Below are positions 1-64,000 of a stretch of 64,000 nucleotides of DNA, piece after piece (position 1 is the stretch's first letter; every line of letters starts with the position of its first letter). The DNA comes from Giesbergeria sp. Its GTDB lineage: Bacteria; Pseudomonadota; Gammaproteobacteria; Burkholderiales; Burkholderiaceae_C. Made by a program: the position numbers and the translations under genes. The notes below the pieces were generated by a model that was not told the origin of the DNA, did not search any database, and saw only the letters and a list, made by a program, of their open reading frames with translations. The stretch covers positions 1 to 64,000 of the forward strand of contig NZ_JAQUCA010000002.1 in the NCBI RefSeq assembly GCF_028686475.1, in the 5' to 3' direction.

Positions 1-96
1 GCCTGTGGAGAGGAAGGCACTGGCTTGGGTCGTAAGACCCGAGTGAAACCAGCCTCTGTGAAGCAGGAAGCAATCGGTAGATTTAATCAGAAATGA
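1..96 (+). CDS. tnpB: TnpB (OrfB) RNA-guided nuclease, C-terminal end only
   Basis: Frame 1 is open from the window edge to a TGA at 94-96 and reads ACGEEGTGLGRKTRVKP followed by ASVKQEAIGRFNQK. This ...CGE...RKTRVKPASVKQE... ending is typical of TnpB/OrfB proteins of IS200/IS605 and IS607 elements. Only about 31 C-terminal residues are in the window, so the catalytic residues cannot be checked. TnpB is an RNA-guided DNA nuclease, and its omega-RNA overlaps the 3' end of the gene. The next gene begins within 20 bases and appears to lack its N-terminus, which fits an insertion. The family call rests on a short tail recognised by eye. Confidence 0.65.
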   Translation, partial: ACGEEGTGLGRKTRVKPASVKQEAIGRFNQK

Positions 97-101
97 TTAG
101 A
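82..101 (+). ncRNA. Hairpin at the tnpB 3' end, possible 3' part of omega-RNA
   Basis: TAATCA (84-89), a GAAA tetraloop (90-93) and TGATTA (94-99) form a perfect 6-bp hairpin straddling the tnpB stop codon. Flanking T-G and T-A pairs extend it slightly. In IS200/IS605 and IS607 elements the right end beside tnpB encodes the omega-RNA scaffold, with the guide taken from flanking DNA. The hairpin is seen directly; the omega-RNA role is inferred. Confidence 0.35.
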
Positions 102-113
102 TTTGCGTAGGTA

Positions 114-1277
114 TTGCAGAACGGTAGTGATGGTGTAAATTACGTTTTCCCCATCGTCGATAGCGTGCTTTACAAGGCGCGGTTGACGACGCCCGATGCG
201 GCTTTTACCGACATCTCGCCGCCGGGCCAGAGTGGCAAAGTTGTGTCTTACGATTTGTCCTCGGAAAATTTCATTATTGCCTCTACCGGAGAAGCCGGTT
301 TCTGGCGTTCGGATGATGGCGGGGCCACTTGGGCAGAAAAAAACGATGGCCTGCCATGCCAGAAGACAAGGGCTATCCGCATAATTTCGTCCAATTTGAT
401 CTTGGCTGCTGTGCGCTGCAATGACCGTGATGAAGTTTATCGCTCTAGCGATGGTGGCGAGAGTTGGAGTCGGGGTGTTGATTTTGGGCCGGGTGTGTAT
501 GTCAACCGCTTTAATATATCAAGAAGTGGCCGGGCTATTGCGATGACCACGTCAGGGCTTTACTTCTCCTCGGACGGTGGTCAGAGCTGGGTGAATGCCA
601 ATACCATGTCCTACTTTGCCGCTCTGCCGTCGGACGCAGATGTCAAGGATATGGCCAGCACAGCCGACTCTTCTGGCATAGTGAACGAAGTGGATTTGGT
701 GCAAGGGGTTGGCGCGTATGTTGTAGTGAATAGCACCCAAGCCGGTGCTACTGCCATTTTGCACAATGACGGCCTGCCCGCTGTCCGGTTTGGCCAGCGT
801 ATCAGTGGTTTTAACGGCAAGCTGCATATTCCGGTCAAGGGGTACGGACTCTATGCCCAAGAAAATGGCCGTTGGGTGTTAAAGCTGCCCGAGCAGACCT
901 TGCCCGGCGTGAATCGCGTGGTGGCATTGCCGTCTGCATCCAACACCTTGTTTGCCTCCACGCGCAATCAGGGCTTGTGGCGCAGCAATGACAGCGGAGC
1001 CACATGGACCAAGGTGGCTATGGCCCCTGCCCTGACGGTATCGGCATTGTTTGATTGGGCCGAAACCAGTTATAGCGACTTCTTCCCCGGCCACCAAACC
1101 GACCAGACGCTGCCACCCTACACTTACCGCTACTATCCAAGCACCGGCAACTATCTGGGCACCGATGGCTCTTTTGTCTATGTGCTGGGCACTTTGTCAG
1201 GCAACCAATTGCAGTCGGTGGGCAAGTTGTCGGATTTGACTTGTGTGGCGCTTCCAGCCACTTGTTCCAACCACTGA
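114..1277 (+). CDS. BNR-repeat beta-propeller protein, probably 5'-truncated
   Basis: The 387-residue product contains several BNR/Asp-box motifs: SDDGGATW, SSDGGESW, SSDGGQSW and SNDSGATW. These mark a sortilin or sialidase-like beta-propeller. The last 75 or so residues (FDWAE..., YRYYPSTGNYLGT, VYVLG, LTCVALPATC) form a separate domain that I associate with secreted proteins of Burkholderiales. Secreted members would need a signal peptide, but none is visible. The only available start is a TTG at 114, the frame is closed by a TAG at 108-110, and tnpB ends at 96. The gene has therefore probably lost its 5' end. Its function is unknown, and it may be a pseudogene. Confidence 0.6.
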   Translation: MQNGSDGVNYVFPIVDSVLYKARLTTPDAAFTDISPPGQSGKVVSYDLSSENFIIASTGEAGFWRSDDGGATWAEKNDGLPCQKTRAIRIISSNLILAAVRCNDRDEVYRSSDGGESWSRGVDFGPGVYVNRFNISRSGRAIAMTTSGLYFSSDGGQSWVNANTMSYFAALPSDADVKDMASTADSSGIVNEVDLVQGVGAYVVVNSTQAGATAILHNDGLPAVRFGQRISGFNGKLHIPVKGYGLYAQENGRWVLKLPEQTLPGVNRVVALPSASNTLFASTRNQGLWRSNDSGATWTKVAMAPALTVSALFDWAETSYSDFFPGHQTDQTLPPYTYRYYPSTGNYLGTDGSFVYVLGTLSGNQLQSVGKLSDLTCVALPATCSNH

Positions 1278-1292
1278 GATAAAAAGGTGCAA

Positions 1293-1437
1293 TCACCAAT
1301 TTTCATGCCCTAGATGCTGCTGGTTCAATAACTCGCGGCGGCTTTTCCAATGGGGCAGGTGTTGGTCTAACAAGGCCCTGAACTGGGCCGAATGGTTGGG
1401 TACTAACAAGTGCGCCAGCTCGTGTACGGGTTTCTTG
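1293..1437 (-). pseudogene. Remnant of YgjP-like (M48-type) metallopeptidase, C-terminal end with frameshift
   Basis: The minus strand encodes VHELAHLLVPN (HELAHL zinc motif at about 1407-1424). After a one-base shift near 1391-1396 it continues FRALLDQHLPHWKSRRELLN and ends QQHLGHENW before a TGA at 1293-1295. Removing one C from the CCC run gives the family-like segment HELAHLLVPNHSAQF. This matches the C-terminal pattern HELAHL...NHS..FW.L......W..RR..L of YgjP/DUF45 proteins. Upstream the frame is closed by a TGA just before the motif, so only about 50 residues survive. It lies directly downstream of aspA on the same strand. Confidence 0.7.
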
Positions 1438-1486
1438 CCTCACTGACCGGCACGCCAATCGGTTGCCAGCTTGGCGCGCCCGTGGC

Positions 1487-2893
1487 TTATGCCGCGCTGA
1501 GTGCGCCCGCTTGGGTCAGGCGCTCGGGCACCAGCAGCTGGTTCATTTCAGCTTGGCCCATGATGCCCAGCTCCTCGGCGGTGGCGGCGATGGTTTTGCC
1601 GCTGGCCATAGCAGCCTTGGCAATGGCGGCGGCTTTCTCGTAACCAATGAGGGGGTTGAGCGCCGTCACCAGCGTGATGGACTCGGCCATGCGCTGGGCC
1701 AGCAGCGCGTGGTTGGCCTCAATGCCCTCGACGCAATTAACCTGCAAAGTATGGCAGGCGCGTGCCAGGTGCGTCAGGCTTTGGTGCAGCGCCCAGCCCA
1801 TCAGCGGCTCAAAGGCGTTGAGCTGCAACTGACCGCCCTCTGAGGCCATCGTGATGGCCACATCGTTGCCAATCACTTCAAAGCAGACCTGGTTCATTAC
1901 TTCCGGAATCACCGGGTTGACCTTGCCTGGCATGATGGACGAGCCAGCTTGACGCGCTGGTAATTGGATGTCGCCCACCCCGGCCTGTGGGCCGGACGAG
2001 AGCAGGCGCAGGTCGTTGCTGATTTTGGACAGCTTGGTGGCAATGCGCTTCAAAATGCCTGAAATATCGACAAAAGCGCCGGTATCTGCGGTGGCGGCAA
2101 TCATGTCCGCTGCTGCCGTCACCGGCACGCCCGAGAGCCGCGCCAGCTCAGGGATGACCACATCGACATAACCCACCGGGGCGTTGATGCCGGTGCCAAT
2201 GGCGGTGCCGCCCAAATTCACTTCGGTCATCAGGCTGGCCGACGCGCGCAGGCGCGCTTCGTCGGCGGCAATCATGCTGGCAAAGGCGGTGAACTCTTGG
2301 CCCAGCGTCATCGGCACGGCGTCTTGTAGTTGGGTGCGGCCAATTTTCAGGACAGAGGCAAATTCATGTGCCTTGGCTTCAAACGCACCGCGCAGCTTGG
2401 TCAGGGCTTGCAACAGCTCTTGGATTTCAACCCAAGTGGCCAGCTTCAGGGCGGTGGGGTAGGCATCGTTGGTGCTTTGCGATGCGTTGACGTGGTCATT
2501 CGGATGCACAACGTCGTAGCGGCCTTTGGGCAATCCCAAGTGCTCTAGCGCACGGTTGGCAATCACCTCATTGGCGTTCATGTTCGTGGAGGTGCCAGCG
2601 CCGCCCTGAATGACATCGACCACAAACTGGTCGTGCAACTGCCCGGCGATCAGGTCGTCACAGGCTTGGGCAATGGCGTGGGCTTGGGTGGGGGTGATGG
2701 CACCGAGCTGCAAGTTGGCGTGGGCAGCGGCTTTTTTGACAAAGGCAAAGGCACGGATGAGTTGGGGCATGTGGGCCACGGTGTGGCCGGTGATGGGAAA
2801 GTTCTCCACCGCACGGGCGGTGTGAACCCCCCAGTAGGCAGCGGGAGGGATGGTCTTGACTCCGATGAAGTCGCTTTCTTGGCGCATGGTCAT
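1487..2893 (-). CDS. aspA: Aspartate ammonia-lyase
   Basis: This 468-residue member of the fumarase/aspartase superfamily converts L-aspartate to fumarate and ammonia in the cytoplasm. The signature GSSIMPGKVNPVIPEVMNQV is of the AspA type; FumC has PGKVNPTQCEA. Other family landmarks are GGAGTSTNMNANEVIANR near residue 100 and HPNDHVNASQSTNDAYPT near 140. The start MTMRQESDFIG was chosen because it aligns with homologues. An ATG two codons later is better spaced from a weak GAG. The reading frame stays open upstream to 3064, but that extension is not conserved-looking. It lies downstream of argA on the same strand after a 171-bp gap. Confidence 0.9.
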   Translation of the reverse strand: MTMRQESDFIGVKTIPPAAYWGVHTARAVENFPITGHTVAHMPQLIRAFAFVKKAAAHANLQLGAITPTQAHAIAQACDDLIAGQLHDQFVVDVIQGGAGTSTNMNANEVIANRALEHLGLPKGRYDVVHPNDHVNASQSTNDAYPTALKLATWVEIQELLQALTKLRGAFEAKAHEFASVLKIGRTQLQDAVPMTLGQEFTAFASMIAADEARLRASASLMTEVNLGGTAIGTGINAPVGYVDVVIPELARLSGVPVTAAADMIAATADTGAFVDISGILKRIATKLSKISNDLRLLSSGPQAGVGDIQLPARQAGSSIMPGKVNPVIPEVMNQVCFEVIGNDVAITMASEGGQLQLNAFEPLMGWALHQSLTHLARACHTLQVNCVEGIEANHALLAQRMAESITLVTALNPLIGYEKAAAIAKAAMASGKTIAATAEELGIMGQAEMNQLLVPERLTQAGALSAA

Positions 2894-3064
2894 AATCTCG
2901 GCAGATGATAAAAAAACGGGGTGCCCAGCCCGAACCGGCCTGGCACCACCAGTGCAAAAGCCCTGCCTCAGTGAACGGGTAAACCAGTGCACCAACGCAG
3001 AGCTTCGGCATGGATTATCGCGTGTTGCGGCATACAGCCCATACCTATTGCGCCAGCGTGCCAC

Positions 3065-4411
3065 TCAGAGTTTTTTTACCAGCACTTGGCTGCGCCGGTC
3101 CCAGTTGTATTTGCGTTTGCGTGCTTCGGGCAGCCAATCGGGGTCCACATTCTGAAAACCGCGTTTGATAAACCAGTGCATGGTGCGCGTGGTCAGGACA
3201 AAAATGCTGCTCAGGCCCATCGCGCGCGCACGTTGCTCAATGCGTTTCAGGATTTTTTCGCCATCGCCGGTGCCTTGGCTTTGCGGCGATACCGTCACGG
3301 CGGCCATTTCGGCGGTTTTGGCTTCGGGGTAGGGGTACAGGGCGGCACAGCCAAAAATCACGCCATCGTGTTCGATGATGGTGTAGTTTTCAATGTCGCG
3401 CTCAATTTCGGTGCGGTCACGTTTCACCAGCGTACCGTCGCGCTCAAAAGGCTCAATCAGCTGCAAAATGCCACCCACATCATCGGCCGTGGCTTCGCGC
3501 AGTTCTTCCAACTTTTCATCCACAATCATGGTGCCAATGCCATCGTGGACATACACCTCTAACAGCAGGGAGCCATCGGTGGCAAAGGGCAGAATATGGC
3601 TGCGCTCTACGCCGCCTTTGCAGGCTTTGACGCAGTGCTGCAAGTAAAAAGCGGTGTCGCTGGGTTGGAGTGCTGGCGGTAGCCGCTTGAGCAGGGCTTG
3701 CGCCGCATCCAGCGGCAATTCGGTGTCGATAGGGTTGTCTTCGCTGGCGGGCTGCTCCGGGTGAATGCGAATGCCCGGCACTTCGGTTAAAAAAATCAAC
3801 TTATCAGCTTGCAATTCAATCGCGACGCTGGTGGCCACTTCTTCCATCGTCAGGTTAAAAGCCTCGCCGGTGGGTGAAAAACCAAACGGCGACAGCAGCA
3901 CCATCGCACCAAAATCCAAGGATTGCGTGATGCTGCCAATATCAATTTTTCGCACCAAGCCCGAGTGCTTAAAATCCACGCCATCCACAATGCCCACTGG
4001 GCGCGCCGTGATGAAATTGCCCGAAATCATGCGGACTTTAGAGCCGGCCATCGGGGTGTTGGGCAGCCCTTGGCTGAACACGGCCTCAATTTCGTAGCGC
4101 AATTGGCCTGCGGCCTCTTGGGCGCAATCTAGCGCCAGTTCGTCGGTGATGCGGATGCCATGTGAATACTGGGCCGCGTGGCCTTTGGCGCGCAATTGCT
4201 CATTCACTTGCGGCCGAAAGCCATGCACCAACACAATTTTGACCCCCATGCTTTGAATCAGGGCCAAATCTTGGGCAATGCTGGGCAGTTTGCCCGCAGC
4301 GATGGCCTCGCCCGCCAAACCCACCACAAAGGTTTTACCCCGGTGCATGTGGATGTACGGGGCTACCGAGCGAAACCAAGGTACAAAGGTGAAATTAAAG
4401 ACAGTGGACAT
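3065..4411 (-). CDS. argA: Amino-acid N-acetyltransferase (N-acetylglutamate synthase)
   Basis: ArgA makes N-acetylglutamate from glutamate and acetyl-CoA, the first step of arginine synthesis. The 448-residue protein has an N-terminal amino-acid-kinase domain (VHGFRPQVNEQL at about residue 55; arginine-binding regulatory part) and a C-terminal GNAT domain (AAVTVSPQSQGTGDGEKIL near 375, then FVLTTRT and FIKRGFQNV). The start MSTVFNFTFVPWFRSV matches the usual beta-proteobacterial N-terminus. The frame opens seven codons earlier, without support. It sits between typA and aspA on the same strand. Feedback inhibition by arginine is known for the family but cannot be read from this sequence. Confidence 0.93.
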   Translation of the reverse strand: MSTVFNFTFVPWFRSVAPYIHMHRGKTFVVGLAGEAIAAGKLPSIAQDLALIQSMGVKIVLVHGFRPQVNEQLRAKGHAAQYSHGIRITDELALDCAQEAAGQLRYEIEAVFSQGLPNTPMAGSKVRMISGNFITARPVGIVDGVDFKHSGLVRKIDIGSITQSLDFGAMVLLSPFGFSPTGEAFNLTMEEVATSVAIELQADKLIFLTEVPGIRIHPEQPASEDNPIDTELPLDAAQALLKRLPPALQPSDTAFYLQHCVKACKGGVERSHILPFATDGSLLLEVYVHDGIGTMIVDEKLEELREATADDVGGILQLIEPFERDGTLVKRDRTEIERDIENYTIIEHDGVIFGCAALYPYPEAKTAEMAAVTVSPQSQGTGDGEKILKRIEQRARAMGLSSIFVLTTRTMHWFIKRGFQNVDPDWLPEARKRKYNWDRRSQVLVKKL

Positions 4412-4557
4412 GAAAATTTTAGAAAAAATCAACCGGGTAAACCCAGCATTAAGCTGGAAACATGGCTGATTTTCGCTGATTTTCTATGCAGCCGCTGCCA
4501 TCGACAGCGTCCTTTGTCTTGGTTTGCGCCACGCCAAGGCGCCGGATTTTTAGCGCA

Positions 4558-6381
4558 TCAAGAACGGCCAGCGCGCTTGCGCTCGCTTTCTTTCAGGTAG
4601 CGCTTACGCAGACGGATGGACTTGGGCGTGATTTCGACCAACTCGTCGTCCTCGATGAATTCCACGCCGTATTCCAGCGTCAGGTCAATCGGCGGCGTGA
4701 TTTTGATGGCATCTTCCTTGCCCGAAACGCGGAAGTTGGTCAGTTGCTTGGTACGGGTCGCGTTGACCACCAAATCGTTGTCGCGGCTGTGGATGCCGAC
4801 AATCATGCCCTCATACACCGGGTCGTTCGCCTTGACGAACATGCGGCCACGGTCGTCCAATTTGCCCAAGGCGTAGGTGAAAATTTCGCCTTCGTCCATC
4901 GAAATCAGTACGCCGTTTTTGCGGCTACCGATGTCGCCCTTGTGCGGTTCGTAGCTGTCAAAGATGTTGGAAATCAGGCCGGAACCACGGGTCAGGTTCA
5001 AAAACTCGTTGGTAAAGCCAATCAGGCCACGCGCCGGAATGCGGTACTCTAGGCGCACACGGCCACGGCCATCGGGTTCCATGTTGACCAGCTCGCCCTT
5101 GCGCTCGCCCAGCGCCTGCATCACGCCGCCTTGGTGGCCTTCTTCGATGTCGGCAGTCACCAGCTCGATAGGCTCGTGCTTGACACCGTCGATGTCACGG
5201 AACACCACGCGCGGCTTGGACACAGCCAGCTCATAGCCTTCGCGGCGCATTTCTTCCAGCAAGATGGTCAGGTGCAGTTCGCCCCGGCCCGAGACTTCAA
5301 AAATGCCGTCTTCGTCGGTTTCCTTGACGCGCAGGGCCACGTTGGAGCGCAGTTCGCGCTGCAAGCGGTCCCAGATTTGGCGGCTGGTGACGAACTTGCC
5401 TTCGCGGCCAGCCAGTGGGCTGGTGTTAACGCAGAAGTTCATGGTCAGGGTGGGTTCGTCCACCTTGAGCATCGGCAGCGGTGCGGGGTTGGCGATGTCG
5501 GTCAGGGTCACGCCAATGCCCAAATCGGCAATGCCATTGACCAGCACGATTTCACCGGGGCCGGCTTCGGTCACTTGGACGCGGTCCAGGCCCTGGAAAG
5601 TCAGCACTTGGTTGATGCGGCCTTTGTAGCTCTTGCCGTCCGGGCCTTCCATCACCAGCACATCGGTGTTGGGCTTGATGGTGCCTTGGCTGACGCGGCC
5701 CACGCCGATGCGGCCGACGAAGGTAGAAAAATCCAGGGCCGAAATTTGTACTTGCAGCGGTGCGGTGGGGTCGCCCTTTTGCGTGGGCACATGGCGCAAG
5801 ATGGTGTTGAACAGGGCCGACATGTCGGGACCCCACTGTTCACCAGGCTCGCCCTCTTCCAGCGCCGACCAGCCGTTGATGCCCGAGGCATACACCACCG
5901 GGAAATCCAGCTGCTCGTCGGTAGCACCCAGCTTGTCGAACAGGTCAAACGCGGCGTTGACCACGTAGTCAGGGCGCGCACCGGGTTTGTCCACTTTGTT
6001 CACGACGACGATGGGCTTGAGGCCCAGCGCCAGCGCTTTTTTGGTGACGAAGCGCGTTTGCGGCATCGGGCCTTCTTGCGCGTCAATCAGCAGCACCACG
6101 CCATCGACCATCGACAGGGCGCGCTCGACTTCACCGCCAAAGTCCGCGTGGCCGGGCGTGTCGAGGATGTTGATGTGCGTGCCTTCCCAGCTGACGGCGC
6201 AGTTTTTGGCCAAGATGGTGATGCCACGCTCGCGTTCGATGGCGTTGTTGTCCATCACGGTATCCACGACTTTTTCGTGTTCGGCGAAGGTGCCCGACTG
6301 GCGCAGCAGCTGGTCCACCATCGTGGTTTTACCGTGGTCAACGTGGGCGATGATGGCGATATTGCGAATTTGTGTGCTCAT
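4558..6381 (-). CDS. typA: Translational GTPase TypA/BipA
   Basis: This 607-residue ribosome-binding GTPase of the EF-G family is involved in stress and low-temperature ribosome assembly. Visible G motifs are AHVDHGKTT at residues 12-20, DTPGHADF near 75 and NKVDKPGA near 130. EF-G-like domains follow, with the BipA-type C-terminus ([18 protein letters not shown] and later SIRLRKRYL). Its ATG overlaps the truB stop by 4 bp, so it looks like the distal gene of the rimP-nusA-infB-rbfA-truB operon. Length is normal for the family. Confidence 0.97.
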
Positions 6382-7373
6382 AATGTTTCCAAAATGCTGG
6401 CAGCAGGGGCGGCCAGCGTACGACTTTCTAAAATTTGTTGAATTTCTATCGGGCTAAGAAGGCGCTCGGGGATGAGCTCTCCGGCCACGGTATGCCCAAC
6501 GCCTAGCAAGGCCGCTGGTTCTTGGCCAAACACGGCCACGGCTGTGCAATCGGGCCAAGGGCCACGGCGGCGCAATCCAGACAGAAAGCGCCCTGCATCT
6601 TCAGGCCCCAATGTGACAGGCAGATGCTCGGCCAGCAGGGCTTCGGGGGGCAATAGGCAGGCCAAGCGCTGTGCTTCGTTCATGGCCTCCAAATCGGCCA
6701 AGGTAACGCAGCGCGCTACGCCCAAGCCGCCGGTGTCTGTGCGGCGCAAAAAGGTCAGGTGGGCGCCACAACCGAGTGCCGCGCCGATGTCCTCGCCCAG
6801 CGTGCGGATATAAGTGCCTTTGCTGCATGTGACTACTATTTTAAGCACGGGCTGGCCTTGGGTATCTGACGCTAACGTCAGGGCCAAAGCGTGGATGGCT
6901 ACGGCGCGCGCGGCACGCTCGACTTCGACACCTGCGCGTGCGTATTCATACAGGGCTTTGCCGTCTTTTTTCAGGGCGCTGTACATGGGCGGCACCTGAA
7001 GAATAGGCCCGGTAAATTGCTGTTGCACCGCTGCCAAGCGCGCTGGGGTGAGCATCTCGGCGGTCACGGCGCATTCGTGCAGCACCTCGCCTTCGGCATC
7101 GCCGGTGGTGGTGGTGCGGCCCAAAGAGGCAATAGCTTCGTAGGTTTTGGCAGCATCGAGCTGCAACTGGCTAAACTTGGTGGCAGCACCAAAGCACAGC
7201 GGCAGCACGCCAGTGGCCAGTGGGTCCAGCGTACCGGTGTGACCGGCTTTTTCGGCGCGCAACAACCACTTGACCTTTTGCAAGGCTTGGTTGCTGGAAA
7301 ATCCCAGCGGCTTATCGAGCAGCAACACCCCATGCACGGGGCGCCGCTGCACCCTCGTGCGTGGCGCGTTCAT
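6378..7373 (-). CDS. truB: tRNA pseudouridine(55) synthase
   Basis: TruB converts U55 of the tRNA T-loop to pseudouridine. The 331-residue protein carries the motif [18 protein letters not shown] near residue 14 and the catalytic-aspartate motif [15 protein letters not shown] near 42-56, followed by [13 protein letters not shown] near 180. It lies 3 bp downstream of rbfA and overlaps typA by 4 bp, consistent with one transcript. Confidence 0.97.
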
Positions 7374-7376
7374 GCC

Positions 7377-7748
7377 TTAATCCTCTTGGGCGCGCGAAGA
7401 AACCGCCTTGGCAATCAAGGCGTTCATGTCAGCGGCGCGCTCGCTGGTGCGGTCATAGACAAAATGCAGCGTCGGCACGGTGTGGATGTGCAGGCGCTTG
7501 AATAAACCACTACGCAGAAAACCTGCGGCTTGGTTCAAGCCCTCTTGGGTTTGCTGGGGGTCGCCCACCAGCAAACTAAAGAACACCTTGGCATGGGCGT
7601 AGTCGGGGGTCAGTTCTACGCCTTGCAGCGTCACCATGCCCACGCGCGGGTCTTTCAACTCGCGCGCAATCAGTTCGGTCAAATCGCGTTGGATTTGATC
7701 GGCTACCTTGAAGGCACGGTTGGGCGTAGCAGACTTTTTGGCAGCCAT
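7377..7748 (-). CDS. rbfA: Ribosome-binding factor A
   Basis: RbfA is a small KH-fold protein needed for late 30S subunit maturation and 16S 5'-end processing. The 123-residue protein has the expected core: [13 protein letters not shown] near residue 15, [28 protein letters not shown] at 36-63, and the C-terminal [12 protein letters not shown]. It lies between infB (3 bp away) and truB (3 bp away), as is usual in proteobacteria. Confidence 0.96.
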
Positions 7749-7751
7749 GAT

Positions 7752-10664
7752 TTACAACGTCCGCGCGATTTCCTTGATCTCGAAGAACTCCAGCTGATCA
7801 CCTTCTTTGATGTCGTTGCAGTTCTTGAGCTTGATACCGCACTCGAAGCCTTCTTTGACTTCTTTAACGTCATCTTTGAGGCGGCGCACGGATTCGACAT
7901 CGCCAGTGTAGATAACGATGTTTTCGCGCAGCAGGCGGAAACGGCAGTTGCGCGTAACCTGGCCCGAGGTGATGTAAGAACCAGCCACGGTACCAATTTT
8001 GGAGGCCACGAACACGGTGCGGATTTCGGCGGTGCCCAGTGCTTCTTCGCGTTGCTCTGGAGCCAACATGCCCGACATGGCGGCTTTGACTTCATCCACG
8101 GCATCGTAAATGATGTTGTAGTAGTGGATGTCAACGTCGTTGCCTTCGGCGGTTTTGCGCGCACCGGAATCAGCACGCACGTTAAAGCCAATGATGATGG
8201 CCTTGGAGGCAATCGCCAAGTTGACATCCGACTCGCTGATGCCGCCCACGCCTGCATAGACCAACTGCACCCGAATTTCGTCGGTGGACAGTTTAAGCAG
8301 CGAGGCACCAAGCGCTTCTTGCGAGCCTTGCATGTCGGCCTTGATGATGATAGGCAGGGTTTTGACCTCGCCCGCCGTCATGTCGGCAAACATGTTTTCT
8401 AGCTTGGCTGCTTGTTGCTTGGCCAGCTTGGTGTTGCGGAACTTACCGGCGCGGTAAGTGGCGACTTCACGGGCGCGGCGCTCGTCGGACAGCACGACAA
8501 AGTCGTCGCCCGCCTGCGGCACATCGGTCAGGCCTTGGATTTCTACCGGGATGGACGGGCCAGCGGTTTTGGCAACCTTGCCTGCTTCGTCCAACATGGC
8601 GCGCACGCGGCCAAAAGTTTGACCGGCCAGCACAATATCGCCCACCTTGAGGGTACCGGACTGCACCAGCACGGTGGCCACGGGGCCACGGCCCTTGTCG
8701 AGTTTGGCTTCAATCACCAGGCCCTTGGCTTGGGTCTCTACCGGGGCCTTGAGTTCTAGCACTTCGGCTTGCAACAGCACTTGTTCTAGCAGCTCGTCAA
8801 TGCCCATGCCGGTTTTGGAGGAGACAGCCACGAAGGGCGATTCACCACCGTATTCTTCGGGCACCACTTGCTCGACCACCAACTCTTGCTTGACACGTTC
8901 GAGGTTGGCATCGGGCTTGTCGGCCTTGGTGATGGCCACCACGATAGGCACACCCGCTGCTTTGGCGTGTTTGATGGCTTCTTTGGTTTGCGGCATCACG
9001 CCGTCGTCGGCGGCCACCACCAAAATCACGATGTCGGTCGCTTTGGCACCACGGGCGCGCATGGCGGTAAACGCCTCGTGGCCGGGGGTATCGAGGAACG
9101 ACACCATGCCGCGTGGGGTTTCGACGTGGTAAGCGCCAATGTGTTGGGTAATGCCGCCGGCTTCGCCCGTAGCTACCTTGGTGCGACGAATGTAATCGAG
9201 CAACGAGGTTTTACCGTGATCCACGTGGCCCATGACGGTCACCACAGGGGCGCGCGACAACAGCGGCACATCTTGCTGGGTGGCCTCGTCGGTAAAGGCT
9301 TCGGGGTCATCCAGTGCAGCCACTACGGCCTTGTGGCCCATTTCTTCGACCACAATCATGGCCGTGTCTTGGTCTAGCGGCTGGTTGATGGTGACCATTT
9401 GGCCCATCTTCATCAGTGCCTTGATGACTTCAGAGGCTTTGATGGACATCTTGTGCGCCAATTCGGCCACCGTGATGGTTTCGGGTACATGCACTTCGAT
9501 GGTGCGTGCTTCGACCTGTGCCGCTTGGGCGTGCTGGTCATGGCCACCACGGTCGTTGCGGTCATTGCCACGACGGCCTTTGGGTGCGGCGCCGCGCCAA
9601 GAACTGCCACCGCGACCAGCACCCGCGTTGGTATCGCCACGGGTTTTGATTTCTTTCTTTTTCGCCGCTGGGTCAGCAGCCCAGCTGGAGGACAGCTTGG
9701 CCGATTTAACCTCTTTGCCCGCATTGGCGGGTGCTGGGGCGGGCGCTGCACCCGCACGACCGCCTGCTGCATTGGGCGTGCCTGCGGGTTTGTGCAGGGT
9801 GCCTTTTTTGGCTTCTGGGGCGGGTTTGGGGGCAGGCTTAGGCTCTTCGGGCTTTTTGGCCACCAAAACTTTGGCCGGTGCCGACATCATCGAGCGGATG
9901 GCAGCCGCTTCAGCCAGCGCTTTGCGGCGGCGTTCGTCCAAATCGGCAGCGCGGGCGGCTTCTTCGGCAGCGCGGGCTTTGGATTCTTCTTCGGCCTTAG
10001 CGCGCGCAGCAGCCTGTGCCGCAGCACGGGCGGCGGCTTCGGCAGCGGCTTCGCGTGAAGCCTCTTGCTTCATGGCATTGGCTTGGGCTTTTTTCTGTGC
10101 TTCTTTGGCAGCGTAGGCGGCGGCACGCTCGGCGGCTTCGCGCTCGCGGCGTTCGCGGTCTTCACGCTCTTTGCGTTTTTCGGCCAATTCTTGCTCTTGT
10201 TGGCTGAGTAACTCTACTTGCTGGCGCGCTTGCTCTTCGCGGCGCACCAGGTCAGAAGTTTGCTCTGGGGTGATGGTGGGGGCTTGAGTTTCGGTTTCGG
10301 CCTCGGCTGGCATGTCGGCTTGTGCTGCTAAGGCGGCATCTGCCGATGCGTTATCGGACGCATCTTCACGTTTGACGAAGGTGCGCTTTTTACGCACTTC
10401 GACTTGAATGGTGCGCGCCTTACCCGAAGCATCCGCTTGCTTGATTTCGCTGGTGGAACGGGTGACCAGCGTGATTTTTTTGCGGTCAGCCGCATTCACG
10501 CCGTGGCTGGCTTGCAGATGGGCCAAGAGCTTCTGCTTGTCAGACTCGGTCAGGGCATCAGAGCCTCGGTTTTTGGAAACACCGGCCTGCTTGAGTTGCT
10601 CTAGCAGGGTTTCGGGCGATTTCTTGAGTTCTTTAGCGAACTCGGCGACAGTGGTGCTGGACAT
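7752..10664 (-). CDS. infB: Translation initiation factor IF-2
   Basis: This 970-residue GTPase brings fMet-tRNA to the 30S subunit. It begins with an IF2 N-terminal domain ([20 protein letters not shown]). A long low-complexity Ala/Glu/Arg/Lys/Pro linker follows, about residues 100-390. A second IF2_N module ([21 protein letters not shown]) precedes the GTPase core: [30 protein letters not shown] and ITKADK. The low-complexity linker produces several long antisense shadow frames. The gene is between nusA and rbfA in the standard order. Confidence 0.98.
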
Positions 10665-10688
10665 ATGTGATTTGTACCTCCCTGACCT

Positions 10689-12173
10689 TTATGCTTGCCC
10701 TGCGAACCAGTGTTCGCGTGCCTTCAGGATTAAGGCTTTGGCTTCTTCTTCGGACTGGCCGGTCAGGTCGGTCAGCTCGTCGATGGCCAGATCGGCCAGA
10801 TCGTCGCGTGTATGGATGCCGCCATCGGCCAGTTGAGCGATGAGTTCGGGGGTGAGCCCTTCCAAATCGCGCAGCTCTTGCGAGACATCGTCCACGCTCT
10901 CTTCCCGCGCGATCTCCAGGGTGAGCAAGGCATCTTTGGCCCGCGCCCGCAGTTCGTTGACGGTGTCTTCATCGAAGCTTTCGATTTCGAGCATCTCTTG
11001 CAGCGGCACATAGGCCACTTCTTCGAGGCTTTCAAAACCTTCAGCAATCAGGATGTCGGCCATTTCTTGATCGACATCGAGTTTTTCCATGAACAAGCGC
11101 CGCGCCGCATCGGTTTCGCTGGCTTGTTTTTGTGCCGATTCGGCGGCATCCATGATGTTGATTTTCCAACCGGTGAGGTCAGAGGCCAAACGCACGTTTT
11201 GACCGCCACGCCCGATGGCAATGGCGAGGTTTTCTTCGTCCACTACCACGTCCATCGCGTGCTTTTCTTCATCGACCACGATGGATTGCACGTTGGCCGG
11301 AGCCAAAGCGCCAATCACAAACTGCGCTGGGTCTTCAGACCACAGCACGATATCGACACGTTCACCGGCCAGCTCATTGGTGACGGCATGGACGCGCGTG
11401 CCACCCACACCGACGCAGGTGCCGATAGGGTCAACCCGGCGGTCGTGTGAGACCACGGCAATTTTGGCGCGGCTGCCGGGGTCGCGGGCGCAGCTTTTAA
11501 TTTCTAACAGGCCCTGGTCAATTTCAGGCACTTCGTTGCGGAACAGTTCTACCATGAAGGCAGGGGCTGAACGCGACAAGATAATCGGCGCACCACGCAG
11601 GGTGAGGTCCACATCCATAATCATGGCACGCACCCGGTCGCCAGTGCGGAGATTTTCTTTGGGGATGGTTTCACTGCGGCGCAGACGGCCTTCGACGCGG
11701 CCAGACTCGACGATTAAATCGCCCTTGTCTAGGCGCTTGACGGTACCCGCAAAAATTTTGTCGCCGCGCGACATAAAGTCGTTGAGCAGCATTTCGCGTT
11801 CGGCATCGCGGATTTTTTGCAAAATCACCTGCTTGGCGGCCATTGCGCCAATGCGGCCAATCGGCAAAGACTCTACGGCTTCTTCGATGTATTGACCGAC
11901 TTCGATACCGGGGGCGCGATCTTGGGCATCCATGAGCAGCTCTTCGGCTTCGGGGTTTTGCAACCCGGCCTCGTCGGGCACCACCAGCCAGCGGCGGAAG
12001 GTTTCGTAGTTGCCGCTATCGCGGTCAATGGACACGCGAATGTCCACTTCGCCTTCATAGAGCTTTTTGGTGGCCTGGGCCAGCGCCAGCTCGACGGCAC
12101 CCAACACCACATCGCGCTCGACGTTTTTCTCGCGCGAAATGGCTTCAACCAACATTAACAATTCGCGATTCAT
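10689..12173 (-). CDS. nusA: Transcription termination/antitermination factor NusA
   Basis: NusA binds RNA polymerase and modulates pausing, termination and antitermination. The 494-residue protein has the N-terminal polymerase-binding domain and an S1 domain near residues 135-200 ([19 protein letters not shown]). Two KH domains follow ([33 protein letters not shown]). It ends with two acidic C-terminal repeats of the type found in gamma- and beta-proteobacteria. The gene lies between rimP and infB. Confidence 0.98.
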
Positions 12174-12252
12174 GCGACGACTCTCCTGTTTCCTTCACCT
12201 GCATTGGATAGCCCGGCCATGTTTGTCCGCGCTACCTAGACGTTTTTTGCAC

Positions 12253-12846
12253 TCAAGCGGCTGGGGTGGCCGTGGGTGCGTGGCCTCGGCCTTTGAAATC
12301 GACGATGGGCGCTAGACGCGCATCCCGCAATTCATCTAGCGTAAAGCCCAGGGCCTGCAAGGGTGCAGGAACCCGCTTTTTGCTGACCTTTTGGCCGGGT
12401 TTGGGCGGTGGCTCGTCACTCCAGACAATTTGCCAACCCCCGGTTTCGGTACGCTCTAGGGTACCGCGAAATTTTTTGCGATTAGCGTGTACTTGCCCGG
12501 CTGCTGCTGCGCCCATCGGGGCCTTGAGGGTAATGTCAATGACTTCACCGACAAAGCGTTCAAAGTCTTGCGTGTGGCGCAAGGGGCGGTCTATGCCGGG
12601 CGAGGAGACTTCGAGGCGTTTGTAATCGACACCATCGACTTCGAGGGCAAATTGCAATTGGCGTGTCACCTTTTCGCAATCTTCGACCGTGACAAACTGC
12701 TCAGGGACCACAGGCGCATCTGCTGCCGGCGGCTGCCAGGGCCAATCAATGGTGATGCGTAGCAGGCCACCGGCAGAGCGTTCAATCTCTACCAGGTCAT
12801 AGCCCAAGCCTACTACGATTTGTTCAACGATTTGCTGCAATGCCAC
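12253..12846 (-). CDS. rimP: Ribosome maturation factor RimP
   Basis: RimP is needed for 30S maturation. The GTG at 12846 was chosen because the protein then begins VALQQIVEQIVVGLGYDLVEIERSAGG, the usual beta-proteobacterial N-terminus. The frame is open to 12981, but that extension runs back into an intrinsic terminator. The 197-residue product has the expected DYKRLEVSSPGIDRPL core near residue 85 and a C-terminal SH3-like part. It is the first gene of the nusA-infB operon, so a promoter should lie between 12846 and about 12920. I could not pick clear boxes. Confidence 0.93.
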   Translation of the reverse strand: MALQQIVEQIVVGLGYDLVEIERSAGGLLRITIDWPWQPPAADAPVVPEQFVTVEDCEKVTRQLQFALEVDGVDYKRLEVSSPGIDRPLRHTQDFERFVGEVIDITLKAPMGAAAAGQVHANRKKFRGTLERTETGGWQIVWSDEPPPKPGQKVSKKRVPAPLQALGFTLDELRDARLAPIVDFKGRGHAPTATPAA

Positions 12847-12920
12847 GTGTTTTAATTGAGTCCCAGAAATACAAAAAACCCGATAACCCCCAGAGGCTTC
12901 GAGCTCCAAAAGCCACGGCC

Positions 12921-12952
12921 AAAAAAAACGGGCGGTTGGTACCCGCCCGTTT
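12921..12952 (-). terminator. Intrinsic terminator after the SNF2 helicase gene
   Basis: Read on the minus strand, AACGGGCGG and CCGCCCGTT pair around a 7-base loop (arms 12943-12951 and 12927-12935) and run into eight U residues (A-run at 12921-12928). It sits 84 bases beyond the helicase stop and upstream of the rimP start. It therefore separates the two transcription units. Confidence 0.85.
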
Positions 12953-13035
12953 GGTCGTGAGGACTTGATTGTAACTGCCAAACGGCCCTTGGCAAGGCTT
13001 AGCAGTGTTTGGTAGCAGAAAAATTGCCAGAAAAT

Positions 13036-16000
13036 TTAATGCGCCAAGGGTTTGAGCAGTTCGGCCAAATCATCGGAGGTGAACAGAGGCTCGCGCCGCG
13101 CAGTGGCACCGCTGTACATGCTGTCGGCCAACTGGGCCTTGCGCTCTTGCAGGGCCAAGATGCGCTCTTCAATGGTGCCTTGGGCCACCAGTTTAATCAC
13201 CCAAAGGTTTTGCGTTTGACCAATGCGGTGGGCGCGGTCGGTGGCTTGGTTTTCTACCGCTGGGTTCCACCACGGGTCATAGTGGATGACGGTATCGGCT
13301 TGGGGTAAATTCAGGCCCACGCCGCCCGCTTTGAGGCTGATGAGGAACAAGGGCACTTGGCCGCTGGTAAATTGCTCAATCAGCGCGTCGCGGTTTTGGC
13401 TTTGCCCAGTCAGTTTCACCCAGCGCAGTTGGCGTTTTTCTAGCTCGGCCTCGATCAGCTCTAACATGCTGGTGAACTGCGAGAACAACAAAATGCGCCG
13501 CCCTTCGGCCAGCATTTCGGGCAGTATCTCCATCAAATAGTCCAGCTTGGCCGAATGTTGCACTTTGCGTGCAGCCTCTAGCGGCACCAAGTGGGGGTCA
13601 CAGCAGACTTGGCGCAGTTTGAGCAGGGCGTCCAAAATGGTCAGTTGCGATTTGGCCAGTCCTTGGGCTTGTAGGGCTTCGCGCACACTTTGCTCCATCG
13701 TCAGGCGGATGGTTTCGTACAAATCGGCCTGCTTGCCCGTGAGTTCGACCCGCATGATGGTTTCGATTTTGGGCGGTAAATCATTGGCCACCAAGGCTTT
13801 GGTGCGGCGCAGCATGAAGGGGGTGATGCGCGCACGCAGTTGTTCCAAGCGGGTACTATCGCCCAGTTTTTCAATCGGGTTGCGAAACACTTCGGTAAAG
13901 CGTTTTTGGCTGCCCAAAAAACCGGGCATGAGAAAGTGGAACAGGCTCCAGATTTCGCCCAAGTGGTTTTCCATCGGTGTGCCCGAGAGGCACAGGCGAT
14001 GGCGGGCGTTGAGTTCACTGACGATTTTGGCCGATTGGGTGCTGGCATTTTTGATGTTTTGCGCCTCATCGAGTACCACCAAATGCCATTGTTGAGCCAG
14101 CCAGCGGTCGCGGTCGCGTTGGAGCAGCGAGTACGGCGCAATCACGACATCGCAATCTTGCAGCTGCTCGGCCAGCGTGTGGCGGTCTTTGCCGTGCAGC
14201 ACCAAGCAGCGCAGTTGGGGGCAAAATTTGGCCGCTTCACGCTGCCAGTTGCCCATCAGGCTGACCGGGGCGATGATGAGTGCCGGTGCGGTGAGGTGCC
14301 CGGCCTCTTTTTCGACTTGGATATGCGCTAAGGTTTGCAGGGTTTTGCCCAGGCCCATATCGTCGGCCAAAATGCCTGCTAAACCGTGGGTGCGTAAAAA
14401 TTGCAGCCAATTGAGGCCCTGCTGTTGGTAGGGGCGCAGCTCGGCCTGTACGCTGCTCGGAACGGCTACGCTGGGCAGTTGGGTTTGGCCTTGCAGCTGT
14501 TGTACCAATTGGCGCAGCACGTTGGCACCTTCCCAGACGGCACCTTCGCCCAGTGCGGCGCTGGTACGCAGGGCATCCAAGCGCGATAGGCGCAGGCTGT
14601 CGGCATTGAAGTTGTATTGGCGCTCGCCCACCAAATCGAACAGCGCCGCCAGCCACGGTTGCAAGGTGTGCATGGGCAGACGCACAAAGCCGGGACTGCC
14701 ATCGAGTGCGGGCAGGTACAAAAACGGTGGCAATATGGGCTGGTTGGTGTGTGCGTCGATGGGGCTTTCGGCCACCAGTGCGATGAGGTCGGGCAGCAAG
14801 GGCAGCAGGTTGTGGCGCTGGCCGTTGATTTCTATGCCCAAGGACAGCGCAAACCACGGTGAGGTGCTGCCACCGTCTGCATCGTCTTCGGGCTGCAATT
14901 GCACATCTAGCGCGTCGGCACGGGTAATCCAGCGTTCTAAGGCGGTGTCGGTACTGACTTGAAAGCCTGCGGCGCGCAAATCGGCAAAATCATCATCGAG
15001 CCATTGCAGCCATTGTTGGTGTTGGGCAGGCCCCCAAAGTTGAAAGCTGCCGTGGTTGTCCACTGCTTGTAGGCCCCAGTCTTGTAGGCTGGCGATGGCT
15101 TGCTGCTCGGCGGTCAAGTCGCGTTGCAGTAGCACTTGCTGGCCGGGGTGTTGTGGATGCTCTATCAGCACGCTAGGGGTGGAGGGGGGCCACCAACCGC
15201 GCAAGCCTTGGTAATCAAAGCGCAATTGGGCCGTGAGTAGGCTGTTTTGTGCTGCTGGCGCTGGAGGGTGCGCCGGTGCAGTAGTGGCGTACAGGTGCAG
15301 CCAGGCGCTGGGCGGGAGGTTTTCTAGGGTACTGACCTGCTGTTGCAGCACAGATGGCAGTGGCAGCTTGCCCAAGCGTTCTACTACGCGGCGCTGGTGT
15401 TTCTCTAGCACTTGGCTGCTGGCTGGGGGGGCTTGCAGCAGGGCGGTGAGTTGGTCCGGTGTCCAGCCAGGGGCCTCGACGGGGCCGCACAGGCCGTTTT
15501 GGCTGTCAAGGTACAAGGGCGGCTGGTTGACGCAAAGTTGCAAAGCTGGCGCGCCTTTGTCACCTACTTGGGCTTGGAGTTGCCACTGGGCGGCAGCGCC
15601 ATCATCGGCTGGCAGTTGCGCCCATTGCCAAGCCAAATTTTGTACGGGGCCCCATTGCACTGGTGGCCCGATTTGGCCATCAGCTTGCATTAACAACAGC
15701 CGCCCGGTGCTGGCAGCGGTTTGTAGCAGTGTGGCCACCATAGGGCCTTGTAGCGCAATCGCCTCAATGGCATGGATGTAGCTTCTGCCAGAAGGCCAAG
15801 GCAGTTGGCACATACTGCGTAATAGCTCTATGGTGGTGCGGTCGGCATCGCTGGCTTGTGCATAGAGCAACGCACTTGGCAAGGGTATGTGGACCAATGG
15901 CTGTGGCTTGGCCCAGCCGCCGGTTTTTTTCAGGTAAGACTGTGCCAATTGCACCACTAGCCAAGGCAAAGTGGATGGCGCTTTTTCTTCGTGCCAAGGG

Positions 16001-16617
16001 GTTGCGTGGGCTTTTTGAGCCAACGATAACAAATAGACAAAACGCTCTTCGCGCTGTGCGCTACGGCCACTGGGGGTCAGGACGGTGCTGACTGGGGGGC
16101 TGGCGCTGGGCTCTAGGTTCTCGAGCCATCGTAGCCATTGCCGATCTTGTGCTTCTTGCATTGCTTTGGCAGCGGCTTGTCGCTGGCGGGCCATTTCGTC
16201 GGCAATGGCAGCGCGTATCTGCGCGCGCTGTTCGGCGCTTTGCACCGAGCCGGGCAGACCTATGTCTGGAAAAGCCTCTAGTCCGTAGTGCGATGCCTCT
16301 AGGAGCAGGGCCACGGCATGTTTGCACGACCAACCCACCGGGCAGGTGCATTCGCTTTCCCACTGGTTAGGCTGGCCGGTCATGTCCACATTGACCTCAA
16401 TGGTCAATTGGTAGGGGATATCGGAGGTGCCTTGGACTTCGCCAAATACTTGCCAATGCTCGTCTAAGGCTTCGATGTCAAAATCAACTACTGCCCTGCG
16501 TTTGAATAAATCTTGGCCGCGCTCCCAAGTGGTGTGGCTGACGCGGTTTTTAATGACTTGGAGCGGAATCCACAAATTCGGCGGAGGAAGTAGTTTGGTC
16601 CAACGAGGAGTTGACAT
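13036..16617 (-). CDS. SNF2-family ATPase with SWIM zinc finger
   Basis: This 1193-residue protein is a bacterial Swi2/Snf2 (HepA/RapA-related) DNA translocase. An N-terminal SWIM finger (C90-x-C92...C98-x-H100, within CTCPVGWSCKH) precedes a large middle region. The helicase core is near residues 720-1170: Walker A DDMGLGKTLQTLAH, DEAQ box VVLDEAQNIKN, SGTPMENHLGEIWSLF, and motif VI ATDRAHRIGQTQNLWVIKLV. The precise role is unknown; relatives remodel DNA-protein complexes. It starts 21 bp after the thioredoxin-like gene on the same strand. It is unrelated in position to the second SNF2 protein (ZorD) in this window. Confidence 0.9.
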   Translation of the reverse strand: MSTPRWTKLLPPPNLWIPLQVIKNRVSHTTWERGQDLFKRRAVVDFDIEALDEHWQVFGEVQGTSDIPYQLTIEVNVDMTGQPNQWESECTCPVGWSCKHAVALLLEASHYGLEAFPDIGLPGSVQSAEQRAQIRAAIADEMARQRQAAAKAMQEAQDRQWLRWLENLEPSASPPVSTVLTPSGRSAQREERFVYLLSLAQKAHATPWHEEKAPSTLPWLVVQLAQSYLKKTGGWAKPQPLVHIPLPSALLYAQASDADRTTIELLRSMCQLPWPSGRSYIHAIEAIALQGPMVATLLQTAASTGRLLLMQADGQIGPPVQWGPVQNLAWQWAQLPADDGAAAQWQLQAQVGDKGAPALQLCVNQPPLYLDSQNGLCGPVEAPGWTPDQLTALLQAPPASSQVLEKHQRRVVERLGKLPLPSVLQQQVSTLENLPPSAWLHLYATTAPAHPPAPAAQNSLLTAQLRFDYQGLRGWWPPSTPSVLIEHPQHPGQQVLLQRDLTAEQQAIASLQDWGLQAVDNHGSFQLWGPAQHQQWLQWLDDDFADLRAAGFQVSTDTALERWITRADALDVQLQPEDDADGGSTSPWFALSLGIEINGQRHNLLPLLPDLIALVAESPIDAHTNQPILPPFLYLPALDGSPGFVRLPMHTLQPWLAALFDLVGERQYNFNADSLRLSRLDALRTSAALGEGAVWEGANVLRQLVQQLQGQTQLPSVAVPSSVQAELRPYQQQGLNWLQFLRTHGLAGILADDMGLGKTLQTLAHIQVEKEAGHLTAPALIIAPVSLMGNWQREAAKFCPQLRCLVLHGKDRHTLAEQLQDCDVVIAPYSLLQRDRDRWLAQQWHLVVLDEAQNIKNASTQSAKIVSELNARHRLCLSGTPMENHLGEIWSLFHFLMPGFLGSQKRFTEVFRNPIEKLGDSTRLEQLRARITPFMLRRTKALVANDLPPKIETIMRVELTGKQADLYETIRLTMEQSVREALQAQGLAKSQLTILDALLKLRQVCCDPHLVPLEAARKVQHSAKLDYLMEILPEMLAEGRRILLFSQFTSMLELIEAELEKRQLRWVKLTGQSQNRDALIEQFTSGQVPLFLISLKAGGVGLNLPQADTVIHYDPWWNPAVENQATDRAHRIGQTQNLWVIKLVAQGTIEERILALQERKAQLADSMYSGATARREPLFTSDDLAELLKPLAH

Positions 16618-16638
16618 ACAGCAGCGGTATCCAGTAGT

Positions 16639-17040
16639 TCAATAGGGCGCACCTTGGTGGGCACGGATACGCGCCCAAAATGCTTCTGCCTCGGGGTCTA
16701 TGGCAGCGTTGGGTGCTGGAAAATGGGCCAACATGCGCCCCAAAACCCCGGCCTGTGGTGGCAAGGGGCCGCAAAAATGCAATTGTGCGCCAGTGGCCAA
16801 GAGCAGGGTGGGGAAGGTTTCAATCTCTAAATCGCCCAGTAAATCGGCCTCATCTTCTACATCCAGCCAAACAAAGCGCATCTGTGGATGCTGTGCGGCG
16901 GCGCTATCAAACACGGCGCGGTAGGTGTCACAGGTGCGGCACCAAGCGGCACACAGGCAAATCACCCAAGGCGTGGAGGAGGGCAAGGCAGAAGCAGTAA
17001 GGGACACAAGCAAGCAAGGGCAAAGCAGTAGCAGTGCCAA
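16639..17040 (-). CDS. Thioredoxin-fold protein with CxxC motif
   Basis: A product of up to 133 residues contains WVICLCAAWCRTCDTYRAVF, a thioredoxin-type active site (WCRTC; CxxC = C-R-T-C). FVWLDVEDEADLLGDLEIETFPTLLL follows, with the cis-proline loop. The hydrophobic N-terminus (ALLLLCPCLLVSLTASALP) could be a signal peptide if the TTG at 17040 is used. A GTG twelve codons further in would give a cytoplasmic form, so both the start and the cell location are uncertain. The redox partner is unknown. It lies 21 bp upstream of the SWIM/SNF2 gene and is probably co-transcribed with it. Confidence 0.75.
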   Translation of the reverse strand: MALLLLCPCLLVSLTASALPSSTPWVICLCAAWCRTCDTYRAVFDSAAAQHPQMRFVWLDVEDEADLLGDLEIETFPTLLLATGAQLHFCGPLPPQAGVLGRMLAHFPAPNAAIDPEAEAFWARIRAHQGAPY

Positions 17041-17104
17041 TTGTGCCCCAAGTTGTACCCCCAGCGCCTAAGCATACTGGCGCGTGCTTCTACGGGGTTC
17101 TGCT

Positions 17105-17971
17105 TTACAGGGCGTTGAGCGGAATCTTCAGGTAAGCCACGCCGTTGGCTTCTGCCGGGGGCAGCTGGCCCGCACGGATGTTGATTTGCACGGCTGGCAA
17201 AATCAGCACTGGCATCTCCAGTGTGGCATCGCGTGCGCTACGCATGGCGACAAAAGTTGCTTCGCTGATGCCATCATGGACATGGATATTGTGTGCGCGC
17301 TGCTCGGCCACGCTGCTTTCCCAAGCGGCGGCACGGCTGGCGGGCGGGTAGTCGTGGCACATGAACAAGCGTGTTTCGGGTGGCAGGCTGAGCAGCTTGC
17401 GGATAGATTGGTAGAGCGTGTGCGCGTTGCCGCCCGGAAAATCACAGCGCGCTGTGCCCACGTCGGGCATGAACAGGGTGTCACCCACAAACACCGCATC
17501 GCCCACTTGGTAGGCCATGCAGGCTGGGGTGTGGCCGGGCACCGACAGCGCTTGCGCTGGCAGTTGGCCGATGGCAAAAGTCTCGCCATCGTGCAGCAGC
17601 GTATCGAATTGGCTGCCATCGGTGGCAAATTCAGGCTCCAGATGAAAAATGCCTTTGAACACGCTTTGCACTTGGGTGATGGCCGCGCCAATTGCAATCT
17701 GGCCGCCCAGTTGGCCGCGCAAATAGTGCGCCGCTGAGAGGTGGTCGGCGTGGGCGTGGGTTTCCAAAATCCACTGCACGCCCAGGTTTTGGCTGCGGAC
17801 AAAGGCCCGCAGATGGTCGGCAGAAGTGGTGCGTGTGCGGCCCGACTTGGGGTCGTAGTCCAGCACCGGGTCCACGATGGCGCAGTGGCCGCCAGCGTGG
17901 TCATACACCACATAGCTGACCGTCCAGGTGGCGGGGTCAAAAAAGGCTTGCACTTGCACTTGCGCTGGCAT
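17105..17971 (-). CDS. blh: Metallo-beta-lactamase-fold hydrolase, persulfide-dioxygenase (Blh/ETHE1) type
   Basis: The 288-residue protein has the metal-binding motif THAHADHLSA near residue 70, a GHTPACMAY histidine near 165, GDTLFMPDVGTARCDFPGG near 185-203, and the late histidine in FMCHDYPP. This is the layout of the persulfide-dioxygenase-like MBL group. In BigR-controlled loci such proteins oxidise glutathione persulfide to sulfite. It is transcribed away from the ArsR repressor gene, and the palindrome at 18006-18044 supplies a likely promoter and operator. The substrate is inferred from family and context. Confidence 0.88.
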   Translation of the reverse strand: MPAQVQVQAFFDPATWTVSYVVYDHAGGHCAIVDPVLDYDPKSGRTRTTSADHLRAFVRSQNLGVQWILETHAHADHLSAAHYLRGQLGGQIAIGAAITQVQSVFKGIFHLEPEFATDGSQFDTLLHDGETFAIGQLPAQALSVPGHTPACMAYQVGDAVFVGDTLFMPDVGTARCDFPGGNAHTLYQSIRKLLSLPPETRLFMCHDYPPASRAAAWESSVAEQRAHNIHVHDGISEATFVAMRSARDATLEMPVLILPAVQINIRAGQLPPAEANGVAYLKIPLNAL

Positions 17972-18005
17972 GGGGGACTCCTTTAGCTTCTCAGTTTAGA
18001 TATAA

Positions 18006-18044
18006 ATAGTTTATTGACTTATAGTTTATTAGTCAATAAACTAT
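18006..18044. promoter_or_regulatory. BigR-type operator with two opposed overlapping promoters
   Basis: ATAGTTTATTGACT (18006-18019) and AGTCAATAAACTAT (18031-18044) are a perfect 14-bp inverted repeat with an 11-bp spacer. The spacer holds another ATAGTTTATT (18021-18030), which makes a second dyad with the right arm around a 4-base centre. On the plus strand TTGACT (18014-18019), 17 bases and TAAACT (18037-18042) form a sigma70 promoter toward the repressor gene. By symmetry the minus strand has TTGACT (18036-18031), 17 bases and TAAACT (18013-18008) toward the hydrolase gene. A repressor dimer here should block both promoters. Confidence 0.8.
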
Positions 18045-18080
18045 CAATATTGAATGTTTGAGCTGTAGAGCTGTAGCCAC

Positions 18081-18419
18081 ATGACCACCGAAACCCCGAT
18101 TGCTATGGATGTCGATGCCTTGCGCCGCGCCGCAGATGCGGCTTGCAGGCTGATGAAAGTGCTGTCCAACCCCGACCGCTTGCTGCTGCTGTGCCAGCTG
18201 ACCGAGGGCGAAAAGCGCGTGGGCGAGCTGGAAATGTTGGTGGGCATTGCCCAACCTACCCTGTCACAGCAACTGAGCGTGTTGCGCGAGGAGGGCTTGG
18301 TCACTACGCGCCGCGAAGGCAAACACATCTATTACCAAATTGCCAGTCCACAGGCTTTGGCCTTGCTGGGCACACTGGCTGAACAATTTTGCGAACCGCA
18401 GGAGAAGCATACATGTTGA
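18081..18419 (+). CDS. bigR: ArsR-family sulfide/persulfide-responsive repressor (BigR type)
   Basis: This 112-residue winged-helix protein has the ArsR core LSNPDRLLLLCQLTEGEKRVGEL and the recognition helix region QPTLSQQLSVLREEGLV. Cys38 and Cys104 are 66 residues apart, the same spacing as the redox pair Cys42/Cys108 that I recall for BigR. This suggests a disulfide or polysulfide switch rather than metal sensing. The gene diverges from the MBL hydrolase and is followed, with a stop/start overlap, by a YeeE gene. That is the usual content of a BigR regulon for sulfide detoxification. Confidence 0.85.
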   Translation: MTTETPIAMDVDALRRAADAACRLMKVLSNPDRLLLLCQLTEGEKRVGELEMLVGIAQPTLSQQLSVLREEGLVTTRREGKHIYYQIASPQALALLGTLAEQFCEPQEKHTC

Positions 18420-18844
18420 TTGATTGGAACCATTTCACCCCTTGGACGGCGCTGGCTGGCGGCATGGTGCTGGGCTTGGCGGCGGCGTTGCTGGTGCTGT
18501 TCAGTGGCCGCGTGCTGGGCATCAGCGGCATTTTGGGTGGTTTGCTGCACTCGCGCGTTGGGGATGTGGCTTGGCGCTTCTCTTTTCTGTTGGGCATGTT
18601 CGCTGCCCCGTGGCTGTACCGGGCTTGGGTTGGCAGTACCGAAGTGCGGATTGATGCCAGCTGGGGCATGGTGCTGTTGGCCGGTTTGCTGGTCGGTTTG
18701 GGCACGCGCTATGGCGCAGGCTGCACCAGTGGACATGGGGTGTGCGGGCTATCGCGGCTGTCGCCGCGCTCCTTGGTGGCGACGCTGGCGTTTATGGGCA
18801 CCGGCTTTGCCACGGTGTTTGTCATGCGCCATCTGTTGGCCTGA
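18413..18844 (+). CDS. YeeE/YedE half-size sulfur-compound transporter, first subunit
   Basis: The 143-residue membrane protein starts MLIDWNHFTPWTALAGG, with GGAGAAG 5 to 11 bases upstream; its ATG overlaps the repressor stop. It contains glycine-rich helices and the motif GAGCTSGHGVCGLSRLSPRSL, the conserved Cys motif of YeeE/YedE (thiosulfate permease family). Full-length YeeE has two such halves in one chain; here they are two genes, as in PmpA/PmpB of BigR loci. It likely moves a reduced sulfur compound across the inner membrane. Confidence 0.85.
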   Translation: MLIDWNHFTPWTALAGGMVLGLAAALLVLFSGRVLGISGILGGLLHSRVGDVAWRFSFLLGMFAAPWLYRAWVGSTEVRIDASWGMVLLAGLLVGLGTRYGAGCTSGHGVCGLSRLSPRSLVATLAFMGTGFATVFVMRHLLA

Positions 18845-18873
18845 ATGCTGTATTTCAATGGAGAAGATAAAAA

Positions 18874-19311
18874 ATGAAAAACCGTATCCTTGAATTTGTC
18901 GTCGGTCTAATTTTTGGTTTGGGCCTGATTGTTTCGGGCATGACCGACCCCGGCAAAGTGATTGGCTTTTTGGACTTGGCCGGGCTGTGGGACCCCTCGT
19001 TGGCCTTTGTCATGGGTGGGGCCATTGTGGTGGGCTTGGTCGCCTTTACGCTGGCCAAAAAACGCACCACCAGCTTTTTGGGCGGTGCGATGCAATTGCC
19101 CACGGCACGCGATATTGACAAGCGCTTGGTGTTGGGCAGCATGGCCTTTGGTGTCGGCTGGGGTTTGGCCGGTTTTTGTCCCGGCCCGGCCATTGTGTCG
19201 ATGGGGGCGGGCGAGCCTAAAGCCTTCTTATTTGTCTTGGCCATGTTGGCGGGTATGGCATTGTTTGAGTGGCTTGAAAGTCGCACCCGCAACCCGATGG
19301 CATCTGCCTAA
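18874..19311 (+). CDS. YeeE/YedE half-size sulfur-compound transporter, second subunit
   Basis: The 145-residue membrane protein is related to the preceding one. It has four hydrophobic segments and the motif GWGLAGFCPGPAIVSMGAG, with the conserved cysteine of the second YeeE half. It begins MKNRILEFVVGLIFGLGLIV. It lies 29 bp after the first half gene and 6 bp before the SulP gene, so all three belong to the repressor transcript. The two halves probably assemble into one channel. Confidence 0.85.
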   Translation: MKNRILEFVVGLIFGLGLIVSGMTDPGKVIGFLDLAGLWDPSLAFVMGGAIVVGLVAFTLAKKRTTSFLGGAMQLPTARDIDKRLVLGSMAFGVGWGLAGFCPGPAIVSMGAGEPKAFLFVLAMLAGMALFEWLESRTRNPMASA

Positions 19312-19317
19312 ACTGCC

Positions 19318-21018
19318 GTGAACATCCTGCCCGATTGGCTGAGCCACTATCGCCGCAGTGCGTTGGCGGGTGACCTGACGGCTGGCATTATCGTCACGGT
19401 GATGCTGATTCCGCAAAGCCTGGCTTATGCGCTGCTGGCTGGCCTGCCGCCCGAGATGGGGCTGTACGCCAGCATCTTGCCCATTGTCGCCTATGCCCTG
19501 TTTGGCTCCAGCATGACGCTGGCGGTGGGGCCGGTGGCAGTGGCCTCGTTGATGACGGCCAGCGCTTTGCAGCCCTTGGCGGCAGCAGGTTCGGCGCACT
19601 ACATCAGTTTGGCGATTACGTTGTCCTTGCTCTCGGGTGGCATGTTGTTGCTGTTTGGCCTGCTGCGGCTGGGGTTTTTGGCCCATTTTTTAAGCCATCC
19701 GGTGATTAGCGGCTTTATTTCGGGTTCGGCGGTGCTGATTGCCGTGGGCCAGCTCAAGCACCTGCTGGGTGTGAGCGCCAGTGGCCACAGCGCATTGGAT
19801 ACGCTGCTGAGTCTGGCGCGCCACCTGCCCGATGTCAACACCGTCACGCTGGCGATTGGTGCCAGCAGCTTGTTGTTTTTGTGGGCCGCGCGCAAGTATT
19901 TGGCGCGGCTGCTGCTGGCGCTGGGCTTGTCGGCCAAACTGGCCGATGTGCTGGGCAAGTTGGCCCCCATGCTGGCGGTGGTGGTCTCTACGGCGGTGGT
20001 GGCATGGTGGCGCTTGGACAGCACGGCGGGCGTGAGCGTGGTCGGTGCCGTGCCGCAAGGCTTACCGGCGCTGGCGCTGCCTTCCTTGCAAGGCGTAGGC
20101 GTGTTGTTGCTGCCAGCGTTGTTGATTTCGCTGGTGGGCTTTGTCGAGAGCGTCTCGGTGGCGCAATCCTTGGCGCTGAAACGCCAGCAGCGTATCAACC
20201 CCAACCGCGAATTGCTGGGCTTGGGCGCGGCCAATATCGCGAGTGCATTTTCAGGTGGTTTTCCGGTCACGGGCGGCTTTGCGCGCTCGGTGGTCAATTT
20301 TGCTGCGGGGGCCAATACACCGCTGGCGGGTGTGGTGTCTGCCGTGCTGATGGGCGCGGTGATTGCTGCCATGACGGGCCTGTTCCACTACCTACCGCAC
20401 GCCGTGTTGGCCGCCACCATCATCATTGCCGTGACCTCGTTGATTGACTTGGAAACCCTGCGCGAAGCTTGGCACTACGATAAAGCCGATGCCGTCTCCT
20501 TGCTGGCCACGGCTGCCGGGGTGATTGCTTTTGGGGTGGAAGCGGGCATTGTCTTGGGCGTGGCCTTGTCTTTGGGTACCTTGGTTTGGCGCAGTAGCCA
20601 CCCGCATATTGCCGTGGTGGGCCGGGTGCCGGGCACCGAGCATTTTCGCAACGTCGAGCGCCATGCAGTGGACACCGAACCCGGCCTGATTGCCCTGCGT
20701 GTGGACGAGGGCCTGTATTTTGCCAACGCCAGCTTGCTGCAAGACCGTATCGAGGCGCTGGTGGCGGCACAACCCGAAACCCGACAAGTCTTGTTGGTGT
20801 GTTCTGCCGTCAATCTGGTGGATACCACTGCTTTGGGCGTACTGACCGAATTAGAGCGCAGTTTGCACGCGCGTGGCATCGCCTTTGCGCTGTCCGAAGT
20901 CAAAGGCCCCGTGATGGACAGGCTGCAAGCTACGCCCTTGGGCCAGCGTTTGCAGGGCCGCATCTTCCTTAGTACCCACGAGGCTTTTAGTCAGGCTCAA
21001 CAACGCACTGATGGCTAA
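19318..21018 (+). CDS. SulP-family anion transporter with STAS domain
   Basis: The 566-residue protein starts at a GTG 6 bp after the YeeE gene. It has the SulP signature PQSLAYALLAGLPPEMGLYASILP near residue 32 and about 11-12 membrane segments. A C-terminal cytoplasmic STAS domain lies near residues 440-555 (VDEGLYFANASLLQDRIEAL, then VNLVDTTALGVLTELE). SulP proteins carry sulfate, bicarbonate or related anions. In this sulfide-oxidation context it probably handles sulfite or sulfate, which is an inference from neighbours. Confidence 0.88.
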   Translation: MNILPDWLSHYRRSALAGDLTAGIIVTVMLIPQSLAYALLAGLPPEMGLYASILPIVAYALFGSSMTLAVGPVAVASLMTASALQPLAAAGSAHYISLAITLSLLSGGMLLLFGLLRLGFLAHFLSHPVISGFISGSAVLIAVGQLKHLLGVSASGHSALDTLLSLARHLPDVNTVTLAIGASSLLFLWAARKYLARLLLALGLSAKLADVLGKLAPMLAVVVSTAVVAWWRLDSTAGVSVVGAVPQGLPALALPSLQGVGVLLLPALLISLVGFVESVSVAQSLALKRQQRINPNRELLGLGAANIASAFSGGFPVTGGFARSVVNFAAGANTPLAGVVSAVLMGAVIAAMTGLFHYLPHAVLAATIIIAVTSLIDLETLREAWHYDKADAVSLLATAAGVIAFGVEAGIVLGVALSLGTLVWRSSHPHIAVVGRVPGTEHFRNVERHAVDTEPGLIALRVDEGLYFANASLLQDRIEALVAAQPETRQVLLVCSAVNLVDTTALGVLTELERSLHARGIAFALSEVKGPVMDRLQATPLGQRLQGRIFLSTHEAFSQAQQRTDG

Positions 21019-21106
21019 ATGGAACTATGGGGCAGGGTTTGCCTCTTAGTTGGCACGCAATCGCGCTACACTGGATTTTCAACTTATTTTTCATGGAAGC
21101 AGCATC

Positions 21107-21313
21107 ATGGATGTCAGCCTGAGCAACCAAATTCTCAACACCGCCAACGTGATGGCACAAGCCAAAGTAGCGCAAGAGGTCAATACCACCGTGCTGAAAA
21201 AAAGCATGGACATCCAAGAATCTACCGCTAACGCCATGATTCAATCGCTACCGCAAACACCGCAGTTGGCCACCTCGGGTTCTTTGGGTACCAAGCTCAA
21301 CACCTACGCTTAA
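21107..21313 (+). CDS. Small YjfB-like protein
   Basis: This 68-residue soluble protein begins MDVSLSNQILNTANVMAQAK and ends GSLGTKLNTYA. The pattern of MDVS..., a short helical middle rich in Gln, Val and Ala, and a G..LD/LN..A ending resembles the YjfB family of putative motility proteins. No motility genes are nearby. The ATG at 21107 was preferred over the 21050 start because the extension is not family-like. Confidence 0.6.
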   Translation: MDVSLSNQILNTANVMAQAKVAQEVNTTVLKKSMDIQESTANAMIQSLPQTPQLATSGSLGTKLNTYA

Positions 21314-21331
21314 AACCCGCACCCAAACTGC

Positions 21332-21355
21332 ACCCAAGCTGCATTAGGCTTGGGT
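21332..21355 (+). terminator. Possible weak terminator after the YjfB-like gene
   Basis: ACCCAAGC (21332-21339) and GCTTGGGT (21348-21355) form a perfect 8-bp stem with an 8-base loop between the small gene and hisZ. There is no U-run after it, so function as an intrinsic terminator is doubtful. Confidence 0.3.
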
Positions 21356-21437
21356 TGGCAGGCAAATTTCCGCTGCAAATGGCCCGGTCTTGGTTGTAGC
21401 CGGTAGAATCGCTTTTTTAACAGCCAACCATTCCTCC

Positions 21438-23991
<2,554 letters not shown>

Positions 23992-24019
23992 ATAGTCTAA
24001 ATAGACGCTTGCGACCCCC

Positions 24020-24054
24020 GCCCCACAGCCGGTAAATTTTGCTGGCTGTGGGGC
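24020..24054 (+). terminator. Stem-loop between purA and the phosphoribosyltransferase gene
   Basis: GCCCCACAGCC (24020-24030) and GGCTGTGGGGC (24044-24054) form a perfect 11-bp stem around a 13-base AT-rich loop, followed by the weakly T-rich GTTTAGTTTG. It lies 29 bases past the purA stop and probably terminates or attenuates that transcript. Confidence 0.6.
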
Positions 24055-24091
24055 GTTTAGTTTGTGCCAGCTCAACCCCAAGGAGAGTGTC

Positions 24092-24616
24092 ATGTTGACG
24101 GAAGATGGACAGCATCTGTATGTGAGTTACGACGAGTACCACAGCCTCATTGAAAAGTTGGCACTGAAGGTGCATCAATCGGGCTGGCAGTTTGACACCG
24201 TGTTGTGTCTGGCCCGTGGCGGAATGCGACCGGGCGATATGCTCAGTCGCATTTTTAGCAAACCCTTGGCCATCATGGCGGCCAGCTCTTACCGCGCCCA
24301 AGCGGGCACGGTGCAGGGCCAGCTGGATATGGCGCGCTTTATCACCACTGCCCAAGGCGAGATTGCCGGACGGGTGCTGCTGGTCGATGATTTAACCGAT
24401 TCGGGCCACACCTTGCAGTCGGTGGTCGAGATGTTGCGCCGCGACTACCCCGCCATCAGCGCGTTGCGGAGCGCCGTAATTTGGAGCAAACAGGTTTCTA
24501 CCTTTGTGCCCGATTATTCGGCCGAGTTTTTGCCCAGCAACCCTTGGATTCACCAACCCTTTGAAGTTTACGACCAAATGCCGCCAGAAAAGCTGTTGCA
24601 AAAATGGCGCTTGTAG
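24092..24616 (+). CDS. Phosphoribosyltransferase (hypoxanthine-type)
   Basis: The 174-residue type I PRTase has the PRPP-binding motif VLLVDDLTDSGHTLQSVVEML near residue 97 and the early LCLARGGMRPGDML segment. AGGAGAG lies 5 bases upstream of the ATG. Family members salvage purine bases (hypoxanthine, guanine or xanthine) with PRPP. The position next to purA supports a purine role, but the exact base cannot be read from the sequence. Confidence 0.85.
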   Translation: MLTEDGQHLYVSYDEYHSLIEKLALKVHQSGWQFDTVLCLARGGMRPGDMLSRIFSKPLAIMAASSYRAQAGTVQGQLDMARFITTAQGEIAGRVLLVDDLTDSGHTLQSVVEMLRRDYPAISALRSAVIWSKQVSTFVPDYSAEFLPSNPWIHQPFEVYDQMPPEKLLQKWRL

Positions 24617-24685
24617 GTGTAGCTGCTCGGTGTAGCTGGTTGGTGTAGTTTGGCTGATACGGGCTTGCTGGGGTACAGGCACGGC

Positions 24686-27600
24686 CTAGTCGGGCAATTG
24701 GGCCAGTAACTCATCGACCAGTTCTAGCGCCTTCTTAAAATTAAGACGGCCAATCGCGCTGCCCAGTGCCTCAAATTCAAGTCGAGCCATGTGAAGCCCG
24801 GCGGTTTCTTGTTGCAGGGTTTCGTGCAATTTGCGCGCGCGCAATTGGCGCTTTTCTAGCGGCTCGCGCAGGGCTTGCAGTAGTTCGCGCAGGCGCTCTG
24901 GCGTGCAAGGCTGCTTGGCCGCGTTGACGGTGGGCGTGGCTGGGTGCAGTTGGTCGGCCAATTGCTGCAACAGTAACAGCTGGGCCTGCAAAGGGGCCTC
25001 TAGCGGGGCCAGCAGGGGTTCAATGCTGGCTTGCGTGCTGTGGCTGTCGTTTTGCAGCGCGGCTTCGGTGTGCGCCACTTGGTCGGCCAGTGCTTGTGCG
25101 CCCAACGTAGCCAGCAGCCCTTTCAGGGTGTGCAAGGCGCGTAATGCCGCTTCCTGATCGCCAGCGCGCCAGTATTGGGCGGCCAACTTCAGGGCATCGG
25201 CTTGCTCTAGCGCACAGCTGCGCGCTAGTTTGGCATACAGGGCGCGGTTGTTGTCCACGCGCGCCAAGGCTTGGGGTAAATCAATCTCGGCGGGGTAGTC
25301 GGGCAATGCTGGGGCGCTGGGGCTGGCTGTTGCTGGCGGTGGTGGCGCGTCGTCCAGGCCTCCCAGACCACAATGGTGGCGCAACACGGCTACCAAATGT
25401 GCAATGTCAAATGGTTTGCCTACATGGTCGTTCATGCCGCAGGCCAAGCAGGCATCGCGGTCGCTGGCCATCGCATTGGCGGTCATGGCAATAATCGGCA
25501 GCGTCAGTTGAAGGTCTTGGCGCACAATGCGCGTAGTTTCGTAGCCGTCGATGCCCGGCATGTGGATGTCCATCAAAATGACATCGTAGGCATCGGGCTG
25601 TTTTTGTAGCAAATCAATCGCTGCTTGGCCGTGGCTGGCCACTTGTACCAGCGCCCCAGCATGGTGCAAGAGTTCGCGCGCCACTTGCTGGTTGAGCAGG
25701 TTATCTTCTACCAGCAAAATGCGTAAATTTTTCAGGGCTTGTTGTTCTAGGATGGGGCTGACCACCACTGGCAAGGACAAATGCCCGCTGGTGGCCTCAA
25801 TCGCTGCATTGAGCAACGTTGAGGGCGTAAATGGCTTGACCACATAGCCATCTAAAAGATGCACTTGGGTGTTTTGGCGCTGCTCTAGCCATTCGCGTCC
25901 GTGGGCGCTGACCATCAGTACCTTGGCCAAGTGGCCCGCAGGTGAGATGCCGCGCAATTGTTCTAGTGTGGCCCAGCCATCCATGCCGGGCATCATCCAA
26001 TCTAACAACACCAAGTCAAACGGGTCGTGGGCAGCGGCGGCACGTTGTACCTGTTCCAGTGCTTCGTGGCCGCTGGCCACGGCCACGGCCCGCCAGCCAA
26101 ACGAGTGGGTAATCTCTAGCAGCACTTCGCGCGTGGTGGCATGGTCATCCACAATTAAGACATGCAGCTGGGAGGAGGTGGGCCAACTGTTTTCTTGTTC
26201 GGCGATTTGCTGTTCTTGCGCCAGTGTGTCGGCATCGCGCGCAAAATCAAGGCAAAAACTAAAGCAGCTGCCTTGGCCCGGTGTGCTTTCTACGCTCAGG
26301 TGCCCGCCCATCGCTTTGACCAGTGATTGGCAAATAGCCAGCCCCAAGCCAGTGCCACCATAGCGGCGCGTGGTCGAGTTTTCGGCTTGGGTAAAGCTCT
26401 CAAAAACCGCTTTTTGCCGGTCGGGGGCAATGCCAATGCCCGTGTCGCGGATGCTAAAAGCAAGGCGCGCATGGTGAGCATCATTCTCTAGCACCCGCAG
26501 GTGCAGCACAATTTCACCTTTTTCGGTGAACTTGATGGCATTGCTGCTTAAATTGAGCAACACCTGTTGCAGCCGTGGGCCATCGCCGTGCAGCACCGTG
26601 GGCAGTTGCGGGTCAATGTTGAAGACCATTTCAACGGGCTTGTTTTGCAAAGCGACGGAAATAATCATCGACAAATTGCGTAACACCTCGTCCATGCGAA
26701 ACGGCACCGTCTCTAGCACCAGTTTACCGGCTTCTACCTTGGAGTAGTCCAAAATATCGTTGATGATGCCCAGCAAAGAGCGCGCCGCTTCTTGGGCTTT
26801 TTGCGTGTAATCGCGCTGGTTGGCATCCAAGGGCGTATGGTGCAGTAATTGCAACATGCCCAGCACGGCGTTCATGGGGGTGCGAATCTCGTGGCTCATG
26901 TTGGCCACAAAAGCACTTTTGGCTTGGCTGGCGGCTTCGGCGACTTCTTTGGCTTGGCGCAGTTGGGTTTCGTACTGTTTTTGTGCGGTTTGGTCGATCA
27001 AAGTGATGAGAATTTTGTCGCCCAGCAACATGCCGCCCACTTGCACGGTGCGCTCTTGGCCGTTGGCGGTGCAAAACAAAAAGGTCTGTGGTGGAATTTC
27101 GCTGCCGGTTTGTTCTGCTTGCGCCAGCGCGGCACTCCAGGCTTGGCCGGTTTGGGCAAAACATGCTGCACTGGGGTGCAGCAAAGTACGCAGGGCGGTC
27201 AGGGTCGGGGTTTGCGCTTCGGTGTAGCCTACCAGCGCGGTAAAACGGCGGTTGCGAAAATAAATTTCGTCTTGGGCATTGACTTGGCACAAGCCAATCG
27301 GCATTTCTTCTAATAGGCGGCGCAGTAGTTGCTCGGTGGTTTGCAGGGCGAGGCTTTTGGCTTTGGTCTCGGTGATGTCGTTTTTATAGCCATGCCAAGT
27401 GATGCAGCCATCAGTGCAAGCTAACGGTGTGGCTTGTCCGCTAATCCAGCGTTCGCCCAGCGTAGGGTGCAAGACGCGGTATTCATCGTGCCAAGGACTC
27501 ATGTGCTGTGCCGATTGCCCAATGCTGGCGGCAACGTGTGCTTGGTCATCGGGGTGGATGTAGTCAAACACCCAGCTGGCATCTTCTTTGACCTTCTCTG

Positions 27601-29134
27601 GCGTCACGCCATAAATATCGGCAATGCCCGCACTGGCATACGGAAAGCAGCTGCTGCCATCGGGGCAAAGGTGGTATTGGTATAAAAAGCCGGGCACATT
27701 TTCGACCAGGCGCTCTAGTTGCTGGCGTTGTTCGTGCAGCTCACTCACATCGGAGTGCGAGCCGACGGCGCGTATCGCTTGGCCGGTGGCGTTGCGCTCA
27801 ATCACGCTGCCCCGGTTCAAAATCCATTTGTAGCCGCCGTTTTTACAGCGCATTCGGTGCGTACTTTGGTAAAACGGGGTTTTACCAGCCAGGTGTTGTT
27901 GCAAGCTGGCATAAGCGGCTTCGCGGTCATCGGGGTGCAGGCGCAAAGACCACTCGCTAAACTGGTTGCCAATGTCGTCATCGGCATAGCCCAACATAGA
28001 TTTCCAAACCGATGAAAAGAACACTTGGTTGGTTTGAATGTCCCAGTCCCAAATACCTTGGTTGGTGGCGTTAATCACCGCTTGCCAGCGCTCTTCTAGC
28101 GCCAAGGCTTGCAGGTTAAGCTCGGTTTGGCCTTCTTGGTGGGCTTGCCAAGCCCGGCGCTGGCGGCTTTGCAGTAGCCACAGGCCAGCGCTGGTACTCA
28201 CCATCAAAATACCCAGCAGCAGTACCGTCTCTAGGGTGCGCTCTTGCCATTGGGCATAAATCGCCCCCAAATCGTGCCCCACCGCCACCACCAAGGGCTT
28301 GTCCATGTGCAAATGCGCTGGCTGTATGGTGTGCAGGGCCAACATGCGCGGCTCGCCCGTGGCATACACGGTGCCCGTAAACACGTTGCGGGCGCGCCCA
28401 CTGCTAAAGTGTTGTGAAAAAAACGAATCGGAAGACTCAGCCAAATTTTTGCCAGCCTGCCCTGGGCGGTCGGGCACCATCATAAATTGCACCCCATCGC
28501 CGTGGGCCAGCGCGGACCAAATGCTGGGCGCATAGCGCACCGAGTTGAGCAGCACCTGAAACTCTTGCGGGTCCAGTGTCACGCTGACAACACCTGCAAA
28601 ATCGCCATTGGCATCAGAAACAACGCGCACCATGTTCATGGCCCACACCCCTAAGGAGGTGGTAAAGGGCGCACCCATGTACAGGGTATTGCTGTCTGGG
28701 GCCTGGCGTGCCGTCTGAAAATAGCTGCGCTGGCTGTAATCGTTGCCTATCAGTTCAGGCCGGTTGGAGGCCTCGACGATGCCTTGCGCGCTGAGCAACG
28801 TCATGGTGCGTACCCCCGTCAGGGCATCGCCCAAAATACGCATATGTTCGTTGGCGTGCAGCAGCTGCTCGGGGCTGTTGCGCCACTGCGGAGCAGCAGT
28901 GCGTGCATCGAGTAAAAACTTGTTGATAGTTTCTAACTGGCGCCCCAAATTGTCATGCACAATTTGGGCTTGGCTTTGCAGGCGTTGCTGCTCACGCTGG
29001 GCGATGCTTTGGTGCTCGTCCCAGGTGACCCAAGCAACATAGCCCCCCAGCAACAGCAGCCCAAGTAGCAAAAAGAGCCACTCTTTGAGAAATTGTTTTT
29101 TGCTCGGGGGCAGGGGTGTTGTGTGGGTGCTCAT
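24686..29134 (-). CDS. Hybrid sensor histidine kinase (dCache-like sensor, three PAS, HisKA, HATPase, two REC, Hpt)
   Basis: The 1482-residue inner-membrane protein has one membrane segment at about 17-36, a periplasmic sensor of about 265 residues and a second segment at about 302-321. Three PAS-like domains cover about 340-720. The HisKA site [19 protein letters not shown] follows near 745, then an HATPase with [13 protein letters not shown]. Two receiver domains ([11 protein letters not shown]...[25 protein letters not shown]...[13 protein letters not shown]) precede a C-terminal Hpt domain with [12 protein letters not shown]. This is a complete internal phosphorelay of the BarA/ArcB style with no adjacent response regulator. 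It starts 32 bp after fabI on the same strand. The signal is unknown. Confidence 0.93.
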
Positions 29135-29166
29135 TGAACTTAGTACAGCTGCCAAGCTGCCTATTA

Positions 29167-29964
29167 TCAGGCCAGCAGTTCGCTATCGCGGCTTAGGCCG
29201 GCGGTTTGGCTAAAACCACCATCGACATAGGTAATCTCTGCGGTCACGCCGCTGGCCAAGTCTGACAGCAAAAAGGCCGCCACGTTGCCCACGTCTTCAA
29301 TCGTGACATTGCGCCGCAGCGGCGAGGCGCTGGCCACCGTGCCCAACAGTTTGCCAAAATCTTTGATGCCACTGGCGGCCAAGGTTTTAATGGGGCCAGC
29401 GCTGATGCCATTGACGCGCATTCCGCGTGGCCCGAGTGATTCGGCCAAAAAGCGCACGCTGGCTTCTAAACTGGCCTTGGCCAAGCCCATTGTGTTGTAG
29501 TTGGGCACGGCACGCAGTGCGCCCAAGTAAGACAGCGTCAGCAAGGCCGACTTATCGTTCAGGTAGGGCAATGCTGCCTTGGCCATCGCTGGGAAGCTGT
29601 AAGCGCTGATGTCGTGGGCGATGCGGAAGTTCTCGCGGCTTAGGCCATCGAGAAAATCTCCGGCAATCGCCTCGCGTGGAGCAAAGCCAATGCTATGCAC
29701 AAAGCCATCAAACTGGCCCCAAGCGGTGCCCAAATCGGCAAACAGTTGCTCAATCTGGGCATCTTCGGCCACATCGCAATCGAACACCAAATTGGAGCCA
29801 AACTCGGCCGCAAAATCCGTAATGCGGCCCTTAAAGCGCTCGCCCACATAGCTAAAAGCTAACTCGGCCCCTTGGGCGTGGCAGGCTTTGGCAATGCCAT
29901 AGGCAATAGAGCGGTTAGACAGCACCCCGGTAATCAGCAATTTTTTGCCGGTCAAAAAACCCAT
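29167..29964 (-). CDS. fabI: Enoyl-[acyl-carrier-protein] reductase (NADH)
   Basis: FabI reduces trans-2-enoyl-ACP in the last step of fatty-acid elongation. The 265-residue short-chain-dehydrogenase-like protein starts [25 protein letters not shown], with the FabI-type nucleotide loop. It contains the catalytic region [19 protein letters not shown] near residue 155 and [14 protein letters not shown] near 190. AGGAGAATCCTC precedes the ATG. It diverges from yejA across about 90 bp containing the palindrome at 30004-30020. Confidence 0.95.
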
Positions 29965-30003
29965 GAGGATTCTCCTGAAAAAAGAAGGAACAGAAATAAG
30001 AAA

Positions 30004-30020
30004 TGCACCAAAATGGTGCA
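30004..30020. promoter_or_regulatory. Perfect NtrC-like palindrome between fabI and yejA
   Basis: TGCACCAAAATGGTGCA is a perfect 7-bp inverted repeat with a 3-base centre. It fits the NtrC site pattern TGCACC-N5-GGTGCA known from enteric glnA enhancers. It lies 36 bases before yejA and 39 before fabI. I found no convincing sigma54 -24/-12 element nearby, so it could equally be the operator of another regulator. Confidence 0.4.
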
Positions 30021-30055
30021 TCTACACGATAGCCAACCTAGTGCAGAATTGTCGC

Positions 30056-31852
30056 ATGCGTGCTTTGTTTCTTTCTTTTCTCTGTGCAGCGGCCCCCGTT
30101 TGGGGCGCGCATGGCTATGCACTCTGGGGCCAGCCCCAATACCCAGCGGGCTTTAGCCATTTCAGCTACGTCAATCCGCAAGCGCCCAAGGGGGGCGAGT
30201 TGCGTTTGGTCAGTAACTCGCGTGCCTCCACCTTTGACAAATACAACCCCTTCACCATCAAGGGCAATGCCCCGGCTTATCTGCCGCAGTTGTTGTTTGA
30301 TTCTTTGTTGCTAGGCTCTTTGGATGAAACCGCCACCGCTTACGGCTTATTGGCCGAAGATGTGAGCGTAGCGCCCGATGGCTTGAGTGCCACCTTCCGC
30401 CTGCGCCCCGAGGCCCAATTTCACCACGGCAAGCCGGTGCTGGCGCTGGATGTCAAACACAGCTTTGACACCCTGATTGGCCCGCACACCTCGCCCGCCT
30501 ACAAAACCATGCTCATCGACGTGGCCGGGGTGGATGTGTTAGACGAGCGCACGGTGCGCTATCGCTTCAAAAAACCGAACCGCGAATTACCGCTCACCGT
30601 GGGTGGTTTGCCAGTATTTAGCCGCGATTGGGGGCTGAACGAACAAGGCAAGCCCAAACCATTCGACCAAGTGGTGATGGATATCCCCTTGGGCAGTGGC
30701 CCCTACAAAATTGGCCCGGTGCGCTTTGGCAAAGACATCACCTATGTGCGTGACCCGCACTATTGGGCTAAAGACCTGAACGTGCGCCGGGGCAGCGCCA
30801 ATTTTGACCGCATTACCGTCAAAATCTACAAAGATGCCACGGCGCGGCTCGAAGCCCTCAAAGCTGGCGAGTTCGATTTGATGCGTTTTTTCAGTGCCGG
30901 TGATTGGGCGCGGCGCGTGAATGGCAAAAAATTTGACAGCGGCGAGCTGGTGAAAGGCGAGTTTCGCCACCAATTGCCAGCGGGGTTCCAAAGTTACGTC
31001 CTCAACACCCGGCGGCCTTTGCTGCAAGATGTACGGGTGCGTGAGGCGCTGGGCTTGGCGGTTGATTTTGAGTGGATGAACCGGCAAATGTTCTACAGCG
31101 CTTATGCCCGTGTGAATGGCTTGTTTGGCAATACCGCCTGTGCCGCCCAAGGCCAGCCCTCAGCGGCAGAGCTGGCGCTAATGCAGCCTTGGCGCAGCCA
31201 TTTACCCGCCGCCGCTTTTGGCCCCATGACCGTGCCACCGCGCACCGATGCCCCCCATTCTTTGCGTGGCAACCTGCGCCGGGCGCAACAACTGCTGCAA
31301 GACGCTGGGTGGGAGGTGCGTGATGGCGCTTTGCGTAACGCCCAAGGCCAAGCGCTGGTGCTGGAATACATGGACAGCAACGAAGGCGGAATGCGTACCG
31401 TGGCCCCGTGGATGCGTAATTTAGAAAAATTGGGCATCACGCTGCGTTTCCGTTCGGTGGACTTTGCCCTGTACCAACAGCGCTTGCAAAAATTTGACTT
31501 TGACATCACCAGCATTGCCTATGGTGGCACGCACAACCCCGGCCAAGAGTTTGCTGACTTGTTTGGCAGCCAAGCCGCCGATACCGAAGATTCAGGCAAT
31601 TTTGCGGGCATTAAAAACCCGGCAGTCGATGCCTTTATCACTGCCATGACTGCTGCCAAAACCGAAGCCGAGTTGTTGCCCGCCTGCCACGCCCTAGAGC
31701 GTGCCATCGCCCATAGCCATGTCCTCATTCCGCAATGGACGGCCCCGACGCACCGTATGGCCTACAACGCTTGGCGGCTGGCGCTGCCAGCTACCGTGCC
31801 GCCCTATACCAGTGGTGAGGGCTGGGTGATGGATACTTGGTGGGCGCGTTAA
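30056..31852 (+). CDS. yejA: Extracellular solute-binding protein of a peptide ABC transporter (YejA-like)
   Basis: The 598-residue periplasmic family 5 binding protein starts MRALFLSFLCAAAPVWGAHGYA, a signal peptide with probable cleavage near residue 20. The mature part opens LWGQPQYPAGFSHFSYVNPQAPKGGELRLV, as in YejA, and includes STFDKYNPFTIKGN and GPYKIGPVRFGKDITYVRDPHYW. YejABEF imports oligopeptides, including microcin C in enterics. The matching permease and ATPase genes are not adjacent but start at 42095, after the defence island. It ends WVMDTWWAR. Confidence 0.88.
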   Translation: MRALFLSFLCAAAPVWGAHGYALWGQPQYPAGFSHFSYVNPQAPKGGELRLVSNSRASTFDKYNPFTIKGNAPAYLPQLLFDSLLLGSLDETATAYGLLAEDVSVAPDGLSATFRLRPEAQFHHGKPVLALDVKHSFDTLIGPHTSPAYKTMLIDVAGVDVLDERTVRYRFKKPNRELPLTVGGLPVFSRDWGLNEQGKPKPFDQVVMDIPLGSGPYKIGPVRFGKDITYVRDPHYWAKDLNVRRGSANFDRITVKIYKDATARLEALKAGEFDLMRFFSAGDWARRVNGKKFDSGELVKGEFRHQLPAGFQSYVLNTRRPLLQDVRVREALGLAVDFEWMNRQMFYSAYARVNGLFGNTACAAQGQPSAAELALMQPWRSHLPAAAFGPMTVPPRTDAPHSLRGNLRRAQQLLQDAGWEVRDGALRNAQGQALVLEYMDSNEGGMRTVAPWMRNLEKLGITLRFRSVDFALYQQRLQKFDFDITSIAYGGTHNPGQEFADLFGSQAADTEDSGNFAGIKNPAVDAFITAMTAAKTEAELLPACHALERAIAHSHVLIPQWTAPTHRMAYNAWRLALPATVPPYTSGEGWVMDTWWAR

Positions 31853-31939
31853 TTAAATAACGTTACTATTGCAATTCGTGAATATCGAGACAGCCGCCTT
31901 GAAATCCTGGGCTATTCAGACCCCCCACCGGAGTGCAGC

Positions 31940-32239
31940 ATGAGCAGCCAACTTACCCTGCCCACCCCCGGCGAAATCCTCGCTACCGAATTTCTGGAGC
32001 CACTGGGCATTACCCAATACCGCTTGGCCCAATCCATCCATGTGCCCCAAACCCGCATCGCCGCCATCGTCAAGCATGGCCGAGCCATCACCGCCGACAC
32101 GGCCTTGCGTTTGGCGCGCTTCTTTGGTACTTCGGTTGAGTTCTGGCTAAACCTGCAAAGCCAGTACGATGCCGACACCGCACGTTTAGCGCTGGGCGCG
32201 GAACTGGAGGCCATCCAGCCTTTGGCTGCTATGGCATGA
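31940..32239 (+). CDS. HigA-family antitoxin-like XRE regulator
   Basis: The 99-residue protein begins with PTPGEILATEFLEPLGITQYRLAQ, then RIAAIVKHGRAITADTALRLARFFGTSVEFWLNLQ. This is the typical HigA/VapI helix-turn-helix domain. HigA proteins repress their own operon and neutralise HigB RNase toxins, whose genes normally lie just upstream. The 87 bases between yejA and this gene do not encode a recognisable HigB, so it appears solitary. It is the first gene of the block that separates yejA from yejB. Confidence 0.85.
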   Translation: MSSQLTLPTPGEILATEFLEPLGITQYRLAQSIHVPQTRIAAIVKHGRAITADTALRLARFFGTSVEFWLNLQSQYDADTARLALGAELEAIQPLAAMA

Positions 32240-32466
32240 GCTGTCGTCGTACCTCACTTGGTCGCACTCACTCGCTGTATTACGAGCGCACCCCCATTTA
32301 GTACCCAGCGGGTACTGAATTGATGCCGCAAGGGCTACAAGGCTTTTCACGGCGCTGGCCACGGGCGAGTCTTGCCATCAAGGCACCAGGCAGCAACAAA
32401 TTACACCAGAGGTGGGCGCGCTAAACATATAGAAACTTTGGAGCGCAAACAGGTCGAATCTATCAA

Positions 32467-32485
32467 GTACGTTAAACTACCGTAC
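32467..32485. promoter_or_regulatory. Possible operator of the TacA/TacT-type module
   Basis: GTACG (32467-32471) and CGTAC (32481-32485) form a 5-bp inverted repeat around a 9-base AT-rich centre, 13 bases before the antitoxin ATG. Antitoxins of this class bind palindromes at their own promoter. The arms are short, so this is tentative. Confidence 0.35.
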
Positions 32486-32498
32486 AAAGGAGCCTGCC

Positions 32499-32771
32499 AT
32501 GACCGCCGCCACCGCCCGTTTAGACCTTCGCCTAGATGCTCACGACAAGCACCGCATCGCCAAGGCCGCCGCGCTGCGCGGGCTGCCCGTTTCGGCCTTT
32601 GTGCGCCAAGCGGTGCTGCGCGAGGCAGACAACGCTATCGCCGCCGCTGCGGTGGTGATGCTGTCTGAGGAAGAGTCGCGCCGCTTCTTGGCCGCGCTCG
32701 ATGCCCCTTTTCAGCCCAATGAACCCCTGCGCCAAGCCATGCAGAACGCCGCCGCACTGGTGCCCCGCTGA
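32499..32771 (+). CDS. DUF1778 (TacA-type) ribbon-helix-helix antitoxin
   Basis: The 90-residue protein has the DUF1778 pattern ARLDLRLDAHDKHRIAKAA then ALRGLPVSAFVRQAVLREA near residues 4-45, and a C-terminal tail with EEESRRFLAALDAPF that typically wraps the toxin. AAGGAG lies 7 bases upstream of the ATG. The GNAT toxin gene follows after 3 bp. It should repress the pair and block the acetyltransferase. Confidence 0.88.
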   Translation: MTAATARLDLRLDAHDKHRIAKAAALRGLPVSAFVRQAVLREADNAIAAAAVVMLSEEESRRFLAALDAPFQPNEPLRQAMQNAAALVPR

Positions 32772-32774
32772 GTT

Positions 32775-33266
32775 ATGGCGCTGCACTTTGCCTTGCTGGA
32801 TGCCCGCTTGCACCAGCGCAGTAGCTTTGCCAGTGGTGTAACCGCCCTAGACAGCTACCTGCAACAACGCGCCAGCCAGCATCAGCGCGACGGCATAGCC
32901 ACCACCCATGTGCTGATAGACAGTGACAACCCTGCGCGCATTTTGGGTTACTGCACTTTGTCTGCCGCGCAACTGACCCTGAGCGCACTACAAGAGGCCG
33001 ACCGCAAAGGTCTGCCTGCTTACCCTGTGCCCGCAATGCGCGTTGGCCGATTGGCGGTGGCCGCTGCCGAACAGGGCAAGGGATACGGCCAGCTGCTACT
33101 AGGCCATGCAGTCAACTTGGCCCTGTCGCTGCGGCAAACCTTGGGGGTGCGCGTGCTGGTGGTAGATGCCAAAGACACCCCAGCAGCCCTTTTTTACCAG
33201 CGCTACGGCTTCACCCAGACATCGGAAAACGCGCTCACGCTCTATCTACCGCTGGGGCGGGTGTGA
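32775..33266 (+). CDS. GNAT acetyltransferase toxin (TacT/AtaT type)
   Basis: The 163-residue acetyltransferase has the acetyl-CoA loop VGRLAVAAAEQGKGYGQLLL near residue 90 and the late ALFYQRYGFTQ motif near 140, whose tyrosine is catalytic in this family. With a DUF1778 partner such enzymes acetylate the aminoacyl group of charged tRNAs and stop translation. The start ATGGCGCTGCACTTTGCC was chosen by spacing to the antitoxin. It ends 36 bp before zorA. Confidence 0.87.
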   Translation: MALHFALLDARLHQRSSFASGVTALDSYLQQRASQHQRDGIATTHVLIDSDNPARILGYCTLSAAQLTLSALQEADRKGLPAYPVPAMRVGRLAVAAAEQGKGYGQLLLGHAVNLALSLRQTLGVRVLVVDAKDTPAALFYQRYGFTQTSENALTLYLPLGRV

Positions 33267-33302
33267 ACGTTTGCTACGGCCCACGAACCTTGTGAAATTC
33301 AG

Positions 33303-35693
33303 ATGCAAATACTTTTTAGTTTTTTGACAACCAGTCCCGAGGCGGTAGTTTTTGTTGTTCTGTGCATATTTGCATCTGCTTTGGTTGCATATTTCAAGTG
33401 GTACAAGCCAAAAAATGAAAAAATCCTTGAAGAAATAAATAGGCTGTCCACTGAGTTGACAAAAAAAGACCAAGACTGGAGAGAAATTGAAAAGCATTTA
33501 CATGAAACTATTGAATCATATCCGCATATAAAAGACGCATGGCGTGAAACTGAAGGTAGGGTTATTAAAATTTCCACAGCTGGTAATAATAAATATTTAA
33601 TGTATGGAATGCCTCGGGATTTATGGAATGCTTCGGGTCTATTATCTAGAAATTTCAATTTAGCTTTGGCCGAGGCAGTGCCAAATATATTGGTAGGTAT
33701 TGGTTTATTTTTTACATTTTTGTTTTTGTCTTTGGCATTGATAGGCACTACTACCGCGCTCACTGACGCATCGTCTTCCAAAGACACTGAAGCTGCAATA
33801 AGTCAATTGCTCAAGATTGCTGGTAGTAAATTTTTAACCTCCTTGGCTGGTTTATTGGCTTCGATTTTATGGACAATATTTTTTCGGCGTTCAATCAATA
33901 AAGTGTCAGAGGCTTGTGATGATTTCTTGTTAGCCCTAAGCAAGGTGATTTCACCTGCTGGTGGTGAAAATATTACTTTGCATCAATTGGCAGTAGCTGA
34001 TGAAGCCTTGAAATCAGGTAGCGATAGTAAGATGTTGGCTGAAGAATTATTAAAGAAAGTGCGCGAAGTAACTGATCAAAGTTTGCATTCGATGAACGAT
34101 AGTAACGCACTGACCGAAGAGTTATTGAACGAGGCCCGTGAACAAACTGGAACTTTCAAGCGCTTTGAAACTGATTTAGCGGTCTCATTGGCTAGTGCCA
34201 TCAATCAAGCTTTTACCCCACAAATGCAGGCCATGACCGAGCGTCTAGTCGCATCGATTGAGGGCTTGAGCGAAAAAATGGGCACGATGAACCAAGAAGC
34301 ACTCAAAACAATGCTGGATGATTTTGCTGGGATGCTCAAGCAAGCCACTGATGCTGAAATGACGCAGTTGCAGCAAACTCTACAAGACCTGAGTAATCAG
34401 TTGCACGGTGCAGGGTCAATGTTGGAAATTCAATCTGGCATGGCTGCTAATGCTATTTTGAATGCCGGGGTAGAAATGCAGACCCAATTGAAAGGGGCTG
34501 GTGATACGTTGAGCGCCCAGACGGCTGAAGTAGCCACAGTGATTCAAACCGCAGGTACGCAACTGGCGGCATCTACGCAGGAAATGTCAGAAAACCTAGT
34601 ACAGGGTGCCCATCAGCTGGAGCAAGCCACCGCTTCTATTAGGCTTGGCTTCAAAGATTTAGGTGAAGTGGTAGAGCTGGCCTCTGCCAAGGGCAAAGAA
34701 GGTATTGCACAAATTCATATTGCCCTCGAAAAAGCCGATTTAACGGTGACACAGCTTTCTCAAACGGCCTCCGGCCTGTCTGAGACCGCCCAAGGCTTGG
34801 TCGAAACAGGCGCTTTGGTCAGTAACATGGTGGACAACGTACAAGAGTTGGCGCGTGAACAACGGGCTGTAGTGCTTTCAGTCAGGGAAGTGGTGCCCAA
34901 TGCCATGGCCGCAGTGCAGCGGGTGACGGAAGTGCTCGATCAGGCGGCAGCGCAAACACTGTCCAGTATGCAGCAGACCCACCAAGCGATGGAATCTACC
35001 GCTACAGCACTGGGTAAAACCGTTGGCTCGATTACTGAGGGTGCCGGTGTCTTGGCGGTACGTACCCAAGAGATGTCAGAAAACTTGGTACAGGGGGCCC
35101 ATCAGCTGGAGCAAGCTACTGCTTCTATCAGGCTTGGCTTCAAAGATTTAGGTGAAGTGGTAGAGCTGGCCTCTACCAAGGGCAAAGAAGGTATTGCACA
35201 AGTTCATATCGCCCTCGAAAAAGCCGATTTGACGGTGGCACAGCTTTCTCAAACGGCCTCCGGCCTGTCTGAGACCGCCCAAGGCTTGGTCGAAACAGGC
35301 GCTTTGGTCAGTAACATGGTGGACAACGTACAAGAGTTGGCGCGTGAACAACGGGCTGTAGTGCTTTCAGTCAAGGAAGTGGCCCCCAATGCCATGGCCG
35401 CAGTGGAACGGGTGACAGAAGTGCTCGATCAAGCAGCGGCGCAAACACTGTCGAGTATGCAGCAGACGCGCCAAGCAATGGAATCTACCGCTACGACACT
35501 GGGTAAAACCGTCGGCTCTATTACCGAAGGTGTCGGCGTCTATTCCACCCAAGTGGCCGAGCTGCATCGCCAAATGGACGGGCAATTGGCCAAGGCGGTT
35601 GGCAGCTTTGACCAAGGAGTAAAAGACTTGAGTGAAGTAGTGGAAGAATTGACGGAAAGTCTTCAGTCCACTGTTAAAACTGTCAGGAGGTAA
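33303..35693 (+). CDS. zorA: Zorya system motor subunit ZorA with duplicated tail
   Basis: ZorA is the MotA/ExbB-like subunit of the proton-driven inner-membrane motor that triggers Zorya anti-phage defence. The 796-residue protein has a membrane segment at about 14-34, a MotA/TolQ/ExbB-like region with helices near 122-152 (VPNILVGIGLFFTFLFLSLA) and 178-200 (LTSLAGLLASILWTIFFRR), then about 590 residues of helical, Gln/Glu/Ala-rich tail. The tail holds two nearly identical 163-residue units in tandem (nucleotides 34575-35063 and 35064-35552). The first 750 bases are AT-rich, and the duplicated part is more GC-rich. It overlaps zorB by one base or abuts it. Confidence 0.93.
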   Translation: MQILFSFLTTSPEAVVFVVLCIFASALVAYFKWYKPKNEKILEEINRLSTELTKKDQDWREIEKHLHETIESYPHIKDAWRETEGRVIKISTAGNNKYLMYGMPRDLWNASGLLSRNFNLALAEAVPNILVGIGLFFTFLFLSLALIGTTTALTDASSSKDTEAAISQLLKIAGSKFLTSLAGLLASILWTIFFRRSINKVSEACDDFLLALSKVISPAGGENITLHQLAVADEALKSGSDSKMLAEELLKKVREVTDQSLHSMNDSNALTEELLNEAREQTGTFKRFETDLAVSLASAINQAFTPQMQAMTERLVASIEGLSEKMGTMNQEALKTMLDDFAGMLKQATDAEMTQLQQTLQDLSNQLHGAGSMLEIQSGMAANAILNAGVEMQTQLKGAGDTLSAQTAEVATVIQTAGTQLAASTQEMSENLVQGAHQLEQATASIRLGFKDLGEVVELASAKGKEGIAQIHIALEKADLTVTQLSQTASGLSETAQGLVETGALVSNMVDNVQELAREQRAVVLSVREVVPNAMAAVQRVTEVLDQAAAQTLSSMQQTHQAMESTATALGKTVGSITEGAGVLAVRTQEMSENLVQGAHQLEQATASIRLGFKDLGEVVELASTKGKEGIAQVHIALEKADLTVAQLSQTASGLSETAQGLVETGALVSNMVDNVQELAREQRAVVLSVKEVAPNAMAAVERVTEVLDQAAAQTLSSMQQTRQAMESTATTLGKTVGSITEGVGVYSTQVAELHRQMDGQLAKAVGSFDQGVKDLSEVVEELTESLQSTVKTVRR
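34575..35552 (+). repeat. Tandem 489-bp duplication inside the ZorA tail
   Basis: Two copies of 489 bp (34575-35063 and 35064-35552) encode 163-residue segments beginning TQEMSENLVQGAHQLEQATA and ending near GKTVGSITEG. The copies differ at only a small number of positions, for example SAKGK versus STKGK, SVREVVPNAM versus SVKEVAPNAM, and AAVQR versus AAVER. Exact in-frame length and high identity at silent sites point to a recent duplication. Confidence 0.95.
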
Positions 35694-35695
35694 TG

Positions 35696-36490
35696 ATGTC
35701 TTGGCATGGTTATCGCCCGCACCAAGCCCCTGATTCTGCTGGTTCCAGCGTGGAGCAGGGATACATGGCTTCCACTGCCGATTTAATGGTCGGATTGCTG
35801 TTCATTTTCATCATCATGGTGGCCTTTTTGGCGCACAAAAGAAACACTGAAACTGAAGCACTCGCCGCTGAAGCCAAGGCTTTGGCGACTGCCGCGCAAG
35901 AAGCGCGCACCGCGTTCAGTGATCCACGAGGTGCTGTCACTAGCGCCATTGGCGAGCAAATCCGCCAAACCCTTGCTACTGTGCGTATTGACCCCTCCAG
36001 CGGAATTATCAGCCTGCCTGAAGATGTGTTGTTTGATTTGGGCAGTTCGACCCTCAAGCCAGCAGCACAGCCTAAACTAATCGAAGTAGCAGAAAAGTTG
36101 GGCACAGTATTGCCTTGTTTCGTGGCTAATCAGCGTAAGCAGCAGGGTTGTACCAATAACCCTTACGGACATGAAGTTGAAACCATATTTATCGAGGGGC
36201 ATACCGACAATGTGCCTATGCTACGCGATGGAGGTAATACCAAATTGTCCCTCGATCGGGCTATTTCGGTAAGTAATGCACTGGTGCAGGGCACCCCATT
36301 GGCTGGCTATCGCAATGATCAGGAGTTGCCCCTGTTTTCATACAGTGCATACGCTGATTCACGGCCATTGAAGGGAATCGCGCCCTCCGATGGCCGCAAC
36401 CGCCGCGTGGACTTGCGTATTGTTCTGACTTATCGACCTCATGACGAAGCCGATTTTTTAGAACGCATGGGTAAGCATTTGAGCCGTTGA
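35696..36490 (+). CDS. zorB: Zorya system subunit ZorB (MotB/OmpA-like)
   Basis: ZorB pairs with ZorA to form a peptidoglycan-anchored proton channel. The 264-residue protein has one membrane helix near 28-46 (STADLMVGLLFIFIIMVAFL), with the essential-type aspartate at residue 29. A linker and an OmpA-like peptidoglycan-binding domain follow (FDLGSSTLKPAAQPKL near 118, FIEGHTDNVPM near 164, DGRNRRVDLRIVL near 233). AGGAGG ends 5 bases before this ATG; the ATG at 35693 would be only 2 bases away and less likely. The gene overlaps or abuts zorA and shares a base with the zorC start, implying coupled translation. Confidence 0.93.
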   Translation: MSWHGYRPHQAPDSAGSSVEQGYMASTADLMVGLLFIFIIMVAFLAHKRNTETEALAAEAKALATAAQEARTAFSDPRGAVTSAIGEQIRQTLATVRIDPSSGIISLPEDVLFDLGSSTLKPAAQPKLIEVAEKLGTVLPCFVANQRKQQGCTNNPYGHEVETIFIEGHTDNVPMLRDGGNTKLSLDRAISVSNALVQGTPLAGYRNDQELPLFSYSAYADSRPLKGIAPSDGRNRRVDLRIVLTYRPHDEADFLERMGKHLSR

Positions 36491-37896
36491 TGGAATACGC
36501 TATGTTTGCTCCGTTGCCCACTAAAATGGAAAAGCTGGAGGCCGTTTTGCTGCAAATAAATGCAGTAACTGTCCAAACACCGCCGCCTTTTGTAGAAATC
36601 GGCAAAAAACTACGCCTAGCATACGAGCAACAGCGCACACAAGACTACCAATTGTTGTCTAAAAGCGACTGGCGGCAATTACCCTATGCCTTGTGGGTTA
36701 AAGGTATGCTAGCGCTCTATGAAACTGACCCAATTTTACTGAACCGTTATTGGTCAGAAGTTTTACCCGAAGCATTGCAAAGCAGCCCCAGACGCGCCAA
36801 GCGTTGGCTAATACCTTTATTCTTTGTCTATTGCAATGGGTTTGACCCGGAGAGTATTGCATTTCGGGGTTTTGCGGCCAAGCTGCGCCAAGTTTTGCAA
36901 TTGGCACAAGGCGCGATGGCTGCCAAAATGCGAGAAATGGATGAGCGACAGGATTTTTTTAATCCAATTCGCGCACCTGTAAATCTTGCCAGCTTGTTTT
37001 TTACGCTGCACCAAGTCCATGAAGATGAATTGATGGGTGCCTATTTGTTCTGGCCTGGATTTGAGGGCACAGGGTTGGGTACGGCTATTTTGCGTGCTGG
37101 TTTGCAATTGCCGCTAGACCAGCTGCGTGAGCTCGCCACGGTACAGCGGGTGATGAACTGGTTACAGAAGATGCCAGCGCCCGTGGTCAAAACCGATTTA
37201 CGCATTGCCTTTGCCGATGGATTGCTTTTGCCGTGGCAGCACAACCGCAAGATGCAGGATGGATTGAAAAAAATACTGCTCACATTTTTCTTGCAGCAAT
37301 ACGGTGATCCACGTTTTTTGCGCCATGCCAATTACCAGTGGGAAGGTGTAAATCCAGACGCTGTGCATGTGATGCACTACTTGCTCACAGGCGATACCCT
37401 CAAAGGATTTATGAGCATCTTGGAGCGCACGGCTGATGATATTTGGCGCTACCGACAAAAATTCTGGATGGCTTATTACGATGCCGGTCATATTGAAGAG
37501 GCTTGGATGGTTTTGGGTGCCCATGCCCAGATAGCGGCAAAGAGCAACAACACTAGCGCAGTCCCGCAACGCTTTGGGCGGCTGGAAGGTGGTGCCGCTC
37601 CAAATCAATCTGTTTTGCTGCTACGCATAGGTGATCTGGTTTTTTCAGAGTGGAGTCATAGTGGCAGTTTGCGCGCCTACCCTGAAGATGATTCAGATGC
37701 TCCCAGCTTTTACCAACTCAGCTACCACGGACAGACATTGCGAGAAGCGCAATCACTGGATTTTCATGATGGGCTCAATATGCGGCCCGAACTGCGCCAT
37801 ACCCATTCTGAACATGGAACATGGCAACGCAAAGCGCGTGACATGATTCGTCAGCGCACAGGGATTTACCTCGGTGATTGGGAAATTCTGTTGTGA
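36490..37896 (+). CDS. zorC: Zorya type I protein ZorC (EH-signature domain)
   Basis: This 468-residue cytoplasmic protein of the EH_Signature group is shared by type I Zorya systems. The C-terminal signature is visible: LLRIGDLVFSEWSHSGSLRAY near residue 375, the PSFYQLSYHGQTL region, then HTHSEHGTWQRKARDMI near 436. ZorC is thought to bind DNA and act with ZorD once ZorAB senses phage. The ATG uses the last base of the zorB TGA; the TTG one codon earlier is less likely. Its 3' end overlaps zorD by 4 bases. It looks shorter than the E. coli protein I recall, so it may be a divergent form. Confidence 0.88.
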   Translation: MEYAMFAPLPTKMEKLEAVLLQINAVTVQTPPPFVEIGKKLRLAYEQQRTQDYQLLSKSDWRQLPYALWVKGMLALYETDPILLNRYWSEVLPEALQSSPRRAKRWLIPLFFVYCNGFDPESIAFRGFAAKLRQVLQLAQGAMAAKMREMDERQDFFNPIRAPVNLASLFFTLHQVHEDELMGAYLFWPGFEGTGLGTAILRAGLQLPLDQLRELATVQRVMNWLQKMPAPVVKTDLRIAFADGLLLPWQHNRKMQDGLKKILLTFFLQQYGDPRFLRHANYQWEGVNPDAVHVMHYLLTGDTLKGFMSILERTADDIWRYRQKFWMAYYDAGHIEEAWMVLGAHAQIAAKSNNTSAVPQRFGRLEGGAAPNQSVLLLRIGDLVFSEWSHSGSLRAYPEDDSDAPSFYQLSYHGQTLREAQSLDFHDGLNMRPELRHTHSEHGTWQRKARDMIRQRTGIYLGDWEILL

Positions 37897-40718
37897 CTTT
37901 GGCCATCGCGCACCGCGAAGCAACCAGCGTGACATGGGCACTGCCATGCACAGTAGCGCAGTGGTTTGAAGCCTTGCCCACCCATGCCGCTGCCGCGTTG
38001 TCGGTTTATTTAGCCGATCACCCCGCCGATTGGCAAGCCGCCACGCTCACTGTTCCTGCGGCGGTAGTGGCTACTTGGTCAGCTGCAGCTGCAGCTGCTT
38101 TGGGCTTGCCGCCCAATGCGCCGTTGGGTTTTGACCTGCGCCTGAGTGGTGCGCTGGGCAAGCCCGGGGCCAGCATTACGGTGCGTTGGTTGCAGCCGGG
38201 CAAGACGATGGCTGCCCGCGATGTGCAAGCTAATGGCCTATGGCTTACATGGCAAGATAAGCCCTATCGCATTGCCTCGCCTATGTTCGATGTGCTGGGT
38301 TTGGTGGAGCAGTTCAACCAGTCAGGCCGTAGTGGGCATGAGGAGCAGTTCCGCATTTGGGCACATATCCGTCAGACCTTGGGCGATACGGCGTCTGACC
38401 AGTTGACCGATGGTTTTTTGCGTAATCTGCGCGTAGTGACGGCAACGGCGCTGACCTTCGCCATCAACACCGATAGCCACGGGGATGTGCAACTTGATCC
38501 GGTGCTGTTGTCTGCCCGCCGCGCTGATGAAGGCGATGGCACGCAGCAGGTGCGCGCCTTGCTGGAGGGAGATGAAGCGCTGTTTTCCAAGCGGCTGGAT
38601 CAGTTGCCTAGTGGCGCTTCGGCCTTTGCTCTCCATCAGGGTACTTACGTGGTGGTGGATGAGCCGCTACAGCAGGCACTGGCTGCCGTGCAACAGCTGC
38701 GGCGTGCGCCCGCACAGGTGCGTAAACGCGCTGCCATGTACCCCGAGGCGGTATTGCGCGAGTTCATGGGTGCAGAAGACACCGCTCCCACGGTATTTGT
38801 CGAAACCGAGCGCTTTGCCGAGCGGGTGCGCGATGTGGGCGAGTGGCAGGCACCACTGTTGCCGTGGATCAAGATTGACCCGCAAAGTTGGGGCGCACCC
38901 GTGGCCGCTGGTGTACGGCTGGGCGGTGTGGAGCTGCCCTTGGACATCGCAACGCTGGAGCGGGCGCTGAGCGATATGCAAACCGCTCTGGCAGAAGGGC
39001 AAAGCACCATTGCCATTGCTGGCCAAGCCGTGGCGGCTACCCCGGCCAATGTCACAGTGTTACAGCAGCTGCACCGGGTTATGACCCGGGAGGAGGGGGG
39101 CCAGAAGCCGCAAGATGGAGGTTCTGAGGCCGTGAAAAACGTCCTCATTATTGAAACCAATCTGGATGAAACCTCTTTTGCGCGTACCACCACCGGCCAG
39201 CGTCTCGGCCAGCAGACGCTGCCTTTTGGGTTGAAAACCCGCCCCAAAAAGCACCAAGAATTTGGCATCACTTGGCTGCAGCGGCATTGGTGCCAAGGCT
39301 CGCACGGTGCCATGCTGTGCGACGACATGGGCTTGGGAAAAACTTTTCAGGCGCTGGCCTTTTGTCTTTGGCTGCGCGAACAGATGGAGGCTGGGCACAT
39401 TGCCACCAAACCCTTGCTTTTGATTGCACCGGTGGGCTTGCTCCGTAATTGGGAAGCCGAAATCAATGCCCATTTAATGGCACCCGGTCTAGGCAACTTG
39501 GTACGGGCCTATGGCGAACATCTCAAACCCCTCAAGCGCGGCAGGCACAGCGATGGCACGGCGGGCTTGGACACTGCACGCTTGGGCTCTGCCGATGTGG
39601 TGCTGGCCAATTACGAGGCTGTATCTGATTACCAACTGAGCTTTGGCGCGATACCGTTTGCTGCCGTGGTACTGGACGAAGCGCAAAAAATCAAATCACC
39701 CAAGGCCCGCATGACCCACGCGGTCAAAGCCCTGAACGCTGATTTTGTGTTGGCCATGACCGGTACCCCGGTAGAAAACCGGCTGGCCGACCTGTGGTGC
39801 ATTGCCGATGCCGTGCAGCCCGGTGCATTGGCAGACTTGAAAGACTTCAGCGCCCGTTATGAAACCGAAGGCGCTGACGTGCAAGCGCTGCGCCAGCTGG
39901 TGTGGCACGGCGAAGACCACGCCCCCAGTCTGCCGCCCCGCCTTTTGTTGCGGCGTATGAAAACTGAAAAACTCGATGGCCTGCCTGACAAGCACGAGCA
40001 TGTACTGACCGTGCCCATGCCAGCCCGACAGGCTGAGGTGTACCAGCGGGCTCTAGCGCTGAAGGAGGCCGCAGGTAGCTACACTACGCTGGAAATGATC
40101 CACGCCCTGCGCCAAGCCTCTTTGCATCCGGCATTGCTAGAGGGCGGCATGGGCAATGCCGAACTGCAGTTTGAAGATTCTGCCCGCTTCATGGCGATGG
40201 TGCAGGTGCTAGATGCCGTGGCCCGGTGCAAGGAAAAAGTGCTGGTTTTTCTCGAATCGCTGGACTTGCAGCAAGCCGACCAATTGCCGCTGCTGTTGCA
40301 GCGCCGTTACGGCTTGCAGCGCGCGCCTATGGTGATTAACGGTCAGGTTCAGACTGAAGCCCGCCAGCAGAGGGTGGACAGGTTTCAGCAGGAAGTCGGG
40401 TTTGATGTGATGCTGTTGTCGCCCAAAGCTGGTGGCGTGGGTTTGACCTTGACTGCTGCCAACCACGTTATTCACCTGTCACGCTGGTGGAACCCTGCGG
40501 TAGAAGACCAATGTTCAGACCGCGTGTACCGTATTGGGCAGACCAAGCCTGTGCATATCTATTACCCGTTAGCCGTGGTGCCTGGTGCGGAGGCACACAG
40601 CTTTGATGTGCAGTTGCAGGCATTAATGAATCGCAAACGGAAGCTGGCGCAGGATTTGTTGGCGGCACCAGCGTTTTCGACACAAGACTATCAAGAGCTT
40701 CTTTCCTCGATAAACTAA
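37893..40718 (+). CDS. zorD: Zorya type I helicase-nuclease ZorD (SNF2 family)
   Basis: ZorD is the SNF2-type ATPase/nuclease effector of type I Zorya. The 941-residue protein has a poorly conserved N-terminal half and a C-terminal helicase: Walker A CDDMGLGKTFQALAF near residue 475, FAAVVLDEAQKIKSPKARM near 591, MTGTPVENRLADLWCI, SPKAGGVGLTLTAANHVI and DQCSDRVYRIGQTKPVHIYYP near 872. The GTG at 37893 overlaps the zorC TGA and was preferred over the TTG at 37878. It completes the zorABCD order that defines type I. Confidence 0.92.
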   Translation: MTLAIAHREATSVTWALPCTVAQWFEALPTHAAAALSVYLADHPADWQAATLTVPAAVVATWSAAAAAALGLPPNAPLGFDLRLSGALGKPGASITVRWLQPGKTMAARDVQANGLWLTWQDKPYRIASPMFDVLGLVEQFNQSGRSGHEEQFRIWAHIRQTLGDTASDQLTDGFLRNLRVVTATALTFAINTDSHGDVQLDPVLLSARRADEGDGTQQVRALLEGDEALFSKRLDQLPSGASAFALHQGTYVVVDEPLQQALAAVQQLRRAPAQVRKRAAMYPEAVLREFMGAEDTAPTVFVETERFAERVRDVGEWQAPLLPWIKIDPQSWGAPVAAGVRLGGVELPLDIATLERALSDMQTALAEGQSTIAIAGQAVAATPANVTVLQQLHRVMTREEGGQKPQDGGSEAVKNVLIIETNLDETSFARTTTGQRLGQQTLPFGLKTRPKKHQEFGITWLQRHWCQGSHGAMLCDDMGLGKTFQALAFCLWLREQMEAGHIATKPLLLIAPVGLLRNWEAEINAHLMAPGLGNLVRAYGEHLKPLKRGRHSDGTAGLDTARLGSADVVLANYEAVSDYQLSFGAIPFAAVVLDEAQKIKSPKARMTHAVKALNADFVLAMTGTPVENRLADLWCIADAVQPGALADLKDFSARYETEGADVQALRQLVWHGEDHAPSLPPRLLLRRMKTEKLDGLPDKHEHVLTVPMPARQAEVYQRALALKEAAGSYTTLEMIHALRQASLHPALLEGGMGNAELQFEDSARFMAMVQVLDAVARCKEKVLVFLESLDLQQADQLPLLLQRRYGLQRAPMVINGQVQTEARQQRVDRFQQEVGFDVMLLSPKAGGVGLTLTAANHVIHLSRWWNPAVEDQCSDRVYRIGQTKPVHIYYPLAVVPGAEAHSFDVQLQALMNRKRKLAQDLLAAPAFSTQDYQELLSSIN

Positions 40719-40774
40719 CCAAGTTTCTATTGAACATCGAAGCATAATTTTTAACAATTTTATTGAGTATAAAA

Positions 40775-42085
40775 ATGTGTAACGCTCGAAACCATCCCCC
40801 GGGTTGCAACTGTGGTTGGGGAGGAGGCTGGCACAGTGGTGGCTATGGCTCTTCGGGTGGCCATTCTTCGTTTTCTTTTAGAGAACTCAACGCTTCAAGA
40901 ATGCTTTCCAACATTAGCTATTCATCGACTCCTGTACCGGTCGCTTCCACACCCCGCAAAAATATGAATACCAATGCTCTCAGTGGTCCTTGGACAGAGC
41001 CCAATGCCAGCTGCCCAGTGTGTGGGCAAGGAGTATATTTTTGCCAGACCGAAAATGGCGGTCGGGTTTATTTTGATGAGTTGGGGCCACCGTGGCCGAA
41101 GCATGTTTGTACTGACAACGTAGAAAATAGAACGGCTGCTTACTCAGGGGGAAATCGTTGGGATAGACAGGGGTGGCAGTCATTGCAAAATTTTAATGTC
41201 ACCATTACAGGACGAAATGAGGGTTTTTTGGTGCGCGTGCATGGCGAGGATGAACATCGGAAGGAAAGAAAATTCTTTGCTCAGATTGCAGATGATGTGC
41301 AGTTTGATATTTTTAGATTTCTTCCTAGTGAGGTGACGACACTAAGCGAGCCTATGGGAGCGAGGCGGGAAAATTTTCAGTATTATCCAGTTAGTGAAGC
41401 TAAATCCACGACAGTTGTGGGTGATTACTTATCAATATTGGCGCATAATAAACGTGGAGAGTTCCTTGTTTATGAAGGATTTGCTGGGCCGGGTAAAATT
41501 TATGATTTAAGAATAAAAGATTTTAGTGAGAGTATTGATTCAGAAAACGGGTCTATTTATAGCGAATATTTATCTGAATTTTTTAAAGATTGGAATTCGC
41601 AGAAGCCGTGGAGCGCAATCTCAAATTTAAAAATTAATTCGGTAAGCGGTAATCTTTATAAAATTAGTGGGAATACAAATGCAGGAGATGTTGTTTTTCA
41701 GATTAGAATGGATGAATTCTATTTGGTGCGATACGCAAGATTTGAAATATTCGGTGTAAATTCTGCAGTAGTTTCGCTGGTGGTAGAAAAGTCCGAAGAT
41801 TCAGATAATTTTTATATATTGGAGGGTAGTGCTAGTTTAGGAAAATCTTTTCCGCCTGGAAAAAAGTTGGAAATTAAAGAGGTTCTATCAAAAAATAAAA
41901 AAGATAGTACGCCAACACATTTGGATTCAATAGCAGTGCATGAAAATATTCAGGTTGATGTTTTGAATAGAGTGAAAGCCATTGATTTGGAAATAAATGA
42001 ATTGCTTGCAAAAATAGCTACTCTCAATCAGGAAAAAACCAAATTGATAGAAAAATTGGTCAGTCAAAATTCTGTTTTGGATTGA
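40775..42085 (+). CDS. Unrecognised Cys/His-rich protein downstream of zorD
   Basis: I do not recognise this 436-residue protein. It opens MCNARNHPPGCNCGWGGGWH, with Cys at 2, 11 and 13 and His7, then a Gly/Ser-rich stretch. A second likely zinc site has C80PVC83, C90 and H110-V-C112, near a GGRVYFDELGPPWPKH segment. The middle (about 120-390) is AT-rich and beta-like. The last 40 residues (LEINELLAKIATLNQEKTKLIEKL) look like a coiled coil. It starts 56 bp after zorD on the same strand, has the low GC of the zorA 5' part, and ends 9 bp before yejB. It may be an accessory part of this Zorya locus or simply a passenger. Confidence 0.75.
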   Translation: MCNARNHPPGCNCGWGGGWHSGGYGSSGGHSSFSFRELNASRMLSNISYSSTPVPVASTPRKNMNTNALSGPWTEPNASCPVCGQGVYFCQTENGGRVYFDELGPPWPKHVCTDNVENRTAAYSGGNRWDRQGWQSLQNFNVTITGRNEGFLVRVHGEDEHRKERKFFAQIADDVQFDIFRFLPSEVTTLSEPMGARRENFQYYPVSEAKSTTVVGDYLSILAHNKRGEFLVYEGFAGPGKIYDLRIKDFSESIDSENGSIYSEYLSEFFKDWNSQKPWSAISNLKINSVSGNLYKISGNTNAGDVVFQIRMDEFYLVRYARFEIFGVNSAVVSLVVEKSEDSDNFYILEGSASLGKSFPPGKKLEIKEVLSKNKKDSTPTHLDSIAVHENIQVDVLNRVKAIDLEINELLAKIATLNQEKTKLIEKLVSQNSVLD

Positions 42086-42094
42086 GCCATAAGC

Positions 42095-43126
42095 ATGTTT
42101 GCCTACATCCTCAAACGCATTTTGTTAATGCTCCCCACGCTGCTGGGCGTGCTATTGCTCACCTTTATCGTTTTGCAATTTGTGCCCGGTGGCCCGGTAG
42201 AGCAGTATCTGGCCGAAGCCAAAGCGGGTGCCGGTGGTGGTGGGGCCGAAGGGGGCGGTTTGGCTTACCGAGGCGCGCAGGGGGTCGATCCCAAGCGCCT
42301 AGAACAAATCAAGGCATTGTATGGTTTTGATAAACCGGCGCACGAGCGCTTTGTGCAAATGCTGGGCCAGTTTGCTCGTTTTGATTTAGGGCGCAGCTTT
42401 TTTCAAAACAAAGATGTCTGGCAGCTGATTGTAGAAAAATTACCAGTTTCTATCAGTTTGGGCCTCTGGACGTTTTTTATCAGCTATTTGGTGGCTGTGC
42501 CCTTGGGTATCGCCAAGGCGGTGCGCGCTGGTTCGCGCTTTGATTTAATTACCAGTTTATTGATTTTGGTCGGCTACGCTATTCCGGGTTTTGTGTTAGG
42601 GGTGGCTCTGCTGGTTATATTTGGCGGCCAGTTACAATGGTTTCCGCTGCGCGGTCTCACCTCGGCCAACTGGGAAGAATTATCATGGGGCGCACGCATC
42701 GTTGATTATCTTTGGCACATTACTTTGCCTATCACTGCGATGGTGTTGGGTAGTTTTGCAGTTACTGCCATGTTAACTAAAAATGCCTTTTTGGAAGAAA
42801 TACGCAAGCAATATGTACTGACAGCACGCGCCAAAGGCTTGTCCGAGCGGCAGGTGCTGTATAAACATGTGTTTCGCAATGCCTTGATTCCGATTGTGAC
42901 CGGATTTCCCGCAGCGTTTATTGGTGCTTTTTTTACCGGTTCTTTGTTAATTGAAACTTTATTTTCCCTCGATGGCCTAGGTTTATTGAGTTTTGAAAGC
43001 GTTATTCGGCGCGATTATCCGGTGGTGCTAGGCACCTTGTACCTGTTCACATTGCTAGGCTTGGTTACCAAGCTCCTCAGCGATATTTGCTATGTTTGGG
43101 TGGACCCTCGTGTCAAGTTCGATTAG
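42095..43126 (+). CDS. yejB: Peptide ABC transporter permease YejB
   Basis: The 343-residue inner-membrane permease starts MFAYILKRILLMLPTLLGVLLLTFIVLQFVPGGPVEQ, as in YejB/DppB proteins. It has about six helices and the ABC-permease EAA-type loop RKQYVLTARAKGLSERQVLYKHVFRNALIP near residue 245. It forms a heterodimer with YejE. It begins 9 bp after the Cys/His-rich gene, with no room for a typical leader, so its own promoter was probably displaced or lies inside the island. Confidence 0.92.
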   Translation: MFAYILKRILLMLPTLLGVLLLTFIVLQFVPGGPVEQYLAEAKAGAGGGGAEGGGLAYRGAQGVDPKRLEQIKALYGFDKPAHERFVQMLGQFARFDLGRSFFQNKDVWQLIVEKLPVSISLGLWTFFISYLVAVPLGIAKAVRAGSRFDLITSLLILVGYAIPGFVLGVALLVIFGGQLQWFPLRGLTSANWEELSWGARIVDYLWHITLPITAMVLGSFAVTAMLTKNAFLEEIRKQYVLTARAKGLSERQVLYKHVFRNALIPIVTGFPAAFIGAFFTGSLLIETLFSLDGLGLLSFESVIRRDYPVVLGTLYLFTLLGLVTKLLSDICYVWVDPRVKFD

Positions 43127-44162
43127 TGCTGCAAGTTCTGTCTCTTTATCGCCATCGCGCCGCGCTTGGCGACGTTTTCAGCGCCAACGCTTAGGTTATT
43201 GGAGCTTGGTCATTTTTTGTGCCTTGGTGTTGATAAGCCTCTGCGCCGAGTTGGTCAGTAACGATAAACCATTGCTGGTACGCTACCAAGGCCAGACTTA
43301 CTTTCCGATGCTTAAAGATTACCCCGAAACCACCTTTGGCGGTGATTTTGCCACCCCCACCGATTATTTAGACCCATTTATCCAAGAGCGCATCACCCAA
43401 GGTGGCAATTGGGCGCTTTATACCCTTAATCCCTACGGCCCCAATACCCTCAATTATTTTGCCGAGGCTCCCAATCCTTCCGCTCCTTCAAGCCAAAATT
43501 GGCTGGGCACCGATGACCGTGGCCGTGACTTGTTGGCCCAATTGATTTATGGTTTTCGGGTCAGTGTATTATTTGCTTTGGCCTTGACTTTTACCGGGAT
43601 ATTATTAGGCGTCGTAGCGGGCGCAGTGCAAGGGTTTTTTGGCGGTAAAACCGATTTAATCGCCCAGCGCCTGATAGAAATTTGGGGTTCGATGCCCGAA
43701 TTATATTTGCTGATTATTTTCAGTGCGGTGCTTTCGCCTAGCATTGGTTTGTTGTTACTGTTGCTCAGTTTATTTGGTTGGATGGGTTTATCCGATTATG
43801 TGCGCGCTGAATTTTTACGCAACCGCCAACTCGATTATGTCAAGGCGGCACGTGCGCTCGGGGTAAGTAATTGGCAAATTATTTGGCGACATATTTTGCC
43901 CAATAGCCTGACACCCGTGGTTACTTTTCTGCCGTTTCGCATGAGTGCTGCCATTTTGGCGCTTACCTCTTTGGATTTTTTGGGCTTGGGCGTGCCACCC
44001 GGTACCCCATCATTGGGCGAGCTGCTCAGTCAAGGCAAAAATAATATTGATGCGTGGTGGATTTCTCTGTCCACTTTTGCGGTGCTGGTGGTTACTTTGT
44101 TGCTGCTCACGTTCATGGGCGATGCGCTGCGCGACGCGCTCGACCCACGCAAGGCGGATTGA
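43092..44162 (+). CDS. yejE: Peptide ABC transporter permease YejE
   Basis: The 356-residue permease has an N-terminal helix (LGYWSLVIFCALVLISLCAELV) and the periplasmic segment PMLKDYPETTFGGDFATPTDYLDPFIQE that is characteristic of YejE. The loop VRAEFLRNRQLDYVKAARALGVSNWQIIWRHILPNSLTP is near residue 235. It overlaps yejB by 35 bp from the ATG at 43092. A GTG at 43110 is an alternative start with less overlap. Confidence 0.92.
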   Translation: MFGWTLVSSSISAASSVSLSPSRRAWRRFQRQRLGYWSLVIFCALVLISLCAELVSNDKPLLVRYQGQTYFPMLKDYPETTFGGDFATPTDYLDPFIQERITQGGNWALYTLNPYGPNTLNYFAEAPNPSAPSSQNWLGTDDRGRDLLAQLIYGFRVSVLFALALTFTGILLGVVAGAVQGFFGGKTDLIAQRLIEIWGSMPELYLLIIFSAVLSPSIGLLLLLLSLFGWMGLSDYVRAEFLRNRQLDYVKAARALGVSNWQIIWRHILPNSLTPVVTFLPFRMSAAILALTSLDFLGLGVPPGTPSLGELLSQGKNNIDAWWISLSTFAVLVVTLLLLTFMGDALRDALDPRKAD

Positions 44163-44206
44163 GCTTATTTCTATCGCAACGAATGTGACTTACATGTGTT
44201 TATGGT

Positions 44207-45886
44207 ATGAATGAAAATAAAAAAACAAATCAACAAAAAAACGAAGGGCTTCCCGTACCTCCTTTGTTAGAAGTGCATGGGCTATCTGTCCAATTCAAGC
44301 AAAAAACTGTGGTGAATCAAGTCAGTTTTACGCTGTCTGCGGGTGAAAAATTGGCTTTAGTGGGTGAATCTGGTTCCGGTAAAACCATCACCGCTTTAAG
44401 TTTGCTCCAATTGACCGGAGCCACTCAAACCAGCGGCCAAGCTGTATTCCAAGGGCGCAATTTACTGACCTTGCCCGACCGAGACATCCGCACCGTGCGT
44501 GGCGAGCAAATTGCGATGGTGTTTCAAGAACCCATGACGGCCCTCAATCCGCTGATGGGTATTGGCCAGCAAATTGTCGAAGTCTTAGAATTAAAACAAG
44601 CACTGACCCGCGCACAGGCATGGAATGCTGCGGTAGAAATGTTGGCCCGTACGGGCATTCCAGAACCCGAACGCCGCGCCCAAAGTTATCCGCACCAACT
44701 CAGCGGCGGCCAACGCCAGCGTGCCATGATTGCAATGGCATTGGCCAGTAAGCCTTTATTGTTGTTGGCCGATGAACCCACCACGGCTTTAGATGTCACA
44801 CTGCGTGGGCAAATACTGGATTTGTTGTCTGATTTGCAACGCGAAACCGGTATGGCAGTATTATTGATTACCCACGATTTGCATTTAGTGCGTCGTTTTG
44901 CAGACCGGGTAGCGGTAATGGAGCGTGGTGTGTTGGTAGAGCAAGGCACAGTGGCCTCGGTTTTTGCCCAGCCCGAGCATCCTTATACCCAGCGTTTGCT
45001 GTCCAGCCAACCCCGGCGCGATGTAGTAGAGCTGGACCCCGATAAAGCCACACCATCTCCCCTACTGCAAATGCAAAATTTGCAGGTTATTTATCCAGTA
45101 CCATTAGCGGGTTGGCGCGGTTGGTTCAAAAAAGGTGAATTTGTCGCTGTGCAGGGTATTAGCCAGCAATTATTACCCGGCCAAACGCTGGGCGTGGTAG
45201 GTGAATCCGGTTCGGGTAAATCCACTTTAGCGCAGGCTATTTTGGGTTTGCTGCCACACACCGGTGATTTACAACTGGCCGGACAGCGCTGGCAGCAGCC
45301 CCCCAGCAGCAACACCCCAGCTAACCAGCGGCTACGCCAACAGGTGCAGGTGGTGTTTCAAGACCCGTTTTCCTCCTTGTCGCCACGCCTGACGGTAGAA
45401 GAAATCGTGGGCGAGGGTTTATTGGTTCACGCGCCCGATTTAAGCAGCACCCAGCAGCGCGCGCGTGTGCAGCAAGTTTTGCAAGAAGTGGGGCTGGACG
45501 AGGAACAATTTCCGGGTTTGTTGGCGCGCTATCCGCACGAATTTTCTGGCGGCCAGCGCCAGCGCTTGGCGATTGCCCGCGCCTTGGTGGTGCAACCGCG
45601 CATGTTGGTGCTGGATGAACCCACCAGCGCCTTGGATGTCACCATCCAACAGCAGGTATTAAGTCTGTTGCAAGGCTTGCAGCGTGACAAAGGACTGAGC
45701 TATCTATTGATTACCCACGATATGGATGTGATTCGGGCGATGGCGCACCATATTTTGGTGATGAAAGACGGCCAAGTGCTAGAAAGTGGCCCTATGGCCC
45801 AAGTGTTGCAACAGCCACAACATGCCTACACCCAGCAATTGATGGCTGCGGCAGCGCTCATCCCGCAAGCAGCTTTTTCTTCATAA
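44207..45886 (+). CDS. yejF: Peptide ABC transporter ATP-binding protein YejF
   Basis: This 559-residue tandem ATPase energises YejBE. Domain one has Walker A GESGSGKTITAL near residue 50, signature LSGGQRQRAMIAMAL and Walker B LLLLADEPTTALD. Domain two has GESGSGKSTLAQAIL near 330, FSGGQRQRLAIARAL and MLVLDEPTSALD. Oligopeptide C-terminal motifs follow each domain (for example AQPEHPYTQRLLSSQP). It lies 44 bp after yejE. Confidence 0.94.
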   Translation: MNENKKTNQQKNEGLPVPPLLEVHGLSVQFKQKTVVNQVSFTLSAGEKLALVGESGSGKTITALSLLQLTGATQTSGQAVFQGRNLLTLPDRDIRTVRGEQIAMVFQEPMTALNPLMGIGQQIVEVLELKQALTRAQAWNAAVEMLARTGIPEPERRAQSYPHQLSGGQRQRAMIAMALASKPLLLLADEPTTALDVTLRGQILDLLSDLQRETGMAVLLITHDLHLVRRFADRVAVMERGVLVEQGTVASVFAQPEHPYTQRLLSSQPRRDVVELDPDKATPSPLLQMQNLQVIYPVPLAGWRGWFKKGEFVAVQGISQQLLPGQTLGVVGESGSGKSTLAQAILGLLPHTGDLQLAGQRWQQPPSSNTPANQRLRQQVQVVFQDPFSSLSPRLTVEEIVGEGLLVHAPDLSSTQQRARVQQVLQEVGLDEEQFPGLLARYPHEFSGGQRQRLAIARALVVQPRMLVLDEPTSALDVTIQQQVLSLLQGLQRDKGLSYLLITHDMDVIRAMAHHILVMKDGQVLESGPMAQVLQQPQHAYTQQLMAAAALIPQAAFSS

Positions 45887-45906
45887 TTTTTCAAAATACA
45901 TACACC

Positions 45907-46608
45907 ATGACCACTTACCTTTGGAACCCACCTGCTACCCCATCTTTGCCGGTGCGTGGCAAAATAGAACGCTTGCCTGTGCATCGCCTGTTTTTTATTG
46001 GGCGCAATTACCATGCCCATGCCATCGAAATGGGCAGTCTGGTAGATAAAGCAGCAGCACGGGCGTTTTATTTCACCAAATCTTACCATGCCTTGGTAGA
46101 GTCCGGGGCCACGGTGCCTTATCCACCAGAAACGCAAAACTACCATTTTGAGATGGAGCTGGTAATAGTAATTGGCAAAGCCGGTTTTCGCATTACTCAA
46201 GAATTGGCCCACGAACATATTTATGGCTATGCCAGCGGCCTAGACATGACGCGCCGTGATTTGCAAGCGGTAGCCCGCAAACAAGGGCACCCTTGGGATA
46301 TGGCTAAAGATGTAGAAAATGGTGCTGTGTGCAGCGAAGTAGTACCGATGTCCGGCGTGGTATTAGAGCAGGGAGAAATTTCTCTGTCGGTCAATGGTGC
46401 AAGCAAACAGCACGCTGATATAAACCAGATGGTTTGGAGTATCCGCGAAATTATTGCAGATTTGTCTTTATACTACCACTTGCAACCCGGCGATTTAATC
46501 TACACCGGAACCCCTGAAGGCGTGGGGGCCGTGTTGCCCGGCGACAAAATAGTAGGTCAGGTGCAAGGTGTAGGCACGGTAACGCTACACATCGGTGCTG
46601 CTGAGTAA
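45907..46608 (+). CDS. Fumarylacetoacetate hydrolase family protein
   Basis: The 233-residue protein has the FAH fold pattern LFFIGRNYHAHAIEMG near residue 30, then FTKSYHALVESG, NYHFEMELVIVIGKAGFRI, GYASGLDMTRRDLQ and GDLIYTGTPEGVGAVLPGD near 205. Family members are Mg-dependent hydrolases or oxaloacetate/acylpyruvate decarboxylases in aromatic or central metabolism. The substrate cannot be told from sequence. It starts 20 bp after yejF and may ride on that transcript. Confidence 0.88.
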   Translation: MTTYLWNPPATPSLPVRGKIERLPVHRLFFIGRNYHAHAIEMGSLVDKAAARAFYFTKSYHALVESGATVPYPPETQNYHFEMELVIVIGKAGFRITQELAHEHIYGYASGLDMTRRDLQAVARKQGHPWDMAKDVENGAVCSEVVPMSGVVLEQGEISLSVNGASKQHADINQMVWSIREIIADLSLYYHLQPGDLIYTGTPEGVGAVLPGDKIVGQVQGVGTVTLHIGAAE

Positions 46609-46696
46609 GGATAAGGCACGAAAATTGCTTTCCTTCGGAATAAGCGCATCCTTCGCGATAATCCCCCCCCTTCTGAGTGCTTTTTTTCCTATTTGT

Positions 46697-48817
46697 ATGC
46701 GCCGCGCCAGCCTGCTGTCCACAGAAACCGTCAATCGCTCGCGTGTCTTAGACACGCTGGTCAACAACTTGGCGGGCATGGCTTATCGTTGCCTGAACGA
46801 TGCACACTGGACGATGGTGTTTGTCAGTCGGGGTTGTGAAGCTTTAACCGGCTACACCCCCGACCAACTATTGGGCCAGCAAGCTACCTCATGGGAAGAT
46901 ATTACCCATGCCGAAGACCGGCAACGGGTACGCCAAATTATTCAGCAGGCCGTGGCAACCGGGCAGCGTTTTGCGGTGCAATACCGCATCACCACCCAAC
47001 AAGGCCAGCTCAAACAGGTATCTGAGCGTGGCGTGGCGGTGCCCGATGAACATGGGATGTTGGTGGTAGAAGGCTTCATCGCCGACATTACCGAATACCA
47101 AGCCACCCTAGAGGCCCTGACGCACGCCGAGCTGCGTTACCGGCATATTTTTGAACACGCCAGCGAGGGTATTTTCCAGACCACGCGCGAGGGCTATTAT
47201 TTGGCGGCCAATCCGGCCTTGGCACGCATCTACGGCTACGACTCTGCCGCAGAACTGATGGCCGACCTGTCGGACATCGACCGACGTTTGTACGTCAAAC
47301 CGGGGCGGCGCGAGGTGTTTCACCGCTTGATGCAGGCCCAAGGGCAGGTGCTTAATTTTGAATCCGAAGTCTATCGCCGCGATGGTACGCGCATCTGGAT
47401 TTCTGAAAATGCCCACGTGGTGCTTGGCCCCAAAGGCGAATTTATTTGTTACGAGGGCACGGTGCAGGACATCTCGGAGCGCCGCCACTACCAAGAACAA
47501 CTAGAGCGCCAAGCCAACCACGATTTGCTCACTGGCTTGCCCAATCGGGTCTTGTTGGCCGACCGCATCGACCAAGGCATTGCCCGTGCAGCTTTGTTGG
47601 GGTACTACTTGGCACTGGTGTTTATTGATTTAGACAATTTCAAATTCATTAACGATAGCCTAGGCCACGCCGCAGGCGATGAGCTGCTCAAGGAAGTGGC
47701 CACCCGCTTGGCCAGTTGTCTGCGTGGCCCGGATACCGTGGCGCGTTTGGGCGGTGATGAGTTTGTGTTGGTGGTCAACGACCACTACCGCACCAACAGC
47801 GTGATTTCGTTGCTAGAGCGTATCTTGCAAGAAATCAGCCGCCCAGTGATGTTGTCGGGGCGCGAGTTCCATGTCGGGGCCAGCTTGGGCGTGGCCATGT
47901 ACCCCAATGACGGCGATGATGCCCAAATTTTGCTCAAACATGCCGATGTGGCCATGTACGCCGCTAAAAATCGCGGGCGCAATAATTTTCAGTTTTTTAC
48001 CCGCGAACTCAACCGCTTGGCCGATGAGCGCCTCACACTAGAAGCCGCGATGCGTGCCGCCCTAGAGAGCCAAAGTTTTGCCGTGCATTACCAGCCCAAG
48101 GTCAACCACCGGCGGCGCATTGTGGGCGTAGAGGCGCTGGCGCGTTGGGTGCATCCCCAGTTGGGGGCGGTGGGGCCAGACCGCTTTATTCCGGTGGCCG
48201 AAGAAACAGGGCTGATTTTGCCCCTGACGCGCATCATCTTGCGCCAAGCCTTTGCCGCCGCCAAGCGCTGGAACCTCGCACGTGAGAAACCCCTGTGCAT
48301 GGCCGTCAATTTATCGCCACAATTGTTCTTAATTGACGACATCGTGGCCCAAGTAGCGGGCCTGTTGCGTGAGGCCGATTTGCCGCCGCACCAGGTAGAG
48401 CTAGAGATTACCGAATCGGTATTTATGGGCGACAGTGAACGCGCTGTCGCTGTGCTGAGTGACTTTAAGGCGCTGGGGGTCAGCTTGGCGATGGACGACT
48501 TTGGCACCGGTTACTCGTCTTTGAGCTACTTGCGCCGCTTTCCATTGGACACCATCAAAATTGACCGCTCCTTGGTCACCGGTATTGAACACGAAGAAGA
48601 AGTGGCCATGATTGCCCGCGCGGCCATTTCTTTGGGCAAAAGCCTGCGTAAAACCGTGGTGGCCGAAGGGGTAGAAAACCAAGCCCAATTTGATTTTTTG
48701 CGCTACCAAGGCTGCGACGAGTTTCAGGGCTACCTGCTTTCGCGCCCCATCAGCGAGGCCGATTTTGGAACACTGTTGGCGCAAACCGGCGGCGTGATAC
48801 CGCCGGGGCCACTCTAG
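46697..48817 (+). CDS. Diguanylate cyclase/phosphodiesterase with two PAS domains
   Basis: The 706-residue cytoplasmic protein has PAS domains at about 20-130 and 145-265, a GGDEF domain at about 275-435 and an EAL domain from about 450. The GGDEF motif is intact at 352-356, and an inhibitory-site RxxD (RGPD) sits five residues before it. The EAL motif in VGVEALARWVHP and the DDFGTGYSSLSYL loop are also intact, so both c-di-GMP synthesis and breakdown look possible. The ATG at 46697 was chosen. A GTG at 46595 would add 34 mostly hydrophobic residues and overlap the FAH gene. Neither start has a strong ribosome site. Confidence 0.9.
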   Translation: MRRASLLSTETVNRSRVLDTLVNNLAGMAYRCLNDAHWTMVFVSRGCEALTGYTPDQLLGQQATSWEDITHAEDRQRVRQIIQQAVATGQRFAVQYRITTQQGQLKQVSERGVAVPDEHGMLVVEGFIADITEYQATLEALTHAELRYRHIFEHASEGIFQTTREGYYLAANPALARIYGYDSAAELMADLSDIDRRLYVKPGRREVFHRLMQAQGQVLNFESEVYRRDGTRIWISENAHVVLGPKGEFICYEGTVQDISERRHYQEQLERQANHDLLTGLPNRVLLADRIDQGIARAALLGYYLALVFIDLDNFKFINDSLGHAAGDELLKEVATRLASCLRGPDTVARLGGDEFVLVVNDHYRTNSVISLLERILQEISRPVMLSGREFHVGASLGVAMYPNDGDDAQILLKHADVAMYAAKNRGRNNFQFFTRELNRLADERLTLEAAMRAALESQSFAVHYQPKVNHRRRIVGVEALARWVHPQLGAVGPDRFIPVAEETGLILPLTRIILRQAFAAAKRWNLAREKPLCMAVNLSPQLFLIDDIVAQVAGLLREADLPPHQVELEITESVFMGDSERAVAVLSDFKALGVSLAMDDFGTGYSSLSYLRRFPLDTIKIDRSLVTGIEHEEEVAMIARAAISLGKSLRKTVVAEGVENQAQFDFLRYQGCDEFQGYLLSRPISEADFGTLLAQTGGVIPPGPL

Positions 48818-48844
48818 GCCGTGGGGCCGTAGCGTTGCTCTACC

Positions 48845-49393
48845 CTATTCAACATCCACACAATGGATGCTAAATTGACCAGCGCGCCGGTCGGCAAAAT
48901 AGCGCAGTAGGGTTTCGCGCACAGTACGAAACGAGAGTTCATCCCAAGGAATATCCTCCTCGGCAAATAAATGCGCCTCCATCGTCTCTGGGCCGGGGTC
49001 AAACCGGTCATTGAGCAGGGTAGCGCGATAAAAAAAGTGCACTTGACCCACCCGGCGCACATTGAGCAGGCTAAACAGCGGCCCCATTTCAAATTGCGCG
49101 CCCGCTTCTTCTAGGGTCTCGCGCGCTGCCCCCTCGGCGGTGGTTTCATCCAGCTCCATAAAACCGGCGGGCAGCGTCCACTTGCCTTTGCGCGGCTCGA
49201 TGTTGCGTTTGCACAGCAACACTTTATCGCCCAACATGGGCACCGTGCCCACCACATTCAGGGGGTTTTCGTAATGCACCGTATGGCAAGCGCTACAAAT
49301 GGCGCGCTGTTTGGTATCGCCATCATCCGGCAGGCGATAAACCACAGAAGCGCCACATTGGCGGCAGTGTCGGATGGGAGGATGAAAGCTCAT
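48845..49393 (-). CDS. NUDIX hydrolase with N-terminal zinc ribbon
   Basis: The 182-residue protein starts with a zinc ribbon (HCRQCG...AICSACHTVHYENP) and carries a perfect NUDIX box, GFMELDETTAEGAARETLEEAGA, near residues 76-98. Such proteins hydrolyse nucleoside diphosphates linked to other groups; NudC-like NADH pyrophosphatases have the same ribbon-plus-NUDIX design. The substrate is unknown. It converges on the GGDEF/EAL gene and diverges from the YfiH gene. Confidence 0.9.
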   Translation of the reverse strand: MSFHPPIRHCRQCGASVVYRLPDDGDTKQRAICSACHTVHYENPLNVVGTVPMLGDKVLLCKRNIEPRKGKWTLPAGFMELDETTAEGAARETLEEAGAQFEMGPLFSLLNVRRVGQVHFFYRATLLNDRFDPGPETMEAHLFAEEDIPWDELSFRTVRETLLRYFADRRAGQFSIHCVDVE

Positions 49394-49460
49394 GGAACAG
49401 TGCTGTGCTGGTAGAAAAACCTAGCAAGTGTGCCATGCTTATAAGCGCTACACTGGCAAG

Positions 49461-50312
49461 ATGCCACCTTCTTCCTTCCACCCTGATTGGATACGCCCGC
49501 AGTGGCCAGCGCCAGCCCATATCCATGCGCTGTGTACCAGCCGCGCGGGTGGTGTGAGTGTTGCGCCCTACGATAGCCTCAACTTGGGCGACCATGTAGG
49601 CGATGTGCCGCAGGCGGTGCAAACCAACCGCCAGCGCCTGCAAATGGCCCTACAAACCGACACGCCACAGACGCAAGCGCAGACACAGGCCGTATTTTTG
49701 CGCCAAGTGCATGGTGTGCAAACCATCCATCTGGCTGCTGGTTTATCCGATGGCCTTTGCGCCGACGCTTGCGTTACCACGGCCATTGGCCCGGTTTGCA
49801 CCATCATGGTGGCCGATTGCCTGCCGGTATTGTTCACCGATAGGCAGGGCCGCGCCGTCGCTGCGGCCCATGCAGGCTGGCGCGGGCTGGCCGATGGTGT
49901 TTTAGAGTCAGTATGGCAGGCGTTTTGCACGGCGCTATTAGGGCCAGAGGCCACAGCAGCGGCACAGAAAGCACTGGCCCCTTCCACCTTGGCTTGGTTA
50001 GGGCCGTGCATTGGCCCCACCGCCTTTGAGGTGGGGGCCGAGGTGCAGCAGGCTTTTTGCGCGCACCATCCAGCGGCGGCAGCACATTTTCAGCAGCAAA
50101 CGGGGCAACAAGGCAAATATCTGGCCGATTTAGCCGCCTTGGCACGCCAGCGTTTGCAGGGTTTGGGCATCACGCAGATTTATGGCAATGACAGCAGTGC
50201 GGGGTGGTGTACGGTCAATAATCCGTCACATTTCTTTTCGCACCGGCGCGATGCTGTCCGCTGGGGTGGCAGCGGGCGCATGGCCGCTTGCATCTGGCGT
50301 AGCCAACCCTGA
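49461..50312 (+). CDS. pgeF: YfiH/PgeF-family polyphenol oxidase-like protein
   Basis: The 283-residue protein of the DUF152/laccase-domain family contains VFLRQVHGVQTIHL near residue 77, MVADCLPVLFTDRQG near 116 and AAHAGWRGLADGVLESV near 133, with His and Cys zinc ligands. Family members have purine-nucleoside phosphorylase/adenosine deaminase activity or edit muropeptide precursors. The start MPPSSFHPDWIRPQWPAP was preferred over 49428. It is commonly followed by pha genes in this group. Its 3' end overlaps a convergent small gene by 87 bp. Confidence 0.88.
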   Translation: MPPSSFHPDWIRPQWPAPAHIHALCTSRAGGVSVAPYDSLNLGDHVGDVPQAVQTNRQRLQMALQTDTPQTQAQTQAVFLRQVHGVQTIHLAAGLSDGLCADACVTTAIGPVCTIMVADCLPVLFTDRQGRAVAAAHAGWRGLADGVLESVWQAFCTALLGPEATAAAQKALAPSTLAWLGPCIGPTAFEVGAEVQQAFCAHHPAAAAHFQQQTGQQGKYLADLAALARQRLQGLGITQIYGNDSSAGWCTVNNPSHFFSHRRDAVRWGGSGRMAACIWRSQP

Positions 50313-50543
50313 GGATGATGCTGATGCCGTTACTGCTGTATCTTCTTGTTCTGCCATCTGTTGGGCGCGCAAAGCACGTTTGCGCCCCGGAGTGCCTAAG
50401 ATGTACACCACAATCGACAAAGGTAGCACGCCATACAGCAAAAAGGTAAAAACAGCCCCCAACACGCTACCCGTGCTGCTGGTGGCTTCGGCCAAGGCCA
50501 TCATGACAGTGACATAAAGCCATGCGATAACTACAAGATACAT
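50226..50543 (-). CDS. Small two-helix membrane protein
   Basis: The 105-residue protein starts MYLVVIAWLYVTVMMALAEATS and has a second helix GAVFTFLLYGVLPLSIVVYILG. A basic stretch (GRKRALRAQQMAEQED) and an Ala/Pro/Ser-rich tail follow. No family function is known to me, but the clean two-helix plan and positive-inside tail support a real protein. Its last 29 codons lie antisense to the end of the YfiH gene. Confidence 0.65.
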   Translation of the reverse strand: MYLVVIAWLYVTVMMALAEATSSTGSVLGAVFTFLLYGVLPLSIVVYILGTPGRKRALRAQQMAEQEDTAVTASASSSGLATPDASGHAPAATPADSIAPVRKEM

Positions 50544-50614
50544 TGGCGCTCCAAAAGCTAAAAAACAGTGAAAGGGGCGTTACCATTACCATAGTCATGT
50601 GGCTTATCATTTTT

Positions 50615-50631
50615 GCAACGGAAGTCGTTGC
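50615..50631. promoter_or_regulatory. Inverted repeat in the phaC leader
   Basis: GCAACG (50615-50620) and CGTTGC (50626-50631) are perfect 6-bp arms with a 5-base spacer, 31 bases before phaC. TGC/GCA-rich palindromes are bound by PhaR-type repressors of pha genes. This is suggestive only, and no PhaR gene is in the window. Confidence 0.3.
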
Positions 50632-50662
50632 GTATGCGTAAGCCACCATTTCGGGAGAAAAG

Positions 50663-52369
50663 ATGAGTTCAGAAGCATCCTCGGGACAGCATACCCCGCC
50701 ATTTCAGCAAATTTTTGGCGATAGCTTGGCACAAATGCTGCAATCGCTGCAAAAAGTCGGCGCTGCTGGCACTGTCGGCCCAGTGGCACCGCTCAAAATT
50801 GCGCCAGAAAAACTCCAGCAAGTGCAGCAACAATACTTGCAAGAAGCCAGCACCCTCTGGAACCAAGGCTTGCAAGCACCTGCCGAAAAAATCGGCAAAG
50901 ACCGCCGCTTTAGCAGCGAAGACTGGAAAAACAACCCGGTAGCCTCGTTCTCGGCGGCCATGTACCTGCTCAACGCCCGCACCTTGATGAGTCTGGCCGA
51001 AGCAGTAGAAGCCGATGACAAAACCCGCAATCGCGTGCTGTTTTCGGTAGAACAATGGTTGGCCGCCACCGCGCCCAGCAACTTCTTGGCCCTCAATGCC
51101 GAGGCACAGAAAAAAGCCCTCGAAACCAAAGGCGAAAGCCTGACCAAGGGCGTACAAAACCTGCTCAATGACATGCGCCAAGGCCATGTCTCCATGACAG
51201 ACGAGAGCCAATTTGAGGTCGGTCGCAACGTGGCCACCACCGAAGGTGCCGTGGTATTCGAGAATGCCCTGTTCCAACTGATTGAATACAAGCCCCTGAC
51301 CGACAAGGTCTATGAGCGCCCCTTCTTGCTGGTGCCACCTTGCATCAACAAGTTCTACATTTTAGATTTGCAACCGGCCAACTCCTTGGTGCGCTACGCG
51401 ATTGAGCAAGGCCACCACACCTTCTTGGTCAGTTGGCGCAACCCCGATGCCGAGCTGGCGCAAACCACCTGGGACGATTACGTCGAAGACGGCGCGATTG
51501 AAGCCATCAGCACGGTGCAGCAAATCACGGGTGCCGAGCAAATCAACGCCTTGGGCTTCTGTGTCGGTGGCACCATCCTCAGCACTGCCTTGGCCGTATT
51601 GGCCGCGCGTGGCCGCGACCCGGTAGCCAGCCTGACGCTGCTCACTACCTTCTTGGACTTTAGCGATACCGGTGTTTTGGATGTATTCATCGACGAGAGC
51701 TTTGTCAAGTTCCGCGAGATGCAGCTGGGCAAGGGCGGGCTGCTCAAGGGCCAAGAGTTGGCCTCTACCTTTAGCTTCCTGCGCCCCAACGAGCTGGTTT
51801 GGAACTATGTGGTGGGCAATTACCTCAAGGGCGAAACCCCACCGCCATTTGACCTGCTCTACTGGAACAGCGACAGTACCAATTTGGCTGGCCCCTTCTT
51901 TGCGTGGTATTTGCGTAATACCTACCTAGAAAACAACCTGATGCAGCCGGGCAAACTAACCGTGTGCGGCGAAAAAATCGACCTGCGCCAAATTGATACC
52001 CCGGTGTACCTCTATGGCTCACGCGAAGACCATATCGTGCCTATCGCTTCGGCCTATGCCAGCACGCAAATTTTGCCCGGCCCTAAACGCTTCGTCGCTG
52101 GGGCTTCGGGCCACATCGCTGGCGTGATTAACCCACCCGCCAAGAAAAAGCGCAGCTACTGGGTGCGCCAAGATGGCCAATTGCCCGCTAAATTTGACCA
52201 GTGGCTAGAGGGCGCACAAGAACATGCTGGCAGCTGGTGGACCGATTGGAGTACCTGGCTGCAAGGGCACGCGGGCGCGCAAGTTGCCGCACCCAAAGGC
52301 TACGGCAAGGGCGCTAAGTTCAAGGTGATTGAACCGGCCCCAGGCCGCTATGTGAAGCAAAAAGCCTGA
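50663..52369 (+). CDS. phaC: Class I poly(3-hydroxyalkanoate) synthase
   Basis: PhaC polymerises (R)-3-hydroxyacyl-CoA into storage polyester on granules. The 568-residue protein has the N-terminal PhaC domain and an alpha/beta-hydrolase core with the lipase-like box GFCVGG near residue 295, where Cys is the nucleophile. The catalytic aspartate lies in YLYGSREDHIVP near 450 and the histidine in GASGHIAGVINPP near 477. GGGAGAAAAG precedes the ATG. phaA follows after 39 bp. Confidence 0.95.
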   Translation: MSSEASSGQHTPPFQQIFGDSLAQMLQSLQKVGAAGTVGPVAPLKIAPEKLQQVQQQYLQEASTLWNQGLQAPAEKIGKDRRFSSEDWKNNPVASFSAAMYLLNARTLMSLAEAVEADDKTRNRVLFSVEQWLAATAPSNFLALNAEAQKKALETKGESLTKGVQNLLNDMRQGHVSMTDESQFEVGRNVATTEGAVVFENALFQLIEYKPLTDKVYERPFLLVPPCINKFYILDLQPANSLVRYAIEQGHHTFLVSWRNPDAELAQTTWDDYVEDGAIEAISTVQQITGAEQINALGFCVGGTILSTALAVLAARGRDPVASLTLLTTFLDFSDTGVLDVFIDESFVKFREMQLGKGGLLKGQELASTFSFLRPNELVWNYVVGNYLKGETPPPFDLLYWNSDSTNLAGPFFAWYLRNTYLENNLMQPGKLTVCGEKIDLRQIDTPVYLYGSREDHIVPIASAYASTQILPGPKRFVAGASGHIAGVINPPAKKKRSYWVRQDGQLPAKFDQWLEGAQEHAGSWWTDWSTWLQGHAGAQVAAPKGYGKGAKFKVIEPAPGRYVKQKA

Positions 52370-52408
52370 TTTCAGGCTGCATTTCCCGTTGACAACAAGG
52401 AGAAGACT

Positions 52409-53587
52409 ATGGAAGACATCGTTATCGTTTCTGCTGCCCGTACCGCTGTGGGCAAGTTTGGTGGTTCGCTGGCCAAGGTAGCTGCTACCGAGCTGGGCAG
52501 CATCGTCATCAAAGAAGCCCTGGCCCGCGCCAAGGTAGCCCCCGACCAAGTCGGTGAAGTCATCATGGGCCAAGTGCTGGCCGCTGGTCTGGGCCAAAAC
52601 CCCGCTCGCCAAGCCATGATGAAAGCCGGTGTGGCCAAAGAAACCCCCGCCCTGACCATCAACGCCGTTTGCGGCTCCGGTCTGAAATCGGTGATTTTGG
52701 CGGCCCAAGCCATCGCCCACGGCGATAGCGACATCGTCGTCGCTGGCGGCCAAGAGAACATGAGCGCCAGCCCCCACGTACTCAATGGCTCGCGCGATGG
52801 CCAGCGCATGGGCGACTGGAAAATGCAGGACACGATGATTGTCGATGGCCTGTGGGACGTGTACAACCAGTACCACATGGGCATCACCGCCGAAAACGTG
52901 GCCAAGCAATACGGCATCACGCGCGAAATGCAAGATGCCTTGGCCTTTGGTAGCCAGCAAAAAGCCGCCGCTGCCCAAGACGCTGGCAAGTTTGCCGACG
53001 AAATCGTCGGCGTGAGCATCCCCCAGCGCAAGGGTGACCCCTTGGTGTTCAACGCTGATGAATACCTGAACCGCAAGAGCACTTTGGAAGCGCTGGCCGG
53101 TCTGCGCCCCGCCTTTGACAAGGCTGGCACCGTCACCGCTGGCAATGCTTCTGGTATCAACGATGGCGCTGCCGCCGTCGTGGTCATGAGTGCCAAGCGC
53201 GCTGCCGCTTTGGGCCTGACACCTTTGGCTCGTATTGCTGCTTATGGCACCAGCGGTCTGGACCCCGCCATCATGGGCATGGGTCCCGTGTATGCCACGC
53301 GCAAGGCACTGCAACGCGCTGGCTGGAACGCTGCCGACATCGACCTGTTCGAGCTGAACGAAGCCTTTGCCGCCCAAGCTGCTGCCGTCAACCAAGAACT
53401 GGGCATTGACCCCGCCAAGGTCAACGTCAATGGTGGCGCGATTGCTATCGGTCACCCCATCGGTGCGTCCGGCAACCGTATTTTGGTCACGCTGCTGCAC
53501 GAAATGCAGCGCAGCGGTGCCAAGAAGGGTATTGCCTCGCTGTGCATCGGCGGTGGTATGGGTGTCGCTTTGGCACTGGAGCGCTAA
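52409..53587 (+). CDS. phaA: Acetyl-CoA C-acetyltransferase (beta-ketothiolase)
   Basis: This 392-residue thiolase condenses two acetyl-CoA to acetoacetyl-CoA for polyhydroxybutyrate synthesis. The nucleophile is in [11 protein letters not shown] near residue 89, the catalytic histidine in [14 protein letters not shown] near 348, and the second cysteine in SLCIGGGMG near 378. AAGGAGAAG precedes the ATG. It is co-directional with phaC, and a terminator follows at 53663. Confidence 0.95.
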
Positions 53588-53662
53588 GCCGCAAAGTGTA
53601 GGGGTTTAAGGATTTAGGGATTTAGGGGCAACCACCCCTTACCCTTGCCTTATCCAAGCTCC

Positions 53663-53698
53663 AAAAAGCCGCGCACCCGTCGCGGCTTTTTTATTTTG
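53663..53698 (+). terminator. Intrinsic terminator after phaA
   Basis: AAAAAGCCGCG (53663-53673) and CGCGGCTTTTT (53681-53691) form an 11-bp stem around a 7-base loop, followed by more T residues. It separates phaCA from the EAL gene. The A-rich 5' side would also allow function on the other strand. Confidence 0.9.
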
Positions 53699-53759
53699 GT
53701 GTATTTTTTGCGCTTTGTTTGCTGCAAACATCTCAGCGCAAGCGTACACTTATCCTTGT

Positions 53760-54533
53760 ATGAACCAGACAGTTTTTGCCCAACCTTTCGAGCCGGTGGG
53801 TTGCGCCGTTTGCCGCGACAAAAGCTTATTGCCCTTTAACTTCACGATGGCCTTTCAGCCGATTGTGGATGTAGAGTTAGAGCGCCCCTTTGCCTACGAA
53901 GCCTTGGTGCGTGGCACCGATGGCGAAGGTGCCGCCACGGTTTTGTCGTGGGTGGACGATAGCAATCGCTACCGTTTCGATCAGGCTTGCCGGGTCAAGG
54001 CAATTCAATTGGCCACCAGTTTAGGCTTGGCTGCATTACCCGACTGTCGCTTGAGTATCAATTTTTTGCCCAATGCCGTTTATCGGGCCGAGACTTGCAT
54101 CCGCGCCACCATGCAAGCTGCAGCAGAGTTCAAATTTCCGCACAATCGCATCATGTTCGAAGTGACGGAGGGCGAACCACTGAGCAATGGCGATCACCTC
54201 AAAGCTATTTTTAACGAGTACCGCCGCCAAGGGCTTATCACTGCGATTGATGATTTTGGTGCCGGTTATGCGGGCCTCAACATGTTGGTGCGCTTTCAGC
54301 CGCATGTGCTGAAGTTGGATATGGAGTTGATTCGCAACATTGACCAAGACCCAGTGCGCCAAGCCATTGTGTGCGGCATTGCCTTGGTGTGTTCGCGCCT
54401 TCAGATTGACATGGTGGCCGAAGGCATAGAAACTGCCGAAGAATCGCGCTATTTGCAGTCTGTCGGCATACGCTACCAGCAAGGCTACTGGTTTGCCCGC
54501 CCTGGCTGGGAAAGTTTGCCACTATCGTCATAA
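53760..54533 (+). CDS. Stand-alone EAL-domain c-di-GMP phosphodiesterase
   Basis: The 257-residue protein is one EAL domain after a short N-terminus with CAVC at 19-22. Catalytic landmarks are all present: FAYEALVRG, the metal-binding Asn in LSINFLP, FEVTEGEPL, AIDDFGAGYAGLNML, the lysine in VLKLDMELI and MVAEGIETAEE. It therefore looks active in cutting c-di-GMP. It lies alone between the phaA terminator and phaB. The ATG at 53760 was preferred because the upstream extension crosses the promoter-like region. Confidence 0.9.
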   Translation: MNQTVFAQPFEPVGCAVCRDKSLLPFNFTMAFQPIVDVELERPFAYEALVRGTDGEGAATVLSWVDDSNRYRFDQACRVKAIQLATSLGLAALPDCRLSINFLPNAVYRAETCIRATMQAAAEFKFPHNRIMFEVTEGEPLSNGDHLKAIFNEYRRQGLITAIDDFGAGYAGLNMLVRFQPHVLKLDMELIRNIDQDPVRQAIVCGIALVCSRLQIDMVAEGIETAEESRYLQSVGIRYQQGYWFARPGWESLPLSS

Positions 54534-54636
54534 AAAAACCTGATACCCGTGTTTTCCTTCACTGCACTGTTGCAAATTTTCGGTACAGTGGAGGGGAGAC
54601 ACGATTTCCATCATTATTCACAAGGAGCATGAAAAT

Positions 54637-55374
54637 ATGAGTAAAAAAGTAGCATACGTCACTGGCGGCATGGGCGGCATCGGTACCGCCATTTGCCAAC
54701 GACTGCACAAAGAAGGCTTCACGGTCATTGCTGGTTGCGGCCCCACGCGCGACCATGCCAAGTGGCTGGCCGAGCAAAAAGCGCTGGGCTTCACCTTCTA
54801 CGCCTCCGTAGGCAATGTGGGCGACTGGGATTCCACCGTCGAGGCGTTCTCCAAAGCCAAGGCCGAGCATGGCAGCATTGACGTGCTGGTCAACAACGCC
54901 GGTATTACCCGCGACCGCATGTTCCTGAAAATGACGCGCGAAGACTGGGACCAGGTCATTGAAACCAACCTGAACTCCATGTTCAACGTCACCAAGCAAG
55001 TGGTGGCCGACATGGTAGAAAAGGGCTGGGGCCGCATCATTAACATCAGCTCAGTCAACGGCGAAAAAGGCCAGTCGGGTCAAACCAACTACTCGGCGGC
55101 CAAAGCCGGTATGCACGGTTTTACTATGGCCTTGGCCCAAGAAATGGCCACCAAGGGTGTTACCGTCAACACCGTCAGCCCCGGCTACATCGGCACCGAT
55201 ATGGTCAACGCCATTCGCCCTGATGTCTTGGAAAAAATTGTGGCTACGGTGCCCGTGAAGCGCTTGGGCCTGCCCAGCGAAATCGCTTCAATCATTGCTT
55301 GGCTGGCTTCGGATGAAGGTGGCTACGCTACCGGCGCTGAATTCTCGGTCAACGGTGGTTTGCACATGAGCTAA
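54637..55374 (+). CDS. phaB: Acetoacetyl-CoA reductase
   Basis: PhaB reduces acetoacetyl-CoA to (R)-3-hydroxybutyryl-CoA with NADPH, supplying PhaC. The 245-residue SDR protein has the nucleotide loop VTGGMGGIGTAIC near residue 8, NNAGITRD near 88 and the catalytic YSAAKAG (YxxxK) near 151. AAGGAGCATGAAAAT precedes the ATG. It is separated from phaCA by the EAL gene and followed by a strong terminator. Confidence 0.95.
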   Translation: MSKKVAYVTGGMGGIGTAICQRLHKEGFTVIAGCGPTRDHAKWLAEQKALGFTFYASVGNVGDWDSTVEAFSKAKAEHGSIDVLVNNAGITRDRMFLKMTREDWDQVIETNLNSMFNVTKQVVADMVEKGWGRIINISSVNGEKGQSGQTNYSAAKAGMHGFTMALAQEMATKGVTVNTVSPGYIGTDMVNAIRPDVLEKIVATVPVKRLGLPSEIASIIAWLASDEGGYATGAEFSVNGGLHMS

Positions 55375-55403
55375 GCACGGGTTCGGCGTTTTAGCCAAAC
55401 CAC

Positions 55404-55439
55404 AAAAAACCCCGTACAGCGTGCTGGCGGGGTTTTTTT
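55404..55439 (+). terminator. Intrinsic terminator after phaB
   Basis: AAAAAACCCCG (55404-55414) and CGGGGTTTTTT (55428-55438) form an 11-bp stem with a 13-base loop and end in a seven-T run, 30 bases past the phaB stop. Confidence 0.9.
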
Positions 55440-55610
55440 ATGGTCTTAAAATTCCAGACTTCAGATGCGGCTGGGAGCGCGCTTGCGGTCGCGTTCGTCT
55501 TCGGGCCAAACTGCAAGGGTAGTGAAGGAGGTCATGGTATTTGCTCTGCAAAAGTGTCTGTGATGTACCTTCAACGTTGCTGCTGTGCAGGCCGTTGACA
55601 GCCTTGAACA

Positions 55611-55647
55611 AAAAAATAAGCCCCAAAAATGGGGCCTATTGGGGCTT
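55611..55647 (-). terminator. Intrinsic terminator after the ABC-F gene
   Basis: On the minus strand AAGCCCC (55647-55641) pairs with GGGGCTT (55624-55618) and runs into ATTTTTTT (55617 downward). It lies about 20 bases beyond the ABC-F stop. Confidence 0.8.
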
Positions 55648-55666
55648 GAGCGGTGCTTTGGCCAGG

Positions 55667-57652
55667 TTAGCTGTGCGCTTCTATCTGCTCCGACAATTCC
55701 AGCCAGCGCTCTTCTAAGCTGGCGATGGTATCGGTGCAGGTTTTGAGGCTACGGCCTGCTTGGGCAATTTCTGTCGGGGTCATGGGTTGGGCCATGCGCT
55801 GCTCTAGCTGCTGGCGCTCGGTATTGAGCGCTGCCATACGCTGTTCTACCTGCTCTAGTTCGCGCTTGAACGGGCGTAGCGTTTGTGCCAGCTGCTGGCG
55901 CATTTGGGCTTCTTGCTTGCGTTGTTCGCGCAGGTCAGTGGCGATAGCAGAAGCAGCTGGTTTATCGCTGGCCTTGGCCGCTTCGGTCAGTGGCTTGGCA
56001 GCTTCTTGTTTTGCGTCTTGCTTGGCCAGTTCACGCTGGCGTTTGGCTTCATCCAGCAGGTAGCGCTGGTAATCGTCCAAATCGCCATCAAACGGCCCCA
56101 CCGCCCCTCGGCCTACCATCCAGAACTCATCGCACACGGCACGCAGCAGGGCGCGGTCGTGGCTGACCAGCATCACCGTACCTTCAAACTCGTTCAGCGC
56201 CATAGACAGCGCCTCGCGCGTGGCCAAATCCAAGTGGTTGGTAGGCTCATCGAGCAGCAGCAGATTGGGGCGTTGCCAGACAATCATCGCCAACACCAAG
56301 CGGGCTTTTTCGCCACCGCTCATGCTGCCCACGCTTTGCTTGACCATATCGCCATTGAAATTGAAGGTGCCCAAAAAATTGCGTAAATCCTGTTCGCGGC
56401 TGGGTTCTTTGCTCTGTGGCCCCAGTTCTTTGGCCAAGCGAATCATGTGCTCTAGCGGGTTTTCGTGCGGGCGCAGCACGTCCAATTCTTGCTGGGCAAA
56501 ATAGCCAATCGACAAACCCTTGCCTTCGGTGATGCTACCGGCCAGCGGTGTCATGGTGCGGGCAATGGTTTTGACCAGGGTTGATTTACCCTGCCCGTTG
56601 GCCCCCAAAATACCAATGCGCTGGCCTGCCAAGACACTGCGGTTGACCTTGTGCAAAATAGCTGTTTCACTGCCATCTTCAGTACGGTAACCAAACGCAG
56701 CATCGGTGATGGCCAGCATGGGGTTGGGTAAATTTTGCGGCTCTTTGAACTCGAAAGTAAAGTCGGCATCGGCCAGCACTGGGGCGATTTTCTCCATTCG
56801 CTCCAGTGCCTTGACGCGGCTTTGCGCTTGCTTGGCTTTGCTGGCCTTGGCCTTGAAACGGTCAATAAATTTTTGCAGGTGGGCGATTTTGTCTTGCTGC
56901 TTGGCAAAGCTGGCCTGTTGCAACTCTAGCTGCTGGGCGCGCAGTTCTTCAAATTTGCTGTAATTGCCGCCGTAGCGCGTGAGTTGTGCATTATCAATAT
57001 GCATGGTGACATTGGTCACGGCATCGAGAAACTCGCGGTCGTGGCTAATCACAATCATAGTGCCTTCGTAGCGTTTTAGCCAGGCTTCTAACCAGACCAG
57101 CGCATCCAAATCCAAGTGGTTGGTGGGCTCATCGAGTAGCAATAAATCGGATGGACACATCAAGGCGCGCGCCAATTGCAAGCGCATACGCCAGCCACCC
57201 GAAAAGCTATTGACGGGATGGTTTAACTCGGACACCTTAAAACCCAGGCCCAAAATCAGGGCTTGGGCGCGTGATACCGCATCATGTACGCCGGCATCGT
57301 GCAAATCGGTGTAGGCATGGGCAATCGCCATGCCATCGCCAGATTCTTCGGCTTGGCTTAATTGGACTTGGGCCTCGGCCAGACGGGTATCCCCAGCGAC
57401 AACGAAATCGGTGGCCGAGTCGTCGGTTTCAGGCATGTTTTGTGCCACTTGGGCCATGCGCCACTGCGCTGGGATATTGAAGTCGCCACCGTCTTCGTGC
57501 AGTGAGCCATTGAATAAGGCAAATAAGCTGGATTTGCCAGCGCCATTGCGGCCCACCAAACCGACATGCTCGCCGGGATTGATGGTGGCATTAACACTAT
57601 GGAGCAGAACTTTGGCGCTGCGGCGCAGGGTGACGTTTTTGAGAATAATCAT
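55667..57652 (-). CDS. ABC-F family ATPase (YheS/Uup type)
   Basis: This 661-residue soluble tandem ABC protein binds ribosomes rather than transporting. Domain one has GRNGAGKSSLFALF, FSGGWRMRLQLARAL and LLLLDEPTNHLDLDAL. The linker contains the ABC-F helical arm near residues 235-290. Domain two has GANGQGKSTLVKTI, MSGGEKARLVLAMI and a second DEPTNHLD. The tail is a charged coiled coil. MIILKNVTLRR is the usual YheS-like start, four codons after the first ATG. It marks the conserved edge of the AT-rich island that follows. Confidence 0.92.
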   Translation of the reverse strand: MIILKNVTLRRSAKVLLHSVNATINPGEHVGLVGRNGAGKSSLFALFNGSLHEDGGDFNIPAQWRMAQVAQNMPETDDSATDFVVAGDTRLAEAQVQLSQAEESGDGMAIAHAYTDLHDAGVHDAVSRAQALILGLGFKVSELNHPVNSFSGGWRMRLQLARALMCPSDLLLLDEPTNHLDLDALVWLEAWLKRYEGTMIVISHDREFLDAVTNVTMHIDNAQLTRYGGNYSKFEELRAQQLELQQASFAKQQDKIAHLQKFIDRFKAKASKAKQAQSRVKALERMEKIAPVLADADFTFEFKEPQNLPNPMLAITDAAFGYRTEDGSETAILHKVNRSVLAGQRIGILGANGQGKSTLVKTIARTMTPLAGSITEGKGLSIGYFAQQELDVLRPHENPLEHMIRLAKELGPQSKEPSREQDLRNFLGTFNFNGDMVKQSVGSMSGGEKARLVLAMIVWQRPNLLLLDEPTNHLDLATREALSMALNEFEGTVMLVSHDRALLRAVCDEFWMVGRGAVGPFDGDLDDYQRYLLDEAKRQRELAKQDAKQEAAKPLTEAAKASDKPAASAIATDLREQRKQEAQMRQQLAQTLRPFKRELEQVEQRMAALNTERQQLEQRMAQPMTPTEIAQAGRSLKTCTDTIASLEERWLELSEQIEAHS

Positions 57653-57720
57653 GAACAGTATCAATAAACCTATGCGCTATTAAAAGTTAAAAAATATGTA
57701 CCAATGTAGATGAAATTTTT

Positions 57721-59487
57721 CTAATTTATGGATTCAGAAAAAAGAATTTCTTTTCTCCCATCAAAATCAAGAGAAATTTCATCACTCATAAGTATTTTAG
57801 AATCTGTATCGGTCAGTATTTGAATTTTTGCAAAAGGCAGTTGATTTTCAGGAATTATCAATTCACCTGAATTAGGTATTTTATTAACTGCAAACTTTTG
57901 ATCACTTGATTTTTTCGAAAGAATATAAATACTTTTCATGTCCGCTGAAAAATTCCATACTATTTTTGAATGGTTTCTTTGTATGACAATAAAATTTTGA
58001 GAAGAATTACCTTTATTTTGAATTATTAATTTTTCCGAAGATGAATCGTAGCTTGATTTTTCTACTAAACGACTCTGATTGTAATTTTTAATGGCTTTAT
58101 TCAGAAATTCAACATCATTTCTGTTTTTGGCATCAACGATGTCAGCAAGGGCTAAAGAAAAAGGGGAATTTTTCAAAACCAACGGCGGTAAGTTAGACGA
58201 GTTATTTATTTTTTCTCTAGCTTCCCAAGCGCCCGTCAAAATCATATTGATGTAATCTATCATGTGAAAATCTTTTTCATCAATAATAAAAACACTTTTT
58301 GTGCTTTGAAGATAAGAAGAATAATAATGATTCCACTGATTTTTATAAATACTTAATGATTTCCAGTCATTGTATTGACCTTTTGCTGCTAATGCTCCAA
58401 AAATAATTAAGATAAAAAATCCTAAAAACCGAAAGAGGCGAGAATTTTCTTTTGTTATCAATCCATAAACAAAAAATGATATGGCCACAGCAAGACCAAC
58501 CCAAAATGCAAATAAAATGCGTGGCCCAATCAAATGGAATGTGCCGTTTGTTATCGTTATAACAATGGGCAACATTAAACTGGCTGCGATAGCAAGAAAA
58601 CGCAACCAATCTTGTTTTGTAAATATTTTTTTGAAGATAAAAATAAAAAAGATTATTTTTATAGCATAAATAAAGAATACAGCCGTTAAATTTTTAACTC
58701 CGTAAAAAGAGCCTAACATTTGGAAGAAATTTAAAAAAGACTCTTGAGAGCTTATGCCAACCAAAGTTTGGCCATAACCTCCCACTGCACTTCCTAGAAT
58801 GAATTTGCGCCAAACTACATAAATACTACCAAGCACTATGAAAGGCCACAACCAATAAATTCTATCACGCCATCCTTTAAGCCCAGGCCAGAAAAATAAT
58901 ATTAGAGGCAATGGAACATAAAGCTCTTTGCACAAAGCGGCATTCGCATAAGAAAATGCAGCCAATGCCAAAAATAAAAACGAAAATTTTCCAGACAAAG
59001 CTTTCTGGAAAAAAATCATGCACAATAAAGACCAGAGCAAGCCGCTTGTATAATGCCCAAGCATAATAGAATGGGCCGCATGTTGGGCAGGAACCCCTAG
59101 AAGAAAAAATGCAGCTGCTATCCACGCAGGAAATAAACCAATCCAATTTTTAAGGAGAATAATAATGGCTACAGCACTGACTGAAATGACGCACAATTGC
59201 ATCCAGTATAAAGCGGTTGGTGAAAATCCAAAAAAATGAAGCCCTATATCATAAAAAAAAGGATTCCACGGGGTGATATGTGCATACGTTTGCTTAATTA
59301 GAACCGCAGGATCAAAAAAATATTGCCACGGTGAATATGAAGAAGCAAAACGCAGATGTTCTCCATCATCAAAACCCCAATTTCCTTCTAAGGCTTTATG
59401 ATGCAAAAGAAAAGATAGTACTATTAAAGATAGTACTGCAATTAAATATTTTCTATTTGATAAAAAATAATCTTCTAAATTTTTCAT
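57721..59487 (-). CDS. Large multi-pass membrane protein, likely lipid-linked-sugar glycosyltransferase
   Basis: The 588-residue protein begins MKNLEDYFLSNRKYLIAVLSL and has about 11-12 membrane helices in its first 400 residues, then about 170 soluble residues. An acidic loop WGFDDGEHLRFASSY after the first helix fits the GT-C design, where a DD/DxE motif follows helix one. It starts 2 bp after the EmrE-like gene, which follows a GtrB-like gene. This order matches serotype-conversion cassettes in which the last gene transfers a sugar to surface polysaccharide. The exact sugar is unknown. The gene is strongly AT-rich. Confidence 0.7.
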   Translation of the reverse strand: MKNLEDYFLSNRKYLIAVLSLIVLSFLLHHKALEGNWGFDDGEHLRFASSYSPWQYFFDPAVLIKQTYAHITPWNPFFYDIGLHFFGFSPTALYWMQLCVISVSAVAIIILLKNWIGLFPAWIAAAFFLLGVPAQHAAHSIMLGHYTSGLLWSLLCMIFFQKALSGKFSFLFLALAAFSYANAALCKELYVPLPLILFFWPGLKGWRDRIYWLWPFIVLGSIYVVWRKFILGSAVGGYGQTLVGISSQESFLNFFQMLGSFYGVKNLTAVFFIYAIKIIFFIFIFKKIFTKQDWLRFLAIAASLMLPIVITITNGTFHLIGPRILFAFWVGLAVAISFFVYGLITKENSRLFRFLGFFILIIFGALAAKGQYNDWKSLSIYKNQWNHYYSSYLQSTKSVFIIDEKDFHMIDYINMILTGAWEAREKINNSSNLPPLVLKNSPFSLALADIVDAKNRNDVEFLNKAIKNYNQSRLVEKSSYDSSSEKLIIQNKGNSSQNFIVIQRNHSKIVWNFSADMKSIYILSKKSSDQKFAVNKIPNSGELIIPENQLPFAKIQILTDTDSKILMSDEISLDFDGRKEILFSESIN

Positions 59488-59489
59488 TA

Positions 59490-59846
59490 TCAAGCCTTGA
59501 ATTGCGTTAAAAGAAAAATTCCAGCAAAGATAAATAAAATTCCAATGCCTTTTTGTATGGAAAATAATTCGGAGAAAATAAAATTTCCCATAATTGCTGT
59601 TAAGCAAAAGGTGAGACCAGCCATAATTGGCGTAGCTGTACTCATTGCATTAACTTGAAGTACTTTAATGGTTAAAATAAAACTTAATCCATAAAGGGCA
59701 ATAGCTGCTATAATCCAAACAGAAAAAAGTGAAGTAAGCCAATGTATTGATTTTTCTGAATGATTGCTTTCAATAGAAAACTTCATGCAAATTTGAGCCC
59801 CTACATTGCAACAGACAGCCAAAATTGCAAATAACCAATTATTCAT
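59490..59846 (-). CDS. EmrE/EamA-like four-helix membrane protein, probable lipid-linked-sugar flippase
   Basis: The 118-residue protein has four hydrophobic helices: MNNWLFAILAVCCNVGAQICMKF, WIIAAIALYGLSFILTIKVLQV, ATPIMAGLTFCLTAIMG and KGIGILFIFAGIFLLTQF. This is the small-multidrug-resistance/ArnE-like plan. Between a GtrB-like transferase and a GT-C-like protein it most likely flips an undecaprenyl-phosphate sugar, in place of GtrA. It overlaps the transferase gene by 8 bp. Confidence 0.8.
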   Translation of the reverse strand: MNNWLFAILAVCCNVGAQICMKFSIESNHSEKSIHWLTSLFSVWIIAAIALYGLSFILTIKVLQVNAMSTATPIMAGLTFCLTAIMGNFIFSELFSIQKGIGILFIFAGIFLLTQFKA

Positions 59847-60801
59847 GATTATTTTCCAAATTTTCTTTATTGTTAGAATTTTTTGTTATACGGCCTAAAG
59901 GGCGGAGCAAATAAATTGGCCGTCCTTTGACTTCTTCATAAAGATAGCCCAAATAATGTGCAATAATACCAAGAACCGCTAAAATAGCTGTTCCAAAAAT
60001 GACAATCAAGAAATTAACTGTCGTAAACCCTCCAAGGGCCACACCTGAAATTTTTTGAATTAAACTAATAATAATTACAACAAAAGCAAGAGCAGCACTG
60101 CTTACTCCAATTAAAGTAGCCAAACGCAAAGGCAAGCGTGAAAATCCGGTTAAATTATCAATGGCATATTTAGCTAATTTCCACGTATTCCAACCACTTT
60201 GACCAGATTCACGCGGGGCTACGTCAAATGGAAGACGGGCTGTTGGATACGCAGCCCAAGAAACAAGCCCTCGAAAAAATCGGTGGCGTTCTGGCATAGC
60301 AAGCAAGCTAGTTATCACTTTTTTATCTAACAACTTGAAATCGCTGGATCCACGAAGGTTTACATTACCGAAACGATCGAAAACTCCATAAAATATTTTG
60401 GCAAACAATTTCTGCGATAAAGACTCTTTGCCTCGCTCTTGCTTCACAGCTTCAACCACGAAAAAACCTTTTTTCCAGCATTGAATCATCTCAGGAATCA
60501 GCGAGGGTGGATGCTGAAGATCGGCATCTAAAACAATCACCGCATCACCTTGAGCAGCTTCGAGTCCCGCTAAGATAGCCGCTTCTTTTCCAAAATTGCG
60601 CGTCAGTGCCAAAGGATGAATTCTATTATCTTCATGGGCCATAGCGATTATTTCAGCCAGGGTGTTGTCGGCTGATCCATCGTCTATCACCCAACACTCA
60701 ATTTCCATTTCTTGGTTTTCACATTCAGAAATAATTTTTTGAACGGCATTTTTTATTCCTATGGCTTCATTGTAGGCAGGTATAATCAAAGACAAAATCA
60801 T
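59839..60801 (-). CDS. GtrB/DPM1-like family 2 glycosyltransferase
   Basis: The 320-residue protein begins with the GT2 fold, SLIIPAYNEAIGIKNAV, WVIDDGSADNTLAEI and VIVLDADLQHPPSLI (DxD). It ends with two membrane helices (FVVIIISLI; FLIVIFGTAILAVLGIIAHYLGYLYEEVKGRP), as in GtrB/ArnC. It should load a sugar onto undecaprenyl phosphate on the cytoplasmic side. It is the first gene of an AT-rich three-gene cassette. Confidence 0.9.
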   Translation of the reverse strand: MILSLIIPAYNEAIGIKNAVQKIISECENQEMEIECWVIDDGSADNTLAEIIAMAHEDNRIHPLALTRNFGKEAAILAGLEAAQGDAVIVLDADLQHPPSLIPEMIQCWKKGFFVVEAVKQERGKESLSQKLFAKIFYGVFDRFGNVNLRGSSDFKLLDKKVITSLLAMPERHRFFRGLVSWAAYPTARLPFDVAPRESGQSGWNTWKLAKYAIDNLTGFSRLPLRLATLIGVSSAALAFVVIIISLIQKISGVALGGFTTVNFLIVIFGTAILAVLGIIAHYLGYLYEEVKGRPIYLLRPLGRITKNSNNKENLENNHE

Positions 60802-60934
60802 ATTAAAATTTCATAACTTAATAAATATTTAACAATTACTTGAACCAGAGATTCAAATTAAAATAGCAGATGATTGGTTTTTGAATAATTTTCAGTGAAG
60901 AAAAATTTTTAATGATTGAAATCAATTGCTTGAC

Positions 60935-62002
60935 TTATTTTTTAGTCAAAAAACGCCCGACTTTCATTCCGGGTTTTTCAATGAAAATAAAACTTAAAAA
61001 AGCTATTAAAATGGTTAACAACAAAGAAAGCCCCACACCTGCAAAAGAATCTAGCCCCAAGCTGTGACGAACCCACAGAATGATAGGAAAATGGCAAAGA
61101 TAAATAGAATAAGAAGTTTCGGAAATAAAAAAAACAAGTCGATTTTTAATAGATGTACTGTTGATAGCTGCAATCATGAAATAAGTTAAACCCACTCCAG
61201 TAATAAAAATAGGGTTAAATACCATGTAGTAGGGCATCAGCATAAAAATCATAGACCCAAGTACGAAGCCAGTAATAGGGTTCCATGTTTTTAATTTTTC
61301 TCTGTGGCTATAAATCCAAGAACCTAAAATAAAAAAACAAATCTGTGAAAAAAAGTGATTTCCAAGAAAAAGATAAGAAAATCCAGGGTTGCTATCGGTA
61401 ACTCCTGGAAACAAAAAATCAAATTTTCTTTGACTCGCAAAATAAGACCATAGTGATGAAAAGACAGCAAAAAACAGCACAGCAGGCCAACGTACAGAGC
61501 CTTTTAGTAGCCAAAGAATGAGCGGGGCTAAGGCATACCAAAGTACTTCTACTGTTAAAGTCCAAGTGACATGCAATACATCAAAAGTCAACAAAGCACT
61601 AGGAAATAATTGTTGCCATAGTACTAAATTGGCAAAAAAATAACCAGGGAATTGTAAAATTTTACTAATGTTAATGCCGCCAGAGACAAAGCCGATGGTT
61701 AAAAAAAAGAAAAGGTATGCTGGTAGAATACGAAAACTGCGATGAAAAAAATAATCACGCAAAGAGTGTTTTTGACAACTCACTGTAATTAAATAGCCAC
61801 TGATAAGAAAAAAAAGTTGTGGGCCAAATTGCCCACCATAACTGCCTAGAAATGGAAAATTTCCACCAAAAGTATGTTGGGCATGGTGGATAAAAACAGC
61901 AGCAACTGCAATGCATCTTAATAAATCAATATTGTTTTGTCGTGAATTATCAAAAATAGATTTGACATTTTCACTGATATTAAATACAGAGCTTTTTTCC
62001 AT
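60935..62002 (-). CDS. Acyltransferase family 3 membrane protein (OafA-like)
   Basis: The 355-residue protein has about 10 helices and the family motif NIDLLRCIAVAAVFIHHAQHTF near residue 24, whose histidine is catalytic. GPQLFFLISGYLI follows near 60 and SYSIYLCHFPIILWVRH near 295. Such proteins O-acetylate surface sugars. It is AT-rich like the upstream transferase genes and probably modifies the same polysaccharide. A 133-bp gap separates it from the transferase gene. Confidence 0.9.
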   Translation of the reverse strand: MEKSSVFNISENVKSIFDNSRQNNIDLLRCIAVAAVFIHHAQHTFGGNFPFLGSYGGQFGPQLFFLISGYLITVSCQKHSLRDYFFHRSFRILPAYLFFFLTIGFVSGGINISKILQFPGYFFANLVLWQQLFPSALLTFDVLHVTWTLTVEVLWYALAPLILWLLKGSVRWPAVLFFAVFSSLWSYFASQRKFDFLFPGVTDSNPGFSYLFLGNHFFSQICFFILGSWIYSHREKLKTWNPITGFVLGSMIFMLMPYYMVFNPIFITGVGLTYFMIAAINSTSIKNRLVFFISETSYSIYLCHFPIILWVRHSLGLDSFAGVGLSLLLTILIAFLSFIFIEKPGMKVGRFLTKK

Positions 62003-62023
62003 AGGGCATCACTGAAGCATTTG

Positions 62024-62923
62024 TCAAAAAGAGTACGTTTTTAGTACTTCACCAGTCATCAGCAATACTTGATCTTCTCCCGCGCTGGTTTCTAACCAAA
62101 ACACCGGCAATTGCGGAAAAGCGGCCTCAAAAAAATCACGTTCATTGCCAATTTCCAGCACCAGTACCGCATGTTCGCTCATTCGGGCTGGGGCGTCGCG
62201 CAACAGTTGGCGAATGAAATCCATGCCATCATTGCCACCAGCCAAGGCTAATGCTGGTTCAGCTTGGTATTCTGCTGGCAATTGGGCCATACTTTGGCTA
62301 TTTACATAAGGTGGATTGCACAAAATCAAATCCCAAGGGCCGGGCAGCTGTGCTAAGCCATCGGATAATTGCAGGTTGATACGCTTTTCTAACCCATGTT
62401 TAGCAACATTGATTTGTGCTACTGCCAAGGCATCGGGGGAAATATCGGCCCCTGTCACCTGAATTTCGGGCCAAGCCATTGCAGCCAGCACGGCTAAACT
62501 GCCGTTGCCGGTGCATAAATCTAAGACAGTATGGGTATGCTCGCCCAACCAGTCGTCAAAACCGCCATTGGCAATCAGCTCGGCAATGAAACTGCGCGGC
62601 ACGATGGCGCGTTCGTCAATATAAAATGGTACGCCTTGCAGCCAAGCTTCCTGAGTGAGGTAGGCGGCGGGTTTGCGGCTGTGGATGCGTTGGTTAAACA
62701 GGGCAGTTATTTGCGCTTGCTGCTCTGGCGTGACGGCTTGATGCTGTATGGCCTCGGGACCTTCAGTATCTAAGGGAGTGTCCAGCGGTAGGCCCAACTG
62801 CCATAGTACCAGCCAAATGGCTTCGTCTTGAGCGTTGGTGGTGCCGTGACCAAACGACACACCAGCCGCTTGTAAGGATTGAGTGCCAGAAGCAATCAGT
62901 GCGGCAATAGTGTCGCCTTTCAT
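62024..62923 (-). CDS. prmB: Ribosomal protein L3 N5-glutamine methyltransferase
   Basis: PrmB methylates a glutamine in ribosomal protein L3. The 299-residue protein has an N-terminal helical region and an AdoMet-dependent core: [19 protein letters not shown] near residue 138 and the catalytic motif [14 protein letters not shown] near 195. It overlaps dapE by 4 bp, an arrangement consistent with co-transcription. Confidence 0.93.
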
Positions 62924-64000
62924 GACTGGGCCGCCACGGCTTGCGCCTGTAGATTATCCAGCGTGCGGCGGTAGATATTTTTCAATGGCTCAATATCTGC
63001 CAAGGCAATATACTCATCGATTTTGTGAATGCTGGCATTGGGCGGGCCAAACTCAATTACTTGTGGGCAAATGGTAGCAATAAAACGGCCATCACTGGTG
63101 CCGCCAGTGGTGGACAGTTCAGTCGTCAGGCCGGTTTCTGTCTGGATAGCCTGTTGTACCGCTTGCACCAGTGTGCCGGGGGTGGTTAAAAAGGGTTCGC
63201 CGCCCAATGTCCATTGCAATTCATATTCTAAATCGTGGCGATCGAGTACGGCATGGACGCGCTTTTTCAGACCTTCAGCGGTGGATTCGGTGCAAAAACG
63301 GAAATTAAAATCAATCACCACGGAACCAGGAATGATATTGCTGGCCCCAGTGCCGCCGTGGATATTGCTCATTTGCCAACTGGTAGGCTGAAAAAAAGCA
63401 TTGCCTTCGTCCCAACGCATGGCAGCCAATTCTGCCAAGGCAGGTACGGCTTCGTGGATGGGGTTGCGGGCTAAATGTGGGTAGGCAATATGGCCTTGGA
63501 TACCGCGCACGGTGAGTTTGCCGCTCAGTGTACCCCGGCGGCCATTTTTAATCATATCGCCAGTGCATTTGACGGAAGTGGGTTCACCAACGATGCAATA
63601 ATCTAATAATTCACCGCGTGCCTTGAGTTGCTTTACCACGATTTTGGTGCCATCCACCGAGGGACCTTCTTCATCACTGGTGAGTAAAAAAGCGATATTC
63701 AGCAGGGGTTCTGGTGTGGCAGCCAGAAATTCTTCTACCGCCACCACAAAAGCAGCGATAGAGGTTTTCATGTCGCTGGCACCCCGGCCATAGAGTTTGC
63801 CGTCACGCTGCGTGGGTGTGAAGGGGTCGCTTTTCCATTGGGCCACTGGGCCGGTGGGTACAACATCGGTATGACCAGCAAACACCAAAGTTTTAGCGCT
63901 GGCAGCGTTGGCCGGGCGTTTGGCCCATAAATTTTTTACCCGAAAATGGGCGGGGCCGCTGTCCATATCTTCACAAACAAAACCCAGTGGGGTCAGGCGT
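62920..64000 (-). CDS. dapE: Succinyl-diaminopimelate desuccinylase, N-terminus outside window
   Basis: DapE hydrolyses N-succinyl-LL-diaminopimelate in lysine and peptidoglycan synthesis. The visible part reads [19 protein letters not shown] at the window edge, then metal-site motifs [40 protein letters not shown] (catalytic Glu) and the late [11 protein letters not shown]. The methionine at 63966 is internal, since the frame continues to the edge with family-like sequence. About 20 N-terminal residues should lie beyond the window. Confidence 0.95.

Follow-up and report, generated by a model that had tools for sequence, protein, structure and literature searches.

A tandemly duplicated 163-residue tail module in ZorA of a type I Zorya system from Giesbergeria sp.

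In Zorya phage defence, the manner in which a signal passes from wall sensing to the effectors through the ZorA rod is unsettled. According to the passages of PMC11890865 that deal with ZorA, the tails of this protein form a pentameric rod that is required for defence, which is abolished both by deletion of the whole tail and by point mutations in it. In the stretch of DNA analysed here (64,000 nucleotides from Giesbergeria sp., hereafter the window), the tail part of zorA contains two in-frame, tandem copies of a 489-nt segment, which raises the questions of how old this duplication is and what it would do to the rod.

The Zorya operon and its genomic site

The operon comprises four genes on the forward strand: zorA (33303..35693), whose 796 aa product has a MotA-like motor part and a long tail (PADLOC ZorA1, E=8.3e-27); zorB (35693..36490), with an OmpA-type domain (PF00691) and Asp30 (E=5.8e-55); zorC (36487..37896), with an EH_Signature domain (PF15611; E=1.3e-73); and zorD (37878..40718), an SNF2 helicase with DDMGLGK at 482, DEAQ at 600 and an RIGQ motif (E=2.1e-275). 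The frames are adjacent or overlapping, and the operon is intact and in frame. As each gene matches its PADLOC type I profile, the operon is by these profiles a type I Zorya system, and the first-pass annotation was correct in naming the gene as zorA. The ion-channel aspartate D30 of ZorB is invariant in four of four aligned sequences, and the OmpA domain is of the peptidoglycan-binding type, binding itself being predicted. The curated NCBIfam cut-offs are missed by ZorA (100 bits, E=8.3e-29, against 190 for NF033914) and by ZorD (349 against 1500 for NF041790), these being narrow models which the ZorA of Variovorax, encoded beside zorB-zorC-zorD homologues, also fails (99 against 190). The plasmid-encoded zorA1 of E. 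coli (729 aa, WP_004182103.1) shares with the window the order zorA-zorB-zorC-zorD and a motor with a long tail, but has no comparable internal duplication (its best self-match scores 54, and shuffles reach 55), and the window ZorA lies far under the NCBIfam cut-off for the E. coli zorA1 type (36 bits against 750). Solved ZorA chains of 495, 434 and 280 residues are on record, being truncated versions of the protein from E. coli.

The operon lies between yejA and yejB, which are 10,242 bp apart in the window (31852-42095). Among 26 genomes of the genus, 18 have a yejB match, and 11 relatives' loci were compared: in eight of these the yejA match ends 30–122 bp before yejB, while the distance is 910 bp in a ninth (L071) and 1,256 bp in a tenth (L075), and the remaining locus (L072) has no yejA within the stretch covered. 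Since the interval is near-empty in most of these loci, the Zorya operon was probably acquired at a variable site. The interval further holds an HTH gene (31940-32239), which presumably resembles HigA antitoxins, a TacA-like antitoxin gene (32499-32771; PF08681) followed by a GNAT protein gene (32775-33266), the two probably forming a TacAT-type toxin-antitoxin pair beside the operon, and, 3′ of zorD, a 440-residue frame (40763-42085) for which Pfam, PADLOC, PHROGs and the compared loci gave no match other than the window's own. Third-position GC is 0.32 for the motor-encoding part of zorA (33303-33977), 0.54–0.55 for the tail units (34563-35540), 0.65 for zorD and 0.33 for the 440-residue frame; on the difference between motor part and units, zorA may be a mosaic composed of pieces from two sources.

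Limits and age of the duplicated tail unit

The best-scoring segment at offset 489 places unit A at 34564..35052 (residues 421-583; codon phase 34563-35051) and unit B at 35053..35541 (residues 584-746), both on the forward strand, and Tandem Repeats Finder reports a period of 489 bp across 34584-35541 (score 1692). The self-match of the window ZorA scores 732, whereas 20 shuffles of the tail reach 57 at most. The in-frame tandem duplication described in the first-pass annotation is thereby confirmed, although its limits (34575-35552) were set 11 bp too far downstream. The duplication lies 3′ of the motor and 5′ of the conserved tip, and in an alignment with single-copy relatives many columns are invariant in the tail segment ahead of the units (34116..34340; residues 272-346), as are columns in the single-copy tip (35520..35690; residues 740-796), which overlaps unit B by its opening residues. 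At the breakpoints, the longest common run within 12 bp of both sites is 5 bp, and 200 random pairs average 5.2, so that no recombination site can be named. A weak 25-residue self-match elsewhere in the gene (33993-34136; residues 231-278; 17/48 identical, score 64, shuffles up to 57) is possibly an older and smaller duplication in the tail.

An alignment-based search of genome contigs retrieved three zorA loci, from Variovorax sp. CF079, a Rubrivivax MAG and Roseateles toxinivorans, all of which keep the order zorA-zorB-zorC-zorD and encode a ZorD 62–67% identical to that of the window. Their ZorA proteins (574–601 aa as translated) contain one unit where the window has two: each aligns to the window ZorA with a single 163-column gap, and the unit region is exactly 163 residues and gap-free in each, indicating that the duplication added 163 residues. 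The window ZorA carries further insertions near residues 245-270 and 398-425, and the relatives differ by additional small insertions. Neither copy stands out as ancestral by the sites shared out of 163, the three relatives sharing 60, 65 and 45 with unit A and 62, 66 and 44 with unit B.

Searches elsewhere added little to this set. No close relative was added from genome contigs and viral contigs with a single ZorA protein, from plasmids (three records at 25–31% identity) or from phages searched with the Polaromonas ZorA. At E<=1e-20 the order and class searches matched one of 399 and one of 369 genomes, each the window's own, and the genera of the Rubrivivax MAG (1/15 genomes) and of Roseateles (1/3) returned the starting genome itself. 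The family search matched 13 of 399 genomes, and a second draw 8 of 364, all already in the first.

The two units differ at 38 of 489 nucleotides (92.2% identity), 25 of these at third codon positions, and 151 of 162 residues are identical in the proteins. The description of the units as nearly identical in the first-pass annotation therefore holds for the protein only, as silent changes occupy 26 of about 122 synonymous sites (Nei-Gojobori over the whole unit: dS 0.25, dN 0.034, dN/dS 0.135). These differences also bear on the possibility of an assembly artefact: the genome is a draft in 65 contigs, but a false duplication would be expected to yield identical copies, and the 38 differences, with the frame kept in both copies, rule such an error out as far as can be judged, leaving it an extremely small probability. 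A higher number of units may, in turn, have been collapsed in the assembly.

As a yardstick for age, silent divergence was compared with that of neighbouring genes, a comparison across different genes that provides a rough clock only: for yejB, dS is 0.97 and 0.90 between the window and two of its nearest sampled relatives and 0.31 between these two, and for yejE it is 0.86 between the window and one such relative. At 0.25 overall and 0.38 outside an identical block described below, the copies are about as distant as two species of the genus. A recent duplication event, as proposed in the first-pass annotation, is rejected on this distance; judged on its silent sites, the duplication is older than claimed, and its copies, which differ mostly at such sites, appear partly homogenised.

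The differences are unevenly distributed, with none in 135 bp (34750..34884 in unit A, identical to 35239..35373 in unit B, both forward) and all 38 in the remaining 354 bp. A run of this length was matched in one of 20,000 shuffles (p=5e-5; third positions alone, p=0.0012), and synonymous differences are distributed unequally between block and remainder (Fisher p=1.1e-4). Outside the block, dS is 0.38 (34563-34700), 0.18 (34701-34751) and 0.45 (34881-35051), or 0.38 when pooled. The simplest reading is that the block is probably a gene-conversion tract, formed between the copies after they had diverged.

Patchy divergence with a 135-bp identical stretch would, however, also be expected of two recombining alleles. 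Were the duplication recent, an unequal crossover of two diverged zorA alleles could have joined units that already differed, in which case the 7.8% difference would reflect old allelic divergence and not the time since duplication. This reading gains from the apparent mobility of the system, which is absent from the 25 other genomes of the genus save for one weak match (two of 26 genomes in the genus search, the window's own and one at E=3.9e-4), and from the mosaic composition of zorA. Against it, no second close allele was found in genome contigs, viral contigs or plasmids (nearest 48% protein identity), the single-protein scans among these reaching close relatives only. We regard such a crossover as unlikely and favour an old tandem duplication with later gene conversion.

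Repeats and length among ZorA tails

To place the duplication among other ZorA proteins, 23 tails were screened for internal repeats: ten hand-picked from family, plasmid and contig matches, the 12 frames over the NCBIfam cut-off in a phylum search (12/392 genomes) and the ZorA of a Nitrosospira plasmid (L067). One locus (L048), with 171 masked residues out of 732, was for that reason left out of the count, and untested ZorA matches, L008-L010 and L066 among them, stand outside it. A self-match above twice the shuffled maximum was obtained in three of the 22 readable tails, namely the window (732 against 57), the ZorA of Polaromonas naphthalenivorans plasmid pPNAP01 (221 against 66) and that of locus L041 (125 against 52). 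The window alone has a large, near-identical duplication, while the other two have old, diverged repeats. The Polaromonas protein (L034 944-3262; 773 aa) resembles the window in its internal tandem tail repeat, 73 residues long, but matches a different NCBIfam ZorA subgroup (NF033916) and has old, diverged copies (46/123 identical); the repeat of L041 is likewise 73 residues long (31/106 identical). That these repeats span 20.0 turns was rejected as support for a conserved register since the figure is circular, being measured on the repeated sequence itself.

Below the cut-off, three frames (L043, L044 and L057) had no self-match above twice the shuffled maximum, while 12 of 12 others (L051-L056, L058, L060-L062, L064 and L065), many being segments of very long frames, exceeded it, indicating that repeats are common in such longer relatives. 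Locus L063, also outside the count, gave a self-match of 135 against 37 in shuffles.

The ZorA profile NF033914 also led to giant, repeat-rich frames of about 2,400–4,200 residues (L080 613-13086, reverse strand; L081; L082 3108-12983, forward; L083 2536-10434, reverse; L084), those of L081 and L084 running to the end of the stretch taken, in genomes of the same phylum as the window but of another class. N-terminal pieces of the L080, L082 and L083 frames gave no Pfam domain. Of two neighbouring frames at L052 and two at L083, three carry iron-transport or signalling domains, the fourth lacks any domain match, and an OmpA/MotB domain occurs in none of them. As judged from these few neighbours, the giant frames are probably not Zorya systems.

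In the sets tested, the shortest ZorA has 567 residues and the longest frame, counted from stop to stop, has 836. As stop-to-stop frames without such a duplication measure 791–836 residues and the window's own measures 808, its ZorA lies within the natural range of length. This spread, together with the small further insertions among the relatives, is what would be anticipated if ZorA tails simply tolerated extra coil and their length drifted neutrally, with no measurable effect of the added unit. Against such drift, which is compatible with an old duplication, stand the low dN/dS between the copies, unless this ratio predates the duplication, and the constancy of zorA in E. coli, where a match was obtained in 87 of 5,426 genomes: among the 60 listed, 58 are in a single piece with spans of 2,180–2,186 nt and two are partial. 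These rows give no sign of a change in tail length, but the E. coli ZorA in question lacks such a repeat. On balance, drift is a serious possibility to which we give somewhat less than even weight. The number of units might also vary between strains like a molecular ruler, as the first-pass annotation suggested; the genus comparison covered one genome per species, and this zorA occurs there in the window's own genome, with one weak match in another.

A longer rod may instead have been selected because it alters the reach of the signal or the place at which ZorC and ZorD are recruited. The low dN/dS, the single state of the tip and of the proximal segment, and the diverged repeats in two other ZorA tails are all consistent with such tuning, which is equally compatible with an old duplication and which we propose only tentatively, with less conviction than drift. 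The first-pass annotation had stated that tail length is reported to matter for defence: the need for the tail is indeed described in the passages of PMC11890865 cited above, but a graded effect of length was not found there, nor was a report of graded ZorA tail length found among the matches listed, as far as their titles and the beginnings of their abstracts tell.

Coiled-coil register and the length of the rod

Among known systems, chemoreceptor signalling domains resemble ZorA in being rod-like coiled coils, with length classes that differ by in-register insertions. They differ from ZorA in not being part of a motor and in that their steps are heptads, whereas the step in ZorA is one 163-residue unit. 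In the unit of the three single-copy relatives, the hydrophobicity period is strongest at 3.530–3.536 residues, exceeding 300 of 300 shuffles in each (for the shuffles, a coarser scanning grid was used). This corresponds to 46.10–46.18 turns per 163 residues, so that an additional copy would be roughly in register. Among 900 random units of 100–220 residues drawn from the same tails, 36% deviate by 0.18 turn or less and thus do as well as the real unit, and the agreement hints only weakly at an in-register insertion. In a heptad-register fit, the two copies share their assignment at no more than 77 of 163 positions. How the phase jump at the new A|B junction compares with those at the two old junctions depends on the reference period: at 3.54 it amounts to −19 to −39 degrees and is the smaller one (old junctions, −51 to −72), whereas at 3.6 it is the larger (7 to 50 degrees against −20 to 14).

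The AlphaFold model of the single ZorA chain from four sequences was poor (mean pLDDT 51, pTM 0.33), with a tail that was nearly all helix; given this quality, the geometry of the rod is taken from published work on other ZorA proteins. Both copies would fold as helix in a five-stranded rod, and at 1.5 Å per residue the extra copy would likely add about 24 nm to the rod and place the conserved tip farther from the membrane, leaving motor, first tail segment and tip themselves unchanged.

Taken together, the reading that we hold with moderate confidence is that a type I Zorya system was acquired between yejA and yejB, that a 163-residue module of its ZorA tail was duplicated in tandem long ago, its copies presumably having since exchanged sequence by gene conversion, and that the rod was thereby lengthened with its register roughly kept, which is most likely why the duplication was tolerated. 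Most likely the published scheme still applies to the system, in which ZorB senses the wall, the motor turns and the rod recruits ZorC and ZorD; a change in defence by the longer rod is possible. We also put forward, as a rather speculative proposal, that the length of ZorA-type rods may evolve stepwise by in-register module duplications which gene conversion keeps alike and capable of expansion or contraction, the ZorA of the window representing a step in progress and the giant frames an extreme.

The Zorya system itself is known; among the ZorA tails counted, only the present one shows the rod of a phage-defence motor with a large duplication whose copies are near-identical. While the size of Zorya components is called well conserved within each family in PMC11890865, which also speaks of an elongated ZorA tail, the present findings suggest that ZorA varies in size more than this statement implies. 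A natural ZorA with a doubled module, beside relatives with one, makes the influence of rod length directly testable without recourse to a designed rod.
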